From the NCBI GenBank assembly GCA_003858485.1, contig RQYD01000004.1, forward strand, positions 62,001-126,000: a DNA stretch of 64,000 nucleotides, given 5' to 3'. Origin of the DNA: Clostridiales bacterium COT073_COT-073. GTDB taxonomy: Bacteria; Bacillota; Clostridia; Lachnospirales; Vallitaleaceae. Below are positions 1-64,000 of the stretch, one piece after another (position 1 is the stretch's first letter; each line of letters opens with the position of its first letter). Under the pieces are notes generated by a model. The model was not told the origin of the DNA, searched no databases, and was given only the letters and a program-made list of their open reading frames with translations. The position numbers were made by a program, and so were the translations under genes.

Positions 1-991
1 TTTCGGGAATCCCCAGTTGCTGATTAAGCTCTTTCACTTTGCTGGCGATATCCTTTACTCCGACTTTTTCAGAAATTTTTTGATATATTCGCGCGGCTCT
101 GGCATCTTGTTGATTAAAACGAATGACATATGGTAATAAAATCGCATCCGCCAGGCCATGCGCAATATGGAAAAAACCGCCAATGGTATGTGCCATAGAA
201 TGCACAATTCCTAAAGATACATTGGTAAATGCCATTCCCGCCAACATAGAGGCTAATAACATTTTTTCCCGTGCTTCTTTATCGGTCCCGTCCTGATAGG
301 CAACTGGCAATGCCTCCAGAATATCCTGTACGGCCTGCACTGCCAGCACATCCGACAGGTAATTTGCCCGAGTGGAAGCCAATGCTTCAAGAGCATGTGT
401 TAATGCATCCATCCCTGTTTCTGCCGTAATTTTAGCCGGCATAGAAAGTGTTACTTCCGGATCGCAGATGGCAATATCCGGCATCATCTCCATATTCCCC
501 AATCCCTGTTTAACTCCGCTCTCACTATCGGAAATAACAATTGAGCGCGAAACTTCACTGGCTGTACCACTTGTCGACGGAATACAACACAGTCTTGCTT
601 TGCTGCGCAGTTTGGGAAATTCATTTGGCGGCAAAATATCTTCCATCCTTTTTAATTCGGGATGTTCATAAAAAATCCACATTGCCTTGGCGGCATCCAT
701 GGCCGACCCTCCTCCCAGGCCAACAATTAAATCCGGACCAAAAGCTAGCATCTCCTTTGTTCCACGCATAACTGTGGCAAATGACGGATCTGGTTCCACT
801 CCTCGAATCACCATTGTTTCTGCCCCAGCTTCCCGAAAATACTGTTCCACTTTAGCTAAAATCCCATTTTTTTCCATACTGTTTCCGCCAATTACAATAC
901 TGACTTTCTTTGCTTTTATACTTTTAATATAAGACAGCGAATTCACGCCAAACATCAGCTCTGAACCGGCTAGTTTCATTGGTCGCATCAT
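1..991 (-). CDS. Iron-containing alcohol dehydrogenase, 3' end outside window
   Basis: Group III Fe-dependent alcohol dehydrogenase, which interconverts an alcohol and an aldehyde or ketone with NAD(P)H. About 330 residues are visible and the C-terminus lies beyond base 1. The nucleotide-binding GGGSAMDAAK motif, the MDALTHALEAL segment and the SMAHTIGGFFHIAHG segment are all readable; the last two carry the usual Asp and His iron ligands. Two in-frame ATGs (989-991 and 986-988) follow an AGAAAGGG ribosome site. It is the last visible gene downstream of the nucleoside uptake operon, 130 bases after the BtpA-like gene, so it may act on an aldehyde made by that pathway; this is inference. The substrate cannot be read from the sequence. 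Confidence 0.93.
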   Translation of the reverse strand, partial: MMRPMKLAGSELMFGVNSLSYIKSIKAKKVSIVIGGNSMEKNGILAKVEQYFREAGAETMVIRGVEPDPSFATVMRGTKEMLAFGPDLIVGLGGGSAMDAAKAMWIFYEHPELKRMEDILPPNEFPKLRSKARLCCIPSTSGTASEVSRSIVISDSESGVKQGLGNMEMMPDIAICDPEVTLSMPAKITAETGMDALTHALEALASTRANYLSDVLAVQAVQDILEALPVAYQDGTDKEAREKMLLASMLAGMAFTNVSLGIVHSMAHTIGGFFHIAHGLADAILLPYVIRFNQQDARAARIYQKISEKVGVKDIASKVKELNQQLGIPE

Positions 992-1124
992 CTTATTTTT
1001 CCCTTTCTATTCTATAATTTTTAAGCTGCTTGACGGTTTCTCATCATCAAAACGGAGGTTTCCGTTCTCTTGTGATGATAAAGCACCATAAGTTCTAAAT
1101 ACAGTGCACCTAATAAATTACCTG

Positions 1125-1913
1125 TTATTCTAATTTTTCCATTACCCGTCTGGTTAGATCATAAGAAATCGGGTTGCTAATGATTCCCTGCTCTTTTAGA
1201 CCTGAACCAATAATCGCTCCATCTGCAATTTTCATTTGTTCTCTGATATTTTCCGCCTTTACCCCGCTTCCTGCTAATACCGGTATATTAACGGTTTTCT
1301 TTACTCTTTGAATCATTTCTATCGGCGTTTCTTCGCCGATTTGACTGCCTGTTACAATAATACAATCTGCTCCATTACTTGCCGCTTCTTTGGCCGAACT
1401 TTCAATTGTTATTTGCGGCAGGAGCATATGCGCATGCTTGACCTGAATATCCGCCAATATCTTAATCTCTTCTTTTCCTAATTGTTTTCGATATTCCATA
1501 CATTTTTTGGCACAGGGATAAATTATTCCATCAGAAAACACTATCGTATCAACAAACACCGGAATTCGGATAAAATCTGCGCCAATGACGGCCGCAATTG
1601 ACAGCCCGGCTTCACAATCATTAAATGCCGCATCAATTCCCATTGGAATTTTTACTGCTTTTTTTACTGCATAGGCAACTGTAGCTAAGGCCGCTACCTG
1701 TGCTTTATTCAGATGTTCTGAAAATGGTGTATCTCCCATGTTTTCAACCATCACCGCATCTACCCCTGCTCTTTCAAGGGTAAGGGCATCCATTACCGCT
1801 TTATCAATAATCGCCTGATAATCCCCATCAAAACCGGCTGTTGTCGGCAATGGAGCACAATGCACCATCCCGATAATAGTTTGTGAATGCAATGTTAGTA
1901 TTTGTTTTTTCAA
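1125..1913 (-). CDS. BtpA/SgcQ-family TIM-barrel protein
   Basis: A 262-residue protein of the BtpA/SgcQ family, predicted TIM barrels named after a cyanobacterial photosystem I biogenesis factor and an E. coli sugar-operon protein; the chemistry in heterotrophs is not established to my knowledge. Visible family features are the N-terminal GMVHCAPLP, the VENMGDTPF segment, and the late phosphate-site-like GADCIIVTGSQIGEETP and PVLAGSGV strands. The start is TTG, preceded by AAGGAGGAGATCGCT. It follows the nucleoside phosphorylase by 43 bases and is probably co-transcribed. In a nucleoside operon the likely role is processing a pentose phosphate or base derivative, but this is inference. Confidence 0.85.
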   Translation of the reverse strand: MKKQILTLHSQTIIGMVHCAPLPTTAGFDGDYQAIIDKAVMDALTLERAGVDAVMVENMGDTPFSEHLNKAQVAALATVAYAVKKAVKIPMGIDAAFNDCEAGLSIAAVIGADFIRIPVFVDTIVFSDGIIYPCAKKCMEYRKQLGKEEIKILADIQVKHAHMLLPQITIESSAKEAASNGADCIIVTGSQIGEETPIEMIQRVKKTVNIPVLAGSGVKAENIREQMKIADGAIIGSGLKEQGIISNPISYDLTRRVMEKLE

Positions 1914-1956
1914 AGCGATCTCCTCCTTATGTAGCTATGGTTATATTGCGTCTCTT

Positions 1957-2721
1957 TTACTTTTTATTTGCTATTTGTAATTGATGATAATTATAAATTC
2001 CCTCTAAAGCAGTCCGGCACAGTAAGTCTTCTGCTTCTATCCTGTCTTTTCCGGTTAATGTCTGTTTGAGATTTTCCAAAACGGTTACCATCGTCAGGAC
2101 ACAAGTTTTTACTCCCATTAATCGTCCAAGGGTCAACATACACGATGACTCCATATCAATTCCAACAACTCCCAATTTCTTTAGTTCCAAAAAAGTAGCT
2201 GCGATTTGCCTGTTGCTTTCTTTGGAAAATTTCGACTCCCGCATATGACTGTAAAACCCATCCATCGTACAATTAAGTCCATTAAAGAATTGTTTTCCCA
2301 TGCTCTTAACCGTTTGATTCATTACTTGCACCAATTCCATATCGGCCACCGCCGGGTAACTAAGATCGACATAGGCGCTGCTTGTGCCTTCACGCCGTAA
2401 GGCCGCAATCGGGATTAAAAAATGTCCCAACATATCATCCTTTAATGCCATGGCCGTTCCCATCCTTACTGCTACCGTCATTCCGGCCTCATACATTTCC
2501 TCCATGGCAATTGCCGCTGATGGTGCGCCAATACCAGTCGAGGTAATTGTTACCCCTACCCCTTTATACATGCCGGTATATGTATTATATTCTCTCTTAA
2601 AAGCTATTTTTCTAATATCCTGCAAATAGTTTTTAACCGTTTCCACCCGCCATGGGTCTCCGGAAAATAAGACATAATTGGCCACCGTTTCTCTGCTTAC
2701 ATCCATATACAGTGTATTCAT
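1957..2721 (-). CDS. Nucleoside phosphorylase (uridine/purine phosphorylase family)
   Basis: A 254-residue member of the NP-I nucleoside phosphorylase family, which cleaves a nucleoside with phosphate into free base and (deoxy)ribose-1-phosphate in the cytoplasm. The phosphate-binding GDPWRVE motif is at residues 21-27. The STGIGAPSAAIAMEE loop and the RMGTA segment follow, and GIDMESSCMLTLGRLMG near the C-terminus carries the ribose-binding Met-Glu pair. The length fits uridine phosphorylase. ATG with an AAAAGGAG ribosome site. It lies between the PfkB kinase and the BtpA-like gene in an operon headed by a BMP-type nucleoside importer, which supports nucleoside catabolism. Base specificity cannot be decided by eye. 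Confidence 0.9.
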   Translation of the reverse strand: MNTLYMDVSRETVANYVLFSGDPWRVETVKNYLQDIRKIAFKREYNTYTGMYKGVGVTITSTGIGAPSAAIAMEEMYEAGMTVAVRMGTAMALKDDMLGHFLIPIAALRREGTSSAYVDLSYPAVADMELVQVMNQTVKSMGKQFFNGLNCTMDGFYSHMRESKFSKESNRQIAATFLELKKLGVVGIDMESSCMLTLGRLMGVKTCVLTMVTVLENLKQTLTGKDRIEAEDLLCRTALEGIYNYHQLQIANKK

Positions 2722-2791
2722 AAGCCACTCCTTTTTTTATTCTGATTCATCCCGCTTACTACATATATTATTCTTTAAATATCGCCAAAAA

Positions 2792-3724
2792 CTACCTAAA
2801 CACCTTGTCTTTTAATTCCTGTACGGTTGGCAAATTAGTACAGCAGCCTTCCTTTTGTAAAACAAAATAAGCCATGGCACTGCCAAATTTACAACAATCA
2901 TCCGGTTCATATCCATTTAAATAACCGTAAATAAAACCGGAAATATAGGCATCGCCTGAGCCGGTCGCATCGACAATTTCCTCCAATGGATAAATTGGTA
3001 TTTCTTTCTTAATCACCCCGTTTTTATGCTTCAAATAACAAATACTGCCATCTTTCCCTAAAGTAGTGACAATAATCTCTGCTTTTCCGGCTGCAAATAA
3101 CTCTGTTACATCAGTATAACCATATATTTTTTCAATAATTTCTTTTTCTGCCTGGTTCATGAAAATAATTTTGCTGCTGGTCAAAAGTTGTTTTAGAAAA
3201 TCCTGTGGAAATGCATCAAAATCATCTTTCATGCCAAATGCAATCGGCACATTATGTTTTATGCATTTTCCAAAAAATTCTTCATTATCCGGTCGTGATG
3301 CCACTGTCATAACTGCCAGCTTTAAATTTTCAAATAAACTGTCCGGTAATGGTCTGGCATATTGTCCATCCATTGCTCCCGGATAAAAAATTGTGATATG
3401 ATCGTTATTATTATCCTGAATCAAATAACAGGTGCTGGTCACTTCATTCGGTAAAACTTCCGTTCCCTGTAAAGACACCTGACCCTCTTCCAAAAAACGT
3501 TTAAATCCATTTTCTTCATAATCGCTTCCTACCCGTAATATCGGCATAGCCGGAATCCCTAAGCGGCATAAGGCATATGCAATATTAACCGAGCAGCCTC
3601 CATAATAAATATTAGTATTTGACTTATTGGTTACTAATGAAGTAAATCCCACCTGTGCCGGTTTATCAATTTTGATAATATGGTCCATGCTCACATAACC
3701 ACTGGTTAATACATCTATTTTCAT
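2792..3724 (-). CDS. PfkB-family sugar or nucleoside kinase
   Basis: Ribokinase-superfamily kinase of about 310 residues that transfers phosphate from ATP to a sugar or nucleoside hydroxyl. The N-terminal GGCSVNIAYALCRLG motif (substrate side) and the C-terminal DATGSGDAYISGF motif with the catalytic Asp and anion hole are intact. I place the start at the ATG at 3722-3724 because GACGGAAGGAAG lies just upstream; a start nine codons earlier has no such site. It is 51 bases downstream of the isochorismatase-like gene. In this setting it may phosphorylate a nucleoside or the pentose released by the phosphorylase; ribokinase, inosine kinase and pseudouridine kinase cannot be separated here. Confidence 0.88.
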   Translation of the reverse strand: MKIDVLTSGYVSMDHIIKIDKPAQVGFTSLVTNKSNTNIYYGGCSVNIAYALCRLGIPAMPILRVGSDYEENGFKRFLEEGQVSLQGTEVLPNEVTSTCYLIQDNNNDHITIFYPGAMDGQYARPLPDSLFENLKLAVMTVASRPDNEEFFGKCIKHNVPIAFGMKDDFDAFPQDFLKQLLTSSKIIFMNQAEKEIIEKIYGYTDVTELFAAGKAEIIVTTLGKDGSICYLKHKNGVIKKEIPIYPLEEIVDATGSGDAYISGFIYGYLNGYEPDDCCKFGSAMAYFVLQKEGCCTNLPTVQELKDKVFR

Positions 3725-3775
3725 GTTTTCTTCCTTCCGTCTGAAATACAATCCATGCTAAAAATCTTTGTTTTT

Positions 3776-4342
3776 TTAAATCCTGCCATCTTTTAACATC
3801 GCAAATAATTTTTCCATAGTGACCACATGCCCCAGGTATTTTTTAATATCCTGTAAATGAACCTCATTAACAACCTCCGAATTGGTGGCTACACATTCTT
3901 CCACCACATAGGGTACATAATCCAAATAAAAGGCATCGGTGACCGTTGCCCGAATACAACAATTGGTTTTCGTTCCCACAATAATTACATTTTCAATTCC
4001 ATTTTCCCTTAATACCAAGTCCAAATCGGTTCCAAAAAATCCGCTGTACCTGCGTTTGCGAATAACATAATCCCTTTCTTCATCTACTTCCAGCATAGGA
4101 TCAATTTCCACACCAAATGTGCCTTCTACGCAATTTGGACGCATATTTTCGGTTTTTTTATCCTTTTTCCCCTTACGATTAAAGTGCTGCAAAAATACAA
4201 TCAAAATCCCTTTTTCCCGACACTTATCCAATACCGTTTTTATTTTTGGTAAAATTTCTCTGTTTTGCGGATAAAAAACCAGTCCTTCCGGATCCGTAAA
4301 ATCTCTGACCATATCCACAATTAAAAGTGCTGTCTTTGTCAT
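3776..4342 (-). CDS. Isochorismatase-family cysteine hydrolase
   Basis: A 188-residue cysteine hydrolase of the isochorismatase/nicotinamidase fold. The catalytic triad is visible: Asp10 in LLIVDMVRDF, Lys96 in VIRKRRYSGF and Cys129 in GTKTNCCIRATVTDA. Family members hydrolyse amides such as nicotinamide, ureidoacrylate or N-carbamoyl compounds. ATG with TAGGAGGAA upstream, 12 bases after the second permease. Its place in a nucleoside import and phosphorolysis operon suggests an amide from a base (nicotinamide from a nicotinamide riboside type substrate, or a ring-opened pyrimidine), but the substrate is inference. Confidence 0.88.
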   Translation of the reverse strand: MTKTALLIVDMVRDFTDPEGLVFYPQNREILPKIKTVLDKCREKGILIVFLQHFNRKGKKDKKTENMRPNCVEGTFGVEIDPMLEVDEERDYVIRKRRYSGFFGTDLDLVLRENGIENVIIVGTKTNCCIRATVTDAFYLDYVPYVVEECVATNSEVVNEVHLQDIKKYLGHVVTMEKLFAMLKDGRI

Positions 4343-4354
4343 TTTTCCTCCTAA

Positions 4355-5263
4355 TTACAACTTATATATTCTAAGCTTTTCATTTTTACTTTTAAGATAC
4401 GATACCACGGCCAGTACAATCACCATTAATACATATGGAATAATATCAAACATTCCGGCAGCCGGACCGGCATAAATGCTTAAATTAATTGCCAGTGCTC
4501 TGGCAACTCCAAATAAAATGGCATATCCCGCCGACACAACCGGTTTTCCCTGTCCGCAGTAAATGGCAGCAATGGCAATAAATCCACGACCGGCAGTCAT
4601 TCCGCCGGTAAACATCGCCATTCTTTCCAAAGAAAGGTTAATTCCCGCCAGCGCGCAGAAAAAACTGCCCAGTAAAACAGCAGCATATTTATAATAAACA
4701 CTGTTAATACCAAGACTAATCGCCGAATCCTCATTCTCACCGACAACTCTTACGTACACACCAAATTTTGTTTGATACATTAATATACCGACAAAGACAA
4801 TTGCCAAAAAAGCAATATAAGTGATCAAGGGATGGCCACTGATTACATTTAAAATCGGAATGGCTTTTATGAGCGGAATATCAATTTTAAAATCCGCTGC
4901 TCCAATATTTTTTAAACTAATATTGGCCAATGACATAATTTTTAGTACAAATTTAGAAATAGCAAGGGTCATTAAATTGATTCCCAGACCAATAACAATG
5001 ACATTGCCCTTAAAGCTGATACCTAAGGCCGAAAAAACCATTCCCCAGAGCATTGTGGATACAATTGCTGCCAGGACAGCCAGGAATATATTGCCTGTTA
5101 AATACTGCACCAGCACAGATACAAAAGCAGCATTTAACATCATTCCTTCCAGGGCAATATTCAGTACATTGGCTCTGTATGCAAAAAGTCCACCCAATAC
5201 ACACAGAATAATCGGAGTACTGTGATAAATGGTATCATACAAAATATTACATAGTAACTCCAT
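4355..5263 (-). CDS. ABC transporter permease, nucleoside/BMP type (second)
   Basis: Integral membrane permease of about 302 residues, BPD_transp_2 family, like NupQ/YufQ. It has 8-9 hydrophobic segments and the FAYRANVLNIALEGMM segment near the N-terminus that marks the smaller permease of guanosine/nucleoside importers. The start is the ATG at 5261-5263, with AAAGGAGG eight bases upstream. That ATG shares a base with the TAA of the upstream permease (TAATG), indicating translational coupling. A start ten codons earlier is possible but lacks a ribosome site. It should pair with the upstream permease and the double-ATPase protein to import a nucleoside. Confidence 0.92.
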   Translation of the reverse strand: MELLCNILYDTIYHSTPIILCVLGGLFAYRANVLNIALEGMMLNAAFVSVLVQYLTGNIFLAVLAAIVSTMLWGMVFSALGISFKGNVIVIGLGINLMTLAISKFVLKIMSLANISLKNIGAADFKIDIPLIKAIPILNVISGHPLITYIAFLAIVFVGILMYQTKFGVYVRVVGENEDSAISLGINSVYYKYAAVLLGSFFCALAGINLSLERMAMFTGGMTAGRGFIAIAAIYCGQGKPVVSAGYAILFGVARALAINLSIYAGPAAGMFDIIPYVLMVIVLAVVSYLKSKNEKLRIYKL

Positions 5264-6327
5264 TATTCTGCCTCCTTTCGGCTTTGTTTCCAACGGTTTT
5301 TTCGCCCGGTTTTTTCCTTGATAAATTTAACTGCCAGGAATAAAATAATAATCGCCTGGATAATCTCGACAATTTCTTTGGGCACCGATGTATACATATT
5401 AATACTATCGCTCCCGGTTTTTAAAGCTGCATAAAAAATCGATGCGATCAAAATTTCAATTGGTGAATGACTGCCCAGCAAGGAAATCAGCATGCCATCC
5501 CATCCAAGTCCCGGATTTTCTGAAAAACTTAAGGTATATTTAAATTGGTCGCTCATCATCCATCCTGCTCCGGCAATGCCTGAGAGTGCTCCACTAAGCA
5601 ACATCAGAATAATGATTTTTTTGCCTACATTCATACCGGTGGCTTCTGCGAATTCCGCATTTTTTCCAATTGCTTTCATTTCAAATCCAAGTTTTGAGTG
5701 GTTCATCAGGATATACATTAAAAATAAAATAATCAATGCCATCCCGAAAAATGCGGTGATCCGCGAACTGCCAATCCTTTGAAACATAATAGTATCGCTT
5801 ATTACCGGCGTGGCAACATATCCGGCACTTTTATCCCGGAAGACTCCAGTGGTTAAAAATTCCAATGTTTTGGCCACTGCATAATTCAGCATTAAAGTAA
5901 CTACCATTTCATTAACCTGATATCTGGCTTTTAATAAAGCTGGCGGTAAAGCAAACAGCATTCCACATAAAGCTGCAATTACAAAACAAATGAGTTTGCC
6001 TACCAGCGGAGTGGAAAGCGGTAAATACGCTCCGGCTACTCCGGCAAAAAATCCGCCTAACAGCATTTGCCCTTCTACTCCCATATTGTAAACATTTGCT
6101 TTAAAAGTAACTGCAATCGCCAGTCCTGTTAAAATCAACGGCGTGGCATAATGTAAAGTATTTAAAAACCCCTTCCAGGTAAACAATGATTTCCGGATTA
6201 ATATCCCATAGGTGGTAAACGGATTTTCGCCAATTGCCAAAATGATGATGCCACCCAAAATAAAAGCCGCCAAAATCGGAACCAGAGAATTTAAGATATT
6301 TTTGACTATCATTTCCTTTTGCTTCAT
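5263..6327 (-). CDS. ABC transporter permease, nucleoside/BMP type (first)
   Basis: Permease of about 354 residues, BPD_transp_2 family, like NupP/YufP. Hydrophobic segments run through the protein, with the typical FKANVYNMGVEGQMLLGGFFAG motif region near residue 85 and a charged, basic C-terminal tail. The start is placed at the ATG at 6325-6327, seven bases after GGAGG. Another ATG at 6331-6333 overlaps the ATPase stop but sits only one base from that GGAGG. Partner of the next permease; together they form the transmembrane channel of a BMP-type importer. Confidence 0.92.
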   Translation of the reverse strand: MKQKEMIVKNILNSLVPILAAFILGGIIILAIGENPFTTYGILIRKSLFTWKGFLNTLHYATPLILTGLAIAVTFKANVYNMGVEGQMLLGGFFAGVAGAYLPLSTPLVGKLICFVIAALCGMLFALPPALLKARYQVNEMVVTLMLNYAVAKTLEFLTTGVFRDKSAGYVATPVISDTIMFQRIGSSRITAFFGMALIILFLMYILMNHSKLGFEMKAIGKNAEFAEATGMNVGKKIIILMLLSGALSGIAGAGWMMSDQFKYTLSFSENPGLGWDGMLISLLGSHSPIEILIASIFYAALKTGSDSINMYTSVPKEIVEIIQAIIILFLAVKFIKEKTGRKNRWKQSRKEAE

Positions 6328-6329
6328 TC

Positions 6330-7871
6330 TCATTCCTCCGTTGGTGTAATTCCGGCCATTAAAAGCCCTACCTCTTCTACGCTTGTTTTTTCCGGCAGTA
6401 TTTCTCCCGAAATTCTTCCCTTATACATGACAATCACCCGATCAGATAAACTCATAATTTCTGATAATTCGCTGGATACCAAAATGACAGCATTACCGGC
6501 TTCTTTAAACTTTAAAATTGCTTTATGAATAAATTCAATTGAGCCAATATCTACACCTCTGGTCGGCTGACAAGCAATTAAAATCTGCGGAGCAGCCGAT
6601 AATTCTCGGGCAATAATCACTTTTTGCGCATTTCCACCTGATAAATTTCCTACCATACCATTAGGATCACCCAGACGAATATCAAATTCCTGAATAAACC
6701 GATCTCTTTTTTCCTTCATTTTTTTCGTTCGGTGCAGTCCATAGCGGCAGATATCTTCTTGTCCATGATAACCAGCAATACAGTTTTCCGATATGCTCAT
6801 TTCTTTACATAGCCCCTGGGCATATCGGTCTTCAGGAATAATTCCGATTCCCGCCTCTCTTAACTGATTTGGCCACCAATTTGTAATATCTTTACCCATC
6901 AGCCATGTATTTCCTTTGGTTGAGCACATTAAACCGGTCAAAAGTTTTACTAACTCCGATTGGCCATTTCCTTCCACTCCAGCAATCCCCAATATTTCTC
7001 CCTGATGCAGTTTAAAAGAAATATCTGATACTACTTCTTTTCCGGTCTCATTTACTGTTGTCAGTTCCCTGGTTTCGTACAATACTTTGGTATCTGCGCT
7101 TTTTTTTCTTAAATTTTCAACCCGCAGTACCACATCTCTGCCCACCATCATTTGTGCTAATTGTCTTTCACTGGTTTCTGCTTTTAGAACATCACCGACA
7201 ATACTGCCCTGTTTAATTACCGTTATACTGTCTGCCAGTTCCATAACTTCTCTGAGTTTATGAGTAATGACAATAATCGTTTTCCCCTGCTCTTTAAGTT
7301 TTTTTAAGGTATGGATCAATTGATCCACTTCCTGGGGGGTCAGCACCGCTGTTGGTTCATCTAAAATCAAAATATTCACATTTCGGTAAAGCATTTTCAG
7401 GATTTCCACTCTTTGCCTTGCTCCGACTGAAATATCCTCAACCTTATCTGTCGGATTTAATTCAAAACCATGGTCACGAATTAATTTTTCAACACATTTT
7501 ATTTCTGCTTCTTTATCAATCAATGGCAGAGACAGACTTCCTTTTTTCTTTTTAATTTCCAGGCCCAACAAAATATTCTCATAAACGGTCAAACTCGGCA
7601 CCAGTTTGAAATGCTGATGAACCATACCGATTCCATTAGCAATTGCATCTAATGGGCTTTTCATCGTTACTTCCCGCCCGCGGATGATAATTTTGCCATC
7701 TGTTGGTTGTAGCAGGCCATAAAGCATATTCATTAATGTTGATTTTCCGGCTCCATTTTCTCCGACAATACACTTAATCTCCTGTTCTTTGACATGCAAA
7801 TTAATTTTATTGTTGGCTGTAAAATCACCGAATTTTTTAGTTAAATTTATCGTTTGTACCATACTATTCAT
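6330..7871 (-). CDS. ABC transporter ATP-binding protein with two ATPase domains
   Basis: Double-ATPase subunit of about 513 residues, like NupO/YufO and RbsA. The first domain has GENGAGKST, the signature-like ISVGARQRVEIL and ILILDEPTAVLT. The second domain has the degenerate P-loop GVEGNGQSE, the signature LSGGNAQKV and the ACQPTRGVD segment. A degenerate second P-loop is usual in this family. The ATG at 7869-7871 has GGAG eight bases upstream. It powers the two permeases just downstream and takes substrate from the BMP lipoprotein encoded upstream. The coding region ends in an overlap with the first permease. Confidence 0.94.
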   Translation of the reverse strand: MNSMVQTINLTKKFGDFTANNKINLHVKEQEIKCIVGENGAGKSTLMNMLYGLLQPTDGKIIIRGREVTMKSPLDAIANGIGMVHQHFKLVPSLTVYENILLGLEIKKKKGSLSLPLIDKEAEIKCVEKLIRDHGFELNPTDKVEDISVGARQRVEILKMLYRNVNILILDEPTAVLTPQEVDQLIHTLKKLKEQGKTIIVITHKLREVMELADSITVIKQGSIVGDVLKAETSERQLAQMMVGRDVVLRVENLRKKSADTKVLYETRELTTVNETGKEVVSDISFKLHQGEILGIAGVEGNGQSELVKLLTGLMCSTKGNTWLMGKDITNWWPNQLREAGIGIIPEDRYAQGLCKEMSISENCIAGYHGQEDICRYGLHRTKKMKEKRDRFIQEFDIRLGDPNGMVGNLSGGNAQKVIIARELSAAPQILIACQPTRGVDIGSIEFIHKAILKFKEAGNAVILVSSELSEIMSLSDRVIVMYKGRISGEILPEKTSVEEVGLLMAGITPTEE

Positions 7872-7916
7872 AAATTGCTCCTTTTTCTTATAAATACTAT
7901 GCATACAGTGTTATCA

Positions 7917-7953
7917 GGTTCACTTACAGCTTATCCGGAGCTGTTTCCGAACC
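7917..7953 (-). terminator. Intercistronic stem-loop after the BMP lipoprotein gene
   Basis: Two nested stems, GGTTC/GAACC and ACAGCT/AGCTGT, fill the 100-base gap between the binding-protein gene and the ATPase gene. There is no T-run, so it may stabilise the upstream mRNA or give partial termination, a common way to make more binding protein than ATPase. Function is inferred from position. Confidence 0.55.
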
Positions 7954-7972
7954 CCTCACCCCTTTATCTTTC

Positions 7973-9169
7973 CTATTTAATCACTACATTCGGGCATTTT
8001 TCGGCTTTGAATTCTTCCCCTTTTTGGGCATTGGTTACTTTAATTTTTCCGCTTGCAATTTGTGACTGAGCTTCCGCTACTTCTTTTTTTATCTCTTCCC
8101 ATTTTGTTTTACCACTATCTGCAATATGTTTTTCAATTACTGCCAAATCCGTAATTGAGGTTGCTCCTGATGCCAAATCATAATTCTGAACTGCATCCAT
8201 CTCCGCTAATTTTCCTGCCACAGCCTGCTTAACAATTTCATATACCGGCACTTCCGTATTTTTGATAACACTGGTTAAAATATATCCGGGTTGCTGATCA
8301 TCTTTATTGGCATCTACCTGAATCGCTAATTTTTTCACTTCTTTGGCCTTAGCCGTTACGCCATCCCCGACCGAACCGGCGACTGCAAAAACCACATTTG
8401 CTCCTTGATTATAGTAAGTGCCTGCTACAGTACCACCTGTTGAAGAATCGGTAAAGCCAGCATCATATTTGGCATAATAATCATAGCTTACACCTAATTT
8501 TTCAGCTATATAATTAATTCCTTCTAAATAACCAAAAGAAAACACCGTGATTCCGTTGGAATTGGTTCCGCCAATAAAGCCAATACTTCTACCTCCGGCA
8601 TCGGCTTTGGTAAATTGATAACTGGCCTGATCAAATAAAACATCCGCATTTTCAATCACCAGCGCTGTTAATGCACCGGCCACAAAGGATGATTCATGCA
8701 CATCAAACAAGACACTGATCACATTTTTATGTAGAGTTTTTCCATTTTCATCTTGATTGGGATTATCATTCATGCAAATAAATGTTGTATTCGGATAAGC
8801 CTCGGCAATTGGTTTTGCACCTCCCGTTCCTTTAATTAATGCTTCAAAATCATATTCCAAATTGAAAATAATACTATATCCGTCCTCCGCCAGAGACTCC
8901 AGCGCTTGAGGCACACCCGTTGTCGGTTCAACTACCTTATACTCTATTCCAAATTCTTTTGCTGCCTTTTTAGCTCCTTCTACTGCGGACTGATTGTAGC
9001 CATTATCATTTTGTCCAGCTGAGGAGCATACAATTGCAACCTTCATTTTACTATCTTTTTCATCCTTATTACCGCTACTATCACTTGTTTTACTGCAAGC
9101 TGCCAAATTTCCCATTACCATAATAATTACCAAAATACATGCCAATACCTTCTGCCAATTCTTTTTCAT
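7973..9169 (-). CDS. BMP-family nucleoside-binding lipoprotein
   Basis: Substrate-binding lipoprotein of about 398 residues, BMP/PnrA/NupN family, anchored outside the membrane and feeding the ABC importer. The signal peptide is hydrophobic with the lipobox NLAAC (Cys25 from the chosen start), followed by a Ser/Lys/Asp-rich linker. Family signatures include VAIVCSSAGQNDNGYNQSA (the nucleoside-contacting Asn/Asp region), FIGGTNSNGI and VDANKDDQQPGYILTSVIK. The ATG at 9167-9169 has GGAGGATAAT upstream. It is the first gene of the operon, 60 bases from a good sigma-A promoter, as is usual for the most abundant subunit. Purine nucleosides are the commonest ligands of the family. Confidence 0.93.
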   Translation of the reverse strand: MKKNWQKVLACILVIIMVMGNLAACSKTSDSSGNKDEKDSKMKVAIVCSSAGQNDNGYNQSAVEGAKKAAKEFGIEYKVVEPTTGVPQALESLAEDGYSIIFNLEYDFEALIKGTGGAKPIAEAYPNTTFICMNDNPNQDENGKTLHKNVISVLFDVHESSFVAGALTALVIENADVLFDQASYQFTKADAGGRSIGFIGGTNSNGITVFSFGYLEGINYIAEKLGVSYDYYAKYDAGFTDSSTGGTVAGTYYNQGANVVFAVAGSVGDGVTAKAKEVKKLAIQVDANKDDQQPGYILTSVIKNTEVPVYEIVKQAVAGKLAEMDAVQNYDLASGATSITDLAVIEKHIADSGKTKWEEIKKEVAEAQSQIASGKIKVTNAQKGEEFKAEKCPNVVIK

Positions 9170-9228
9170 ATTATCCTCCAATTCTATTAAGTCATTATGT
9201 TGTTATGTCGTCATTACCAGTTAGGATA

Positions 9229-9257
9229 ATCATAACTCTATTTTGTCTTTTTGTAAA
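9229..9257 (-). promoter_or_regulatory. Sigma-A promoter of the nucleoside operon
   Basis: TTTACA (9252-9257), a 17-base spacer and TATGAT (9229-9234), read on the minus strand. Between it and the start codon the motif GTCATTA occurs twice (from 9191 and 9210), with an imperfect GTTATG/CATAAC dyad that could be an operator. Inferred from consensus only. Confidence 0.6.
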
Positions 9258-9320
9258 GTTTTTAATGCATTTTTGTTATAAATAGCAGTTTTTTTCTTCC
9301 TTTAATGTTAGTTATGCACA

Positions 9321-9690
9321 AATAATAACTCAACTTTCCCACAGTCTTTTTGGGCTCTATCCCGCTCCAGGGAGCGGGCACATGGGTTCCCTGCTTTCGC
9401 AACTTACTTCGTAAGATGGCTTGCGGTTACACCCTGCTTTCGCAACTTACTTCGTAAGATTGCTTTCGCAGCACACGCTTTCGCAATTTGCTTCGCAAAG
9501 TTGCTTGCGGTTGCACACTTTCGCAATTTGCTTCGCAAGATTGCTTTCGCAGCACATGCCTTTCGCCACTTACTGCGTAAGATGGCTTGCGGTTACACCC
9601 TGCTTTCGCAACTTACTTCGTAAGATTGCTTTCGCAGCACACGCCTAAAAAAGACTATTCCAAAGAACGTGGGAAAGTTGAGTAATAATT
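9321..9690. repeat. Repeat element A1 with terminal inverted repeats
   Basis: A 370-base element bounded by 22-base inverted repeats with 20 matches; both ends contain ACTCAACTTTCCCAC. Inside the left end are a CAGTCTTTTTGGGCTC segment and a CCCGCTCCAGGGAGCGGG palindrome; inside the right end are AAAAAAGACT and an imperfect TTCC/GGAA dyad. The centre is the six-unit array described separately. Copies with the same two arms occur at 47636-47800 and, degraded, at 17379-17684 and 53245. There is no coding capacity of its own; a short plus-strand frame through the array is a by-product of repetition. Confidence 0.85.
9393..9644. repeat. Tandem array of six ~42-base hairpin units
   Basis: Six units start near 9393, 9436, 9477, 9518, 9560 and 9602. 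Each has the form CTTTCGCAACTTACTTCGTA followed by AGATNGCTT. Two tail types alternate (GCTTGCGGTTACACCCT and GCTTTCGCAGCACACG), making three ~84-base higher-order repeats. Each unit carries a mini hairpin, CTTAC-TTC-GTAAG or its variant TTTGC-TTC-GCAAA, where both arms changed together. No unique spacers, so not CRISPR. Confidence 0.85.
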
Positions 9691-10008
9691 AAACCTACTT
9701 CAACATTTCTGGCTTTTCCATTTTTCCAATCATTTATCTTCCCCATATTTTTTGGCTTTGTCATTCTTTCTATAAATTATGGCATTGAATGGCTTTCATA
9801 AAATATGCTCTCGTCAGTGACCAGGCCAGATAACTTTCAGATCATTCAACTAATTAAAACACTCCCTATTTTTACCGGATGAACTATCCAAAAAAGGAAC
9901 TGCTTCCCAAAACAAGAAAAAGTTACCCTCATATTTTTTACTAAACCCTATATAAACAAGGATTTTCCTTCATTTATATTTTTTTAATTATTTTTTTTAA
10001 AAAAACTA
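9691..10008. other. Intergenic region with no recognised gene
   Basis: AT-rich, 318 bases between the repeat element and the blaI promoter. I see no reading frame with a ribosome site, no RNA gene and no clear terminator. Confidence 0.6.
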
Positions 10009-10037
10009 TTGACAATTTCATTAGACAGTTGTAGAAT
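10009..10037 (+). promoter_or_regulatory. Promoter of the blaI-M56 operon
   Basis: TTGACA (10009-10014), a 17-base spacer and TAGAAT (10032-10037). It lies about 40 bases upstream of the blaI start and overlaps the first proposed BlaI operator. Confidence 0.8.
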
Positions 10038-10055
10038 ACAGTTAAGACAATTGTA
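10024..10055 (+). promoter_or_regulatory. Two BlaI/MecI-type operator sites
   Basis: GACAGTTGTA (10024-10033) and GACAATTGTA (10046-10055) match the BlaI/MecI operator pattern TACAnnTGTA at 9 of 10 positions, ignoring the two free bases. They are spaced 22 bases apart, two helical turns. The first covers the -10 box, which fits autorepression of the regulator and protease. Confidence 0.72.
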
Positions 10056-10075
10056 GAATGAATGGAGAAAAGATT

Positions 10076-10459
10076 ATGGATAATACAATCAAAAGATTAC
10101 CAGATGCAGAATTTACAGTTATGAAAGCAATATGGCATTCAGAGACACCGGTTACCACCCTGGTCATTAATGAACATCTCAGTTCTGATATTTCCTGGAA
10201 ACCACAAACTCTGCTTACTATTTTAGCCAGATTAACTGAAAAAGGGTTTTTAAGCAGTGAACGTCGGGGACGTGAACGTTGTTATACTCCTTTGATTTCC
10301 GAAAATGAATATTTGGAAATTGAAACCGGCAATTTTTTAAATCGTTACTCGGGAAATTCGATCGGTCATTTAGTTAAAGCGCTTTGTGCCGATAACGATT
10401 TATCTCCGGAGGATTTAAACGAACTGCGTAAGCTGCTGGCCGAGAAAGGAAGTGTGTAA
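10076..10459 (+). CDS. blaI: BlaI/MecI-family transcriptional repressor
   Basis: Winged-helix repressor of about 127 residues. The N-terminal LPDAEFTVMKAIWHSETPV and the recognition region SWKPQTLLTILARLTEKGFL are typical of BlaI/MecI/CopY proteins, which bind operators as dimers and are cut by a partner M56 protease when a signal arrives. I start it at the ATG at 10076 because GGAG sits eight bases upstream; an ATG six codons earlier has no ribosome site. The stop codon abuts the M56 gene start, so the two are co-translated. The signal here need not be a beta-lactam, because the protease lacks a penicillin-binding sensor domain. Confidence 0.92.
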   Translation: MDNTIKRLPDAEFTVMKAIWHSETPVTTLVINEHLSSDISWKPQTLLTILARLTEKGFLSSERRGRERCYTPLISENEYLEIETGNFLNRYSGNSIGHLVKALCADNDLSPEDLNELRKLLAEKGSV

Positions 10460-12766
10460 ATGGAATTTTTATTCCTTATTTTATCAACCAGTATTTTTAT
10501 GTCGCTGATCATTTTGCTGGCCACTGTGGCATTCATTCTTTGGCCGCAGGCACTATCGGGCAAAACCAGATACATCATTTGGATCATCATTTTAATTGGT
10601 CTGATTGTTCCATTTCGACCAATTTGGGGAAATGGTTTATTTCAAATTGAAACTCCCTTTCCTCAGTCCGAAATTAACTTACCGGTAACGGAAGAAATCA
10701 CCCTAACGGATGAGCATAGCAAAACAAGTAACAACCAGGTTGCTGTAAAAAACGAGACTGCTCTCCCGGAAAAACCGATGACAACTGCCGGCTCAGATAT
10801 GGTTGCCGTTTCCTCTGCACCAAAGAGCGGTTTTTCTCTTTCGATTGTATCTATCATTTTACTGATTTGGGCAATCGGAGCAATTTTCTCGTTTTCCAGG
10901 CATTTATATAGTTACTACCAGTTTCGCAAAATGGTAAAGCGCTGGGGCGTACCCGTTACTGATTTAGCAACTTTAGAACTGTTTGACATTGTCAAGGAAG
11001 ATATGGGGCTGCAACGCAAAAATATCCAGCTAATCCAATGTACTTCCATTACCACTCCTATGCTGACCGGCTTTTTAAAGCCTACCATTTTACTGCCGAA
11101 TAAGAACATTGAGGCTGATGAAATGGAATTAATCTTTGAACATGAGTTAACACACTACAAACATAAAGATTTATATGTTAATCTGCTGGGCACACTGGCT
11201 GTCAGTCTGCACTGGTTTAATCCAATTGTCTATTTTTGCTATCCTTCCATTCAGGGAGACGGCGAAGTATGTTGTGATGAAGCAGTCTTATCCAATCGTG
11301 ATTTGGACTATCGTCGCTTCTACGGTGAAGTAATTATTAGTATGATTGAACGAAACAATACCAAGCAAGTGGCTTTTTCCACCTGTTTTTACGCAAAAAA
11401 ATTAAACATCAAAAGGAGGCTTTTTGCAATTATGGAAACAAATAAAAGAAGAAAAACAATATCGTTTATGGCTATAGGACTTATTTTAACATTAATTATT
11501 GTGTCCGGATCGATTGTCGCTTTCGGCGCACCATCAAGTAATAATTATATCGGCGTCGATGCTGCCAAAACCATTGCCTTAAACGATGCCGGTCTGGCAC
11601 CAAGTGAAGCTATATTTATTAAAGCCAAACTAGATACCGACCTTGGCGTAAAAGTATATGACATTGAGTTTTACAGTGGCAACACCGAATATGACTATGA
11701 AATTGATGCCAAAACTGGTGTCATTCGTGAACGTGATTTTGACATTGCTAACTTTGTAATTCCAGCTCCAAATACCAACACCGGTAATACTCAAAACAAT
11801 AACGCTGCCCTGATCGGAACTGAAAAAGCCAAAGCCATTGCTCTGGCTGATGCCAAATTAAATGCTGACCAGGTCACTTCCTTAAAGGCAAAGCTGGGTA
11901 CCGATGATGGCATTCAGGTTTATGATGTTGAGTTTTTCAGTGGCAATACCAAGTATGACTATGAAATTGATGCTAAAACCGGTAAAATCCGTGATAAAGA
12001 TGTGGAAGTAAAAAAGAATGCACCTGCCCAAAACAACAATAACAATAGCAATGCACCCCTGATCGGCGTGGAAAAAGCCAAAGCTATTGCTTTAGCTGAT
12101 GCTAAGTTAAATGCCAATCAAGTAACTTTCTTAAAGGCAAAGTTGGATACCGATGATGGCGTTCAGGTTTATGATGTGGAGTTTTACAGCGGCAATACCG
12201 AATATGACTATGAAATCGATGCTAAAACCGGTAAAATCCGTGATAAAGATCTGGATATAGAAAACTTCAATATCCCTGCTCCAGCACCCAGCAATGACAA
12301 CACTGCCCTGATCGGCGTGGAAAAAGCCAAGGCCATTGCCTTAGCTGATGCTAAATTAAATGCCAGTCAAGTGACTTTCTTAAAGGCAAAGCTGGATACC
12401 GATGATGGCGTTCAGGTTTACGACATTGAGTTTTACAGCGGCAATACCGAATATGACTATGAGATCGATGCTAAAACCGGTAAGATCCGGGAGAAGGATC
12501 TGGATGTAGAAAACTTCAATATCCCTACTCCGGCACCCGGCAATGACAACACTGCCCTGATCGGTGTGGAAAAAGCCAAAGCAATCGCTTTAGCTCATGC
12601 AGGCTTAAACGCAAATCAAGTGGTGTTTGAAACTGCCAAACTCGATACTGATGATGGTGTTCAGGTTTATGATATTGATTTTAAAGCCGGTCAGGTTGAA
12701 TATGACTATGAAATTGATGCCAAAACCGGAAACATTCGTGATTTCAGCAAAGAAATCGATGACTAA
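10460..12766 (+). CDS. M56 (BlaR1-like) membrane metalloprotease with five PepSY repeats
   Basis: A 768-residue membrane protein. Hydrophobic segments lie near residues 3-28, 37-53, 126-146 and 334-355. The M56 zinc protease motif HELTH is at 228-232, with CCDEAVLSNR near 271-280 supplying the third ligand. Instead of a penicillin sensor, residues 364-763 hold five PepSY-like repeats (about 364-426, 452-514, 535-597, 618-681 and 701-763) joined by Pro/Asn-rich linkers. Each repeat contains EYDYEIDAKTG or a close form. Repeats 3 and 4 are nearly identical in protein and DNA, so the array expanded recently. PepSY domains are usually extracellular regulators of proteases. It presumably senses an envelope signal and inactivates the adjacent BlaI. 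Confidence 0.92.
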   Translation: MEFLFLILSTSIFMSLIILLATVAFILWPQALSGKTRYIIWIIILIGLIVPFRPIWGNGLFQIETPFPQSEINLPVTEEITLTDEHSKTSNNQVAVKNETALPEKPMTTAGSDMVAVSSAPKSGFSLSIVSIILLIWAIGAIFSFSRHLYSYYQFRKMVKRWGVPVTDLATLELFDIVKEDMGLQRKNIQLIQCTSITTPMLTGFLKPTILLPNKNIEADEMELIFEHELTHYKHKDLYVNLLGTLAVSLHWFNPIVYFCYPSIQGDGEVCCDEAVLSNRDLDYRRFYGEVIISMIERNNTKQVAFSTCFYAKKLNIKRRLFAIMETNKRRKTISFMAIGLILTLIIVSGSIVAFGAPSSNNYIGVDAAKTIALNDAGLAPSEAIFIKAKLDTDLGVKVYDIEFYSGNTEYDYEIDAKTGVIRERDFDIANFVIPAPNTNTGNTQNNNAALIGTEKAKAIALADAKLNADQVTSLKAKLGTDDGIQVYDVEFFSGNTKYDYEIDAKTGKIRDKDVEVKKNAPAQNNNNNSNAPLIGVEKAKAIALADAKLNANQVTFLKAKLDTDDGVQVYDVEFYSGNTEYDYEIDAKTGKIRDKDLDIENFNIPAPAPSNDNTALIGVEKAKAIALADAKLNASQVTFLKAKLDTDDGVQVYDIEFYSGNTEYDYEIDAKTGKIREKDLDVENFNIPTPAPGNDNTALIGVEKAKAIALAHAGLNANQVVFETAKLDTDDGVQVYDIDFKAGQVEYDYEIDAKTGNIRDFSKEIDD

Positions 12767-12910
12767 AACCAGTTGACATACTGACTGATAGTCAGGATTT
12801 GCATTTGATCTGACAGCAACCGTTTTACTCCAAGAAATGACAGCAGCACTATCGGACTGTATAGAAAAGGGAAGCCTATTTTACATGAAAACCCTACATT
12901 TTCCCTGAAA

Positions 12911-12940
12911 AGGACCCGTCTACATGGCGGGTCCTTTTTT
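12911..12940. terminator. Rho-independent terminator between convergent genes
   Basis: GGACCCG, a 9-base loop, CGGGTCC and a run of six T on the plus strand, ending the blaI-M56 operon. The other strand has a shorter T-run (AAAAGG flank), so it may also serve the convergent yhaN-like gene. The bases 12767-12910 before it hold no recognised gene. Confidence 0.88.
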
Positions 12941-12971
12941 GTAATCAAACTTCTCTTACTTTTCTTTTTCG

Positions 12972-15290
12972 TTATCCTTTTCGGCTCTGATGGCAAGTAA
13001 AATAAATTACCTGATATTCCTGACTGATGGCTTTTAAAAACTCGATGGCTTTCTCAGTTTTAGCTTGATCAAAATGAACAAAGGGATCGTCGAAAATAAG
13101 AAATGGTTTTTCCTGTGGATACATAGCATCAATTAATGCCATGCGCATACATAGGCCAACCAAATCTTGATATCCTGTACTCAAAATTGATATTTCTCTT
13201 TGCTGGCCGGCTTCTTCTTTCGTCAAGTGCATTTCAGCATTGAGCATAAATTCGGTGGCCATTTGTCCGGTTAATTGCTGATAATATTTTTGAAATCCCC
13301 GCAACAATGGACTCCGATATTTTTCAGTAAACGAAATTTTAGCCTGTTCTAAAAAGCCAACTGTTTTTTTAAGCAATTCCGCCTGATAGCTATGGTGCAA
13401 ATATTCTGCCTGCAGCTCTGTCAATTGATTTTCAATTTCTTGCAATTGTTCACGCTGGTTTTGCAGGCTATTTAACTGTCGATCACAGTCCATCAGTTGT
13501 ATATGCAGTTTTTCCACTTGCTCAGCCATTTGAGTTTGGAGCTTCTCTATTTGCAATAACCAGTCATTCTCCGGAACTGTGGTCCGCCTTCCTTTTTCCT
13601 CTGGGAAAATTCCTTCAATAAACTTCTGCCATTCTTTTTCTGCTTGTTGTGACTGTTCTGCTCTTTGACATAAATTTTGATATTCTTCCACTTCGGCCGC
13701 CAGTGCCAATAATACCACTGCTGCATCTTCCGGCAAAGACTGCTGACCGATTTTATATGTACGGAAAAAGACCTCTTGCTGAGCCAGCGCATTATTTAGC
13801 TTGATTGTCAAGTCTGATCGCTCGGCTATTTCTTTTTTACTATTTAATTGCCAGTAATCACTGACATATCTTTTCCAATCATAGCATAACATTGGCATAT
13901 CTTTAATTTTATAAGGCATTTGAAAATCAGCAAAAAAATTTTGAATATCCGTTTCCCAGCCTGCAATTTTATTCTGCTCTTCACAAATCAGGCCGGAAAG
14001 CTCCTTGATTTTTCCTTCCAACAAAACTTTTTGTTCATCTTTCCGCCAAATCCTAAGGGCCAGCCAAGCACTTCCCACCAGGCCCACTAAAATTGCTGCT
14101 TCCACCCTCCAAAAAAAAGACGCAATTACTCCCAGCATAATAAGCAGTCCCATAAACAAAAGTTTTTTTTGTTTAACCACCTGAGTTTTTTCCAGTTCTG
14201 CTTTTCGAATTTCCAAAGAAGTTTGCCAATTCATAAGCTCTTGCTTCTTTTCCTCTTTGTTTTGCCAAATTCGAATCACATTATCAATTTCTGCTTCTTC
14301 AGGGACTCCGGCTGAAAATGCTTTTTGATATTGCTTAAATCTAACTGTTTCTTCTTCTGTCAGCCGTAATTCTTCGGCTTCTTTTTGCCATTTGATAATT
14401 TGTGCATTCAAACTAATGGCCTCTTGAATTTCATTTTTTTCAGGCACCCCGGCCAAAAACCGATAGCTTAAAACATCACGCCTTCGGCTATCCTCCTCGC
14501 TAAATGAAACAGCCAGTTTCTTTGCTTTTTCTGCTGCAATTTGGGCTAATTTTTCTTCCCGTTGCCGACTGAATTCAATTTGTTTTTGCTTTAAGGCTTG
14601 ATACTCCGCTTTAAGCTGAAGCTTATCTGCTAATAGCTTGGTCTCTTTTTCTTCAATTGCCCTGACCTGCCTGATTTCCGTTTCTAATTCAGTAATCCTG
14701 TTTTTTTGCCATTGCAGGGAAGTTGACGCCGTTCTGCCGTTCCATTCACTTAATTTTTTAGTCAGCCTGGATATGGCCTGCTCATATCCGCCCATATCTT
14801 CCGTATTTTCCGCTAAATATCCCAACTTAGCATCAATACTGCCGGTACTGCCAATGACCAAACTTTTACTCTGAGCAATAAAGACGGTTCGGACAAAGGA
14901 TTCTCTATCTAATCCAAAAATTTCCTGACCGATATTTTCAGTAAAATCCTGACTGAATAAGTTGGTATCGGCATCCCGCAATTCAAAAATATCTTTGCTG
15001 GCACTTGTTCCAAAAATCCGAATAATTTGGTAACGTTTTTCTGCATAAGCAAAAGTAATTTGTCCCCCATAAGCTCCGCCTTGCCAGGGCATGTATTTCC
15101 GGCGTTCATTTTGCTCCGCCATCTGCTTGCGCTCACCTTCAAATCCAAAAAACATGACTTTCAAAAAGGCCGCCAGAGTACTTTTTCCGGAGCCATTTTC
15201 TCCATAATGAAAATTACAATTTTCCGTAAAATCGAAATGCTGCCTGCTGATTTTTCCAAAATTTTCAATCCAGACATCAATTAGTTTCAT
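12972..15290 (-). CDS. YhaN-like SMC/Rad50-family ATPase
   Basis: A 772-residue AAA/SMC-like ATPase related to YhaN and SbcC, expected to work with the upstream phosphoesterase on DNA ends. The Walker A GENGSGKST is at 30-38 and FIAQSKSL near 120 is the Q-loop region. Long coiled-coil segments run through about 180-350 and 440-680, and a hydrophobic hairpin LLFMGLLIMLGVIASFF near 390-420 interrupts the coil, as in YhaN. The C-terminal signature-like STGYQDLVGLCMRMALI is followed by Walker B FLIFDDPFVHFD. ATG with GAGGTGATTGA upstream; it overlaps the phosphoesterase stop by four bases (ATGA). Confidence 0.9.
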   Translation of the reverse strand: MKLIDVWIENFGKISRQHFDFTENCNFHYGENGSGKSTLAAFLKVMFFGFEGERKQMAEQNERRKYMPWQGGAYGGQITFAYAEKRYQIIRIFGTSASKDIFELRDADTNLFSQDFTENIGQEIFGLDRESFVRTVFIAQSKSLVIGSTGSIDAKLGYLAENTEDMGGYEQAISRLTKKLSEWNGRTASTSLQWQKNRITELETEIRQVRAIEEKETKLLADKLQLKAEYQALKQKQIEFSRQREEKLAQIAAEKAKKLAVSFSEEDSRRRDVLSYRFLAGVPEKNEIQEAISLNAQIIKWQKEAEELRLTEEETVRFKQYQKAFSAGVPEEAEIDNVIRIWQNKEEKKQELMNWQTSLEIRKAELEKTQVVKQKKLLFMGLLIMLGVIASFFWRVEAAILVGLVGSAWLALRIWRKDEQKVLLEGKIKELSGLICEEQNKIAGWETDIQNFFADFQMPYKIKDMPMLCYDWKRYVSDYWQLNSKKEIAERSDLTIKLNNALAQQEVFFRTYKIGQQSLPEDAAVVLLALAAEVEEYQNLCQRAEQSQQAEKEWQKFIEGIFPEEKGRRTTVPENDWLLQIEKLQTQMAEQVEKLHIQLMDCDRQLNSLQNQREQLQEIENQLTELQAEYLHHSYQAELLKKTVGFLEQAKISFTEKYRSPLLRGFQKYYQQLTGQMATEFMLNAEMHLTKEEAGQQREISILSTGYQDLVGLCMRMALIDAMYPQEKPFLIFDDPFVHFDQAKTEKAIEFLKAISQEYQVIYFTCHQSRKG

Positions 15291-16396
15291 TCAATCACCT
15301 CGCCTCTCAAAGCCATCAGGCCATATTGAATGATTTGTGCCTTCTCATCAGCCGACAGCAAAGACTCCTTTTGCACGGTCCGAATAAATTCGCCACGCAG
15401 GGTCCATTCCTTTTCATATTCCTTGTCGTCCAGCTGCCACTTAGTTTTATCATATATTTTACAGAAAAAGTAATCATTCCGAAACTGCCGGTTAAGCATA
15501 TCTATGTCTTTTTCTGCATCAATCGGTAATTCCCCGGTTAAAGTTAATTTTAGCATATCTTCGGCTGGAATGGCCTCGGTTTCTAAAAAAGCTTTTATTT
15601 GCTCAGCGATTTGGCCCGTACTAAAACACCCACTGATATCAACTGTTTTTTCATGAAATTTTCTTATCGCCTGCTTAATAAAAGAATGTTGATATTCTCC
15701 GGTTTTTTCATTGATATCCAGCAGCACAAAGCCATGTTCTCCACTTTCGTCAAAACCTCTGGCCTCTAAACAGCCAGCATAACAATAACTTGCCCTGGCA
15801 TCCAGCTTCTCTTTTTTATAGCGATGAATATGCCCCAGCGCCAAATAATCAATTCCTTTATTTTTCAAAGCTTTCAGCTTAATGTTTTCGGCTCTGTCCC
15901 TGACCACTGCTTCGGCTTCCTGTCCATGCAAAACTACTATATTAAAGTACTGGCTGTCCAGCTGTAAGCTTTCGTAAATTTCCATCGAATTTTCAAAATT
16001 CAGCTCAATTCCGGCAATCATTACTTTATGATCACTGCCCTCATTCACCTGATAGTAGGCCCACTGATCGCCAAACATTTTTAAATTATCCGGTATTTCT
16101 TCCAAACCACTTAAAAAGCTATCCGCATCATGATTCCCTTTTAAATAATAAAAAGTAATTTGCGGGTTCATTATAATTCCTTCATAAACAGTATTTCTGG
16201 CCAGAGCGGAAGTATTTTTGGTGTCAAATAAATCGCCGGCAATAATGATTGCTTTTACTTCATGCTGCCGGGCAAAGTCCAGCATCTTTTGAAAGGCTGT
16301 CAACAGCTCCCTCCGCCTTTGCCTTGCTTTATCCGGCGGCAAATGAGTTGTCATTTTTGAGTCTAAGTGCAAATCTGCAGTATGAATAATTTTCAT
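15287..16396 (-). CDS. YhaO/SbcD-like metallophosphoesterase
   Basis: A 369-residue calcineurin-like phosphoesterase of the Mre11/SbcD/YhaO type, a metal-dependent DNA nuclease. All family motifs are visible: TADLHLDS (Asp8, His10), IIAGDLFDT, LKGNHDADS, VVLHGQE and LALGHIHRYK. The C-terminal third is a variable capping region. The gene overlaps the YhaN-like ATPase by four bases, so the two products are made in balance as in SbcCD-type complexes. Confidence 0.92.
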   Translation of the reverse strand: MKIIHTADLHLDSKMTTHLPPDKARQRRRELLTAFQKMLDFARQHEVKAIIIAGDLFDTKNTSALARNTVYEGIIMNPQITFYYLKGNHDADSFLSGLEEIPDNLKMFGDQWAYYQVNEGSDHKVMIAGIELNFENSMEIYESLQLDSQYFNIVVLHGQEAEAVVRDRAENIKLKALKNKGIDYLALGHIHRYKKEKLDARASYCYAGCLEARGFDESGEHGFVLLDINEKTGEYQHSFIKQAIRKFHEKTVDISGCFSTGQIAEQIKAFLETEAIPAEDMLKLTLTGELPIDAEKDIDMLNRQFRNDYFFCKIYDKTKWQLDDKEYEKEWTLRGEFIRTVQKESLLSADEKAQIIQYGLMALRGEVIE

Positions 16397-16537
16397 GGTA
16401 ATTCTCTTTTCTTTCTTTTCATTTACTCAGCCCTCTCACTATTTTTCAAACTTACTCTCTAAAGAATGAGTGCGCTGCTTTTCAATCTTTGCCATTGCTT
16501 TTGCGCAATTATCTTTAAAATCAGTCAGACTGCTCTC

Positions 16538-17125
16538 TTATTTTTTTTCTGCTCCGGTCCAATCTTCAATATCCCACTCTTTCATCCCGATATACTGCTG
16601 ACCTTCAAAAGCCAGGCACACAATCCATGGCATTTTTCGGCGAATCCGCTCAAAGCCGGAATAGCCAAACTCCATGTAATAATGAAGAATTGTACTTAGC
16701 GATGTTCCATGGGTAGCAATTATAATATTTTGACCGGCATATTTTTCCAGTACTATTTGCAGGGCTTGAATATTACGGTCCTGAACCTCCTTTAAGCTTT
16801 CTCCGTCACTTAGCTTATAGTCAAAATCCCGCCACTGCTTCCGGCAAAAAGCATTAAAATCTTCAATCCATTCACTGTCAACCTTACGTTCCCGAAAATC
16901 ATCCACCACTTCTATTGCCAGGTTTCGTTCTTCTGCAAATGGCTTTATGGTATCATAGCTCCGCTTATATGGACTGGATAAAACAGCTGTAATATTTTTA
17001 TTCCGTAAAGTTTCCGTTACCCACTGCCTGTCCTTTCGTCCTTTTTCAGTCAACTCCCGGGTCATGTCATCATGATTTTCATAATTAGGCTCGGCATGTC
17101 GCACAAAAAATATATTCGTTTTCAT
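16538..17125 (-). CDS. Histidine phosphatase family protein
   Basis: A 195-residue phosphoglycerate-mutase-like phosphatase. The N-terminal FVRHAEPNYE carries the phosphorylated His, PYKRSYDTIKPFAE follows near residue 55, and ATHGTSLSTILHYY supplies the second catalytic His. Its ATG directly follows the stop codon of the YdbC-like gene (TAAATG), so the pair is co-translated. The substrate is unknown; members range from cofactor phosphatases to broad phosphomonoesterases. Confidence 0.9.
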   Translation of the reverse strand: MKTNIFFVRHAEPNYENHDDMTRELTEKGRKDRQWVTETLRNKNITAVLSSPYKRSYDTIKPFAEERNLAIEVVDDFRERKVDSEWIEDFNAFCRKQWRDFDYKLSDGESLKEVQDRNIQALQIVLEKYAGQNIIIATHGTSLSTILHYYMEFGYSGFERIRRKMPWIVCLAFEGQQYIGMKEWDIEDWTGAEKK

Positions 17126-17347
17126 TTACAGCTCCATTTCATTTAGCAAATCACGAAGTTTTATCATTTCTTCGGCAGTAAAAGTAATGCCCTTGCCCAT
17201 TTTCTGATGCAATGGATCCCATTCTCTGATATCATATTTGGCTGGCTTATCATTCCAGCTGACTAAATTGACTTCCTTGGTCCAACCTTTGACTGATTCT
17301 GCCAAAACACCTATTGTTTCTTTAATTTCAAATTTTATTTCCGCCAT
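17126..17347 (-). CDS. YdbC/PC4-family small DNA-binding protein
   Basis: A 73-residue protein resembling the YdbC family, bacterial relatives of the PC4 coactivator that bind single-stranded DNA. The pattern of a basic beta-sheet region (KGWTKEVNLVSWNDKPAKYDIREWDP) and a C-terminal helix ITFTAEEMIKLRDLLNEM matches. ATG with AAAGGAGGCCCTA upstream. Translationally coupled to the histidine phosphatase gene; a functional link is not obvious. Confidence 0.85.
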   Translation of the reverse strand: MAEIKFEIKETIGVLAESVKGWTKEVNLVSWNDKPAKYDIREWDPLHQKMGKGITFTAEEMIKLRDLLNEMEL

Positions 17348-17378
17348 TAGGGCCTCCTTTTATTTCATATTTTTCTTT

Positions 17379-17684
17379 GGCTCAACCTTCCCCTATTCCT
17401 TGAAATGTCGTGTTTAAATCTGTCCGCCGAAACTATCCTGGCAAGTTACAAAACAGACAGAACCAAAAAAGCGACGAAAGAGTTGAGTCTTTTATTTTAA
17501 ATCTTTTTTATTATAACGGAAAGTCACCGTTTTTTCAATTTTTGTTTTTGTTTTTTGTTCGGTTAATATGCTGTCGTTTCTATGAAAAAGAGAGCGCAAC
17601 AAACGATTTAAGAGATTTTTTGATTGTTGGAAAGTATTATACTATAGAGCAAAAAAAGACTGTGGAAAAGTTGAGTTAATAATG
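17379..17684. repeat. Degraded repeat element A4
   Basis: The right end, TGTGGAAAAGTTGAGTTAAT, matches the end of element A1. The left end, CTCAACCTTCCCCTATTCCT, matches its other arm, so the element is inverted relative to A1. The centre is not repetitive and holds no convincing gene; a weak plus-strand frame there lacks a ribosome site. Confidence 0.6.
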
Positions 17685-17769
17685 ACACCTACTTTTTTTA
17701 TTAAAGTATTATATATTTATTATTTTAAAAATTAAATTAAATTTATGATATATTCTTTTTGAATAAAAA

Positions 17770-17822
17770 AATATAGATTATGAATTTCGAAAATGATTTT
17801 TGAAATTTATAACCTATATTTA
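17770..17822 (-). terminator. AT-rich hairpin downstream of the ABC exporter gene
   Basis: Imperfect inverted repeat (ATATAGATTATGAATTTC against GAAATTTATAACCTATAT) just after the stop codon of the exporter-type ABC gene. It probably acts as a terminator for that gene. Confidence 0.5.
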
Positions 17823-17828
17823 AAAGAG

Positions 17829-19442
17829 TTATAAGGAAATTATTTTGTTGTATATTTCTTCGTTCTTGTTATTGTTATGTGATACTTTTATTAAGATGTA
17901 TTTTTCTTTATTAAGAAGTATTTCTTTTTCTATTTCATCCATTATAGTTTTACTTTCTTTATCTAAATTTGATTCTACTTCATCTAGCAGAATAATAGAA
18001 ACATCTTCTAACCTTGCTAATAATTTCATTAAGATAAATTTCTTCTTTTCGCCACCTGAAAGATATTTCCCGTTATCTTTTATTATATTATAGTCTTTAG
18101 AAAGATTAACTCGAGATTGATAAGATTTAAAACTGTCTGCTTTTATTTCTTTGTGTGATATTATAGAAATATACGATAGAGGTGATTCATTTAGTAGTAA
18201 TTCTTCTTGACTTAGGTAACATATTTCTTTAAAAAGTAATTCTTTTTTTATGTTAAGGTGTGAAATGTCATTATATTTAATAATGCCGGTTATTGGATAA
18301 ATTAAACCAGCGATCATTTTTAGAATACTGGATTTTCCACTTCCGTTTATTCCCTTGATTAGGGCGGCATCCCCTTTAGTTAAGTTAAAGGAAATATTTT
18401 TTAAAACCGGATATTTATCAGAGTAGGATAGACTTACATTTTCGAAAGTAATAGTATGAATATTTTCTATTTCTAAGTTTTTTTCGTTAGAAGTAATATT
18501 TAATTTAAGAATATTACTTACATTTTCGAAGGAAGCCATGTTTTTCATAAATCGATATAAATTATCTTCTATTGATTGGCTTTTTTCAATAATTAGAGTG
18601 GTAATAAAAATATAGTAGATTATATTTCCTATATTTGAATGTTTTGCATTTAAAACCAGATATCCTGTAATAGTCATAGATAAGACATAGTGATAATGAT
18701 TCATTATATTTTGCAGAAACATGGAAACCTGATCGGATTTTATAGCGATACAGATAAAATGATGAATACTTTGTTTGATTTTTTCAGAATAATATTCTTG
18801 TAGACCGTTTGTTCTAATTAATTCTATTGCATCAATACACTCATTATTAATAGAGTTGTCTTTTTTTAATTCATTATTTACTTTTGCAGAGTTTTTTGTC
18901 ATTATCGGTTTAACGATAGCTGAAAAAACCAACCCTAAAATAATAAAAAACAGTAATATAAAGGTTGTTGAGGTACTTATATAAAAAGAAACAACCAGGA
19001 ATGTAATTATCATTAAAGTATTCGCTATAATACTCATTGAGTATGATATAATATTCCCATAAATATTAATAACATCAGAATAAAGTATATTTTTCAGATG
19101 ATTTTTATCAAGCTGTATATATTGAATATAATCACAATTCCATAGCACATGATAAATATTTTTTCTAATATTCCAGAGTACTTTTTCACCTAATTTATCA
19201 ATATATTTGTACCATTGGATATTAACTAAATTATATATAAGCCAAAGCAGAGAATAAATAATAATACAAAGCAAAAAAACTGTAAACGATTCGTTAGTTT
19301 CTATTTTAGATATCATTTCTTTCATGCTTAAGGGAATTATAATTTGCAGTACGGACATTATAATCATTATTATAAATCCTGTGATACATAATTTTTTATT
19401 ATTAATAACGATTTCTAATAATAGTTTTTTATATAAATCCAT
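17829..19442 (-). CDS. Exporter-type ABC transporter (fused membrane and ATPase domains)
   Basis: A 537-residue half-transporter with six membrane segments in roughly the first 300 residues and an ATPase domain from about 330. Walker A is KGINGSGKSSILK, the signature is YLSGGEKKKF, and Walker B is IILLDEVESNLD, where the usual DEAT/DEPT is DEVE. Such proteins export peptides, lipids or bacteriocins. The DNA is much richer in A+T than its neighbours and codon use is skewed to A/T endings, suggesting acquisition by transfer. The ribosome site is weak (AGAAAGTGA). It follows a chimeric pseudogene by ten bases, so an original partner gene may be lost. No precursor peptide was found nearby. Confidence 0.85.
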   Translation of the reverse strand: MDLYKKLLLEIVINNKKLCITGFIIMIIMSVLQIIIPLSMKEMISKIETNESFTVFLLCIIIYSLLWLIYNLVNIQWYKYIDKLGEKVLWNIRKNIYHVLWNCDYIQYIQLDKNHLKNILYSDVINIYGNIISYSMSIIANTLMIITFLVVSFYISTSTTFILLFFIILGLVFSAIVKPIMTKNSAKVNNELKKDNSINNECIDAIELIRTNGLQEYYSEKIKQSIHHFICIAIKSDQVSMFLQNIMNHYHYVLSMTITGYLVLNAKHSNIGNIIYYIFITTLIIEKSQSIEDNLYRFMKNMASFENVSNILKLNITSNEKNLEIENIHTITFENVSLSYSDKYPVLKNISFNLTKGDAALIKGINGSGKSSILKMIAGLIYPITGIIKYNDISHLNIKKELLFKEICYLSQEELLLNESPLSYISIISHKEIKADSFKSYQSRVNLSKDYNIIKDNGKYLSGGEKKKFILMKLLARLEDVSIILLDEVESNLDKESKTIMDEIEKEILLNKEKYILIKVSHNNNKNEEIYNKIISL

Positions 19443-19452
19443 ATTTTTATGT

Positions 19453-20295
19453 TCACTTTCTAAACAGCATATACAAAGATAATTTCTTTTTCTTTTCTAC
19501 ATCAACAATGTAATTTATCATCGTTTCTTTTATATATCGTTTATGCTCACCATAAGACTTTCTCGCATCCAAAATTTCGGAACTTAATATCAATCCATTG
19601 ATATAATTCACTAAAAAACCATCAGAAAATATATCTGCTTTGATTCCAAGCTGCTTGGCAATTAAACTTAACTCATAAACGAAGTCAATCTCCTTGTCTC
19701 CGGTTCTGCCAACTGTTACATCGTATCCTCTGCGAAGCAGCTCCAAGTAGACTACATTCTCAAGGATGAGATTGATGTCTTTTGTGTTACCGCCGAAAAC
19801 CGCTTCACGGATACCATGATCTGCAATGTAGTATTTTTCATTGGATGCGAGAATCTGCTTACCTTGCAAATCTTCACGCTTCACCTGATAGAACAGATAA
19901 GCATCACAGCAGTATTTGATGTAGTTCAGAATTGTCTCCGGTGCGACGGTACGCTGCTCACTCTTTAGGAATTTTGCAAGTGATGTTGCAGAGAAGGTCG
20001 TGCCGACATTCGTCATGACATAGGAAATGACACGCTCCAACAACTCAACATAGCGTCCATCCAAGTAGGTTGCAAGCTCACCGGATAACAGTTTTGCATT
20101 CGAACCGGTGATATAAATGTCGCAGTTGAGTATAGCACGGAATGAGTTGATGCATTTCTCCCAATCCTTAACCTCTTGAATCTCATCAAAGAAAAGATAG
20201 GCCTTGCCGTCAATCGCGGCAGCTCTTTTTGCGATTTCATCATGCAATGCCTTAGCCGTTTGCAGATAGAATAGCTCATATCGTATGCTTTGTTG
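19453..20295 (-). pseudogene. Truncated, chimeric AAA/DUF4143 ATPase
   Basis: The frame opens upstream of its first possible start (TTG at 20245-20247) with sense codons back to about 20293, where a stop and then a palindromic element begin. The Walker A domain is missing. What remains are Walker B YLFFDEIQEV, sensor ITGSNAKLL and a DUF4143-like C-terminal domain with RRGYDVTVGRTGDKEIDFV. An internal segment after DGRYVE appears deleted, and after IDFV the protein switches to an unrelated AT-rich tail (about 80 residues). The tail may be the end of a gene that once preceded the ABC exporter. Probably not functional. Confidence 0.75.
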
Positions 20296-20316
20296 TTACA
20301 GCATACAATCAAAAGG

Positions 20317-20410
20317 GGCTGTTGCATTTTAAGTTTTTCACACAAGTGCGCGGTAAAACTCCTATGTTTTACCACAATATCTTGTGTAAGATCTGTATTT
20401 TGCAACAGCC
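20317..20410. repeat. Palindromic element D1 with GGCTGTTGCA ends
   Basis: 94 bases with perfect ends GGCTGTTGCA and TGCAACAGCC, and the flanks AAAAG/CTTTT also pair. Inner dyads (CACAAG/CTTGTG and GGTAAAAC/GTTTTACC) make a long imperfect hairpin. A second copy lies at 40099-40199. Size and ends suggest a non-coding miniature element. It sits at the broken 5' end of the ATPase pseudogene. Confidence 0.75.
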
Positions 20411-20447
20411 ACTTTTATCAGTCATCTTTTATGAATTGTCAACTACT

Positions 20448-21824
20448 TTATTTATTTTCATCTATGATTTGCTGTCCACGTTTCATCATCTCTTCAATTG
20501 CTTTGGCTGAATCTTGTTCACCCAATAAATATTTTTCCACTTCCTCGGTCAATAGTTTTGTCAGTTTCAATTGATATTTCGGTACATTGGTAAATAAATT
20601 ATCCTCCCAATCCGGATTGTTTAAAACCTTGCTTAAGGTTTCCATATCGCAGTACTTTGGATCTTCCATCATTTGCTTCACATATTCCATCCGGTCCTCA
20701 CCTTTGACTGCCGTAATGCTGACACCGCGGAGCTTCATGCCTTCAGTCGTATAAAAGCGCAAGAAATCATAGGCTTCCTGCGGATGCTTGGAATTTCTGG
20801 AAACCGAATAAAAATGCGCTTCCACTAAAGTCCGTCCTGGCTTACCATTTTCAAAAACCGGCAACGGAGCAACCGTTGTTTGAAAATCATGCGGATATTT
20901 GCCCTGATCATCCAATTCATTGATCATCCAGGTACCGATCGGCAACATCGCAATCTCACCATTAAAGAATTTGGAGCGATAGTTGACAGAAGTGGCCTTT
21001 GCTTCAGAAAAAGGAATGGAGCATTTATCAATATTTTCTAATTGATTTCTGAATTCAATCCATTTTTTCAAATTCGGATCATCATAGTTCAGGCTGCCAT
21101 CATCTTTTAGCAGAGAATTATTTAATTTCGTGGAAAATACACCCATAGAATTAAAAGTATCCCAAATATGGAAATATCCGCCAAATCTCTTTTCTGCACC
21201 TTCACCCTTTGTCAGTTTAATCGCATAGTCACGATAATCCTGCCAGGTCCATTTTAAATCCGGAATCGGAAGACCAGCCTCTTCCAGATAATTTTTATTG
21301 AGCAGCACTATCCAGGCCTTCCAGTCGGCCGGCATACTATACACTTTGCCATCAACAATCGGCAGACAGGAATAAATATCTTCCGCTTTCACTCCCTCTG
21401 CTTCAAAGTAGGGAGTAAGGTCCATATAGGCACCTGAAGTTGCTCTTTGCATATGCTCAGCCACCGCCGCCGTTGCCACAATATCCATTTCTTCCCCGCC
21501 CATTAACATCAGATCCACTTTTTTGGTATATTCAGATGCATTCTGATCGCCATAGTAATCAAAGACTACCTTAATATTGGGGTTTCGCTTATGATATTCT
21601 TCGGCTGCTTTTCTGTCTTCCTCCTGGTGATTCGTCTGCCAGCCAATAAAACGCAAGGTAATTTCTTCTCCGCCTTTGCTTTCCTTTTGCTCTGTTTTCT
21701 CCTCCGTCTTTTGGGTCACTTCTTTTGATTTGTTTTCGCTTTTCTCCGTTGTTCCAGTTGTTCTACATCCCGCCAATAATGATACAAAAAGAGTAATTGT
21801 CAGCATAATTGCTATTTTTTTCAT
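20448..21824 (-). CDS. Sugar ABC transporter substrate-binding lipoprotein
   Basis: A 458-residue family 1 extracellular solute-binding protein. The signal peptide ends in the lipobox LLAGC (Cys20) followed by a Lys/Glu-rich linker. The mature domain has EITLRFIGWQTNHQEEDRKA and a typical late segment EAYDFLRFYTTEGMKL. ATG with AAAAAGGAGGGACTT upstream. It is the last gene of the minus-strand set sulfatase, ROK, sulfatase, permease, permease, binding protein, and captures an oligosaccharide for the two permeases just upstream. No ATPase gene lies nearby, so a shared MsmX-type ATPase is likely. Confidence 0.92.
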   Translation of the reverse strand: MKKIAIMLTITLFVSLLAGCRTTGTTEKSENKSKEVTQKTEEKTEQKESKGGEEITLRFIGWQTNHQEEDRKAAEEYHKRNPNIKVVFDYYGDQNASEYTKKVDLMLMGGEEMDIVATAAVAEHMQRATSGAYMDLTPYFEAEGVKAEDIYSCLPIVDGKVYSMPADWKAWIVLLNKNYLEEAGLPIPDLKWTWQDYRDYAIKLTKGEGAEKRFGGYFHIWDTFNSMGVFSTKLNNSLLKDDGSLNYDDPNLKKWIEFRNQLENIDKCSIPFSEAKATSVNYRSKFFNGEIAMLPIGTWMINELDDQGKYPHDFQTTVAPLPVFENGKPGRTLVEAHFYSVSRNSKHPQEAYDFLRFYTTEGMKLRGVSITAVKGEDRMEYVKQMMEDPKYCDMETLSKVLNNPDWEDNLFTNVPKYQLKLTKLLTEEVEKYLLGEQDSAKAIEEMMKRGQQIIDENK

Positions 21825-21874
21825 AAGTCCCTCCTTTTTAAAAATATGTGGCTAGTTATATAAATCTCAAACCG

Positions 21875-22711
21875 TCAGCCTTTTACTGCTCCGGTTGCGA
21901 TTCCATCAATCACAAAACGTTGTCCGAATAAAAAGGCAATGATTAAAGGAATAATTGACGACACAGCTGCTGCCATAATCAAAGAATAGTAATTCCCCGC
22001 TTCTGACGCAAATTGACGCATCCCCAGCTGAATAGTATATAGTTTTCGGTCACTCAAAAATACCAATGGCATTTGATAATCATTCCAAGTCCATACAAAT
22101 TTCAAAATACCCAGAGTTGCCAGTGCCGGTTTAGTCAGTGGAAAAATGATTTGCATAAAAATCCGAAAATGACCAGCCCCATCAATTTTAGCCGATTCCG
22201 ACAGAGAATCCGGAATCCCCAGCATACTTTGGCGCAACAAAAATACACCATAAACACTGAACATATAAATAAGAATCATCCCTCTATGTGTGTTATAAAG
22301 ACCAATTTGTTTAGCAATCAAAAATTGCGATACAATCGTGACTTGCGGTGGTATCATCATTGTTGCCAAATACAGTAAAAATACCTTATCCCGCCCCTTC
22401 CAATTGATCTTTGAAAAACCGTAGGCCCCCAGGGCTGATACAAACATTTGCAGGGCAGTGGCTGCTATAGTCAAGCGAATAGAGTTCCAATAATAAAGTC
22501 CAAAGTTATAGTGTCTCCCCCAGACTTCTTTGTAGTTTTCAACGGCATGAAAACGTGGCGGTATCCACTGAATCGGAAAAGTAAAAACATCTGCTTCGAC
22601 CTTAAAAGAAGAAGATATCATCCACAACAAGGGCATTAACATACTAAATCCAATCATCCAAAACAATACGGTAAGCAATATCCTGACAATACTTATTCTT
22701 TTCTTCTTCAT
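21875..22711 (-). CDS. Carbohydrate ABC permease, MalG type
   Basis: Inner-membrane permease of about 278 residues, binding-protein-dependent type. Six hydrophobic segments and the EAA loop (SLSESAKIDGAGHFRIFMQIIFPLTKPAL) that contacts the ATPase are visible. I start it at the ATG at 22709-22711, six bases after the stop of the upstream permease; an earlier in-frame start would overlap that gene. It pairs with the MalF-type permease and the adjacent binding protein. Confidence 0.92.
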   Translation of the reverse strand: MKKKRISIVRILLTVLFWMIGFSMLMPLLWMISSSFKVEADVFTFPIQWIPPRFHAVENYKEVWGRHYNFGLYYWNSIRLTIAATALQMFVSALGAYGFSKINWKGRDKVFLLYLATMMIPPQVTIVSQFLIAKQIGLYNTHRGMILIYMFSVYGVFLLRQSMLGIPDSLSESAKIDGAGHFRIFMQIIFPLTKPALATLGILKFVWTWNDYQMPLVFLSDRKLYTIQLGMRQFASEAGNYYSLIMAAAVSSIIPLIIAFLFGQRFVIDGIATGAVKG

Positions 22712-22716
22712 ATTTC

Positions 22717-23622
22717 TTACCTGCTGAACTTTCTTTGCATCCGAAACTGAATCACTGTCACAATAAATATCAGAACAAATAATGCCCATGCCAGGGTATT
22801 GGCATATCCCATATTATACTCCTCAAAAGCTGTTCGATAAACATAATATGCCATTACCGAACTGGAGCTGCCCGGTCCTCCCTGTGTCAGTACACTGATA
22901 TGATCAAATACTTTAAAAGAACCGATAATTCCCATGGTTACCAAAAAGAAAGTTGTTGGCTGAATCAGCGGCACAGTTACCGAAAAAAACTGTCTGACTG
23001 AACCAGCTCCATCAATGGCTGCTGCTTCATAAAGCTCCTGTGGAATTCCTTTTAATCCTGCTAAAAATACAACAGAATAATATCCGATATTTTGCCAGAT
23101 ATAAATAATCATGATCGATGGTAATGACCATCTTAAATCTGCCAGCCATTTAGGTGGATTCTGCATTCCTATTGCTTTCAAAAAAGAGTTGACCGGACCA
23201 AATCCAGGGTGCAGCAAGACTTGCCAGACTGTGCAAACTGCCACCACACTGGCAATATAGGGAATAAAAAACATGATCCGAACCACCGACCTGCCAAAAA
23301 TATGGCGATTCATAATTTCCGCTGACACCAGCCCCAAAATAGTTAAAGCTGGAACCGTTATTACTGTAAACATAATATTATTAAAATAAGAGCTTAAAAA
23401 CCATGGATCATTAAATAGTTTCAAATAATTACTAAAGCCATTAAAGCGAATGGCTGAAAGCCCTTGTAAAAAATCCCATTTACAAAAACTTAAAATTACA
23501 GAAATCAATACCGGTGCAAATATAAAAACCAAAAAACCAATGAATCCCGGAGCAATAAACAAAATTCCGGTTAAAAACTCCTTGCGTTGCCGTCTCTTTT
23601 GTCCCTTAGCATTTGCTTTCAT
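22717..23622 (-). CDS. Carbohydrate ABC permease, MalF/UgpA type
   Basis: Permease of about 301 residues with six hydrophobic segments and the EAA loop GIPQELYEAAAIDGAGSVRQ. A basic N-terminus (KGQKRRQRKEF) precedes the first membrane helix. The ATG at 23620-23622 has AGAAAGGAAAAACT upstream; an earlier start is possible but without a ribosome site. Partner of the MalG-type permease downstream. Neighbouring sulfatases suggest sulfated oligosaccharides as cargo. Confidence 0.92.
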   Translation of the reverse strand: MKANAKGQKRRQRKEFLTGILFIAPGFIGFLVFIFAPVLISVILSFCKWDFLQGLSAIRFNGFSNYLKLFNDPWFLSSYFNNIMFTVITVPALTILGLVSAEIMNRHIFGRSVVRIMFFIPYIASVVAVCTVWQVLLHPGFGPVNSFLKAIGMQNPPKWLADLRWSLPSIMIIYIWQNIGYYSVVFLAGLKGIPQELYEAAAIDGAGSVRQFFSVTVPLIQPTTFFLVTMGIIGSFKVFDHISVLTQGGPGSSSSVMAYYVYRTAFEEYNMGYANTLAWALFVLIFIVTVIQFRMQRKFSR

Positions 23623-23787
23623 AGTTTTTCCTTTCTGTACTGCTTTATAATTTGTCAAATGCCACACATTGTTTAAGCAATACTTTCCATTTTACTTCCT
23701 ACTTCAGCCTTATTCTTATTTTTTCAACTTAATTTACCCTTAATTTTGTCCCTGACTTATTTTAAAGAATAGATATTCATATTTCTT

Positions 23788-25251
23788 TTATTTTTTCAAT
23801 CCCATCCTTTCCCATTGTTCAGCCGGAGCTTCTCTTTGCTGCAATATCCGGCTTAATGCTGTCTCCATCTCTTTTTTTATTTCCTCTGAACAAATTGGAG
23901 TCATTTGCCTTGGATCTGCCTGCAAATCAAACAGCAAATCCTTTTGTAATGCTTCTCCCAGTCCTACTTTAGCTGGTAATTTCATCAGCTGTATCCCATC
24001 AGTAAATGAAAATTGACCAGTTACCTTAATATCCGATAATTCCTCTTTAGAAAATCTCCAGTTCATGTGATTGGGAATTAAGGTATAATTAAATAATGGC
24101 TGATTTTCAAAACTTTGAGGTGCCTTCATATATACATAACGTCCATCGGTAATATTCAGCATGCCACCAAACACTCCAAAAAGCGCTTTTTCACGGCAGT
24201 CTTGATTTTGTTCTACCATTGGCCGTAAATCATAGCCTTCGGCATGAGGAATTGGCTTTAAGCCAAAAAAGTCGGCCAATGTTACCGGAATGTCCACCGT
24301 TTGTGCCAAACAATTGCAATGTTGTCCTTGCAATTGATTTCTGGGATCATACATATAAAATGGGATATGCGAAATTTCTTCATACAAAGGCATAATATTT
24401 TTCCCGATATAACCATGCTCACCCAATAAAAAGCCATGATCAGTATTTACAATTAACATTGTATCTTTCCACAAATCATATTTGTCCATCATATCCAGAA
24501 CTTTTCCCAGATAATGATCGCACATGCTAAGCAGAGCAGCATATTCCATTTGGATATGATTAATTTTATCCTTATCCTCTATTAGGCCATAGTCCGGCCA
24601 ATCATAATGTAATCCCTTATATTCATGGGGATACAATTCTTTATATATTGGCTGGGAAAAAAATGGTTCGTGGGGATCAAAGCACTCCATTTGCAAAAAC
24701 CAATTATCTTTATCCCAGGCATCTTCTAAAAATTCCAAGCCTCTTTCTACTGTCAGGTATTGGGGCATTTTATCTTCCGTATTGATGTATTCTCTATTTA
24801 CCCAATCCTGCCGCCATCTGGGATTTCCCGTCCTTTTTGAATCATTTTCCGGCACTGCCGGATCGCTAAGGCGCCCAATCCAGGGATCTCCTTGCTGCCC
24901 ACGAATCATTTCAAAACTGGAAAATCTTTGCAAATAAGAGTTACCGCCATCTTCCCAGTAGTGAAAATGGTCTGTTACAATATGCGTATAAATACCATTT
25001 TTTCTCATTTCGTCAATCACTGAAAAATCCTGAGGTTGCAGGCAACTCCAATCAGAATGTAAAAAATGCTGTCTGGCTGTATGCAGTTCCCGCCGGGCAG
25101 GCATACACGGTAAACTGCCAGCATAAAAACGGTCAAAGGACACCGTTTTTTGAGCCAGTCGTTCAAAATTAGGGAGGATCGTCCACTCACAACCATAATT
25201 CGGCAAATAATTACGGTTAAGCGAATCAAACATTAGCATAATCGCTTTCAT
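23788..25251 (-). CDS. Type I sulfatase (alkaline phosphatase superfamily)
   Basis: A 487-residue sulfatase that removes sulfate esters. The metal site starts at IMLMFDSLNRNY. The formylglycine motif is C49-M-P-A-R53, a C-x-P-x-R core in which Cys must be oxidised to formylglycine by a maturase. NTDHGFLLGEHGYIGK is the second metal-binding and catalytic region. There is no signal peptide, so it is cytoplasmic, consistent with import of sulfated oligosaccharides first. ATG with AAAAGAGGTCAAT upstream. It lies between the ROK regulator and the MalF-type permease. No maturase gene is in the window. Confidence 0.92.
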   Translation of the reverse strand: MKAIMLMFDSLNRNYLPNYGCEWTILPNFERLAQKTVSFDRFYAGSLPCMPARRELHTARQHFLHSDWSCLQPQDFSVIDEMRKNGIYTHIVTDHFHYWEDGGNSYLQRFSSFEMIRGQQGDPWIGRLSDPAVPENDSKRTGNPRWRQDWVNREYINTEDKMPQYLTVERGLEFLEDAWDKDNWFLQMECFDPHEPFFSQPIYKELYPHEYKGLHYDWPDYGLIEDKDKINHIQMEYAALLSMCDHYLGKVLDMMDKYDLWKDTMLIVNTDHGFLLGEHGYIGKNIMPLYEEISHIPFYMYDPRNQLQGQHCNCLAQTVDIPVTLADFFGLKPIPHAEGYDLRPMVEQNQDCREKALFGVFGGMLNITDGRYVYMKAPQSFENQPLFNYTLIPNHMNWRFSKEELSDIKVTGQFSFTDGIQLMKLPAKVGLGEALQKDLLFDLQADPRQMTPICSEEIKKEMETALSRILQQREAPAEQWERMGLKK

Positions 25252-25295
25252 ATTGACCTCTTTTCTTATTATTGATTCTATCTGATTTTATTCTC

Positions 25296-25520
25296 TTTTG
25301 CAACTCACTTTGTAAGATTATTTTGGGCATATACATTTTGCTCCCCGGCAATTGGCAGGCGAATTGCCCACGAGGACAGCGGATTTTGCTTCGTAAAACC
25401 GATTGTCTGACGGTGAAGCGCCGGAAAATGTAAATGTCCGCTTCGCGGTCGCTTCCATTTTTTCCTTTTGCCACTTACTTCGTAAGATGACTTTCGGGAC
25501 ACACGCTTACGCACTTCACC
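25296..25520. repeat. Intergenic repeat, family B copy 1 with hairpin units
   Basis: Fills the gap between the ROK and sulfatase genes. The core at about 25374-25460 contains a CGG-TTTTGC-TTC-GTAAAACCG hairpin, then GATTGTCTGACGGTGAAGCG and CCGCTTCGCGGTCGCTTCCA. The same core occurs at 29498-29580 and 36137-36220. On both sides are units of the array type (GCAACTCACTTTGTAAGAT and GCCACTTACTTCGTAAGAT). No gene. Confidence 0.75.
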
Positions 25521-26684
25521 TTATAAAATTCGGTGGTTTAGGTTAAAGGTTTTTTCAATTGGCAAAAGAGCGGCTCCTAAAATAGAAGCATCTTTTTTCA
25601 AGTCAGAAATTCGTAAAATATGTTTTGAGGGATTAAATAACCGGACCGAATCATGCAAGTGCTCTGTCAGTTCTTCAATAAAGGTATGCGCATATAAACT
25701 CATTTCACCGCCAATAATTACATAATGCGGATCTAAAACCATTAAAATATTGCGAATCCCCAATGCCAAATAGCGAATATAGCTTTGAATGTGACTGACC
25801 GCCGCCGGTTCTCCCTGCACATAGGCTTTAAAAATTTCCGCCGCTGCCGTTGCTCCCTTAAAATAGCTTTTCTCAAAAGCAGGCACTGACACATATGCCT
25901 CCCAACAGCCAAGCTCCCCACACTGGCACTTCTGGCCGCCACCGTAAATAATCATATGTCCGAATTCACCAGCTTTACTGGCACTGCCCTTATATAAATA
26001 ATCATTAATCACAATACCGGTACCAACACCTTGGTTAATTGATAAAAACACAATATCATGAGCCTCGGCTGAAGAAATTCCAATCTCCAGTTCCGCCTTT
26101 GCTGCCAAATTAGCTTCATTTTCTAAAAAAACCGGCCATTTTAATATTTTTTTATATTCCGAAAAATCAAACCATTGGTTTTCAAAAGTAAATTTAATTA
26201 ACAAACCCGTTTGATCGACAATTCCATGAAAAGAAAAGCCAATTCCCAAAATCCGATCATTATCTATTTGCAGGCGGGCAGTATTAACCGCAATCCAACC
26301 GTCAATCCCCTTAACCACCCGGTCCATTGAAGTACTCAAACCAAATGGCAGTATTTCTCTGGTAATAATTTGATAATTCAAATTAACCATCATCACTTCT
26401 GTACTTTTTAATCTGACATCAACTCCAACTGAATAATACGAATTCTCTAAAAATTCAATCACCACCGGTGGCCGGCCGCCAGTCGAATCAGCAACACCGG
26501 ACTGCTTTAAAAAGCCAGCTTCTTCCAAAGCAGCAATATTCCCGGTGACAGTCGGAATGCTGAGATTTAGCCTTTTAGCAATTTCAGCTTTGGTAATCTT
26601 TTTTTCTTGCCGAATTAAATTCAGGATTCGTCTTCGATTCGTGTTCTTTATTATCTCTTGGCTTAAATCCTGTAATACTATCAT
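25521..26684 (-). CDS. ROK-family transcriptional regulator (NagC/XylR type)
   Basis: About 387 residues. The N-terminal winged helix (ITKAEIAKRLNLSIPTVTGNIAALEEAGFL) precedes a ROK domain with GVDVRLKSTEV, the GQGVGTGIVIND-type phosphate region and the zinc motif CQCGELGCWEAY. Such proteins repress sugar-utilisation genes and respond to a sugar or sugar phosphate. The start at 26682-26684 has AGAAGGAAAAAAT upstream; an earlier one has a poor site. Flanked by two sulfatases and two importers, it is the likely local regulator. Confidence 0.92.
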   Translation of the reverse strand: MIVLQDLSQEIIKNTNRRRILNLIRQEKKITKAEIAKRLNLSIPTVTGNIAALEEAGFLKQSGVADSTGGRPPVVIEFLENSYYSVGVDVRLKSTEVMMVNLNYQIITREILPFGLSTSMDRVVKGIDGWIAVNTARLQIDNDRILGIGFSFHGIVDQTGLLIKFTFENQWFDFSEYKKILKWPVFLENEANLAAKAELEIGISSAEAHDIVFLSINQGVGTGIVINDYLYKGSASKAGEFGHMIIYGGGQKCQCGELGCWEAYVSVPAFEKSYFKGATAAAEIFKAYVQGEPAAVSHIQSYIRYLALGIRNILMVLDPHYVIIGGEMSLYAHTFIEELTEHLHDSVRLFNPSKHILRISDLKKDASILGAALLPIEKTFNLNHRIL

Positions 26685-26761
26685 ATTTTTTCCTTCTGGC
26701 GAGCGGTCGTCTTTTCCGCTCCCCCGCCATTCTCCTTTCTGCTTCAAGCACAATGGCAAAT

Positions 26762-28276
26762 TTAACTAATCTCTGTATGCTTTAAGGAATCTTCCATGGC
26801 TGTTATCTTGCCGGAAATGATTTCCTGTTCCTTCATTTTCTCAGCCAAAATCCTCGGTAATTTTTCAAGCGGGATGTTGGTTTGCCGAAAATGTCCTATC
26901 ATTTGCTCACTTAGTTCCTTTATTATATCTGAAAATTCGCTGTTAAAAAACAAATTTTTCATTTGTTCCGGGTCGTTACACCGGTCAAACAGAATATGAT
27001 CGGTAAACTCTGTATTTTGTCTTTCTGCCCAGCCAGTTCCCACATAACAAAGCTGATACTGTTCTGTAATTATTCCAGCTCTGGGAACATCACTGGGATA
27101 GATATAAATACAATTTTCCCAGTTTTTCTGATTTATATTTCCAGTTTTATGATCATCATCTCTACTGACCAAATCATCCATTTCCATGTACTCTTGCTGC
27201 CATAACACTCCGGCATCACGCCCCTGCTCCCTGCCGGAAAGCGGCAAATCCACCAAAGTCAGCAAGGTTTGCGCAAAATCAATAATCGATACATATTGGC
27301 TGATCCGTTTAGGCTTTTGCAAATAATGTGGCCATGAAATTAAGAGCGGAATCCGATAAACCGAGTCATAGAGATTGTTTTTTTCCAGTAAACCATGCTC
27401 ACCCATATATTCTCCATGATCAGAAGTAAAGATCACCATGGTATTTTCCAACTGATTCTGCTTCTTTAAAAAGTTCAGTATTTTACCAACATTATCATCA
27501 ATGCATTTCACCTCGCCACAGTATAAAGCTTTTATCCGGCGGAGTTCCTGTTCCCGATTTACTTGTTCTATCGGAAAATAACGCCAGCGTCCCCATTCAT
27601 CCTGTTCTGCCCAATCCGGTAATTGCTCCTGATAAAACGACTTTGGAATTTGCATATCTGCCGGCTGATACATAGTATCATAGGGTGCTCGTACCTGATA
27701 GGGCTGATGCGGATCCGGCAAACTAAGTATCAACAGGAAAGGCTGATCCGCCTGCATTTTCATTTTCTCAATTGCCCGATCGGTTAAAAAATCAGTAGTA
27801 TAGCTGTACTCATCTCCAATTTCATCTGCAATGATTTGCGGATTTCCTTTTTCTGCTTCCACTATTTTTTTATCATGACTGCAATTAAACATATACTCAC
27901 AATCAGCAAAGCCCATCTTGGGATGTTTTATCCAGCCGGGCCGGGCATCCCCATCCAAATGCCACTTCCCGATATAGATCGTTTGATAGCCATTGTCTTT
28001 AAAGCTTTGGGCAAAGGTAATGGTATCTTCCTTTATCGGCAGATCATTGCGATATGCCCCGTGAATATGTGGGTATTGGCCAGTTAAAAAACAGCCTCGG
28101 GATGGTGTACAAACTGCGCTGACTGTGTAAAAGTTCTCAAAACACAAACCTTTTTCTGCCAAGCTATCAATATATGGTGTTTTTACTTCCGTCCCTCCAT
28201 ATGCACCAATTGACCACATGCTTTGCTGATCAGTCTGAATAATAACCACATTTGGCCGTTTTTTTTGTTTCTTCAT
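26762..28276 (-). CDS. Type I sulfatase (alkaline phosphatase superfamily)
   Basis: A 504-residue sulfatase, distinct from the one at 23788-25251. NVVIIQTDQQSMWSIG forms the metal site. The formylglycine motif is C56-T-P-S-R60-G, the canonical C-T/S-P-S-R-G. FTSDHGEYMGEHGLLEKN carries further metal ligands and the catalytic region. There is no signal peptide, so it is cytoplasmic. ATG with GGAGAAAGCA upstream. Having Cys in this position in an anaerobe implies maturation by a radical-SAM maturase encoded elsewhere. It probably desulfates another position of the same imported glycan. Confidence 0.93.
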   Translation of the reverse strand: MKKQKKRPNVVIIQTDQQSMWSIGAYGGTEVKTPYIDSLAEKGLCFENFYTVSAVCTPSRGCFLTGQYPHIHGAYRNDLPIKEDTITFAQSFKDNGYQTIYIGKWHLDGDARPGWIKHPKMGFADCEYMFNCSHDKKIVEAEKGNPQIIADEIGDEYSYTTDFLTDRAIEKMKMQADQPFLLILSLPDPHQPYQVRAPYDTMYQPADMQIPKSFYQEQLPDWAEQDEWGRWRYFPIEQVNREQELRRIKALYCGEVKCIDDNVGKILNFLKKQNQLENTMVIFTSDHGEYMGEHGLLEKNNLYDSVYRIPLLISWPHYLQKPKRISQYVSIIDFAQTLLTLVDLPLSGREQGRDAGVLWQQEYMEMDDLVSRDDDHKTGNINQKNWENCIYIYPSDVPRAGIITEQYQLCYVGTGWAERQNTEFTDHILFDRCNDPEQMKNLFFNSEFSDIIKELSEQMIGHFRQTNIPLEKLPRILAEKMKEQEIISGKITAMEDSLKHTEIS

Positions 28277-28309
28277 TGCTTTCTCCTTCTCCCACTTTAT
28301 TCACTTTTC

Positions 28310-28350
28310 TCCTTTCGCCGCCTACTACGCAAAATGGCTTGCGGATGATA
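28310..28350. repeat. Solitary hairpin unit upstream of a sulfatase gene
   Basis: CTTTCGCCGCCTACTACGCA followed by AAATGGCTTGCGG is a single diverged copy of the ~42-base unit arrayed at 9393-9644. The rest of 28277-28479 holds nothing recognised. Confidence 0.6.
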
Positions 28351-28479
28351 TGATTATGCCCCAAAAATATTTACCATCAGCCCCGGCCACTTCCTGTTAC
28401 CTCATTCACCGCAGCCCCATGGCAATCCGCTTGGCAAATTGTCTGCACAGACATAAGTTTAAAAGCTGAGTTCACCGGC

Positions 28480-29367
28480 TTATGACTTAACTGAGCCAAT
28501 CATTACACCCTTGACAAAGTGTTTTTGAACCAGCGGATAAATCATCAGCACCGGTAAAGAAGATACAATAATTACACCATATTTAATGGTTCGGGAAATT
28601 TGCTCCAACCGCTTGATCATATCTAAATCGGTAATAGAGGTGTCAATTGTTTGACCGGAAATTAAAATATCCCGTAAAATTAATTGTAATGGATATAATT
28701 TAACATTATTGATATAAATCAAACCATTAAAGAATGAGTTCCAATGATAGACCGCATAATAAAGGCCAATAACCGCAATAATCGACTTAGACAGCGGCAA
28801 CACTACATAAATAAAATATTGAAAGACATTGCAGCCATCAACTTCCGCTGCCTCTTGCAATTCTTTTGGCATAGTATTGGCATAAAAAGTGCGGGTAATA
28901 ATTAAGTTAAAAACAGAAAATGAACCTAAAATCATCAAGACTGCTCTGGTATCGACCAGTCCTAAACTTTTCACCACCAAGTACATAGGAATTAAACCAC
29001 CGCTAAAATACATGGTGAATACAAAAAATAACATAATTATTTTTTGTCCCTTTAAATCACTGCGGGATAAGGCATATCCAGCCGGGATCGTAATAAACAG
29101 GGCAATCGCTGTTCCACAGCCGGCATATATCATGGTATTCATATAACCACGTAAAATCCGAACATCCCGAAAAATAAAATCATAGCCTTCAAAACTGATA
29201 CCCCTGGGCCAAAACCAAACTTTACCAGCTGATACCAAGTCCGGATTGCTGATTGATGCAATTACCACAAAATATAAAGGATAAAATATAAATATTAAAA
29301 TTGAAACCACCAAAATAGTCACTACTATATCAAATTTTTTATCATTATGCCACCAAGCTCTTTTCAT
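28480..29367 (-). CDS. Carbohydrate ABC permease, LplC/YtcP type
   Basis: Permease of about 295 residues with six hydrophobic segments and the EAA loop TMPKELQEAAEVDGCNVFQYF. The C-terminal KHFVKGVMIGSVKS is characteristic of LplC-type permeases. The ATG at 29365-29367 has GGAGGAAATAACA upstream. Third gene of the importer set binding protein, LplB, LplC. The related Lpl/Ytc systems move oligosaccharides, often from complex polysaccharides. Confidence 0.92.
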   Translation of the reverse strand: MKRAWWHNDKKFDIVVTILVVSILIFIFYPLYFVVIASISNPDLVSAGKVWFWPRGISFEGYDFIFRDVRILRGYMNTMIYAGCGTAIALFITIPAGYALSRSDLKGQKIIMLFFVFTMYFSGGLIPMYLVVKSLGLVDTRAVLMILGSFSVFNLIITRTFYANTMPKELQEAAEVDGCNVFQYFIYVVLPLSKSIIAVIGLYYAVYHWNSFFNGLIYINNVKLYPLQLILRDILISGQTIDTSITDLDMIKRLEQISRTIKYGVIIVSSLPVLMIYPLVQKHFVKGVMIGSVKS

Positions 29368-29387
29368 TGTTATTTCCTCCACTTTTT

Positions 29388-29640
29388 TGACAAATTAGAA
29401 ATTGTCGGGCTGTTCTCTACTGTCAGACCAAATGCTTCGCATTTGCCGCACCTTCGGCTCCGTCCTCTGACAATCCGCTTTGCGAATTGTCCACATGGAC
29501 ATCGGTTTTACTTGCAAAACCGCTTATCTGACAGTGAAGCACCGCAAAATGAATATGCCCGCTTTGCGGTCGCATTCATGTTTCCGTTTTCACCACTTAC
29601 TACATAAGATGGCTTTCGCGGCACAGACTTATGCACTTCA
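29388..29640. repeat. Intergenic repeat, family B copy 2
   Basis: Lies inside the importer operon between the two permease genes. The core at 29498-29580 has GACATCGGTTTTACTTGCAA continuing into AAACCGCTTATCTGACAGTG. A hairpin unit, CACTTACTACATAAGATGGC, follows at about 29595. It also starts with TTAGAAATTGTCGGGCTG, which recurs at the end of copy 3 as TTAGAAGTTGTCGGGCTG. No gene; the operon must be transcribed through it. Confidence 0.75.
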
Positions 29641-29642
29641 AC

Positions 29643-30575
29643 TTACAATATGCCGACTTTCGTTAATTTTTTGGAAATTTGATTTACTACCAAGAGCAAA
29701 GCAAAATTAATAAGATTATTAAATAAACCAATGGAAGCCGATAAGCTTAGCTGTCCACCTTGAATTCCAATTTTGTAAACATAAGTGGCAATAATTTCCG
29801 AGTAATCCAAATTTAAATTATTTTGCAATAAAAACGCCTTTTCAAAGCCCAATGTCATAATTCTGCCGGCACTTAAAATCAACAGCATAATAGCTGTCGG
29901 CATAATCGACGGCCAGTCAATATGAATAATTCTATCTAATTTACTGGCACCATCGACAATCGCCGCTTCATGAATCTCCGGGCTGACCGAAGTTAAAGCA
30001 GCAATATAAATGATCGAATTCCATCCCATTTGCTGAATGATCCCTGACCAAACATAGACATGTCTGAAGTTTTCTGCCTTAGTCATAAACCCAATGGGCT
30101 TAATCCCAAATACACCCAAAATTTGATTATAAATTCCATCGGTTCCCAAAAGCACAAACAGCATTCCACAAAAAACTACGGTTGAAATAAAATGGGGAGC
30201 ATAGGTCACCATCTGCGTTGCTTTTTTAAGTTTTAAATTTGTGGTATAATTCAATAAAAAAGCTAAAATTATCGGAATCGGAAATCCGGCAATCAGCGCA
30301 TAAAAACTCAAAACCAAAGTATTTCTGATCAAAGTTTCAAATTGGTATGATTCAAAAAACATTTTAAAATATTTAAAACCTACCCATTGACTGCCAGCAA
30401 AACCAAGATCCGGCCGAAAATCCTTAAACGCAATTTGAATTCCATACATTGGCATATAATCAAACAAAATGGCATAAACTATTGCCGGAATCAAGAAAAT
30501 ATAAAGCATATAGCTTTTTTTAATATATCGCATGATTCTGCTGTTATAATTCTCTTTATTTTTCTGATTTTCCAT
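29643..30575 (-). CDS. Carbohydrate ABC permease, LplB type
   Basis: Permease of about 310 residues, six hydrophobic segments, with the early DYMPMYGIQIAFKDF region and an EAA loop SPEIHEAAIVDGASKLDRII that match LplB/YteP permeases. The ATG at 30573-30575 has AGAGGAAAATT upstream. Partner of the LplC-type permease and of the lipoprotein encoded upstream. Confidence 0.93.
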   Translation of the reverse strand: MENQKNKENYNSRIMRYIKKSYMLYIFLIPAIVYAILFDYMPMYGIQIAFKDFRPDLGFAGSQWVGFKYFKMFFESYQFETLIRNTLVLSFYALIAGFPIPIILAFLLNYTTNLKLKKATQMVTYAPHFISTVVFCGMLFVLLGTDGIYNQILGVFGIKPIGFMTKAENFRHVYVWSGIIQQMGWNSIIYIAALTSVSPEIHEAAIVDGASKLDRIIHIDWPSIMPTAIMLLILSAGRIMTLGFEKAFLLQNNLNLDYSEIIATYVYKIGIQGGQLSLSASIGLFNNLINFALLLVVNQISKKLTKVGIL

Positions 30576-30606
30576 AATTTTCCTCTCATATATCACTATA
30601 ACCATT

Positions 30607-30637
30607 TAAAACCGCCCGCAAAAGCAGACGGTTTTAA
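30607..30637 (-). terminator. Stem-loop between binding-protein and permease genes
   Basis: TTTAAAACCG and CGGTTTTAAA arms with an inner CTGC/GCGG stretch form a strong hairpin just after the binding-protein gene. There is no long T-run, so it may attenuate or stabilise rather than fully terminate. Similar hairpins follow the binding-protein genes at 7917 and 34658. Confidence 0.6.
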
Positions 30638-30653
30638 ACAATACTAACTCAAT

Positions 30654-32309
30654 TTATTTTTTTTGGTTGTCTACAAATTCCTGGCAAAGTTTAACATATT
30701 CATTAACCTTTAACTTTTCAAGGGTCTTTAAATGGTCTTCCCAACCCTTTTGATCAATTCCATTGACAATTGATGTAGCCACAAATTTATTCAGATAATT
30801 ATCAATATCAGCCAACATCAATACCCGTTGTTCCGAATTTTCTTTGGATGCAAAGCCAAGTGGCAATGCCTTAACGCCATAACCTTTATCAATTACTTCT
30901 TGATTTAATAATGGTTTTAATTTCTTCGGTTGATTGGAAAAAATCTTATCTTGATAAGATAAATTAAAGTAAGCAGGTGATTTTCCAGCAAATGATTGCA
31001 TTCTGCGAAGTTCTTCACGGTTATTGGCGCCTTTGGCTTTTTGGATTTCCGGATCGTTTAAGAATTCCACCATGCCTTCTTTCCCTTCCGGTACTCTCCA
31101 GGCTTCATCTTTAACACCACGGTTCCAAGCCATAATGGTTTCTAAATCTTTATTGCAGTAATCATACCAACGCACCAATGCTCCCGGGTTCTTACAAGCC
31201 TTAGTAATGCTGAAGCCATCTACATGCTCAATATTATTTAAACCAACTGTGATATTGCCATTTTTATCAGCTAATAACAAAGGCAACCAGGTTCTGGTTT
31301 TATCTTGCTTATCATAGGTAATGACCACACCATATTTATCTACTTCTTCCGCCAATTTTGCTTTGTATTGATCCTGGCTATGGGTAAATACTTCTGTATC
31401 TAATAATCCATCTTTATATAATTCAGCAAAAAATTGTAATGCTTCAAAGTATTCATCTTGTTGAGCCGCAAATTTAACTGTACCATCTTTGGTCATAACA
31501 TGGGACGAACTTTCAAATACTCCAAAAGCAGCAAGAGCATTTTCCATTCCATCTCCCCAGCCCCAAACGCCGCGGAAAGTCATCGGAACTTCATCGGCAG
31601 TATCGCCATTGCCATTCGGATCACCGTTTTTAAATGCTTCTAAGACTTCTCTTAATTCAGCAGCATTTTTAGGAACTTCTTTTCCTACTGCTTTCAACCA
31701 GTTTTCATTGATAAACATTTGTGAGTCGATTGCATTCCAATATGTTTCATCACCGGTAGGTAAGCTGTAAATATGTCCATCCGGTGCTTTTAACATTTCC
31801 CAATATTCTGGTCTGGAATTAAAGAATTTAACGATATTCGGAGCAATTTCTTCAGTTAAAAATTCATCCAGCGGATAAAGCTGAGTATATTTTTCTTCAA
31901 CTGATAAATCTCCTAAAATCGCATCTGGCAAGTCACTTGTGCTAAACAAAATATTAATTTTTTCTTTCCAGCTGGAAGATGCTACTTCAATAAAGTTAGT
32001 GTCTACATTAGTATCAGCAATTCCTTTTTTTACCACTTCTTTATCATTGGCAGCTACTACCGGTGACAACTGTTCAACATAAATGTCAAAAGTTTCTTTT
32101 TCATTTAAAATCGGATATCCGGTATGATTAAACATAGCCATCACACCATCCTCTTTTTTCTGTTCTGTGTTTTCGGTTTTAGATGTTTCTGCCGGCTTAC
32201 TGGCTTCTTGTTTTGTGTCTTCTTTGGCTGGGGTCGTTTTTTCGCCGCATCCGCTCAAAGCAGTTCCAACCATAAGAATTGCCATTAATAAACTAATAAT
32301 TTTTTTCAT
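30654..32309 (-). CDS. LplA-type oligosaccharide-binding lipoprotein
   Basis: About 551 residues. The signal peptide ends in the lipobox ALSGC (Cys21), followed by a Lys/Glu/Thr-rich linker of about 40 residues and a large family 1 solute-binding domain (for example YPLDEFLTEEIAPNIVKFF and NGDPNGNGDTADEVPMTF). The NDPNGNG-type calcium-like loop is typical of LplA proteins. The ATG at 32307-32309 has GGGAGGTAATT upstream. First gene of the operon, about 190 bases from a consensus promoter. Confidence 0.93.
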   Translation of the reverse strand: MKKIISLLMAILMVGTALSGCGEKTTPAKEDTKQEASKPAETSKTENTEQKKEDGVMAMFNHTGYPILNEKETFDIYVEQLSPVVAANDKEVVKKGIADTNVDTNFIEVASSSWKEKINILFSTSDLPDAILGDLSVEEKYTQLYPLDEFLTEEIAPNIVKFFNSRPEYWEMLKAPDGHIYSLPTGDETYWNAIDSQMFINENWLKAVGKEVPKNAAELREVLEAFKNGDPNGNGDTADEVPMTFRGVWGWGDGMENALAAFGVFESSSHVMTKDGTVKFAAQQDEYFEALQFFAELYKDGLLDTEVFTHSQDQYKAKLAEEVDKYGVVITYDKQDKTRTWLPLLLADKNGNITVGLNNIEHVDGFSITKACKNPGALVRWYDYCNKDLETIMAWNRGVKDEAWRVPEGKEGMVEFLNDPEIQKAKGANNREELRRMQSFAGKSPAYFNLSYQDKIFSNQPKKLKPLLNQEVIDKGYGVKALPLGFASKENSEQRVLMLADIDNYLNKFVATSIVNGIDQKGWEDHLKTLEKLKVNEYVKLCQEFVDNQKK

Positions 32310-32505
32310 AATTACCTCCCATTTACTGTTTTTGTCTGGCCACAAAAATAATTTCAATTACCAGGATCATGGCTAAACTGTAATTATTTTGGGCTATCAT
32401 TTGCCTTTGGTACTTTCATTTTTCAATTAAAATCTGGTTATCCCATCCCTTCTCTGTTAATACTATACAAGAAACTTTTTAAACCCTCTTTAATAACTTA
32501 ACCTC

Positions 32506-32534
32506 ATTATATTATTAAGCCATTTTTTTGTCAA
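32506..32534 (-). promoter_or_regulatory. Consensus sigma-A promoter for the second sugar importer
   Basis: TTGACA (32529-32534), 17 bases, TATAAT (32506-32511) on the minus strand, a perfect match to consensus. It starts immediately after the terminator of the upstream tct operon. The roughly 190-base leader to the start codon holds no recognised riboswitch. Confidence 0.85.
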
Positions 32535-32535
32535 C

Positions 32536-32577
32536 AAAAAAGATATTATTTGACATATTGCACAAATAATATCTTTT
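32536..32577 (-). terminator. Terminator of the tctCBA operon
   Basis: AAAAGATATTATTTG, a 10-base loop, then CAAATAATATCTTTTTT on the minus strand. The T-run abuts the -35 box of the next promoter. Confidence 0.85.
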
Positions 32578-32660
32578 CTTTTATTTATTTCAACTTGGTT
32601 TCCATATGCTCGCATCACTAATCGCTATAGTACTCGCTGAAAAAGCTGACCATTTAACAC

Positions 32661-34181
32661 TTATTCCTCTGATTTCTTGCCCATAAATCGGTTAGTTGCT
32701 TTTCTTTGCCTGGCTTCTCCCTTTTTCAAAATAATTACCAAAACAAAAGTCAGCACAATAAACGCAAAACAAATGGGTCGGGTTACAAAAATAGTCCATG
32801 AACCGGCTGACATTACCAGCGAATTTCTTAAATTCGATTCAGCAATTGGTCCCAAAACCATTCCCAGTACAATCGGTACCGGTGGAAAATCTAATTTTTG
32901 CATAAGATAAGCGATTCCACCAAATAAAAGCATAACATAAACATCCATTTCCGAGTTGCCAATTGCAAATGCACCTGCACAGCAAGTTACTACCAGCGCA
33001 GAAGTCAGCAGATCCTGAGGGATATGGGTAATTTTCACAAACAGTTTCAGTAAATATTTCCCTTGAAAAAACATGACAAACTGGGAAACAACACAGCCAA
33101 TTAAAACCGCATAAACCAATGGACCAGAATTAGCAAAAAGCTTTGGCCCTACCACCAACCCATGCATAGTAAAAGCTCCCAATAAGGTAGCAGCCACTAC
33201 ATCCCCGGGAATTCCCAAAGTCAGCAAAGGAATCAAAGTTGCAGCTGTTGCACCATTATTAGCTGATTCCGGGGCAGCTATCCCCTTAATTTCACCTTCT
33301 CCAAATTTTTCATCAGACTTAGCACAGCGCTTGGCTTCATTGTATGCAATAAAAGAAGCAATTGCTCCGCCAGTTCCTGGAATTGCTCCGATAAAGGCTC
33401 CAATAAATGAAGATTTCAGCATTGTCGGCAGAGTTTTTTTGACATCTTCTTTACTGATTCTGTCTCCTGCCTCCGTTTCTTTCATGTCTGCGGCAATCAC
33501 CTCTTCAGTATGATTGATTCGACCAATCATCTGAGCAATTGCGTATACGCCCAAAAGTACCGACAACATTTTCACTCCATTGTATAAACGTAAATTACCA
33601 AAAGTAAATCGTGTTAAGCCACTAACAGAGTCCATCCCCACAGTTGCCAAAAGAATTCCCAGTCCTCCGCTGATTAAGCCCTTTAAAATGCTTTTTCCAC
33701 TGACTGAGGCAATAACCGACAAGCCAAACAGTGCCAATGCAAAATATTCTGGAGAACCAAAGCGAATTGCCACTTTGCTGATTTGCGGAGAAAAAAAGAG
33801 CAAGCATAATGCACTGATTAATCCACCAACTGTTGAGGCCACCAGCGCCATATCCAGTGCCCGCCTGGGCTGCCCGTTTTTACACATCGGATATCCATCC
33901 AATAATGTCGCAGCGGCCGCATTTGTTCCCGGAGTATTAATTAAAATTGAGCTGATTGAGCCACCAAAGTTTGCTCCAAAAAAAATAGAAACTAACATCA
34001 AAAGTGCCGGAACTGTATTCATTTTAAAAGTAAACGGCAATAACACCGTAATTGCCAAATTACCATTCAGTCCAGGAATTGAACCAAAAATAATCCCAAT
34101 AAAAATTCCTATATTTAATACAATCAAATTTTGTACTGTAACCAGCTGCTCCAACGCTGATATAATTACATCTATCATCAT
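32661..34181 (-). CDS. tctA: Tripartite tricarboxylate transporter, large permease TctA
   Basis: About 506 residues with 11-12 hydrophobic segments. The family signatures GSIPGLNGNLAITVLLPFTF near the N-terminus and GAIPGTGGAIASFIAYNEAKR in the middle mark the two halves. TctA is the large membrane subunit of TTT carriers, which import carboxylates using an ion gradient. I favour the ATG at 34179-34181 after AGAAGGGTGG; a GTG start three codons earlier is possible. Follows tctB by about 18 bases. Confidence 0.95.
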   Translation of the reverse strand: MMIDVIISALEQLVTVQNLIVLNIGIFIGIIFGSIPGLNGNLAITVLLPFTFKMNTVPALLMLVSIFFGANFGGSISSILINTPGTNAAAATLLDGYPMCKNGQPRRALDMALVASTVGGLISALCLLFFSPQISKVAIRFGSPEYFALALFGLSVIASVSGKSILKGLISGGLGILLATVGMDSVSGLTRFTFGNLRLYNGVKMLSVLLGVYAIAQMIGRINHTEEVIAADMKETEAGDRISKEDVKKTLPTMLKSSFIGAFIGAIPGTGGAIASFIAYNEAKRCAKSDEKFGEGEIKGIAAPESANNGATAATLIPLLTLGIPGDVVAATLLGAFTMHGLVVGPKLFANSGPLVYAVLIGCVVSQFVMFFQGKYLLKLFVKITHIPQDLLTSALVVTCCAGAFAIGNSEMDVYVMLLFGGIAYLMQKLDFPPVPIVLGMVLGPIAESNLRNSLVMSAGSWTIFVTRPICFAFIVLTFVLVIILKKGEARQRKATNRFMGKKSEE

Positions 34182-34199
34182 CAATTCCACCCTTCTGCA

Positions 34200-34643
34200 T
34201 CAGTTCATTTGTACTTGTAGAACTTCTTTGAACAATAAATACAACGCACCTACCAAAATCAAAATTATCACATAATATAATTTATTTTTGCTTTTGGTAA
34301 AAGCCAGGGTTACTACACCAAGAAACATGGTCGAGAGCAAAAAACCGGTTTTAAAAAGCAAACTATAAACCAAAAGTACCAGCATATAGGCAACCGCTTT
34401 CAATTCCTGTTTGACACGCAAGACCTTAACTTCGTCCTTTTTCAACCAAAGGCTTTGAACTATCAAAATTATGCCGCAAGCGACCCATAAAGCTGCAACT
34501 GCATATGGTACTGTGCGCGAAGTAATGCCATATGTTAAGGCATAATCCACGCCAATTTGCATTGGCACCAGAATGCTACAGATAATACCCAAACCAATGC
34601 TGACAAAACCCGCTGTTAAATTTGAGCGATATTTAATTTCCAT
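34200..34643 (-). CDS. tctB: Tripartite tricarboxylate transporter, small permease TctB
   Basis: A 147-residue membrane protein of the TctB/DUF1468 family with four hydrophobic segments (about 8-30, 40-64, 78-98 and 100-140, the last probably split). It forms the small membrane subunit with TctA. ATG with AAAGGAGGCACAAA upstream, just after the hairpin that follows tctC. Confidence 0.9.
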   Translation of the reverse strand: MEIKYRSNLTAGFVSIGLGIICSILVPMQIGVDYALTYGITSRTVPYAVAALWVACGIILIVQSLWLKKDEVKVLRVKQELKAVAYMLVLLVYSLLFKTGFLLSTMFLGVVTLAFTKSKNKLYYVIILILVGALYLLFKEVLQVQMN

Positions 34644-34657
34644 TTTGTGCCTCCTTT

Positions 34658-34711
34658 AAAAAATCAAAACAGGATTACCAAAAGACTTCAGCATTCCTGT
34701 TTGATTTTTTT
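34658..34711 (-). terminator. Hairpin between tctC and tctB
   Basis: ATCAAACAGGA and TCCTGTTTTGATTTTTT arms on the minus strand with a T-run, i.e. an intrinsic terminator. Because tctB and tctA have no clear promoter of their own, read-through is expected, giving more TctC than permease. Confidence 0.75.
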
Positions 34712-34712
34712 A

Positions 34713-35789
34713 TCATTTTGCGTAGTATTTCTGATATGCCTGTCTGCACATATCAACCGCATTTTGGATTGTTTTCATGATAGTTTCCCCATCTTCAATT
34801 GACGGAACATAATTGGCATTTTGAGCTAATTCTTTAAATTCATCTGTTTCCGTATAGGATAAAATTGCTTGATGCAGTGCTGCCACCTCTTCCTTTGGAG
34901 CATCACTTTTGGTCATCAGGAAATTACAGGTTCGAAATACAACATCATAGCCAAATGACTTAGCTGTTGGCACTGTCATTTCTTTATAACCGGTATAAGG
35001 CTGTTCAGAGAAAACTACAATTGGAACCAATGAACCCTCTTCCACATATTGGCTACCCAAAGAGGAAGTTGCCAAAGCACAAACTACATTGCCACCTACC
35101 AAGGCTAACAAGTCTTTGGCACTACCATCTGAAGTGACCGCTTCTGCTTCAATTCCGGCTTCACCAAAAAGCATGGTGCCCAGCAAATGAGTAGTTCCGC
35201 CCGGAGGGTTGGAGCCAAAGATTATTCTCTCTTTTTCTGCATACTGTTTCAGTTCTTCCCAGCTTTTTATTCCGGTTTTTTCAGGATTGACAAATAACAT
35301 AATATCTTCAGACACCAAACTGCATACAAATTGGTAATCTTCTAAATTTAATTTTACATCTTTATTAAATAATGGAGCCAAAGTAAACATACCAATTCCC
35401 CCAACCATCAACTCAGTAGTATCAGTTGGTTTATTTAACAGATCCATAGCCGCAATAGCTCCATTAGCACCAGTTAGATTATTAACCACCGCTGTCTTAC
35501 CATATATTTTTTGCAAACCCTGAGCAAAAATTCTGGCAATGGTGTCTGCCGCTCCGCCAGCAGCAAATGGTACCCGAATATTAAAATTTTGTTTTGGGGT
35601 AAAAGCATCTTGAGTTTCCTTTTTTTCAGCTGACTCCTTCTTTTCGCTTTCCTTTGGCGTCACTTCCTTTTGACCGGTTTCTGTTACTGCCTGTTTTTCT
35701 TCAGCATCTGCTGATGGCTTTTTCTGACAAGCGCCTAGCGATACTATCATGATCGCTGCCATTAATAAGGATACTAATTTTTTGTTCAT
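34713..35789 (-). CDS. tctC: Tripartite tricarboxylate transporter substrate-binding lipoprotein TctC
   Basis: A 358-residue TctC/Bug-family binding protein. The signal peptide has the lipobox SLGAC (Cys21), then a Glu/Lys-rich linker of about 45 residues. The mature domain shows the family motifs FNIRVPFAAGGAADTIARIF, VNNLTGANGAIAAMDLL and FGSNPPGGTTHLLGTMLF. ATG with AAAAGGAGGCGGATT upstream. It is first in the operon, behind a consensus promoter and LacI-type operators. The ligand (citrate, other carboxylate, or a sugar acid) cannot be inferred. Confidence 0.93.
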   Translation of the reverse strand: MNKKLVSLLMAAIMIVSLGACQKKPSADAEEKQAVTETGQKEVTPKESEKKESAEKKETQDAFTPKQNFNIRVPFAAGGAADTIARIFAQGLQKIYGKTAVVNNLTGANGAIAAMDLLNKPTDTTELMVGGIGMFTLAPLFNKDVKLNLEDYQFVCSLVSEDIMLFVNPEKTGIKSWEELKQYAEKERIIFGSNPPGGTTHLLGTMLFGEAGIEAEAVTSDGSAKDLLALVGGNVVCALATSSLGSQYVEEGSLVPIVVFSEQPYTGYKEMTVPTAKSFGYDVVFRTCNFLMTKSDAPKEEVAALHQAILSYTETDEFKELAQNANYVPSIEDGETIMKTIQNAVDMCRQAYQKYYAK

Positions 35790-35809
35790 AATCCGCCTCC
35801 TTTTAGCAT

Positions 35810-35823
35810 TGAAAATGTTTTCA
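35810..35823 (-). promoter_or_regulatory. LacI-type operator next to tctC
   Basis: TGAAAATGTTTTCA, a near-perfect palindrome matching LacI-family operators, about 20 bases upstream of the tctC start and just downstream of the promoter. The same sequence with a central CG lies inside the palindrome at 35944-35993. Confidence 0.75.
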
Positions 35824-35847
35824 CAAATATTTCCTTTGATATTTTGA

Positions 35848-35876
35848 ATTCTATCAATGTTTTTTCAACTTGTCAA
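35848..35876 (-). promoter_or_regulatory. Sigma-A promoter of tctCBA
   Basis: TTGACA (35871-35876), 17-base spacer, TAGAAT (35848-35853) on the minus strand. The spacer holds a weaker half of the LacI-type operator pattern. A repressor on the operator at 35810-35823 would block the first transcribed bases. Confidence 0.8.
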
Positions 35877-35943
35877 GCGATTTTATTATCTTTCTGTCTA
35901 TTTTTATGTTATATTTTTGTAATTTTACCGTCATTTTGCCATT

Positions 35944-35993
35944 TTTTATTAGAGGTATAACTGAAAACGTTTTCAGTTATACCTCTAATAAAA
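35944..35993. promoter_or_regulatory. 50-base perfect palindrome with a LacI operator at its centre
   Basis: Two 25-base arms match without error and without a loop. The centre is CTGAAAACGTTTTCAG, which contains the 14-base operator TGAAAACGTTTTCA. It lies about 70 bases upstream of the tctC promoter and 430 bases from the LacI-family gene. It could be a distal operator for DNA looping, a terminator for the LacI gene, or both. Confidence 0.75.
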
Positions 35994-36044
35994 GCCAGTT
36001 TTAATACTCACCCTCCTGGCTAAAAATAAAAGTTATCGCAAAGT

Positions 36045-36260
36045 TTGCCACTGTCAGATGCAACCACTTCCACCACTTACTGCACATTAAACCACTCGCC
36101 TTGGTCCTCTGGCAATTCACAGAGGAAGTGCCAGAAGACATCGGATTTTGCTTTGCAAAACCGATTGTCTGATGGTGAAATGCCGAAAAATGTAAATGTC
36201 CGCTGTGCAGTCACTTCCATTCTCCTTACATATTTCAACTTAGAAGTTGTCGGGCTGATG
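36045..36260. repeat. Intergenic repeat, family B copy 3
   Basis: The core at 36137-36220 (GACATCGGATTTTGCTTTGC continuing into AAAACCGATTGTCTGATGGT) matches the copies at 25374 and 29498. A degenerate unit, CACTTACTGCACATTA, lies at about 36074. It ends in TTAGAAGTTGTCGGGCTG, shared with copy 2. No gene. Confidence 0.72.
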
Positions 36261-36279
36261 ATTAGTTTTTGCAGATGGT

Positions 36280-36422
36280 CATAGTGCCTGGAACAAAAAA
36301 AAGTTTGCAAAGCAAACTGCAAAAGCGTGTACCCCGAAAGCAATCTTGCAGAGCAAGTTGCGATAGTGTAAGCCATATCAGTCGGCTTGCATGCTGCTTT
36401 TCCTAAAAGCTGTGTAAAAGAC
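36280..36422. repeat. Reverse-oriented hairpin unit and family C arm
   Basis: GTTTGC-AAA-GCAAAC is a small hairpin at about 36303. CGAAAGCAATCTTGCAGAGC, then AAGTTGCG, is the array unit in reverse orientation with its own compensated hairpin CTTGC-TCT-GCAAG. The end (GCTGCTTTTCCTAAAAGCTG) matches one arm of the palindromic element at 55322-55422. It lies immediately downstream of the LacI-family gene. Confidence 0.6.
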
Positions 36423-36425
36423 AAA

Positions 36426-37433
36426 TTAGAACTGGTATTTTACTTTTATTTCATAATATTTCGCTGCCTCATTATCAGCTTTTTTACCCTCTCCAATAAT
36501 TCTTTTATATAAGAGTTCGGCTGCCACAATACCAACTTCTTCTGGATTTTTAATGACCAGTGAACAGTTCAGACCCAGTTTATCGACAATTCCCGCTTGA
36601 GCAAAGCCCGCTATATTGACATTTTCAAGCCATTCCGGATATTTTTTGTGAACTCCAATCATTACATATTCCAGAATATCCGAGCCAAATGCAATGATTA
36701 AAGGTCTGTCTCCCGCTTTAGTTTTAGCTGCCAGTTGTTCCAACGCCTGAGCAATCACTTCTATTTTTCGGGCAGTGTAAACCCTTAATATCCTTTCTTC
36801 CGAAATTTCAGCTTCCTGTAAAGCCCGATTGGAACCAGCCATGCACATTCTGGTATTAAAACTATCCCTCCAGCCAAATAACAGTAGAATTTGATGAGCC
36901 GGCTTATTTTTTAATAACCATGATACCAGTTGATAAGCATTTTCTCCATGATTTTCCAAAACTATATCACAGCCAATTTCTTCCTGTCGATCAATACCAA
37001 CCATATTCCTATAGGTCTTTGTTACATTTTGCAAATAAGCAGTATTTTGACCGCTGGGTGCCAAAATAATGCCTTCTGTTTTTCGATTCAATAATTCCTG
37101 AATATAAAATTTTTCCTTGGCACCATCACTGTCACTTTTGCAAATAAAGGTAACAAATCCTCTTTCAAAAAAATAATCACTGATCACACTGCATACTTTT
37201 CCAAAAAAGTATTCCATATGAGGCACCACTAAACCAATGACATTTGACTTTCCTCTTCTTAAATTCTGAGCAAACACATTCGGTTCATACTGCAATTCCC
37301 GAATTGCATTTTTTATATTATAGGCAGACAAAGGCAATACACTTTTAGGATCTGCCAAATATCTGGACACAGTACTAATTGAAACACCAGCCAGTGTTGC
37401 CACTTCACGAATGGTCACATTTTTCCGTTTCAT
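36426..37433 (-). CDS. LacI-family transcriptional regulator
   Basis: A 335-residue LacI/GalR-family DNA-binding protein. The N-terminal helix-turn-helix VTIREVATLAGVSISTVSRYLADP is followed by the hinge helix region and a periplasmic-binding-like sensor domain (NVIGLVVPHMEYFFGKVCS onwards). ATG with AAGGAG eight bases upstream. It lies directly upstream of the tctCBA operon on the same strand, and the operon carries TGAAAA(C/T)GTTTTCA sites, so it very probably controls that transporter in response to its ligand or a product. Confidence 0.93.
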   Translation of the reverse strand: MKRKNVTIREVATLAGVSISTVSRYLADPKSVLPLSAYNIKNAIRELQYEPNVFAQNLRRGKSNVIGLVVPHMEYFFGKVCSVISDYFFERGFVTFICKSDSDGAKEKFYIQELLNRKTEGIILAPSGQNTAYLQNVTKTYRNMVGIDRQEEIGCDIVLENHGENAYQLVSWLLKNKPAHQILLLFGWRDSFNTRMCMAGSNRALQEAEISEERILRVYTARKIEVIAQALEQLAAKTKAGDRPLIIAFGSDILEYVMIGVHKKYPEWLENVNIAGFAQAGIVDKLGLNCSLVIKNPEEVGIVAAELLYKRIIGEGKKADNEAAKYYEIKVKYQF

Positions 37434-37624
37434 TGCCCTTTCTCCTTAGTTTATTCCATTCATTGCTTTGCCTATTCATTATAATTTGTCGTTTCAAACT
37501 CGTCAATTATTTTTTAGGCAGGTTCCATGTAACTTTTTATAATTTCTAACCCAAATAAGGTCTTATTGATTGAAATGACATAAAAACCAGAACTCTTTAT
37601 ATTTCTATATTACTCTTCTGGGAT

Positions 37625-37981
37625 TTATTTGATTTTCACCACTAACAGCTGACTATCCATCAGGGCTACCAGGCGGTGAACCGTATTTTTCTCTAATACC
37701 ACCAATTCTCTGGGACCCAGTTCCAATACCTGCCTCTGTTTTGGTAAATCCATTTTATGATTTCCATCAACCGGCTCCTCAATGGTCAGCTCAATTTTGC
37801 CTGCCATCACCAATAAATTAATTTTGCCATCATATTGATAGTCCGGTACCGTATTTCCAGTCAATAATGATAAATGAACAATTTCCTGTTTATCATCCGT
37901 ATACACGATCCCACCCAGTAAAGTTTCGGGGTCAATATAAAAATGTTTCATTGATTTTTCTACACATCCTTTCGCAGCCAC
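37625..37981 (-). CDS. Small cupin-like protein
   Basis: 118 residues from a GTG start with AAAGGCGG upstream, or 108 from an ATG at 37949-37951 whose ribosome site is further away. The protein is all-beta by pattern and resembles a single cupin domain (INLLVMAGKIELTIEEP, LELGPRELVVLEKNTVHRLVAL). The usual metal-binding His pairs are mostly absent: one His remains in NTVHRL. Probably a sugar- or ligand-binding or accessory cupin; the function is not recognised. It sits upstream of the LacI-family gene and divergent from rqcH. Confidence 0.65.
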   Translation of the reverse strand: MAAKGCVEKSMKHFYIDPETLLGGIVYTDDKQEIVHLSLLTGNTVPDYQYDGKINLLVMAGKIELTIEEPVDGNHKMDLPKQRQVLELGPRELVVLEKNTVHRLVALMDSQLLVVKIK

Positions 37982-38304
37982 TAAACCGCCTTTATCTTCG
38001 CTTTCATTTCTGAATATATTATATTTGGCCTTTTGCTTACTGTCAACTCAATCTCCTTTCCGGCTAATCATCTGCACTTTCTGATCGCCAAAATAATTTT
38101 CGGCCTTTGCCGGAATATACAAAGACCTGCTCTTTGACCGTCTATTTCCTTATCAGAAAAATGTTTCAATTTAACTGCGCATTCATTCTTGCTGATGAAA
38201 AACTCTTAAAGGATAAAAACCGCAACAGATTTTAGACTGGTCAAATCGGCAAATATAGAGTATAATTGCCTGGAAGGAAACAGATTATCACAAAGGAGTA
38301 TCCC
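37982..38304. other. Intergenic region between divergent genes
   Basis: About 320 bases between the cupin gene and rqcH. Apart from the rqcH promoter candidate near 38238-38266, I see no gene, RNA or repeat. Short in-frame extensions of rqcH into this gap lack a ribosome site. Confidence 0.5.
38238..38266 (+). promoter_or_regulatory. Candidate rqcH promoter
   Basis: TGGTCA (38238-38243), 17 bases, TATAAT (38261-38266). The -10 box is perfect and the -35 matches 4 of 6. About 40 bases upstream of the start codon. Confidence 0.5.
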
Positions 38305-40074
38305 ATGGCATTAGATGGCATTGTTCTGCATTATATGGTTGGCGAACTAAAAGAAAAACTGATCGGCAGCCAAATTTTAAAAATTAATCAACCGGAAAAA
38401 GAAGAACTAAATATTATTTTAAGGCAAAACCGACAGCAATATCGGCTGTTGCTTAGCGCTGATGCCGGTATGCCCAGACTTTATTTAACTGACGAAGCCA
38501 AAGAAAATCCAGCCACTCCTTCGGCTTATGTTATGCTTTTACGCAAATATCTGCAAAACGGGAAAATCATTGACATTACTCAGGCCGGCACTGAACGGAT
38601 TATCCAGTTTCACATTAGTCATTATAATGAAATGGGCGATTTATCAGAAAAACGTCTGATCATTGAAATCATGGGCAGGCATAGCAATATTATATTAATT
38701 GATGAGCATGATAAAATTCTGGAAAGCATCAAGCGGATCGGTGCCAATATCAGTTCGGTACGTGAAGTTTATCCCGGAAAAAGCTATGTTCTGCCACCGG
38801 CACAAAATAAAATCAGTCCACTGGATATCAACTCTTTTGATAACTTTACTCAGATTTTAGCAAAGGCAGACGGACATTCTCTGCTGGATAAAGTCATGAA
38901 AAGTCTGACCGGTGTCAGCCCGCTTTTGGCTGACTGGCTTTGCCAGGCGGCCGGTTATGACGGCAGTCTGCTGTTTGAAACCCTGACGGATGCGGATTTA
39001 AATAATATATATCAAAAATTAAGACAATTAAATACTGAAATTACCGGCCAAACCGGCAGACCATATATTATTATAAATGCTGACGGGCAATATCGGGATT
39101 TTCATACCTGCCTTTGCCTCCGGCCAAACGGTAATTTCCAGGAAAGCGAAAGCCTGTCTGCCCTGCTTGACACTTTCTATGTTACCAAATCCAAGCAAAC
39201 ACGTCTCCATCAACGCAGTGCTGATTTGCGAAAACTTCTGCAAAATCTGACCGAGCGCTGTGCCAAAAAATTGGATTTACAGGAGCAGCAATTAAAAGAT
39301 ACTAAAAATATGGATAAATTTCAAATCAAAGGTGAATTGCTGATGGCCTACCAGTATCAGCTACCGGAAAAAGCGGAGAAGGTGACAGTTTTTAATTATT
39401 ACACCGATAAAGAACAGGAATTAACTCTTGATCCTGCTAAAACGGTGCAAGAAAATGCCAAACTCTGTTTTGAAAAATATAATAAAAAGAAACGCACCCA
39501 GATCGCAGTCAGTCAACAACTGGAAAAGACTAAACTGGAAATGGCACATTTAGAGTCAATTGCCTATGCGGTTGAAAGTGCCGAAAACTTTGAAGATTTT
39601 CAGGCCATTCGTAAGGAACTGCAAGATGCCGGCTATATTAAAAAATCTGGTATTAAACTTATTCATGGTAAGAAAATGCCAAAAAAACAAAAAAACATTG
39701 GCTTGCCTCCTTACCACTATGTTTCTGACGAGGGCTTCCATTTTTATGTTGGCCGAAACAACGAGCAAAATGAAGAACTGGCGCTGCGTTTTGCCAACAA
39801 TAATGACTGGTGGTTTCATGTCAAAGGCATTCCCGGCTCTCATGTGATTGTTAAACTGACCGGAACTGAACTTTCTGATAGAGGTTTTGAACAGGCAGCC
39901 GCCCTGGCAGCCTATTACAGCAAGGGCCGTGAACATAAAAAAGTGGAGGTCGATTATACCAAGGTCAAAGAATTAAATAAGCCCAATGGTTCCCCGCTTG
40001 GCTATGTGATTTATCATCAAAATTATTCGATGGTCATCAGCCCGGGGCTTGAAGGACTGACCAGAATTGACTGA
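38305..40074 (+). CDS. rqcH: Rqc2-homologue RqcH (NFACT protein)
   Basis: A 589-residue NFACT protein (formerly fibronectin-binding protein A), the ribosome quality control factor that binds stalled 50S subunits and adds C-terminal alanine tails with tRNA-Ala. The NFACT-N domain (LDGIVLHYMVGELKEKLIGSQI, GRHSNIILID) is followed by a coiled coil at about 290-420. The NFACT-R domain has YVSDEGFHFYVGRNNEQNEE and the RNA-binding loop NDWWFHVKGIPGSHVIVK. The start at 38305 has AAAGGAG seven bases upstream. One of the few plus-strand genes; it converges on recN. Confidence 0.95.
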   Translation: MALDGIVLHYMVGELKEKLIGSQILKINQPEKEELNIILRQNRQQYRLLLSADAGMPRLYLTDEAKENPATPSAYVMLLRKYLQNGKIIDITQAGTERIIQFHISHYNEMGDLSEKRLIIEIMGRHSNIILIDEHDKILESIKRIGANISSVREVYPGKSYVLPPAQNKISPLDINSFDNFTQILAKADGHSLLDKVMKSLTGVSPLLADWLCQAAGYDGSLLFETLTDADLNNIYQKLRQLNTEITGQTGRPYIIINADGQYRDFHTCLCLRPNGNFQESESLSALLDTFYVTKSKQTRLHQRSADLRKLLQNLTERCAKKLDLQEQQLKDTKNMDKFQIKGELLMAYQYQLPEKAEKVTVFNYYTDKEQELTLDPAKTVQENAKLCFEKYNKKKRTQIAVSQQLEKTKLEMAHLESIAYAVESAENFEDFQAIRKELQDAGYIKKSGIKLIHGKKMPKKQKNIGLPPYHYVSDEGFHFYVGRNNEQNEELALRFANNNDWWFHVKGIPGSHVIVKLTGTELSDRGFEQAAALAAYYSKGREHKKVEVDYTKVKELNKPNGSPLGYVIYHQNYSMVISPGLEGLTRID

Positions 40075-40098
40075 CCTCTCTGAAAAAATATAAAAATG

Positions 40099-40199
40099 GG
40101 CTGTTGCATTTTTAAGATATTCACACAAGCAATCAAATAGAATCCTGGTGCAGTGACTGACCACCATATCTTGTATGAAATCCTGATTTTGCAACAGCC
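40099..40199. repeat. Palindromic element D2 with GGCTGTTGCA ends
   Basis: 101 bases with the same perfect ends GGCTGTTGCA/TGCAACAGCC as the copy at 20317-20410. Inner pairs ACAAG/CTTGT and TGGTG/CACCA make a hairpin. The inner sequence differs from copy 1 but shares CACACAAG and ATATCTTGT. It lies just after rqcH, between convergent genes, and may serve as a terminator. Confidence 0.75.
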
Positions 40200-40314
40200 G
40201 CTTTAAATTTTTTCACTAAATAAAGAGCCCCTATTCGTCTGCATTCACAATCATAACACCTTTTCCCACTCAGACTTAATTTTCTGACTGGCACCATGAA
40301 AGTGAAACATCCTC

Positions 40315-41970
40315 TTATGCCAGCTCCAGCATCTCACGCGCTGTATCTTCAACTGCCTTACTGATATTTTTACCGCCCAGTAATCTGGCAATTTCCTTAA
40401 CTCTGGCTTCGCTATCAAGTGGCATAATATCGGTTTTGGTCTTATTACCTTTTTCTTCTTTATAAATCAAATAATGAGCATCACCAAGAGCAGCAATTTG
40501 CGGTAAATGGGTAATTGCAAAAATTTGCTTTTGGCTTGCCAACAGCTTCATTTGCTCGCCCACCATACCGGCTGTCACTCCACTGATACCACTGTCAATT
40601 TCATCAAAAATCAAACTGGGAATCCTGTCAACCGCTGCAAAGATCCCTTTTAGGGCCAGCATGATCCGTGATAATTCACCGCCGGAGGCAATTTCAATTA
40701 AAGGTTTCAACTTTTCTCCCTTATTGGTTGAAAGATAAAAAGCAATCTCATCTTGTCCATCCGCTGACACTTGCTTCCTTTTCGTAAAATTCACCTTAAA
40801 TTCATTATTATTAAAGTTGAGTCCGGCTAGTCGTGTGGCCATTTCTTTTTCCAGCTTGGCTGCTGCTTTTTGCCGGATAAGCGTCAATTTGTCTGCTGCT
40901 TCTCTCATTTTCTGATCAATGTGAAGGCGTTTTTCCAGTAATTTTGCCCGATTTTGAGTCATCTGCTCAAGAAACAGCAAGCGCTCTCTTTTCTCCTGTT
41001 CCGCTGCCATAATTTGCTCTATGGTATTACCATACTTGGCTTTCAATGAATTGATCTCATCCATTCTTTCTTCAGCTGCAAACAGCCTTTCTTCAAAGCC
41101 ATCGACACTATCCAAATACCGGTCGGCTTCTCTGGCCACATCATGCAGAATGTCCTCGACACTTAAAAGCTGCTCCCAAAGAGAATTGAGTTTTTCATCA
41201 TAATCCTTGATCCGCTGCAAGCCATGTGCTGCCTGAGCAATTTGACTGCGGCTGCCGTAATCTCCGCTGACTGCCTCCGATACTGTCTGTAGGGCTTCCT
41301 GAATATGGCGGCTATTTTGTAAAATATCTAATTCCTGTTCCAGCTCGTCATCCTCGCCCTCTTTTAAGGCAGCATGCTCAATTTCATCTATTTCAAATTG
41401 TAAAAAGTCCAGCTCACGCAATCGTGCTGATTCATCAATCTCTGATTCGGCCAACATTTTTTCAACTTCCCGGCGCTCCCCATCCAGCTCTTTTAACTCC
41501 ATTAACATCGGAGTCACTTCTTTGGCAAAATACCGATCGATCATCAGCATATGATTTTTTACCTGCAAAAGCGACTGATGCTCTCTTTGCGAATGAATGT
41601 CAAATAAATGAGAACGAAGTTCCAAAACTGCTGCTTTGGTCAACATTTGCCCATTGCCACGAAAAACTGAACGGCCACCTGTAATTTTACGGCTAATAAT
41701 CAGTTCACTGTCTTTTTCCAGCCCTAAATTTTCCAGACATTCGAAAAAGGAAGAATCACTTTCATCCAGGATAAATAAACCCTCAATAAAAGAATCTTCC
41801 TCTCGTTTTAAGCTCTTGCCCATTTCACCGCCCAGTAAGGCATCAATTGAGCCGATAATCATAGATTTTCCCGCGCCAGTCTCACCAGTTAAAATATTTA
41901 GCCCCTCGCGAAAGGTAATTCGTATTTCATCAATTAGTCCAATCTTTTGAATATGTAAATTAACCAGCAT
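40315..41970 (-). CDS. recN: DNA repair protein RecN
   Basis: A 551-residue SMC-like ATPase for double-strand break repair. Walker A GETGAGKS is at 29-36, FDIHSQREHQSLL follows near 127, a coiled coil spans roughly 155-380, the C-terminal signature is EIASGGELSRIMLALKGIF and Walker B is PSLIFDEIDSGISG. It is the last gene of the xseA-xseB-oapA-tlyA-nadK-argR-recN cluster, starting 21 bases after argR, a common Firmicutes order. Confidence 0.96.
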   Translation of the reverse strand: MLVNLHIQKIGLIDEIRITFREGLNILTGETGAGKSMIIGSIDALLGGEMGKSLKREEDSFIEGLFILDESDSSFFECLENLGLEKDSELIISRKITGGRSVFRGNGQMLTKAAVLELRSHLFDIHSQREHQSLLQVKNHMLMIDRYFAKEVTPMLMELKELDGERREVEKMLAESEIDESARLRELDFLQFEIDEIEHAALKEGEDDELEQELDILQNSRHIQEALQTVSEAVSGDYGSRSQIAQAAHGLQRIKDYDEKLNSLWEQLLSVEDILHDVAREADRYLDSVDGFEERLFAAEERMDEINSLKAKYGNTIEQIMAAEQEKRERLLFLEQMTQNRAKLLEKRLHIDQKMREAADKLTLIRQKAAAKLEKEMATRLAGLNFNNNEFKVNFTKRKQVSADGQDEIAFYLSTNKGEKLKPLIEIASGGELSRIMLALKGIFAAVDRIPSLIFDEIDSGISGVTAGMVGEQMKLLASQKQIFAITHLPQIAALGDAHYLIYKEEKGNKTKTDIMPLDSEARVKEIARLLGGKNISKAVEDTAREMLELA

Positions 41971-41990
41971 TCTATTCCCCTATTATTTCA

Positions 41991-42443
41991 CTATACTAAG
42001 TTTTTAATATCCCGGAGCAATTCTTCGGCTGCCTGTACTGAACGGGTAGCACAAAAAATCGTATCATCTCCGGCAATACAACCGATCACATGGCGAAAGC
42101 CCAAGGCATCAATGGCTGCCGCCACCGCCATGGCCATACCGCTTAATGTTCTAACTACTACCATTTGGCCAGCCGTTTCACCATTTTTGTAGCCATGTTT
42201 TAAAATATTGCGATATTTTTCATTGCTCATCTCCGGTGTCATTTCTGCCTGCGGCAAACTGTATCTGACCCTGCCGCTGGCATCTGCCGATTTAATCAGC
42301 TTTAATTCTCTGATATCTCTGGAAATGGTTGCTTGTGTAACCTGATAGCCTTCTTTTAAAAGGATTTGCACAATTTCATCCTGAGTTTCCACTTCTTCAT
42401 TCTTAATAATATCCAATAGTCTGGATTGTCTTTGAAATTTCAT
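41991..42443 (-). CDS. argR: Arginine repressor ArgR
   Basis: A 150-residue ArgR/AhrC. The N-terminal winged helix (QSRLLDIIKNEEVETQDEIV, then the recognition segment VTQATISRDIRELKL) binds ARG boxes. The C-terminal hexamerisation and arginine-binding domain has the VVRTLSGMAMAVAAAIDAL and CIAGDDTIFCATRS motifs with the conserved Gly-Asp-Asp. ATG with GGAGGTGAAGAG upstream. Located between nadK and recN, its usual position in Clostridia. Confidence 0.95.
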   Translation of the reverse strand: MKFQRQSRLLDIIKNEEVETQDEIVQILLKEGYQVTQATISRDIRELKLIKSADASGRVRYSLPQAEMTPEMSNEKYRNILKHGYKNGETAGQMVVVRTLSGMAMAVAAAIDALGFRHVIGCIAGDDTIFCATRSVQAAEELLRDIKNLV

Positions 42444-42525
42444 CTCTTCACCTCCGTTGTTGCCTAATCTCTGCTTTGCCTTCTTTTAAGCAGGAGTGCA
42501 ACTTTTTCTATCTCTATTTTGGATC

Positions 42526-43344
42526 TTACAATTTTTCCTTTAGCACCGAAAAGAAATTGGTGTCCTTGCGCCGAATCAAATTCGTAGTTCTCTGTGATCT
42601 CACAATCTGCAATTTCGTTCCCTTAACCAGCGGAATCATGTCCTTGCCATCCAAGGTTACGGAAACATCATCCAGTCCGTTTAATTCATCAAATTCCAGT
42701 TCAATCACATCTTTTGCCGACAAAACCAATGGTCTGGCTGACAGGGAATGTGGGCAAATCGGAGTCACGGCAATATTTTCACAATGCGGTAAAATAATTG
42801 GTCCACCGGCCGATAAATTATAAGCAGTTGAACCAGTCGGAGTGGATACAATCGCCCCATCTGCCCGATAGTATCCAGCCAAATTTCCATTAATTTCTAA
42901 GGTGTATGCCAACATTCTGGAAATATCATGACGTTTTAAAACCACCTCATTTAAAACCGAACCCAAATAATTCTTTTCTTCACCAATAATACTATAGGCA
43001 TTTAACATCATTCTTTTTTCAACTACATATTTTCCGTTAAGCACTTCATCCAAAGCCGCAAATGCCCTGTTTTCTTCAGTTTCCGCCAAAAATCCCAAAT
43101 GCCCTAAATTAATTCCGAAAACCGGTGTTTCATTTTTTGATACTTCTTTGGCAACCTCAATGATTGTTCCATCACCGCCCAGAGTAATTAACAAATCCTG
43201 TCCTTTTATATTTTCGCTGTTAAGCCGGTGAACGCAAACAACCTTTTTTTCTCTTTCTTCCAGCCATTGTTTTAAAATATTGGTAAACCGCTCCTGTGTA
43301 TCCTTTTTAACATTAGTTACAATTAAAATCTTTTGAAAACTCAT
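42526..43344 (-). CDS. nadK: NAD kinase
   Basis: About 272 residues. Phosphorylates NAD to NADP. The diacylglycerol-kinase-like motif LITLGGDGTIIEVAKE near residue 56, NLGHLGFLAE and DGAIVSTPTGSTAYNLSAGGPII are all conserved. The start is the ATG at 43342-43344, whose A is also the last base of the tlyA stop codon (TGATG); a GTG just before it is in frame. Coupled to tlyA. Confidence 0.95.
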   Translation of the reverse strand: MSFQKILIVTNVKKDTQERFTNILKQWLEEREKKVVCVHRLNSENIKGQDLLITLGGDGTIIEVAKEVSKNETPVFGINLGHLGFLAETEENRAFAALDEVLNGKYVVEKRMMLNAYSIIGEEKNYLGSVLNEVVLKRHDISRMLAYTLEINGNLAGYYRADGAIVSTPTGSTAYNLSAGGPIILPHCENIAVTPICPHSLSARPLVLSAKDVIELEFDELNGLDDVSVTLDGKDMIPLVKGTKLQIVRSQRTTNLIRRKDTNFFSVLKEKL

Positions 43345-44201
43345 CACTCTACCATTTCATGGGATTTATTAACAATTTCCCTAATATCCTGGTCACACAC
43401 TGATTGCTCCATTTCCCTTGTCCATTCCTCAATATATTCTTCTTTTTCGATCTCCCCCCCATCTTGTTTTTGATTTTTTAAATGCAGTAAATATTCAATA
43501 TTACCGGCTGGTCCCTTAATTGGCGAAAAATCAAGGCCTAATATCTGAAACCCTCTGACCTTCATTTCCTGAATGATCAACTCAATCACCTGACAATGGA
43601 CTTCCTTATCCCTGACTACTCCGTTTTTTCCAACCTTTTCTCTGCCCGCTTCAAACTGTGGTTTAATTAAACAAACAACTTCCGCCTCAGGCCGCAAGCG
43701 ACTTTGAACTGCATCAATAATCTTGGTCAGCGAAATGAAAGACACATCAATACTGGCAAAATCTATTAACTCCGGTACATGCTCTTCAGTTAAATAGCGA
43801 ACATTGGTCTTTTCCAGTACTATCACCCGCTTGTCTGCGCGTAACTTCCAATCCAGTTGGCCATAGCCAACATCAATACTATATACTTTTTTTGCTCCAT
43901 GCTGAAGCATGCAGTCCGTAAAACCGCCGGTAGAAGCACCAATATCCATACATTTCTTATCTGTCAAATCAATGGCAAAAGCCGACAGTGCTTTCCATAA
44001 CTTATAACCGCCACGACTGACAAAACGATCTTCGGCTCCTTTGACTCTGATTTCTTTATCGACCGCCACCATGGTTCCGGCCTTTTCTTCTCTTTCATCA
44101 TTTACCAAAACTTTTCCCGACATGATCAGAGCTTTGGCTTTCTCTCTGGATGCAGCCAATCCTCTGGCAACCAGCAGCACATCCAATCTTTCTTTCTTCA
44201 T
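43344..44201 (-). CDS. tlyA: TlyA-family rRNA 2'-O-methyltransferase
   Basis: About 285 residues. An N-terminal S4 RNA-binding domain (RLDVLLVARGLAASREKAKALI) is fused to an FtsJ-type methyltransferase with CMDIGASTGGFTDCMLQ as the SAM site. TlyA proteins methylate ribose in 16S and 23S rRNA. The start at 44199-44201 has GGAGATAAAC upstream. Overlaps nadK by one base. The C-terminal 20-30 residues are acidic and variable. Confidence 0.93.
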   Translation of the reverse strand: MKKERLDVLLVARGLAASREKAKALIMSGKVLVNDEREEKAGTMVAVDKEIRVKGAEDRFVSRGGYKLWKALSAFAIDLTDKKCMDIGASTGGFTDCMLQHGAKKVYSIDVGYGQLDWKLRADKRVIVLEKTNVRYLTEEHVPELIDFASIDVSFISLTKIIDAVQSRLRPEAEVVCLIKPQFEAGREKVGKNGVVRDKEVHCQVIELIIQEMKVRGFQILGLDFSPIKGPAGNIEYLLHLKNQKQDGGEIEKEEYIEEWTREMEQSVCDQDIREIVNKSHEMVE

Positions 44202-44258
44202 GTTTATCTCCATTTCACCGGCCTTAACCGGCTCCCCAACAAGGGAAATATACCTAGA

Positions 44259-44822
44259 TCAACTCCTTTGAAAAAAATTCAAAAACCGGCCAATTTGAAA
44301 AACAATAAAATTGGCATTGCGCATGGCAATTTCTTTGGCAATTGCTTTTCCGCCCACAGTGATAGCCGCAATCAAACCCGATAATAAAATTTCTGATGTA
44401 CTTAGCCAAAAACGATCCTGAATCGCCAATTTAATAATAATCGCTGCCGCTGCACTGCCCGAAATAATGCCGGCAATATCTCCCACCACATCATTACAAA
44501 AATTGGCAACACTGCCTGCATTCCGTATAATTTGAATGCTTTCTTTGGAGCCTTTAACATTAGAAGCAGCCATCGAGTGAAAGGGCACTTCATTAGCGGC
44601 CGTAACCGCAATTCCCAATAAGTCAAAAAATATTCCGACTGAAACAATCAGGAATAAAATAAAAAGTGCCGCCAGCACAGATACTCTGGCCATAAACATA
44701 ACCGAAAAATACGCCATCAGTATAGCAATAAAAAAAGTAGCCACAGTAATAAATGCAATCCATTTATAATTTACTTTTCGCTTCACCTTGTTTTTAAATT
44801 TAATTCTGTTTTTCTTACCCAA
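44259..44822 (-). CDS. oapA: OLE-associated membrane protein OapA
   Basis: A 187-residue membrane protein starting at TTG with AGGATAAAGG upstream. A very basic N-terminus (KKNRIKFKNKVKRKVNYK) suits RNA binding. Hydrophobic segments follow at about 21-44, 48-75, 112-131 and 145-160. A DxxxD motif (Asp111, Asp115, in NDVVGDIAGIISG) lies at the start of the third segment, and FFDLLGIAVTAANEVPF precedes it. OapA is known to bind OLE RNA and bring it to the membrane. The identification rests on length, topology, motif and position: first gene after the 600-base RNA and before tlyA. Confidence 0.88.
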   Translation of the reverse strand: MGKKNRIKFKNKVKRKVNYKWIAFITVATFFIAILMAYFSVMFMARVSVLAALFILFLIVSVGIFFDLLGIAVTAANEVPFHSMAASNVKGSKESIQIIRNAGSVANFCNDVVGDIAGIISGSAAAAIIIKLAIQDRFWLSTSEILLSGLIAAITVGGKAIAKEIAMRNANFIVFQIGRFLNFFQRS

Positions 44823-44983
44823 AATAAGCCTTTATCCTGTCATAGTAATAATAAAATCCATTTTCCTCAGTTCTTATCCTAATATATTATCTACACGAAA
44901 AAGTCTGTTAATTATACTTAATTGCCGAATTGTTTTACTTTTAACATCCGGTCAGACAAAGTTCTTTCGCATTAATTCTACAT

Positions 44984-45586
44984 AAAAAAGTAAGACAACT
45001 CAAATGATAAATTTTACGACATATGGTCCTGCAGGTTTTCCCGAATTCTTACTTTATTGTCACCAAAAAAGCGGTTTCCCTTTAAAAGACTTCCAAGGCA
45101 GTTGCCACGCCTTGCGCAAGATCGCCGCAAACAGTCGTACCGTAATCCCACTTAAGCTTCAAGCGAACAGTCTAGGAGCTTTCCTCGGCAACTCCTTTAC
45201 TTCCTAGTCTTTTTAGCAATTTATCGTTTCAAGGGACAATCTTTCGTCCTATTTGGCCAAATATTCGGAAAGTCGCAATCCCTATCCCCGAAAAATCACG
45301 CAAGACAGGCTACACTGCCCACAGCTTTCGCCGCAAGACAGGTTCCACCCGATTTTGCAGGTAAGCCTACCATAAAAGTCAGAATCTCCCGCAAACATCG
45401 GTCTCCACGAAAAACGGGTCAACGCCTGCATGCCATTGCAGATCGCCCGAATCTCTTAACTCCCGACACCAGCCCGCGACTGGGCGTCACCAGCCAATAC
45501 CAGGAACTTCATCGATATGCCCTTTACGGATTTTTAGCCCCGTCTTCGGAAGCAAAGCAATCGACTAGAATACTGTGTCTTACTTT
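44984..45586 (-). ncRNA. ole: OLE RNA (ornate, large, extremophilic RNA)
   Basis: A ~603-base transcription unit without a credible gene. A consensus promoter (TTGCAA-17-TATAAT) ends seven bases before 45586. The first bases, AAAGTAAGACA (45576-45586), pair perfectly with TGTCTTACTTT (44987-44997), closing the whole RNA, and six T follow. The interior is richer in G+C than nearby intergenic DNA and has several local stems (for example TTGCGCAAG, and GGCTGGTG near GCGGGCTGGTG). Length, position between xseB/DUF212 and oapA-tlyA-nadK-argR-recN, and the downstream membrane gene match OLE RNA, a membrane-associated RNA implicated in adaptation to cold, alcohol and Mg stress. I have not aligned it to the consensus. 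Confidence 0.87.
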
Positions 45587-45592
45587 AAAATA

Positions 45593-45621
45593 ATTATACT
45601 ATATGCTTTTAAGAATTGCAA
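45593..45621 (-). promoter_or_regulatory. Promoter of the OLE RNA
   Basis: TTGCAA (45616-45621), 17-base spacer, TATAAT (45593-45598) on the minus strand. Start of transcription expected near 45586, the first base of the terminal stem. Confidence 0.85.
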
Positions 45622-45650
45622 CTTTTTCCGCCTAAAGAAAAGCGCTGTCA

Positions 45651-45693
45651 AAAACCCTTTCTGCCCGCTGGTATTGCAAACAGAAAGGGTTTT
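45651..45693 (-). terminator. Terminator upstream of the OLE promoter
   Basis: AAAACCCTTTCTG and CAGAAAGGGTTTT arms (13 pairs) with a 17-base loop; on the minus strand a fifth T follows. It would end the nusB-xseA-xseB-DUF212 transcript before the OLE promoter and make the RNA an independent unit. Confidence 0.75.
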
Positions 45694-45765
45694 ATCTTAC
45701 AGAGTGTTTAAGGGCTGGTGACCAGTCTTACCAATAGTCACCAATAAAATGCGATTTGAATTGAT

Positions 45766-46206
45766 TTAATATAATAAGCCAATAGCAATCCCCAGCAGCA
45801 TCCCCACAAAAACTTCCAAGTAGGTATGCCCCAGCAGTTCTTTCAGTTCTTTTTCAATTTGAAAATTAGCCCGTCCAAGCTGATCAACAATCTGCTTGAT
45901 TACTTTCGCCTGCTGACCGGCTGCCATCCGCACATTGGCGGCATCATACATAGTAATAAAAGAAATTACCATGCCAAAGCCAAACAGCGGATTACTAAAA
46001 CCATATATTTTGCCGATCTGGACTGTGGCTGCTACAATTGACGCTGTATGTGAACTGGGCATTCCGCCTGAGCCCATAATCCTTTCCGGGTCAAACTTCT
46101 TTAACCTGGCCCAGGTCGTCAAGATCTTAAAGCCCTGAGCCAAAAACCAGGCAATCAAAGCTGATACAAATGGTCCATTATTAAATATTTCTTCTATATA
46201 CTTCAT
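45766..46206 (-). CDS. Divergent PAP2 family membrane protein (DUF212/YuiD)
   Basis: A 146-residue membrane protein of the DUF212 family, related to PAP2 phosphatases. The motif GSGGMPSSHTASIVA (the SxxH of the phosphatase site) near residue 46 is retained, and YDAANVRMAAGQQA follows. Four hydrophobic segments. The start codon overlaps the xseB stop (ATGA). A lipid or isoprenoid diphosphate substrate is plausible in this position, where isoprenoid genes are often found, but is not shown. Confidence 0.9.
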   Translation of the reverse strand: MKYIEEIFNNGPFVSALIAWFLAQGFKILTTWARLKKFDPERIMGSGGMPSSHTASIVAATVQIGKIYGFSNPLFGFGMVISFITMYDAANVRMAAGQQAKVIKQIVDQLGRANFQIEKELKELLGHTYLEVFVGMLLGIAIGLLY

Positions 46207-46406
46207 AGCTCATCTACTTCCAAAATAATTAACTCTTTTTCCGCTTTTTCCAGTTTCAGGGAACATTCTTTCAATAATTCCACTGCTTTTTGATACTGCT
46301 CCAAATTTTCTTCAAATTTCAAATTTCCCGATTGCAAGTTTTCAATGACCTGTTCCACTTCTTTTAGCATTTCTTCCATACCAATATTGGTTTTCTTACG
46401 TGCCAC
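46203..46406 (-). CDS. xseB: Exodeoxyribonuclease VII small subunit
   Basis: A 67-residue XseB: two helices with MLKEVEQVIENLQSGNLKFEENLEQY followed by the second helix. It forms the helical subunit that binds the long XseA helices in exonuclease VII. Starts at GTG with GGAGGAGATCACAG upstream and overlaps the xseA end by 11 bases. Confidence 0.95.
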   Translation of the reverse strand: MARKKTNIGMEEMLKEVEQVIENLQSGNLKFEENLEQYQKAVELLKECSLKLEKAEKELIILEVDEL

Positions 46407-47604
46407 CTGTGATCTCCTCCACTCTTAAACCTAAGCTCCCATCTTTAACATATGCTTTAACAAATTCATTCAGTGCGACCTCCCGCACTCCATGAATCGG
46501 TTTTCCACCGGCATTTTCCAAATAAACATAGCCTGCCTCCAATTTTTGCCTCGGGTTTAAAGCCAATAGCTCCTTTTGCTTTAAATCAATTTGCCAATGG
46601 ATTTTTTTCAAGTAATGCGAAAATTCTCTGGTCAATTCTCTTTCCCGCTCTACCAACTGTATTCCAATATCCACCAACTTCCGGCGCGGATGATGATGAC
46701 TCAGGCGGAGTTGTAAAACATCTCTTTCCTTGGTGAAATGGTTTAAATATAACCGGAATTCTTTTTGTAAACGCTGCTTCGTTTCCAATAATCTTTGTTT
46801 TTGACTGAGTCTGGCCGGAATTGCCAATTCTGCTGCAGCTGATGGAGTCGGTGCCCGTAAATCAGCTGCCAAATCAGATAAGGTAACATCCGTTTCGTGT
46901 CCAACTGCGGAAATTACCGGTATCCTGGAATGAAAGATGGCCCGGACTACGGCTTCTTCATTAAATGGCCATAAATCTTCAATTGAACCTCCGCCACGGC
47001 CAATGATAATAGTATCTACCGGATTTTTTTGAGCATTAAAATAAGCAATACCATTGGCGATATTAGCTGCGGCCCGCTCTCCCTGAACTAAACTGGGATA
47101 TAAAATTAACTGTACTGCCGGATTCCGTCTGGATGCAATTTGCACAATATCCTGAATAGCAGCACCGGTTGCACTGGTGACAATACCAATGGTTTCCGGC
47201 AGGACCGGGATCTCCTTTTTCGGTTTTTGAAAAATTCCTTCGGATGCCAGTTTTTGCTTTAATGCTTCCAATTTTTGAAATAAATCACCTTGACCACCAG
47301 CCTTTACTTCCCGGACATAAATCTGATAACTGCCTGTTTTTTCATATACCCCAACGCCGCCACTGACAATTATCTTTTTTCCATTTTCCGGCAGTACTTC
47401 GGCACTAGCTGCATATCCAGCAAATAAAACACAGGAAATTGCGGCCGCTTCATCTTTTAAAGTAAAATATACATGTCCCGAACTATGTCGCTTGGCATTG
47501 CTGACTTCACCTTCAATTTGCAAATTATTAAGCAAAAAGTCTTCCCGAAACAAGTTTTTTATATATAAATTTACTTCTGCTACTTGAAAAACTTTACCCG
47601 CCAT
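46396..47604 (-). CDS. xseA: Exodeoxyribonuclease VII large subunit
   Basis: A 402-residue XseA that degrades single-stranded DNA. The N-terminal OB fold (VYFTLKDEAAAISCVLF) is followed by the catalytic domain with GIVTSATGAAIQDI, IIIGRGGGSIEDLWPFNEE and AVGHETDVTLSDLAADLRAPTPSAAAEL, then a long coiled coil from about 270. ATG with AGGAGAAGAG upstream. Followed by xseB with overlap. Confidence 0.96.
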   Translation of the reverse strand: MAGKVFQVAEVNLYIKNLFREDFLLNNLQIEGEVSNAKRHSSGHVYFTLKDEAAAISCVLFAGYAASAEVLPENGKKIIVSGGVGVYEKTGSYQIYVREVKAGGQGDLFQKLEALKQKLASEGIFQKPKKEIPVLPETIGIVTSATGAAIQDIVQIASRRNPAVQLILYPSLVQGERAAANIANGIAYFNAQKNPVDTIIIGRGGGSIEDLWPFNEEAVVRAIFHSRIPVISAVGHETDVTLSDLAADLRAPTPSAAAELAIPARLSQKQRLLETKQRLQKEFRLYLNHFTKERDVLQLRLSHHHPRRKLVDIGIQLVERERELTREFSHYLKKIHWQIDLKQKELLALNPRQKLEAGYVYLENAGGKPIHGVREVALNEFVKAYVKDGSLGLRVEEITGGT

Positions 47605-47635
47605 CTCTTCTCCTATTTCACCTGTTTTTGGTTTT

Positions 47636-47800
47636 ATTGATTAACTCAACTTTCCCACGTTCCCTGGAACAGTCTTTTTGGAGCAGGTTGCGCACCCGCA
47701 CAAAAGTGCGAAGCACTTTGACAAAGCGCGTAGTAGTATGTGCCCGCTCTCTGGAGCGGGATAGAGCCAAAAAATACTGCGGGAAAATTGAGTGATTAAT
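47636..47800. repeat. Repeat element A2 with terminal inverted repeats
   Basis: 165 bases with ends ATTGATTAACTCAACTTTCC and, inverted, ATTAATCACTCAATTTTCCC. In reverse orientation both arms match element A1: CCCGCTCCAGAGAGCGGG with GGCTCTATC next to it, and AAAAAGACTGTTCCAGGGAA at the other end. The middle has a short palindrome-rich core instead of the six-unit array. Its right end overlaps nusB and supplies that gene's stop codon (TAA in GATTAATCACTC). Confidence 0.85.
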
Positions 47801-48236
47801 CTATGGACTGGCCATTATCCTCTTCATTTGGCAACTCTTCTAAAATCTTGGCCAAAGCACCATTGACAAAGCGATAAGAGGCTTCCTGTCCATAAGAAGT
47901 TGCCAGTCGGACTGCGTCATTGGCCAACACTCTGACCGGTGTTTCTTTTTTATAAAACAGCTCATATACCATCAGCCGCAAAATTGCCAATTCGACCCGG
48001 GCCATTGTTTTGGTATTCCAGCGCTCAACTTTACGGTCAATTCGCTCATCAATTTCCGGCAAATTGGCTTTAATTTCCATTATTTCCTTTAGTACCAAGT
48101 CTTTATCTGCTTCGGAAATCGCTTTTTCTTCTTTCGTAAAAACCTCTATTTCCTCTTTGTCTAAGCATTGATTTACATGAAAACTCTGTCCAAAAAGAAG
48201 CCTGAAAAGCAATTCCCTTTTTTCCTTTAATTTCAT
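47796..48236 (-). CDS. nusB: Transcription antitermination factor NusB
   Basis: A 146-residue all-helical NusB, which binds boxA RNA with NusE (S10) to support rRNA antitermination. Family segments KREQLLFRLLFG-type near the N-terminus, WNTKTMARVELAILRLMVYELFY and VLANDAVRLATSYGQEASYRFVNGALAKI are present. ATG with AAGGAGGACATA upstream. The last codons run into repeat element A2, so the C-terminal tail (GQSID) and stop lie at the element edge. Confidence 0.95.
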   Translation of the reverse strand: MKLKEKRELLFRLLFGQSFHVNQCLDKEEIEVFTKEEKAISEADKDLVLKEIMEIKANLPEIDERIDRKVERWNTKTMARVELAILRLMVYELFYKKETPVRVLANDAVRLATSYGQEASYRFVNGALAKILEELPNEEDNGQSID

Positions 48237-48436
48237 TATGTCCTCCTTAAGCGATAAACAAATTTTTTAACTTTCTGTCTATCGTGATTTAAAAGCAGCC
48301 ATCCTTAGATTTCGCCATCCCTATGACATCAAATCAACCCTCAGAAAAAAGTAAGCGCTGCAAAAATGCCGCGCCCACCGGCAAAGCCAATTGCTTTGCG
48401 TTTGATTTTTTATCAATTTATTTCCCGGAATGACTC

Positions 48437-48841
48437 TTATTTTTCAACTGTCTTTTTTTCTTTCTTATCTTTGGCTTTAACTTCTACACCGCTGACTTTA
48501 ATATTTACTGCCGCTACAGTTAAACCGGTCATGTTTTCAACAGTCGATTTTACTTTTTGCTGGATTCTGGCTGTCACTTCCTGAACACTGACATCCGCCT
48601 CAATAATCACTGCTAAATCCAAAGTGATTTCTTCAGCTTCATTAACCCGGACTTTAATGCCCTTACCCAAATTTTTCATACCCAGCAGTTCAACCAATTC
48701 ACCATGCAGTTTCCCCACCATTCCGACAACACCTTCTACTTCTGCTGCTGCCATACCGGCAATCACTGCAATTACTTCATCAGCAATATTAACTGTACCG
48801 CCCTCGTGCTGGTCATTAATTTTTAATATTCTTCGCTCCAT
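48437..48841 (-). CDS. Asp23/Gls24 family envelope stress protein
   Basis: About 134 residues of the Asp23/Gls24 (DUF322) family, usually found between efp or accBC and nusB in Firmicutes. The pattern GGTVNIADEVIAVIAGMAAAEVEGVVG and the acidic strand VNEAEEITLDLAVIIE are typical. ATG at 48839-48841 with AAGGAGGACGAA upstream; an earlier in-frame start would overlap efp. The Lys-rich C-terminus is common. Proposed role in envelope homeostasis or as a membrane-anchored scaffold. Confidence 0.92.
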   Translation of the reverse strand: MERRILKINDQHEGGTVNIADEVIAVIAGMAAAEVEGVVGMVGKLHGELVELLGMKNLGKGIKVRVNEAEEITLDLAVIIEADVSVQEVTARIQQKVKSTVENMTGLTVAAVNIKVSGVEVKAKDKKEKKTVEK

Positions 48842-48914
48842 TTCGTCCTCCTTGGTTTGCCCATCAATTCTCATTCCTAATCCGTCATATTCCGCATCCT
48901 GGGCCATTGACTGA

Positions 48915-49478
48915 CTATACTCTGGAAACATATTCTCCTGTTCGGGTATCAATTTTTAATTTGTCACCGGTATTGATAAACAAAGGCACCATTACTGTTG
49001 CACCAGTTTCCAGTTCAGCCGGTTTGGTAGCACCAGTAGCAGTATCCCCTTTGATTCCCGGCTCAGTATGCGTAACCACCAATTCAACACTGATCGGTGG
49101 CTCAACACCAAAAATCACACCCTTATGAGCCAGCATCATCACCACATCATTTTCTTTAACAAACTTTAAGGAATCTCCTAAATCATCAGCATTTAAGGCA
49201 ATTTGCTCATAAGAATCCTGATCCATAAAATGGAATAAATCACCATCTGAATACAAATACTGCATATCTTTTCTTTCAATCATCGCCTGCTCAAATTTAT
49301 CCTGCGGGCGAAAAGTTTTATCAATAATACTTCCGGTTTTCATATTTCTCAGCTTTGTTCGCACAAAAGCCGGACCCTTTCCTGGTTTTACATGTTGAAA
49401 TTCCAATACCAGGTAAATATTATCTTCATGCTCAATTGAAATTCCATTTTTCAAATTACCTGCCTGTACTACTGCCAT
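48915..49478 (-). CDS. efp: Elongation factor P
   Basis: A 187-residue EF-P that relieves ribosome stalling at polyproline. Three beta domains; the N-terminal KOW-like domain carries the tip loop [14 protein letters not shown] with Lys34 at the modifiable position. The C-terminal OB domain ends with [19 protein letters not shown] with AGGAGGATAAACCA upstream. pepP lies directly upstream, as in many Firmicutes. Confidence 0.97.
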
Positions 49479-49576
49479 TGGTTTATCCTCCTAAATTCTT
49501 CCTTCGTTTTTTTGAAATTTTAAAAAATTATTTCCGGTCATAGGCTCAGACCTTCAAACTAACACTTTTCTTTTTC

Positions 49577-50647
49577 TTATAAGACAATCAGCTTTTTCTC
49601 AGAAGTCACTAAACTGTCTGCTCCATTTTCGGTTAAAACCGCCAAGTCCTCAATTCTGACACCACCCAGGCCTTCAATATAAATTCCCGGCTCAATGGTT
49701 TCCAGCATATTGGCTTCTAAAATCCGCTCCTCCCGGGCTGACAGCCCCGGTGCCTCATGCACTTCCAAACCCACACTATGTCCCAGTCCATGACCGAAAT
49801 AATCACCATAGCCAGCCTCGGCGATAATATTTCTGGCTACCGCATCAATCTCTTTGCCGGCCACTCCCGGTCTTAACGCTGCCAATGATTCCATATGGGC
49901 ACGGTAGACAACCTCATAAATCTCTTTTAATTTATCGTTCACTTCTCCAATCGCAACCGTTCTGGTCATATCGGAGCAATAACCCTGATAAATACAGCCA
50001 AAATCCATCGTTAAAAGTTCACCTGTTTGAATCAACTTATCTGATGGTCTGGCATGAGGTAATGCGCCATTTACTCCCGAAGCGATAATTGAATCAAAAC
50101 TAAGTCCCTCTGCTCCCAATTTACGCATAGTAAATTCAAGCTCCAAGGCAATTTGTTTCTCACTCATTCCCGGTTTAATATAATTGAGCATATGGGTAAA
50201 TGCATCATCCCCGATTTTCGATGCCTGACGCAGCAAAGCCAATTCTTCCGGTGTTTTAATCATCCGTAATTCTTCAACTGCATTGCCAATGGTTTTCCAT
50301 TCTATCCAGGGCAATTTTTCCACAAAAAGCCGATATTCAGCAAAAGTCATTTGATTGCCTTCAAATCCGCAGTTTTTTACTTCATCTGCCTTTAAATATT
50401 CTTCCAATGTTTCAATTAAACCGGCTTTGCGATAATCAACCACTTGAAAATCCGGGCACTGAGCCGTAGCCTGAGTAATATACCGAAAATCCGTCAATAA
50501 TATCTGCCGGCTTGGGCTGATATAAAGATAAGCACTGGAGCCGGTAAAACCTGAAATATATCGGCGATTATATGCACTTGACAATAAAATGGCCTCTGTT
50601 CCCAGTTCATTAAACTTCTGAAGCAGTTTTTGAATTTTTAAATTCAT
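49577..50647 (-). CDS. Xaa-Pro aminopeptidase (M24 family)
   Basis: A 356-residue creatinase-type peptidase that removes the residue before proline. The N-terminal creatinase domain is followed by a pita-bread domain with metal ligands in LTMDFGCIYQGYCSDMTRT, GHGLGHSVGLEVHE and TIEPGIYIEGLGGVRIED. ATG with GGGAGGATTTT upstream. Paired with efp, a frequent association of two proline-related functions. Confidence 0.95.
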   Translation of the reverse strand: MNLKIQKLLQKFNELGTEAILLSSAYNRRYISGFTGSSAYLYISPSRQILLTDFRYITQATAQCPDFQVVDYRKAGLIETLEEYLKADEVKNCGFEGNQMTFAEYRLFVEKLPWIEWKTIGNAVEELRMIKTPEELALLRQASKIGDDAFTHMLNYIKPGMSEKQIALELEFTMRKLGAEGLSFDSIIASGVNGALPHARPSDKLIQTGELLTMDFGCIYQGYCSDMTRTVAIGEVNDKLKEIYEVVYRAHMESLAALRPGVAGKEIDAVARNIIAEAGYGDYFGHGLGHSVGLEVHEAPGLSAREERILEANMLETIEPGIYIEGLGGVRIEDLAVLTENGADSLVTSEKKLIVL

Positions 50648-50681
50648 AAAATCCTCCCATCCACACTATCTTCCTACTCAC

Positions 50682-51185
50682 TTAAAGCAACAGCAGAATT
50701 TCATTGACAATATCTTCCGGTGTTTTACCTGCTGTTTGAATAATAATTCCGGAAATTTGAAAAAACAAAGGCTCCTTTTTGGCTATTTGCTGACAAAACT
50801 CATCTTCGTCAAAACTTTCCGCTTTTGCCGGGTTCAAAACTTTATCCTGCTCTAAGCGTCTACGCAATTCTTCGCGATCTGTCTGCAAATAAACAACTGT
50901 TCCGATTCTCGGTAAAATCTCCGCTGTTTCTTCATCCACAATGGTATTGCTTCTAACCGCAACTACCTTGTTTTTCCGACTCATTAATTTTTCAATTGCT
51001 GCTTTTTCAATTGCTCTGAATTTTTCCATACCAATTTCAGCAATTAATTCTCCAATTGACTTTTGATGCTCAAGCTCCAGTTCTTCTTCCAGTTCAATAA
51101 AAGATTGCTGAGTTTTCTCTGCCAATAGCTTTCCAACTGTAGTTTTTCCGCTTTGCGAAAAGCCGATTAATATTATATTATTCAT
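50682..51185 (-). CDS. Shikimate-kinase-like P-loop protein with degenerate substrate motifs
   Basis: A 167-residue protein with the shikimate kinase fold. Walker A GFSQSGKTTVGKLLA is intact, and the FRAIEKAAIEKL helix keeps the shikimate-contacting Arg. But the usual DxD after beta-2 reads ELEEELE, and the Gly-Gly-Gly that follows is replaced by AVRSNTIVD. These positions bind shikimate and magnesium in AroK. It may be a diverged shikimate kinase or a kinase for another substrate. Located upstream of pepP-efp, where Firmicutes often carry aroQ or aroK genes, which is why I keep the family name. Confidence 0.75.
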   Translation of the reverse strand: MNNIILIGFSQSGKTTVGKLLAEKTQQSFIELEEELELEHQKSIGELIAEIGMEKFRAIEKAAIEKLMSRKNKVVAVRSNTIVDEETAEILPRIGTVVYLQTDREELRRRLEQDKVLNPAKAESFDEDEFCQQIAKKEPLFFQISGIIIQTAGKTPEDIVNEILLLL

Positions 51186-51384
51186 CTTCTCTCCATTTTC
51201 ATTTTATGTCGTTATGTTTTGCTGATTGCTCTCTTTCCAACAAGTGCTACTTAGTCAAAGTAATTGTAGGATATCCTTTGCAACAGCCATTAATATGACA
51301 TTCCCATTATCGTGGTGTCTGCATCCTCCAAACCTTATTATGGTTTTTGGAAAGTTGTCGACTGTTAGAAGCGATTGTAGTGGT

Positions 51385-51873
51385 TTACTTAATGTCAGCA
51401 TATTCCAGCAATTTTTTTTCCAATCCTCTTTTTATTTTTGTATAAAAAGCTTCTTTTTCCTGAATCGGCGGTACCAAAATAGTACATAATCCAAGTAAAT
51501 TGCCGGCAATCACATCGGTAAAAAGCTGATCTCCAATAATCAATGTTTTTTCCGGTTCTGTTCCTAATATGGTCAGGCCTTTGCGAACCCCGAAAGGAAG
51601 CGGCTTAACTGCTGAAAATACACTGCGTATTCGAATTCCTCTGGCAAACAATCTGACCCGGCGTTTGGTGTTATTTGATACCAGTACAATGGCGAATCCT
51701 TTTTTTCTAAGCAGAGTGATCAGTTTCTCCACCTCTCCGGTCGGCTCTTTCCGGTCATAAGGAACCAGGGTATTGTCAATGTCAAAGACAATCCCCCGAA
51801 ATCCCTCAGCATAAAGCTGATTATATGGGATATGATAGATACTTGGATAGTAATGTTTTGGATATATTTTCAT
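51385..51873 (-). CDS. YqeG-family HAD phosphatase
   Basis: A 162-residue HAD superfamily protein of subfamily IIIA. The nucleophile motif GIVFDIDNTLVPYD near residue 30, ILVSNNTKRR (motif II) and KTLIIGDQLFTDVIAG (motif IV) are visible. The ATG at 51871-51873 has GATGAGG upstream; longer frames would overlap the U32 peptidase gene. The substrate is unknown. The 200 bases between it and the kinase-like gene hold only a TTTGCAACAGCC remnant like the end of element D. Confidence 0.9.
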   Translation of the reverse strand: MKIYPKHYYPSIYHIPYNQLYAEGFRGIVFDIDNTLVPYDRKEPTGEVEKLITLLRKKGFAIVLVSNNTKRRVRLFARGIRIRSVFSAVKPLPFGVRKGLTILGTEPEKTLIIGDQLFTDVIAGNLLGLCTILVPPIQEKEAFYTKIKRGLEKKLLEYADIK

Positions 51874-51958
51874 AAAAACCTCATCTTTTCTCTTCATATA
51901 ATATATTATTTTAGGACGCAAGTCAATCTTTTTTCTGTATTCAGCCCCGAAGCGCTGC

Positions 51959-53200
51959 TTATCCTGCAAAACGACGAATAATAGTTTCCGGTTCAACAAC
52001 TGCCGGCAACTGTAAGTACAACTTTTCTTTAGCCAAAGTAGCACTTTCTTTGTGTTCTCCTTCTGTGCTCTGAATTTCGTTGACGGTAAATCTAATATTT
52101 TCACCGGTCTGGGTCAATAACTCCAATTGATCGCCAACCGAAAATTTATTGCGCTGTTCAATTAAGTGCAAACCACTTTCCGGATCATATTCCAACACCT
52201 TGCCAACAAAAACATAATCCTTAATATAAGAGGAATTTTCATAAATTTGTCCCTCCTCCGGCCGACCATAAAAAAATCCGGTATCGAAATGACGATGGGA
52301 ACACTTCCCAACTTCTGCCAGGAAATCTTCTTTTTTAGCCATATAGGCTTTCGGATCCTCAAAAAACAAATCAATTGCCTGGCGATAGGCCTTAACTACA
52401 GTCGCCACATACAGGGGCGTCTTCATCCGACCTTCAATTTTCAGACTGTCGATCCCGGCCGGTATTAAATCTTCTAAATGATTGATCATACATAAATCTT
52501 TGGAATTAAAAAAATACGTTCCTTTTTCATCTTCCGCTACCGGCATATATTCTCCCGGCCTGGTTTCTTCTACCAAATGATACTTCCAGCGGCAGCTCTG
52601 AGTACAGGAACCACGATTGGCATCCTGCCCGGTCAGGAAGTTACTGATCAGACAACGGCCGGAATAAGACATGCACATTGCCCCATGAATAAAGCCTTCG
52701 ATCTCCATATCATACGGAATTTTCCTTCTGATTTCCACAATCTCTTTAAGTGACAATTCCCTGGCCAATACTGCGCGCTTAACGCCCTGATTAAACCAAA
52801 AACGATAGGTTAGGTAATTGGTATTATTAGCCTGGGTACTCATATGAATTTCCATCTCCGGTAAAATTTCCTTAACCAGCATCAGCAGACCAGGATCGGC
52901 TACAATCAGCGCATCCGGCTTAACCTCTTCTCCCAGTTCTTTTAAGTAACTTCTGGCTGTTTGAATATCTTCGTTATGAGCAAAAACATTAGCTGTAACA
53001 TAGGCTTTAACCTGATTAGCCCTGGCATATTCAATACCGGCAATCATTTCCTCTTTGCTGAAATTTTTGGCTTTAGCCCGCAGTCCCAAGGCCGCTCCCC
53101 CTAAATAAACCGCATCTGCTCCATATTTAACAGCTGTTACTAAATTTTCATAGGAACCGGCCGGAGCTAAAAGTTCTGGTTTTTTGATTAATTCATTCAT
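51959..53200 (-). CDS. U32-family peptidase / tRNA hydroxylation protein (TrhP/YrrO type)
   Basis: A 413-residue U32 protein. Signature EIEGFIHGAMCMSYSGRCLISNFLTGQDANRGSCTQ region with the Cys residues that suit an Fe-S cluster, plus the N-terminal TIM-like domain PELLAPAGSYENLVTAV. Firmicute YrrN/YrrO (TrhP) proteins hydroxylate U34 of tRNAs using prephenate-derived chemistry. The next upstream gene encodes TrmR, which methylates that hydroxyl group, so the pair is coherent. Only one U32 gene is present here, whereas B. subtilis has yrrN and yrrO. ATG with AAAGGTATTT upstream. Confidence 0.92.
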   Translation of the reverse strand: MNELIKKPELLAPAGSYENLVTAVKYGADAVYLGGAALGLRAKAKNFSKEEMIAGIEYARANQVKAYVTANVFAHNEDIQTARSYLKELGEEVKPDALIVADPGLLMLVKEILPEMEIHMSTQANNTNYLTYRFWFNQGVKRAVLARELSLKEIVEIRRKIPYDMEIEGFIHGAMCMSYSGRCLISNFLTGQDANRGSCTQSCRWKYHLVEETRPGEYMPVAEDEKGTYFFNSKDLCMINHLEDLIPAGIDSLKIEGRMKTPLYVATVVKAYRQAIDLFFEDPKAYMAKKEDFLAEVGKCSHRHFDTGFFYGRPEEGQIYENSSYIKDYVFVGKVLEYDPESGLHLIEQRNKFSVGDQLELLTQTGENIRFTVNEIQSTEGEHKESATLAKEKLYLQLPAVVEPETIIRRFAG

Positions 53201-53244
53201 TTTATAAATACCTTTTTATTATTTTTTATTTTCATTTCTTTTTT

Positions 53245-53400
53245 ACTTAACTTTCCCACAGGCTTTTTAAGCTTTGTCCCGCTGCAAAGAACAGGCCATG
53301 GATTCCCCCCTGTCGTCACATGCTTTCGCAGCTTGCCTGTCCAGAACTCTCTGGTCGAAGTCCTCCATCCTTCTGCTTGGGCATGCGGCCGGCCTGTAGT
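53245..53400. repeat. Degraded repeat element A3
   Basis: The left arm ACTTAACTTTCCCACAGGCT, then TTTTTAAGC, TCCCGCTGC and CCATGGATTCCC, aligns with the left arm of A1 and continues into CATGCTTTCGCAGCTTGCCTG, a fragment of the array unit. No right arm was found. It fills the 210-base gap between the TrmR and U32 genes. Confidence 0.65.
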
Positions 53401-53409
53401 GAGCGTCAC

Positions 53410-54156
53410 CTATTCTCTGCCAGTCTTAGCTCCTTTTTTAACACAAACCGTTACCCCATCTGCCATGCCAAAATAAAAGGTGGATAGCTCCGGTTGATGA
53501 CTGATTGCTCTAAGATACTGACGCATCCGCCGATGAGTGGTCCGCTCCCGCCGGGTCAGCAAATATTTTGAACGCATGATTTCGCCTGCTTGCAGAACAT
53601 TATCTGTTACCAATAACCCTTCCGGTTTTAAAAGTCTTAATATTTCCGGTAAAAAATTAATGTACTGGGCTTTAGCCGAATCCAGAAAAACAAAATCAAA
53701 GGTTGCTGTTAGCTGCGGTAAAATCTGAGCCGCATCACCAATTTTTAATTCAATTTTATCCGGCTGTGGCAGAAATTTAGATTGCTCATTTGCCAATACA
53801 GACAATCCGACCTGTTGCTGCAGCCATTTCTCTGCCCGTTTGAATTGCTGCTGCGCCTCTTGCCACATTAACGGGTTACGCTCAATTGTCAAAATTTTCC
53901 CATTTTCCGGCAAAAACTGGCTCATTAGTAAAGCCGAATAACCAATAGCAGTCCCAACTTCCAGTATGGTTTGCGGCTTTTTTATCATTAACAGCAACTG
54001 TAAAAATTGTGCCATTTCTCTGCGAACAATTGGTACCTGACGACTACGCGCAGATTTTTCCAAATCGAATAAGAAGCTTTCCTCCTCATAAAACAAGGAA
54101 AAAAAAGCTTCTTTTTCATTCATTCCGCAGAGAAACGGAGGCCTTTGCTCTTCCAT
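53410..54156 (-). CDS. trmR: tRNA 5-hydroxyuridine methyltransferase TrmR
   Basis: About 248 residues of the O-methyltransferase 3 family (YrrM). SAM site ILEVGTAIGYSALLMSQFL, FDFVFLDSAKAQYINFLPEIL with a metal-binding Asp, and TDNVLQAGEIMRSKYLLTRRERT. TrmR converts 5-hydroxyuridine to 5-methoxyuridine at wobble position 34. ATG at 54154-54156 has GGAG eight bases upstream; an earlier ATG has none. Order mltG, trmR, U32 matches the B. subtilis yrrL-yrrM-yrrN-yrrO cluster. Confidence 0.92.
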   Translation of the reverse strand: MEEQRPPFLCGMNEKEAFFSLFYEEESFLFDLEKSARSRQVPIVRREMAQFLQLLLMIKKPQTILEVGTAIGYSALLMSQFLPENGKILTIERNPLMWQEAQQQFKRAEKWLQQQVGLSVLANEQSKFLPQPDKIELKIGDAAQILPQLTATFDFVFLDSAKAQYINFLPEILRLLKPEGLLVTDNVLQAGEIMRSKYLLTRRERTTHRRMRQYLRAISHQPELSTFYFGMADGVTVCVKKGAKTGRE

Positions 54157-54203
54157 TTTTCTCTCCATCTTTTCATTTTATCTTTTGCATTTTCCTTAAA
54201 AGA

Positions 54204-55277
54204 CTATCGTAAATGGTCCTTATACTTAACCTTTGCTGCATTATGTTCATCCAGCGTGCGACTGAAGGAATGCTCTCCACTTTCGGGGTCCTTTAACACA
54301 AAATAAATGTAATCTGTATCCTCCGGATATAATACTGCTTCAATTGAAGCTTTGCCAGGATTACCAATCGGTCCGGTCGGCAGTCCCGGATTAATATAAG
54401 TATTATATGGGGAATCAATCTTTGTGTCTTCAATCGTCAATTGCGGATATGACTTATTGAGCACATACATTACTGTTGAGCACATTTGCAGTGGCATATC
54501 AATCTCCAAACGATTATGAATTACACTTGATACTAATTTTCTTTCTTCCGGCACCCTCACTTCCCGCTCAATGATGGCTGCCATATTAATAACATCATCA
54601 ATCGTATATCCCTGAGCTGTGGTTCTGGCTCTGAAATCTTCATCATAAACCGCATCAAAACGCTTTAGCATTTTATCAATCACTTCGGTTGGTTTGGCAT
54701 CGGCATAAATCTCATAAGTATCAGGAAACAAGTAGCCCTGAAGTCTTAAATTTCGTTCAGGAATGGCCTGGACAAAATCATAATTATACTTTGAGATATC
54801 ATTGGTAGCCTGGACAAATTCATCCTGAGTCTTACATATTCCGATTTCCACCATTTTCTTAGCGATTTGCAAAATAGTATAACCTTCAGGAATAGTGAAA
54901 GTGATGGTTTGTCTCTTTTCGCCATCTTTCATCAAAATTTCCATGATCCGGTATTCGTCCATGGAAGTCTCCAGTTTAAATTTACCACTTTGAAATTTAG
55001 AATCATAACCATTTAATTTAGCTAAAACTCTAAAAAAGAATTCATTTTCAATTAAGTTATTTTGTTTTAAAATACCGGCAATCTTTTCCGTTCCGGAGCC
55101 TTTGGGAATTTCCACAATCACTTCTTTGCCAACTTTTGTCTGTTCCGGTCTTTGAACTAAAGCATAGGCATTTTGGTAAACCCAGCCGGTTCCTTTCACC
55201 ACAGCAAATACCACCAAAGCGATAAAGGCGATTCGGATCACCACTTGCAGGATTTCTCCTATTACATTTTTTATCAT
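54204..55277 (-). CDS. mltG: Endolytic murein transglycosylase MltG
   Basis: About 357 residues, YceG/MltG. One N-terminal membrane anchor (about 8-28), a LysM-like region (FTIPEGYTILQIAKKMVEIG) and the catalytic YceG domain with DVINMAAIIEREVRVPEERK, where the Glu in IIEREV is catalytic, and SPYNTYINPGLPTGPIGNPG. It cleaves nascent peptidoglycan strands in the periplasmic-like space. ATG at 55275-55277 with AGAGGTGCTT upstream. Confidence 0.95.
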   Translation of the reverse strand: MIKNVIGEILQVVIRIAFIALVVFAVVKGTGWVYQNAYALVQRPEQTKVGKEVIVEIPKGSGTEKIAGILKQNNLIENEFFFRVLAKLNGYDSKFQSGKFKLETSMDEYRIMEILMKDGEKRQTITFTIPEGYTILQIAKKMVEIGICKTQDEFVQATNDISKYNYDFVQAIPERNLRLQGYLFPDTYEIYADAKPTEVIDKMLKRFDAVYDEDFRARTTAQGYTIDDVINMAAIIEREVRVPEERKLVSSVIHNRLEIDMPLQMCSTVMYVLNKSYPQLTIEDTKIDSPYNTYINPGLPTGPIGNPGKASIEAVLYPEDTDYIYFVLKDPESGEHSFSRTLDEHNAAKVKYKDHLR

Positions 55278-55321
55278 AAGCACCTCTTTTGCGTTACCGC
55301 TTTATCATGCTTCAAATTAAG

Positions 55322-55422
55322 AGTTGGTCAGGCGCATATTCAGTTTTTAGAAAAGCACTGAAAGCGACATATGTCAATAGGCTTATACGCTGCTTTTCCT
55401 AAAAACTGTGCGAAAGACAACT
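55322..55422. repeat. Palindromic element C
   Basis: 101 bases. Outer ends AGTTGGTC and GACAACT pair, as do the inner arms CAGTTTTTAGAAAAGC and GCTTTTCCTAAAAACTG. One arm (GCTGCTTTTCCTAAAAACTG) also occurs at 36391-36414 as GCTGCTTTTCCTAAAAGCTG. Lies between ylbF and mltG on their shared strand. Confidence 0.65.
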
Positions 55423-55430
55423 ATCATGTG

Positions 55431-55784
55431 TCAATCAAGAAACTGAATATCATAGTCCAATTCTTCTGCAATAATCTGATACACCCTCTGCATCGAACGG
55501 CAAAGCTGATAATCAGCATCTAAAAAGGCATTGACAATCGGATTTTGCAATTCTTCTTCATAATCCGATTTTAAATGCGCCAGTCTTTCATATGCCTCAA
55601 ATTGTCCGTAATTTTGATTGACTTGAATCTCAAATGCCTTTTTGCGAAAGGTACTGATTTTATCCCATAATTCCGGTTTGTTTGCAAGCAATGACTTATA
55701 ATTCAAATAGTTAATATATTCTTCAGTTGATTTTAAGGCATAGATCATATCTCTTGCCTTCTGTTCTATACTTTCCTTTTGCAC
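55431..55784 (-). CDS. YlbF/YmcA family protein
   Basis: A 117-residue all-helical protein of the DUF964 (YlbF/YmcA) family. B. subtilis members form a complex with RNase Y that shapes mRNA processing. Features: EQKARDMIYALKSTEEYINYLNYKSLL and the C-terminal AFLDADYQLCRSMQRVYQII. GTG start with AGGAGGATATT upstream, 15 bases after the RNase J gene, so an RNA-processing role is consistent with its neighbour. Confidence 0.88.
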   Translation of the reverse strand: MQKESIEQKARDMIYALKSTEEYINYLNYKSLLANKPELWDKISTFRKKAFEIQVNQNYGQFEAYERLAHLKSDYEEELQNPIVNAFLDADYQLCRSMQRVYQIIAEELDYDIQFLD

Positions 55785-55799
55785 AATATCCTCCTGATT

Positions 55800-57476
55800 T
55801 TAATTATCCACTTGCATTAAAATCGGCAATACCATTGGACTTCTCTTTAAGTGTATCCACAGGTATTCTCGAATATCATCCCTGATAATCGTTTTAATTT
55901 TGGTCCAATCATTAATGTTCTTCAGTGTTGTTTTTTCCAGTGAGCGGCGCACAATTTCTTTAATGTCTTCCATTAAACTGGTGTTTTCTTTCACATAAGT
56001 AAAGCCGCGTGACACAATTTCCGGACTGGTTAAAATCTGATTGGTATATTTATTGACTGCAATAGATACAACAATCAATCCTTCCTGTGACAATTTTTGC
56101 CGATCTCTAAGCACAACATCTCCGACATCTCCCACGCCTAAGCCATCTACCAAGACCGTTTCTACCGATACTTTGTCAATCACTTCGCCACCATCCGGGC
56201 CAAGTGCAAAGACATTTCCATTTTCTAAAATATATACATCCTTCTTTTGCATGCCCAGCTCAACTGCCAATTCCTGATGCGATTTTAAATGCCGGTATTC
56301 TCCGTGAACCGGAATAAAATACTTGGGTCTGACCAAAGTATGCAGTAATTTTAGCTCTTCACGGCAAGCATGACCGGAAACATGGGTATCTTCATATACC
56401 ACATCTGCTCCTTTTTTATAAAGACCATTAATTACCCGGGCCACATATTTCTCATTACCGGGAATTGGTTTGGAGCTTAAAATCACCATATCGCCTTCTT
56501 TAATGCTGATTTTGCGATGGGTATTATTAGCCATCCTCGACAGTGCCGACAGCGGCTCTCCCTGACTGCCCGTAGTAATAATTACCACCTGGCTATCTTT
56601 ATAATTATCCAGTTCATCACTGCTGATCAACATATTTTTCGGCATTTTAATATAGCCAAGCTCCTGAGCCGTTGTCACCACATTAACCATCGATCGTCCT
56701 TCCACCGCTACTTTCCGGCGATGTGACCTGGCTGAGTTAATGATCTGCTGGACCCGATCAACATTGGAAGCAAAAGTGGCCACAATTAACCGCCGTCCCT
56801 TATTTTCATTAAAAATGGTGTCAAACGATTTACCAACTGTACTTTCTGACATGGTGTAACCTTCGCGCAGGACATTGGTCGAATCAGCCATCAGCGCTAA
56901 GACTCCCTCACGGCCCAATTCCGCCAAGCGGTGCATATCAATTGCTTTGCCGTAAATCGGAGTATAATCGACCTTAAAATCACCACTATGAATCAACACA
57001 CCAATCGGTGTATGAATGGCAATAGCCGCTGCATCCGGGATAGAGTGATTGGTCCTTATAAATTCTGTCCGAAATTTACCCAAACGGACACTTTGGCCCA
57101 TACCGACACTTTTCAGCTTACAGCGCTCTAAAATTTTATGTTCTCTCAGCTTGTTTTCTACTAAGCCTAAAGTTAAGCGACTGCCATATACCGGAATATT
57201 TAATTCTTTCAGTAAATACGGAATAGCACCAATATGATCTTCATGCCCATGGGTAACAATTAAGCCACGAACCCGATCCTGATTTTGCTTTAAATACGAA
57301 AAATCCGGAATGACAATGTCAATCCCCAGCATTTCCTCATCCGGAAAGGCCAGTCCGCAGTCAATAATAATAATATCATTCTTATATTCAAATAATGTAA
57401 TATTCATTCCGATTTGGTCAAGTCCACCAAGCGGAATAATTTTCACTCTTTCTTCTGTTTGTTGTTTCTTTTTCAA
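55800..57476 (-). CDS. rnj: Ribonuclease J
   Basis: A 558-residue metallo-beta-lactamase/beta-CASP nuclease with 5' exonuclease and endonuclease activity on RNA. The zinc motif HGHEDH is at 76-81. IHSGDFKVDYTP, the beta-CASP motifs ALMADSTNVLREGYT and PVHGEYRHLKSH, and a C-terminal domain after about 450 are all present. Start is TTG with GGAGGTATTTT upstream. Followed by ylbF. Confidence 0.96.
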   Translation of the reverse strand: MKKKQQTEERVKIIPLGGLDQIGMNITLFEYKNDIIIIDCGLAFPDEEMLGIDIVIPDFSYLKQNQDRVRGLIVTHGHEDHIGAIPYLLKELNIPVYGSRLTLGLVENKLREHKILERCKLKSVGMGQSVRLGKFRTEFIRTNHSIPDAAAIAIHTPIGVLIHSGDFKVDYTPIYGKAIDMHRLAELGREGVLALMADSTNVLREGYTMSESTVGKSFDTIFNENKGRRLIVATFASNVDRVQQIINSARSHRRKVAVEGRSMVNVVTTAQELGYIKMPKNMLISSDELDNYKDSQVVIITTGSQGEPLSALSRMANNTHRKISIKEGDMVILSSKPIPGNEKYVARVINGLYKKGADVVYEDTHVSGHACREELKLLHTLVRPKYFIPVHGEYRHLKSHQELAVELGMQKKDVYILENGNVFALGPDGGEVIDKVSVETVLVDGLGVGDVGDVVLRDRQKLSQEGLIVVSIAVNKYTNQILTSPEIVSRGFTYVKENTSLMEDIKEIVRRSLEKTTLKNINDWTKIKTIIRDDIREYLWIHLKRSPMVLPILMQVDN

Positions 57477-57560
57477 AAAATACCTCCATATAACAGACTG
57501 CTTCTATTTAATCAGACTGTCATTTTCCATCTTCTTTCTTTTAATTTTTCTTTTTCTTCT

Positions 57561-57650
57561 AACTATTCAGCTTTCCACATTCCTCAAAACAATCATTTCC
57601 TGGTATGTAACCCGAAAGCTATCTTACGTAGCCGGTTGTGGCTGGCTAAA
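57561..57650. repeat. Fragment of repeat family A with a reversed unit
   Basis: CAGCTTTCCACATTCCTCAA, then AACAATC, loosely matches the right arm of A1 in reverse. It is followed by CGAAAGCTATCTTACGTAGC, the array unit in reverse. Strongly degraded. Confidence 0.45.
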
Positions 57651-57872
57651 ATCAAACACTTACACACAATCGCATCATTTCTGTTATGGTAGCCTTATGT
57701 CATAAGCAGCAAAATATCTATGCTGCTCCGCATAAGGCAAAGCTAACAAGCTTACCGGAAATTCAGTGCCAAACGCAGTTTAAAGGCCAAGTATTATTCA
57801 CCCGCCTTTAAATCAATTGATGCCTGTTCTACTTTGTTTATCCACCACTTTGCGGATTTCAAAATTCATTCT
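57651..57872. other. Intergenic region with no recognised gene
   Basis: Upstream of the RNase J gene and downstream of fur. It has small dyads (AAGCTAACAAGCTT and GCCTTTAAATC-type) but no gene or clear RNA. Confidence 0.4.
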
Positions 57873-58328
57873 CTACTCTGCTTCCTCTGAATTTTTGACA
57901 ATACAATTTTTACAGATACCATAAATTTTAATCTGTGCATCCAAAGCCTCAAAGCCCTTTTCCGCTTCCAGCATTCCCTTATAGCGGTCCATAAAGTCCA
58001 GCTCCAATTCATCAACATTTCCACATTGTCTACAAATCAAATGATAATGGTGAATCGGAATGTCTTCATAAAAGATTTCATAGCGAATATCCTTATCATC
58101 AAATGAAATTTTCTCAATAATTCCCAACCGGTTTAAAATTTGAATATTTCGATAAACTGTAGCTAAACCAATTTCCGGATTCGTTTCACGTACAAATTGA
58201 TATACCTCATCTACGGTCAAATGAGCCTTTCGATGATTATACAGAGTTTCTAATACCACTTTCCTTTGATTGGTAAGCTTATAACCGCCTCGCTTTAAAA
58301 TTTCATAATACTTTGTTAAATCGTTCAT
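57873..58328 (-). CDS. Fur-family metal-responsive regulator
   Basis: A 151-residue Fur/PerR/Zur-type regulator. The winged helix (KLTNQRKVVLETLYNHRKAHLTVDEVYQFV, then GLATVYRNIQILNRLGII) is followed by the metal-binding DIPIHHYHLICRQCGNVDELE and a second Cys pair GICKNC that forms the structural zinc site. Whether it senses iron, zinc or peroxide cannot be settled by eye. ATG with AAGGAGAGAT upstream, 54 bases after the DUF1292 gene. Confidence 0.93.
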   Translation of the reverse strand: MNDLTKYYEILKRGGYKLTNQRKVVLETLYNHRKAHLTVDEVYQFVRETNPEIGLATVYRNIQILNRLGIIEKISFDDKDIRYEIFYEDIPIHHYHLICRQCGNVDELELDFMDRYKGMLEAEKGFEALDAQIKIYGICKNCIVKNSEEAE

Positions 58329-58381
58329 ATCTCTCCTTGTAGACTCAGGCGAAAAAAGTCAGTTTCATACTTTCAATATTC

Positions 58382-58660
58382 CTATTCGTAATCCTCTTCT
58401 TCCGGAATACTGTCCTCTAAAATATCTAATAAGGTGTTAATAAACTCTTCATCCTCTGTTTCCGGATCAACCATACTGTATATTGCGTCTTCTCCCTGGA
58501 TTTCATCTTCACGCATAATATACACATTCATTTCTTCGCTGCCATCATCTTCCAGCTCATCTGTCACCAGGATATAGGTTCTGCCTTCATATTCGGCCAT
58601 GCTCAAAATGTCCAGCTCCACCTCATTGCCATTTTCATCAGTAAATACTATTCTATCCAA
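58382..58660 (-). CDS. DUF1292 family protein (YrzB-like)
   Basis: A 92-residue, highly acidic protein of the DUF1292 family, function unknown. The N-terminal FTDENGNEVELDILSMAEYEGRTYILVTDE is the family core. TTG start with GGAGGAAAAA upstream. It follows ruvX by nine bases, keeping the yrzL-yrrK-yrzB order of Firmicutes. Confidence 0.93.
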   Translation of the reverse strand: MDRIVFTDENGNEVELDILSMAEYEGRTYILVTDELEDDGSEEMNVYIMREDEIQGEDAIYSMVDPETEDEEFINTLLDILEDSIPEEEDYE

Positions 58661-58669
58661 TTTTTCCTC

Positions 58670-59092
58670 CTACTTTGCTCCGGCATCCAAATATCCCTGC
58701 AAAAAATATGCAGCTGCCATCTTGTCAATTACTTTTTTTCGTTTTGCCCGACTTAAATCCGCTTCAAGCAGAACTCTTTCCGCTCCGGCTGTACTCAGTC
58801 TTTCATCCCAGGTAATTATCGGCAAAGAAGTGACTTGTTTTAATTTTTCTACAAACTCCAGTGTCTTCTCCACTCGTTCACCTTCGGTATTATTCATGTT
58901 TTTGGGCAATCCCACCACTACTTTTTCAACTGCATATTCAGCAATTAATTCTTTTATCCGTTCAAAAGAAGAAGTTAAGTCTTTTTCCTCTTTTCGGCGA
59001 ATAATCTCTATTCCCTGAGCAGTCCAGCCAAATGGATCACTGACTGCAATACCAATGGTTTTACTGCCATAATCGCAGGCCATTACTCTCAT
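58670..59092 (-). CDS. ruvX: Holliday junction resolvase-like RuvX (YqgF)
   Basis: A 140-residue RNase H-fold protein. The motif MACDYGSKTIGIAVSD carries the first catalytic Asp, VVGLPKNMNNTEGERV follows, and TWDERLSTAGAERVLLEADLSRAKRK holds the later acidic residues. In bacteria it has been tied to pre-16S rRNA 5' processing. ATG with AAGGAGTCGGAA upstream. Between ireB and the DUF1292 gene as usual. Confidence 0.95.
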   Translation of the reverse strand: MRVMACDYGSKTIGIAVSDPFGWTAQGIEIIRRKEEKDLTSSFERIKELIAEYAVEKVVVGLPKNMNNTEGERVEKTLEFVEKLKQVTSLPIITWDERLSTAGAERVLLEADLSRAKRKKVIDKMAAAYFLQGYLDAGAK

Positions 59093-59150
59093 TTCCGACT
59101 CCTTTGTCTTTCAGCTACTCCTTCAATTTTCACATTTTTACTTGCGGTTA

Positions 59151-59405
59151 TTATTTCTGGGAAAAATAATTGTTCACCATTTCTTCCAAAAGTTCATCCC
59201 GCTCCAAACGGCCAATCAGTTTTCTGGCATTATTATGTCCGGTAATATAAGTCGGATCTCCGGAAATAAGGTAGCCAACCAATTGGTAAGTAGGATTATA
59301 ACCTTTTTCTTTTAAGGCTTCGTACACTTCTTCCAAAACCAATCTTGCTTCATTCTTTTCCTTCACAGGTTTTTTAAAAAATTGAGTATGTCCCTTATCG
59401 TTCAT
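59151..59405 (-). CDS. ireB: IreB family regulatory phosphoprotein
   Basis: An 84-residue IreB/YrzL (DUF965) protein, a target of PASTA-domain serine/threonine kinases. The core [28 protein letters not shown] is nearly invariant, and Thr residues near the N-terminus ([10 protein letters not shown]) are the likely phosphosites. In most Firmicutes alaS precedes it; here the upstream gene is an FGGY kinase after a 174-base gap. That gap (59406-59579) holds an AATTATT/AATAATT dyad but no gene. Confidence 0.95.
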
Positions 59406-59579
59406 GGTTCACTTCCTTACTTTTATCTTATGCTAAGAAGCCGTAGCAGCTCCTGCCAATTATTAACAACTTCTGATTTTGGCAGTTGACCAATGAGCAT
59501 AATTATTGATAATAATTTTAACTTATATCTATGATACCATAATTCCTTCCAATTTACCATAGTTTTTTAAGTTAAATTC

Positions 59580-61154
59580 TCAACAGCTTTTTTCCAAAGC
59601 ACGTTTAACCATTTTATGAATGATATTTTGTCGTGAATACAGGGGAGCCAGCCGACCATAAATTTCCATAAAAATATCCTGATAAATTTTACGATAAATC
59701 CGGTGCTGCTCCATATCCGGCATGAAAATATCTTTTTTTCGAACCATTGCCTCTGCCGCTTTAGCAAAATCAGGATAAACTCCCATTCCCACAAACGCAG
59801 CCATAGCACTGCCAATTCCACTACCTTCATTGGTTTGAGTCCGTATCGCCGGCAAGCCAAACATATTAGCAGTGATTTGGCAAATTTCATCACTTCTGGA
59901 GCCACCGCCGCCCAAATAGATTTCTTTTATTTTAACACCAGATTTTTTTTCTAATTTTTTCAGGCCATGCATCAAAGCAAAATTAATACCTTCAATAATC
60001 GCCCGATATATATGAACCCGAGTGTGTACATCAGAAAAGCCGATTACCGCTCCTCTGGCGACCGGCATAGTCAAGTTAGGAGTGAAATATGGCTGAAAGA
60101 CTAAGCCTTCACAGCCCGGCGGAATTTCTTTCAGTCGTCGGTTAAGCAGCTCCTCTGGTAAAATACCCAGTTTTTTAGCCTGCTCTACTTCTTTACTGGC
60201 AAACTCCCTCTTAAACCATGAAATCAGCCAGTAACCACGATAAATTTGAATTTCCGGATTATATGCCCCCGGCATTACCGAAACATAGGCCGGCATAAAT
60301 CGGTCCGGTTCCATATAGGTATCAGTAGTAATACAAACCGTCGAAGTGGTACCAAAACTAATCGCTGCTTTTTCCGGTGTAATGCAGCCCATGCCAATAG
60401 TTTCACAGCTTTTATCGGAGCCAGATGCATATAGCGGTAAGCCGGCCGCAATGCCGGTTGCTTCTGCCGCCTCTGTACTAATATAACCCAATATTTCACC
60501 AGCTTCTTTAAATTCCGATAATTTCTGCGGTTCTATATCAAAAACAAAGCGTTTAAATGACCTGGCCGTCATCCAATCTCGGCGCTTATGGTTAAAGGGC
60601 ACATGTCCTACCAAAGCCGAAATGGAATCAATCAATTGTCCGCTCAGACAATAAATCAAGTATCCACTTAAAAAAGAAAAATGTGCAGTTTTTTTCCAGA
60701 TTTCCGGCTCATTTTGCTGCAGCCAATTACATACTGAAATTCGCCATTGCAAATGAGCCGTTTGTTCCATGCCTACTGCTTTAACTGCCGCATTCATCCA
60801 CCAGGATAATTTAGGCTGCCCTTCCGCCTTGCGCTTGTCTAACCACAAAAAAGCCGGACGTAGCGGCTTTTTATCACTGTCCAGGCAAATATAAGTAGCC
60901 CGGATGGTTGTAATGGTCACTGCTTCTATTCTTTCCCAAAGTTCGGGCTTTTGGCTTTTCAACATCTGCGATGCCTGACAAATATGTTCCCAATAAAACT
61001 CCGGTCTTTGCTCCGCCCAATCCGCTTCCATTGAAAAATAAGCTGGTACATGATCGCTTTTGGCCATTCCTAAAATATTCCCATAATTATTGATTAACAA
61101 AGCTCTTGTGCTCTGTGTTCCGACATCAATTGACAACACCACTTTTTCCTGCAT
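59580..61154 (-). CDS. FGGY-family carbohydrate kinase
   Basis: About 524 residues, two actin-like domains. N-terminal phosphate loop VVLSIDVGTQSTRALLIN, the ATP-site GMGCITPEKAAISFGTTSTV and the family segment KEIYLGGGGSRSDEICQITANMFGLP, then NEGSGIGSAMAAFVGMG. ATG at 61152-61154 with CGGAGGAGCAAA upstream. Substrate not identifiable: xylulose, gluconate, glycerol and other sugars are all possible. No sugar transporter or isomerase sits beside it. The C-terminal end (KMVKRALEKSC) precedes a gap before ireB. Confidence 0.92.
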   Translation of the reverse strand: MQEKVVLSIDVGTQSTRALLINNYGNILGMAKSDHVPAYFSMEADWAEQRPEFYWEHICQASQMLKSQKPELWERIEAVTITTIRATYICLDSDKKPLRPAFLWLDKRKAEGQPKLSWWMNAAVKAVGMEQTAHLQWRISVCNWLQQNEPEIWKKTAHFSFLSGYLIYCLSGQLIDSISALVGHVPFNHKRRDWMTARSFKRFVFDIEPQKLSEFKEAGEILGYISTEAAEATGIAAGLPLYASGSDKSCETIGMGCITPEKAAISFGTTSTVCITTDTYMEPDRFMPAYVSVMPGAYNPEIQIYRGYWLISWFKREFASKEVEQAKKLGILPEELLNRRLKEIPPGCEGLVFQPYFTPNLTMPVARGAVIGFSDVHTRVHIYRAIIEGINFALMHGLKKLEKKSGVKIKEIYLGGGGSRSDEICQITANMFGLPAIRTQTNEGSGIGSAMAAFVGMGVYPDFAKAAEAMVRKKDIFMPDMEQHRIYRKIYQDIFMEIYGRLAPLYSRQNIIHKMVKRALEKSC

Positions 61155-61280
61155 TTTGCTCCTCCGACCGCTCCTCATCTTCTAACCATTGTTTCTTTTA
61201 TTATAAACTACTTTCAAGGCTTTTTCCAGCATTTTTTCAGATGTATCCGGCGGGTTGACCGGAATAGTTTGCTGCAAGCA

Positions 61281-61303
61281 AAAGCGGCTATTCGGCCGCT
61301 TAA
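61281..61303 (-). terminator. Terminator of hydF
   Basis: AAGCGGC and GCCGCTTTTG arms with a short loop on the minus strand, 15 bases after the hydF stop. A short T-run follows, so strength is moderate. Confidence 0.7.
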
Positions 61304-61317
61304 TTATATCCTGTTTT

Positions 61318-62673
61318 TCAATATACAATCTGATCCAATATTCCAGTTAAGGCGGCAATTGCAATTCCATAATTAGTGATCGGCACGTCCTGTTCTTTGG
61401 CCCTGGCCACCCGGCTCATCACATGGCGGCGATTAAACATACAGCCGCCACAGTGAATAATTAAATCAAAACCACCTAAATCCTGCGGAAAATCTGCTCC
61501 GGCTGTAATCACCAGTTTAATTTCCGATCCTAGTTTTTGTTTCAGCAGGCGTGGCAGCTTGACCCGGCCAATGTCTTCTTGCAGTGGTCGGTGAGTACAA
61601 GCTTCAGCAATTAAAATTTCGGCATTTGGCGGCAGTTTTTTCAATATTTTTGCCCCTTCCAGAAAAGCTTCAATATCACCCTTATATCTGGAAAACAAAA
61701 CCGAAAAGGAAGTGAGCAGGCTCTCTTCCGGTTTAATGGCTGCAATTTGTGCAAAAAGCTGAGAATCCGTAATGATCAAATGTGGTGGCCGTTTCATTTG
61801 CTTAAGGGCTATACTTACATTTTCAGCAGTCACACATTGAACCAGACATTGGCGATCTAAAAGTTCACGAATTGTCTGCACCTGCGGCAGAATCAATCTG
61901 CCCTTTGGCGCCTGAATATCCTGGGGCATAACTAATAGTACGCTGTCACCGGCACGAACCAAATCGCCACAAATTGAGCTTTCTTTTTCCAGAAAACGGT
62001 GTTGTCCGACCAGTTCATCCCAAAACAATTCCAGGCCCTGACCGGTTTTGGCATTGATCAGAAGTGGTGTTAGCCCAAACATTTCTTTTATTTCAGCCGC
62101 CAGCTGCTCAGCTTGATAAAAAGTTAGAGTTGCCTCCGGTTCTTTCTCTATCTGCACTAAAGTGATAGGCGCTGCCGGAGTTTTATCTATTACTGCCGGA
62201 ATTATGGCTTCTGTCGGCCCTTTATCGGCCATTACCGGAGCAATGACTACTCCTGATTCTTCCTCTGTCAGCAGCCGATTCCTTATCGGCCTCTGTTCTT
62301 CAACATTAATTAAAACAATAACCGGTATTTTGCGCCGGTTCAGCTCCTTCAGCCATTCTTTTTCCAGATCTGTTTCCCTTGACCTGAGCAATAAGACAGC
62401 CATATCGGTTTTATCCATCACTTGCCGGGTGCGCTCAATCCTTTGGCCGCCTAAAACGGTATCATCATCAATACCGGCCGTATCAATCCATACACAAGCT
62501 CCCAGCGGCGCCACTTCCATTGCCTTATACACCGGATCGGTCGTTGTTCCCCGTTCCGGTGAGGTCATGGCTGTATCCTGTCCGGTCAGTGTATTTAACA
62601 AAGTTGATTTTCCGCTATTGGTTCGACCAAAAATGGCAATATGTATACGATTAGCTTGCGGTGTACTCTGCAT
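61318..62673 (-). CDS. hydF: [FeFe] hydrogenase maturation GTPase HydF
   Basis: A 451-residue HydF, the scaffold on which the 2Fe subcluster is assembled before transfer to HydA. P-loop GRTNSGKST is at 16-24, switch-type TSPERGTTTDP at 38-48 and DTAG at 64-67. C-terminal cluster ligands are CTHRP and HCGGC. Odd features: the G4 motif that normally reads NKxD is LINVEEQ (121-127), and an insertion of about 55 residues, rich in Pro, Ala, Thr and Glu, follows at 127-183. The length exceeds the usual ~400 residues. Directly follows hydG. Confidence 0.95.
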   Translation of the reverse strand: MQSTPQANRIHIAIFGRTNSGKSTLLNTLTGQDTAMTSPERGTTTDPVYKAMEVAPLGACVWIDTAGIDDDTVLGGQRIERTRQVMDKTDMAVLLLRSRETDLEKEWLKELNRRKIPVIVLINVEEQRPIRNRLLTEEESGVVIAPVMADKGPTEAIIPAVIDKTPAAPITLVQIEKEPEATLTFYQAEQLAAEIKEMFGLTPLLINAKTGQGLELFWDELVGQHRFLEKESSICGDLVRAGDSVLLVMPQDIQAPKGRLILPQVQTIRELLDRQCLVQCVTAENVSIALKQMKRPPHLIITDSQLFAQIAAIKPEESLLTSFSVLFSRYKGDIEAFLEGAKILKKLPPNAEILIAEACTHRPLQEDIGRVKLPRLLKQKLGSEIKLVITAGADFPQDLGGFDLIIHCGGCMFNRRHVMSRVARAKEQDVPITNYGIAIAALTGILDQIVY

Positions 62674-62690
62674 ATTTTCTCTCCTTTATC

Positions 62691-64000
62691 CTAAAACCGA
62701 AAATCACGCCGGCCATCTTCTAACTGCTCTAAATATTGTTGCGCTTTGGCTTTAACTACCGGGTTTACAATATTCTGCATTTCCTCAGCAATTATCTGCT
62801 CACCCAGCTTTCGGGTGGCCGGTGCTGCATAATCCAGCAAATATTCTTTCAAGGTCATCAGCGAATTTGGCTGACAAACATTGCGGATTTGACCGGATTT
62901 AGCCAAGCGCATAAAGCGATCGCCGGTTCTGCCCTCACGATAACAAGCAGTGCAAAAACTGGGTACATAGCCAAGAGTTAAAAGCCAGTAAATGACCTCA
63001 TCTAAGGTTCGGTTATCACTGACATCAAATTGAGCCGAATTATCCTCGACCTTTTCTTTTTCCACATAGCCACCAACACTGGTTGAGGACGCTCCGCTGA
63101 TTTGCGAAACTCCAATTTCCAAAACTTCTGCTCTGGAGTGTTCCGATTCTCTGGTTGAAACGATAATACCGGCATAGGGGGCAAAAATTCGTAAAATTGC
63201 TACAATTTTCTTAAACAAGTCATCGGTAATTGCATCCGGAAATTGATTGACATCAATATCATCCGCCGGTCGGATCCTCGGTACACTGATAGTATGCGGC
63301 CCAACACCAAAGCGTGCTTCCAAATGTTCAGCATGCATCAGCAAACCGGCAAAATCATAACGGTACTGATATAAGCCAAATAAAACTCCAATGCCGACAT
63401 CATCAATCCCACCCGCCATTGCCCGATCCATTGCTTCGGTATGATAGGCATAATGATGTTTAGGGCCGGCCACATGCAGTTTCTCATACGTCGGTTGATG
63501 GTAAGTTTCCTGGAACAAAATATAAGTACCGATCCCAGCTTCATGCAGCTTTTTATAATTTTCGGTGGTAGTGGCTGCAATATTGACATTTACCCGGCGA
63601 ATCGCCCCATTTTTATGATGAATGCCATAAATGGTCTGAATACTTTCCAGCACATATTCAATCGGCGCCCACACCGGATCTTCGCCGGTTTCCAAGGCCA
63701 GGCGCTTATGTCCCATATCCTGAAGCGCTATCACTTCCTGCTTTATTTCTGCCTGACTTAATTTTTTCCGGCGAATATGCTTGTTTTGGTAGTGATAGGG
63801 GCAATAGGTACAGCCATTTACACAATAATTTGATAAATATAAGGGGGCAAACATAACGATCCGCCGCCCGAAAATTTTTTCTTTGATGGCCTTGGCCAAA
63901 GCAAACAATTCCTGTAAAATTGTTTCGTCTTCACATTCCAAAAGCAAGGCCGCCTCGCGGTGAGAAATACCCTGGCAGGCCCGGGCTTTGGCCAGTATCG
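62691..64000 (-). CDS. hydG: [FeFe] hydrogenase maturation radical SAM protein HydG, 5' end outside window
   Basis: 436 residues are visible; the frame is open to the window edge. HydG cleaves tyrosine to give CO and cyanide ligands for the H-cluster. The radical SAM motif CVNGCTYC is preceded by PLYLSNY. FQETYHQPTYEKLHVAGPKHHYAYH, GIDDVGIGVLFGLYQYRYDF and the second cluster region CTACYREGRTGDRFM...C are typical. The upstream part (ILAKARACQGISHREAAL) matches the N-terminal helical region, so only about 30-50 residues are missing. hydF follows by 18 bases. Confidence 0.96.
   Translation of the reverse strand, partial: ILAKARACQGISHREAALLLECEDETILQELFALAKAIKEKIFGRRIVMFAPLYLSNYCVNGCTYCPYHYQNKHIRRKKLSQAEIKQEVIALQDMGHKRLALETGEDPVWAPIEYVLESIQTIYGIHHKNGAIRRVNVNIAATTTENYKKLHEAGIGTYILFQETYHQPTYEKLHVAGPKHHYAYHTEAMDRAMAGGIDDVGIGVLFGLYQYRYDFAGLLMHAEHLEARFGVGPHTISVPRIRPADDIDVNQFPDAITDDLFKKIVAILRIFAPYAGIIVSTRESEHSRAEVLEIGVSQISGASSTSVGGYVEKEKVEDNSAQFDVSDNRTLDEVIYWLLTLGYVPSFCTACYREGRTGDRFMRLAKSGQIRNVCQPNSLMTLKEYLLDYAAPATRKLGEQIIAEEMQNIVNPVVKAKAQQYLEQLEDGRRDFRF

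Follow-up and report, generated by a model that had tools for sequence, protein, structure and literature searches.

A full-length OLE RNA gene with a covarying terminal helix, upstream of oapA in a Clostridiales genome

The OLE gene and its neighbours

The DNA analysed here, a stretch of 64 kb referred to as the window, was scanned as a whole against all Rfam families at curated thresholds using cmscan, as the earlier note had suggested for its reading of 44984-45586 as an OLE RNA. The scan returned one match only, to RF01071 (OLE) at 45597-44976 on the minus strand, with a score of 443.9 bits (E 4.6e-127), nearly nine times the gathering score of 50 bits. The match covered model positions 1-616 of 616 with small indels only. 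A full-length match at this score settled the identity of the RNA: the minus strand of 44984-45586 is a full-length gene for OLE, a membrane-bound noncoding RNA already known from many Gram-positive bacteria, and not a new discovery. A genome-wide search found one copy of OLE. The GGCC palindrome of the L9.3 dimer loop, a dimer site named in PMC12286853, was present in the match alignment (UUUGGCCAAA). From the promoter position and the terminal helix described below, the 5' end was predicted near 45586 and the 3' end near 44987, giving a mature RNA of 600 nt (44987..45586, minus strand). Its size, abundance, membrane location, and function would be those known from Halalkalibacterium halodurans.

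On the minus strand, the OLE gene was preceded by xseA (46396..47604; TIGR00237, 441.8 bits), xseB (46203..46406; PF02609), and a gene for a DUF212/divergent PAP2 family protein (45766..46206; PF02681, 147.7 bits), and was followed by oapA (44259..44822), tlyA (43344..44213; TIGR00478, 290 bits), nadK (42526..43347; PF20143 and PF01513), argR (41991..42443; TIGR01529, above the cut-off), and recN (40315..41970; TIGR00634, 453.4 bits). The setting expected for an OLE gene was therefore present, with oapA next downstream, except that the DUF212 gene stood in place of ispA; the same gene lies upstream of OLE in many relatives too. Two further genes of the window drew our attention. One (10460-12766, plus strand) encodes a 768-aa protein in which a BlaR1-type M56 peptidase domain is joined to five PepSY stretches, and the other (30654-32357, minus strand) encodes a 567-aa protein with no Pfam match, which adjoins two ABC-type permease genes and is perhaps a divergent solute-binding protein.

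The oapA gene, approximately 150 nt beyond the Rfam match, encodes OLE-associated membrane protein A, with 187 aa and a TTG start. Its product had no match in Pfam or NCBIfam and no sequence match among solved structures; it was recognized by its position beside OLE and by its homologues at 116 loci, some of them overlapping, which are the OLE-linked gene. At 79 of 80 loci fetched by OapA protein homology alone, OLE was found just upstream of oapA. A D111-x3-D115 pair was invariant in an alignment of 117 OapA sequences, some of which come from overlapping loci, and probably corresponds to D100/D104 of H. halodurans OapA, whose mutation is severe (PMC9723947). One locus (L063) was considered as an instance of OapA on its own and rejected, because a full OLE was found elsewhere in the same genome; the partnership of OapA and OLE thus holds there and only the linkage is broken. 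In this genome (G197, Clostridiales MAG Gsp477_bin49, ~0.9 Mb; loci L063 and L139), the full OLE scored 401 bits and was located apart from oapA, with no OapA match detected within the 3.6 kb around the OLE.

OLE was detected in each of the 22 genomes searched in the family to which the window belongs, in 40 of 196 genomes sampled in the order, and in none of 14 control genomes. The nearest named relatives were Clostridia MAGs, the closest named locus being that of an unclassified Eubacteriales MAG. Three MAG contigs labelled Actinomycetota or Desulfovibrio (L021, L026, and L078) also bore OLE-oapA; they are probably binning errors, which have also been proposed in print for OLE matches outside the Bacillota. 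The earlier description of such an RNA as rare in bacteria was too strong, since OLE has been reported in 2,822 Bacillota genomes (PMC11332333).

Terminal helix, promoter, and flanking sequences

The two ends of the predicted RNA are complementary. The 5' strand of the terminal helix (AAAGUAAGACA) is located at 45576..45586 and the 3' strand (UGUCUUACUUU) at 44987..44997, both on the minus strand. The 11 perfect terminal pairs noticed earlier were borne out, as AAAGTAAGACA (45586-45576) and TGTCTTACTTT (44997-44987) are exact reverse complements with 11 Watson-Crick pairs. Covariation was analysed in 50 OLE loci with both ends readable. The mean helix was 12.5 bp for true partners versus 6.9 bp for swapped partners, and the true helix-length sum of 625, versus 427 for the best permutation, was reached in 0 of 20,000 permutations, a test that is inflated by the relatedness of the loci. 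In a fixed register, positions 5 and 7-12 varied on both strands, and 43-49 of the 50 loci were paired. The helix was kept under sequence change, as in AGGACATAGGTGGTG/TGCCACCTATGTCCT, TATATACTAAAGATG/TATCTTTAGTATATA, and AAAGTAAGACA/TGTCTTACTTT, and such compensatory changes were so many that there is little doubt that the helix covaries. It is missing from the RF01071 consensus, in which both ends are marked as unpaired; the unconstrained minimum-energy fold of the predicted RNA also contained it. Published OLE models number the helices from P1 upwards and show a distinct domain close to both ends (PMC12265935), so the terminal helix is probably P1 of these models. Some relatives within the order (L123, L128, L117, and L118) had a longer helix, of 18-23 pairs, and any TATAAT found at these loci was further upstream, about 33-43 nt from the conserved CAGTAT, which would suit a coupling between the length of the helix and the position of the promoter.

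A TTGCAA-17-TATAAT box was found where it had been described, at 45621-45593 on the minus strand, with 10 of 12 consensus matches. This box alone is weak evidence, because promoter-like sites were common in the region, with 11 found versus 5.1 expected in a consensus scan. Among relatives, its position was kept: of 50 OLE loci, 34 had TATAAT in the 40 nt preceding the conserved CAGTAT, versus 6 of 390 control stretches. The box at 45593..45621 is therefore probably a sigma-A-type promoter of OLE. With TATAAT ending at 45593, transcription should begin near 45586, where the terminal helix has its first base. Further upstream, at 45651..45693 on the minus strand, folding revealed a hairpin of 18 pairs with a T-run (-29.4 kcal/mol, z -5.6), which was absent from the list of terminators obtained by the pattern scan. 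This hairpin resembles an intrinsic terminator and would end the xseA-xseB-DUF212 unit ahead of the OLE promoter. The order on the minus strand was thus terminator-like hairpin, promoter, OLE, a gap of ~150 bases, and oapA.

The T-rich flank said to follow the 3' strand was present (TTTTTTATG). It was not kept among the OLE loci of relatives, which were without the T-run, and a conserved 3' terminator of OLE was rejected on this ground. The pattern scan found no terminator between OLE and oapA either. Together these observations suggested that OLE may exist mainly within a longer OLE-oapA transcript before trimming. Within the gap (44823-44921, minus strand) we observed a TATAAT near 44921-44916 and a tiny frame from near 44861. 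The gap sequence differed among the three members of the genus, so a separate oapA promoter may be present in this species only.

An alternative is that the region is solely a structured, riboswitch-like cis leader of the oapA mRNA and not an independent RNA. At almost every locus OLE immediately precedes oapA, which would suit a leader, as would the missing terminator between them. However, the OLE of H. halodurans is an abundant free RNA of ~630 nt (PMC9723947), the RNA is closed off by its terminal helix ~160 nt ahead of oapA, and the separation of OLE from oapA in the reduced genome mentioned above is impossible for a cis leader. We consider this alternative very improbable.

Partner proteins and the kink-turn

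The genes for OapB, OapC, and MpfA were sought by targeted searches of the genome. The search for OapB proceeded from a KOW-type probe sequence to PDB 7k9b, which is OLE-associated protein B, and from a fragment of 7k9b to the protein of the genome itself. The genome encodes an OapB homologue, a KOW-type protein of 94 aa homologous to 7k9b, whose gene is flanked by map and infA within the ribosomal-protein operon; the published location of the H. halodurans OapB gene is an operon of translation genes. Within the family, 21 of 22 genomes had OapB. No CNNM-domain protein (MpfA family) was found in the genome or its two genus mates, which fits the published anticorrelation.

Only one L7Ae-family protein was found in the genome and in each of the two genus mates. 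In all three, its gene adjoins a YlxR-like gene in the nusA-infB operon, and this position indicated that the protein is of the YlxQ type. A second L7Ae-type gene was located directly upstream of rpsL in two other members of the family that were inspected (G001 and G012); no L7Ae-type gene was found upstream of rpsL in this genome or in the single-contig genus mate. The OapC (YbxF) gene is thus probably absent from the genus. At two loci of the genus (L137 and L138), rpsL was without the preceding rpoC-ybxF of relatives and had unrelated genes upstream, which points to a linkage broken together with the loss of the OapC gene. By published figures, OapC is present in just ~45% of OLE hosts and missing from more than half, so it does not define membership in the OLE RNA family. 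Since the searches did not reveal a canonical OapC gene, the OLE complex may differ from that of H. halodurans. The segments of the kink-turn to which OapC binds, J4a/5 (CATATCGATGAAG), J5/6 (AGTTAAG), and J6/7 (CGTGGAG), were intact and were the same as in most relatives with the second L7Ae protein. We tentatively propose, at slightly below even odds, that the OLE complex of this genus works without OapC and that its kink-turn either does without a protein or is bound by YlxQ, a paralogue of ribosomal type.

The apparent absence of OapC, together with a score somewhat under those of several relatives (443.9 bits versus up to 515.5 bits), could be taken to mean that the copy is degenerate or inactive. 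The full-length match has no helix missing and its key conserved segments are intact, the terminal helix is perfect, and oapA is intact with its invariant residues, all of which make a degenerate copy still less credible than a cis leader. Least credible of all is a coding or antisense-coding region: the earlier statement that these ~600 bases hold no gene stood, the only listed ORF being an antisense 67-aa frame (45004-45207, plus strand) with no support for its translation, and the full-length structural RNA match on the opposite strand accounts for the conservation.

Proposed working and comparison with known OLE RNAs

The observations are best explained jointly by a single OLE RNA gene of the Clostridia-type Bacillota that has its own start, is transcribed into oapA, is trimmed, and acts in a complex like that of H. 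halodurans, a reading to which we assign a probability of about 0.93. According to this model, transcription would start at the promoter of OLE itself near 45586, just past the putative terminator of the xseA-xseB-DUF212 unit, and would continue from OLE into oapA; trimming on the 3' side would then give an RNA of ~600 nt closed by the terminal helix. In H. halodurans and Clostridium acetobutylicum, OLE is a homodimeric membrane RNA with OapA, OapB, and other partners, and helps the cell under stress from alcohol, cold, magnesium, or the carbon source (PMC9723947, PMC12265935, PMC12286853, PMC11332333). By analogy with H. halodurans, the RNA would fold as a homodimer, OapA, a small transporter-like membrane protein, would hold it in the membrane, OapB would bind its P13 hairpin, and the complex would aid tolerance of the same stresses. 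The intact kink-turn would either be used protein-free or have the YlxQ-type protein, the one L7Ae-family member left, as its partner.

Few bacterial RNAs that lack a known biochemical function are as large and as well conserved as OLE, and one further member leaves the general picture unchanged. Two small points concern the specialist, namely a covarying terminal helix absent from the Rfam model and a kink-turn kept without an apparent OapC gene.

Compared with known systems, the gene resembles the full-length OLE (RF01071) of H. halodurans and C. acetobutylicum in its length and whole consensus structure, in the conserved segments of the kink-turn and dimer loop, and in having oapA directly downstream, the xse/tlyA/nadK/argR/recN setting, and a probable promoter of its own. 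It differs from these full-length systems in that a DUF212 gene precedes OLE and no OapC gene of the usual kind was found. Moreover, a terminator-like hairpin parts OLE from the upstream genes here, whereas the H. halodurans cluster has been reported to be polycistronic with an extra promoter. OLE variants share the core conserved nucleotides with full-length OLE and have parts of P7-P9 or P13 shortened or missing (PMC11332333); unlike them, the copy in the window fits the full-length Rfam model with small indels only.
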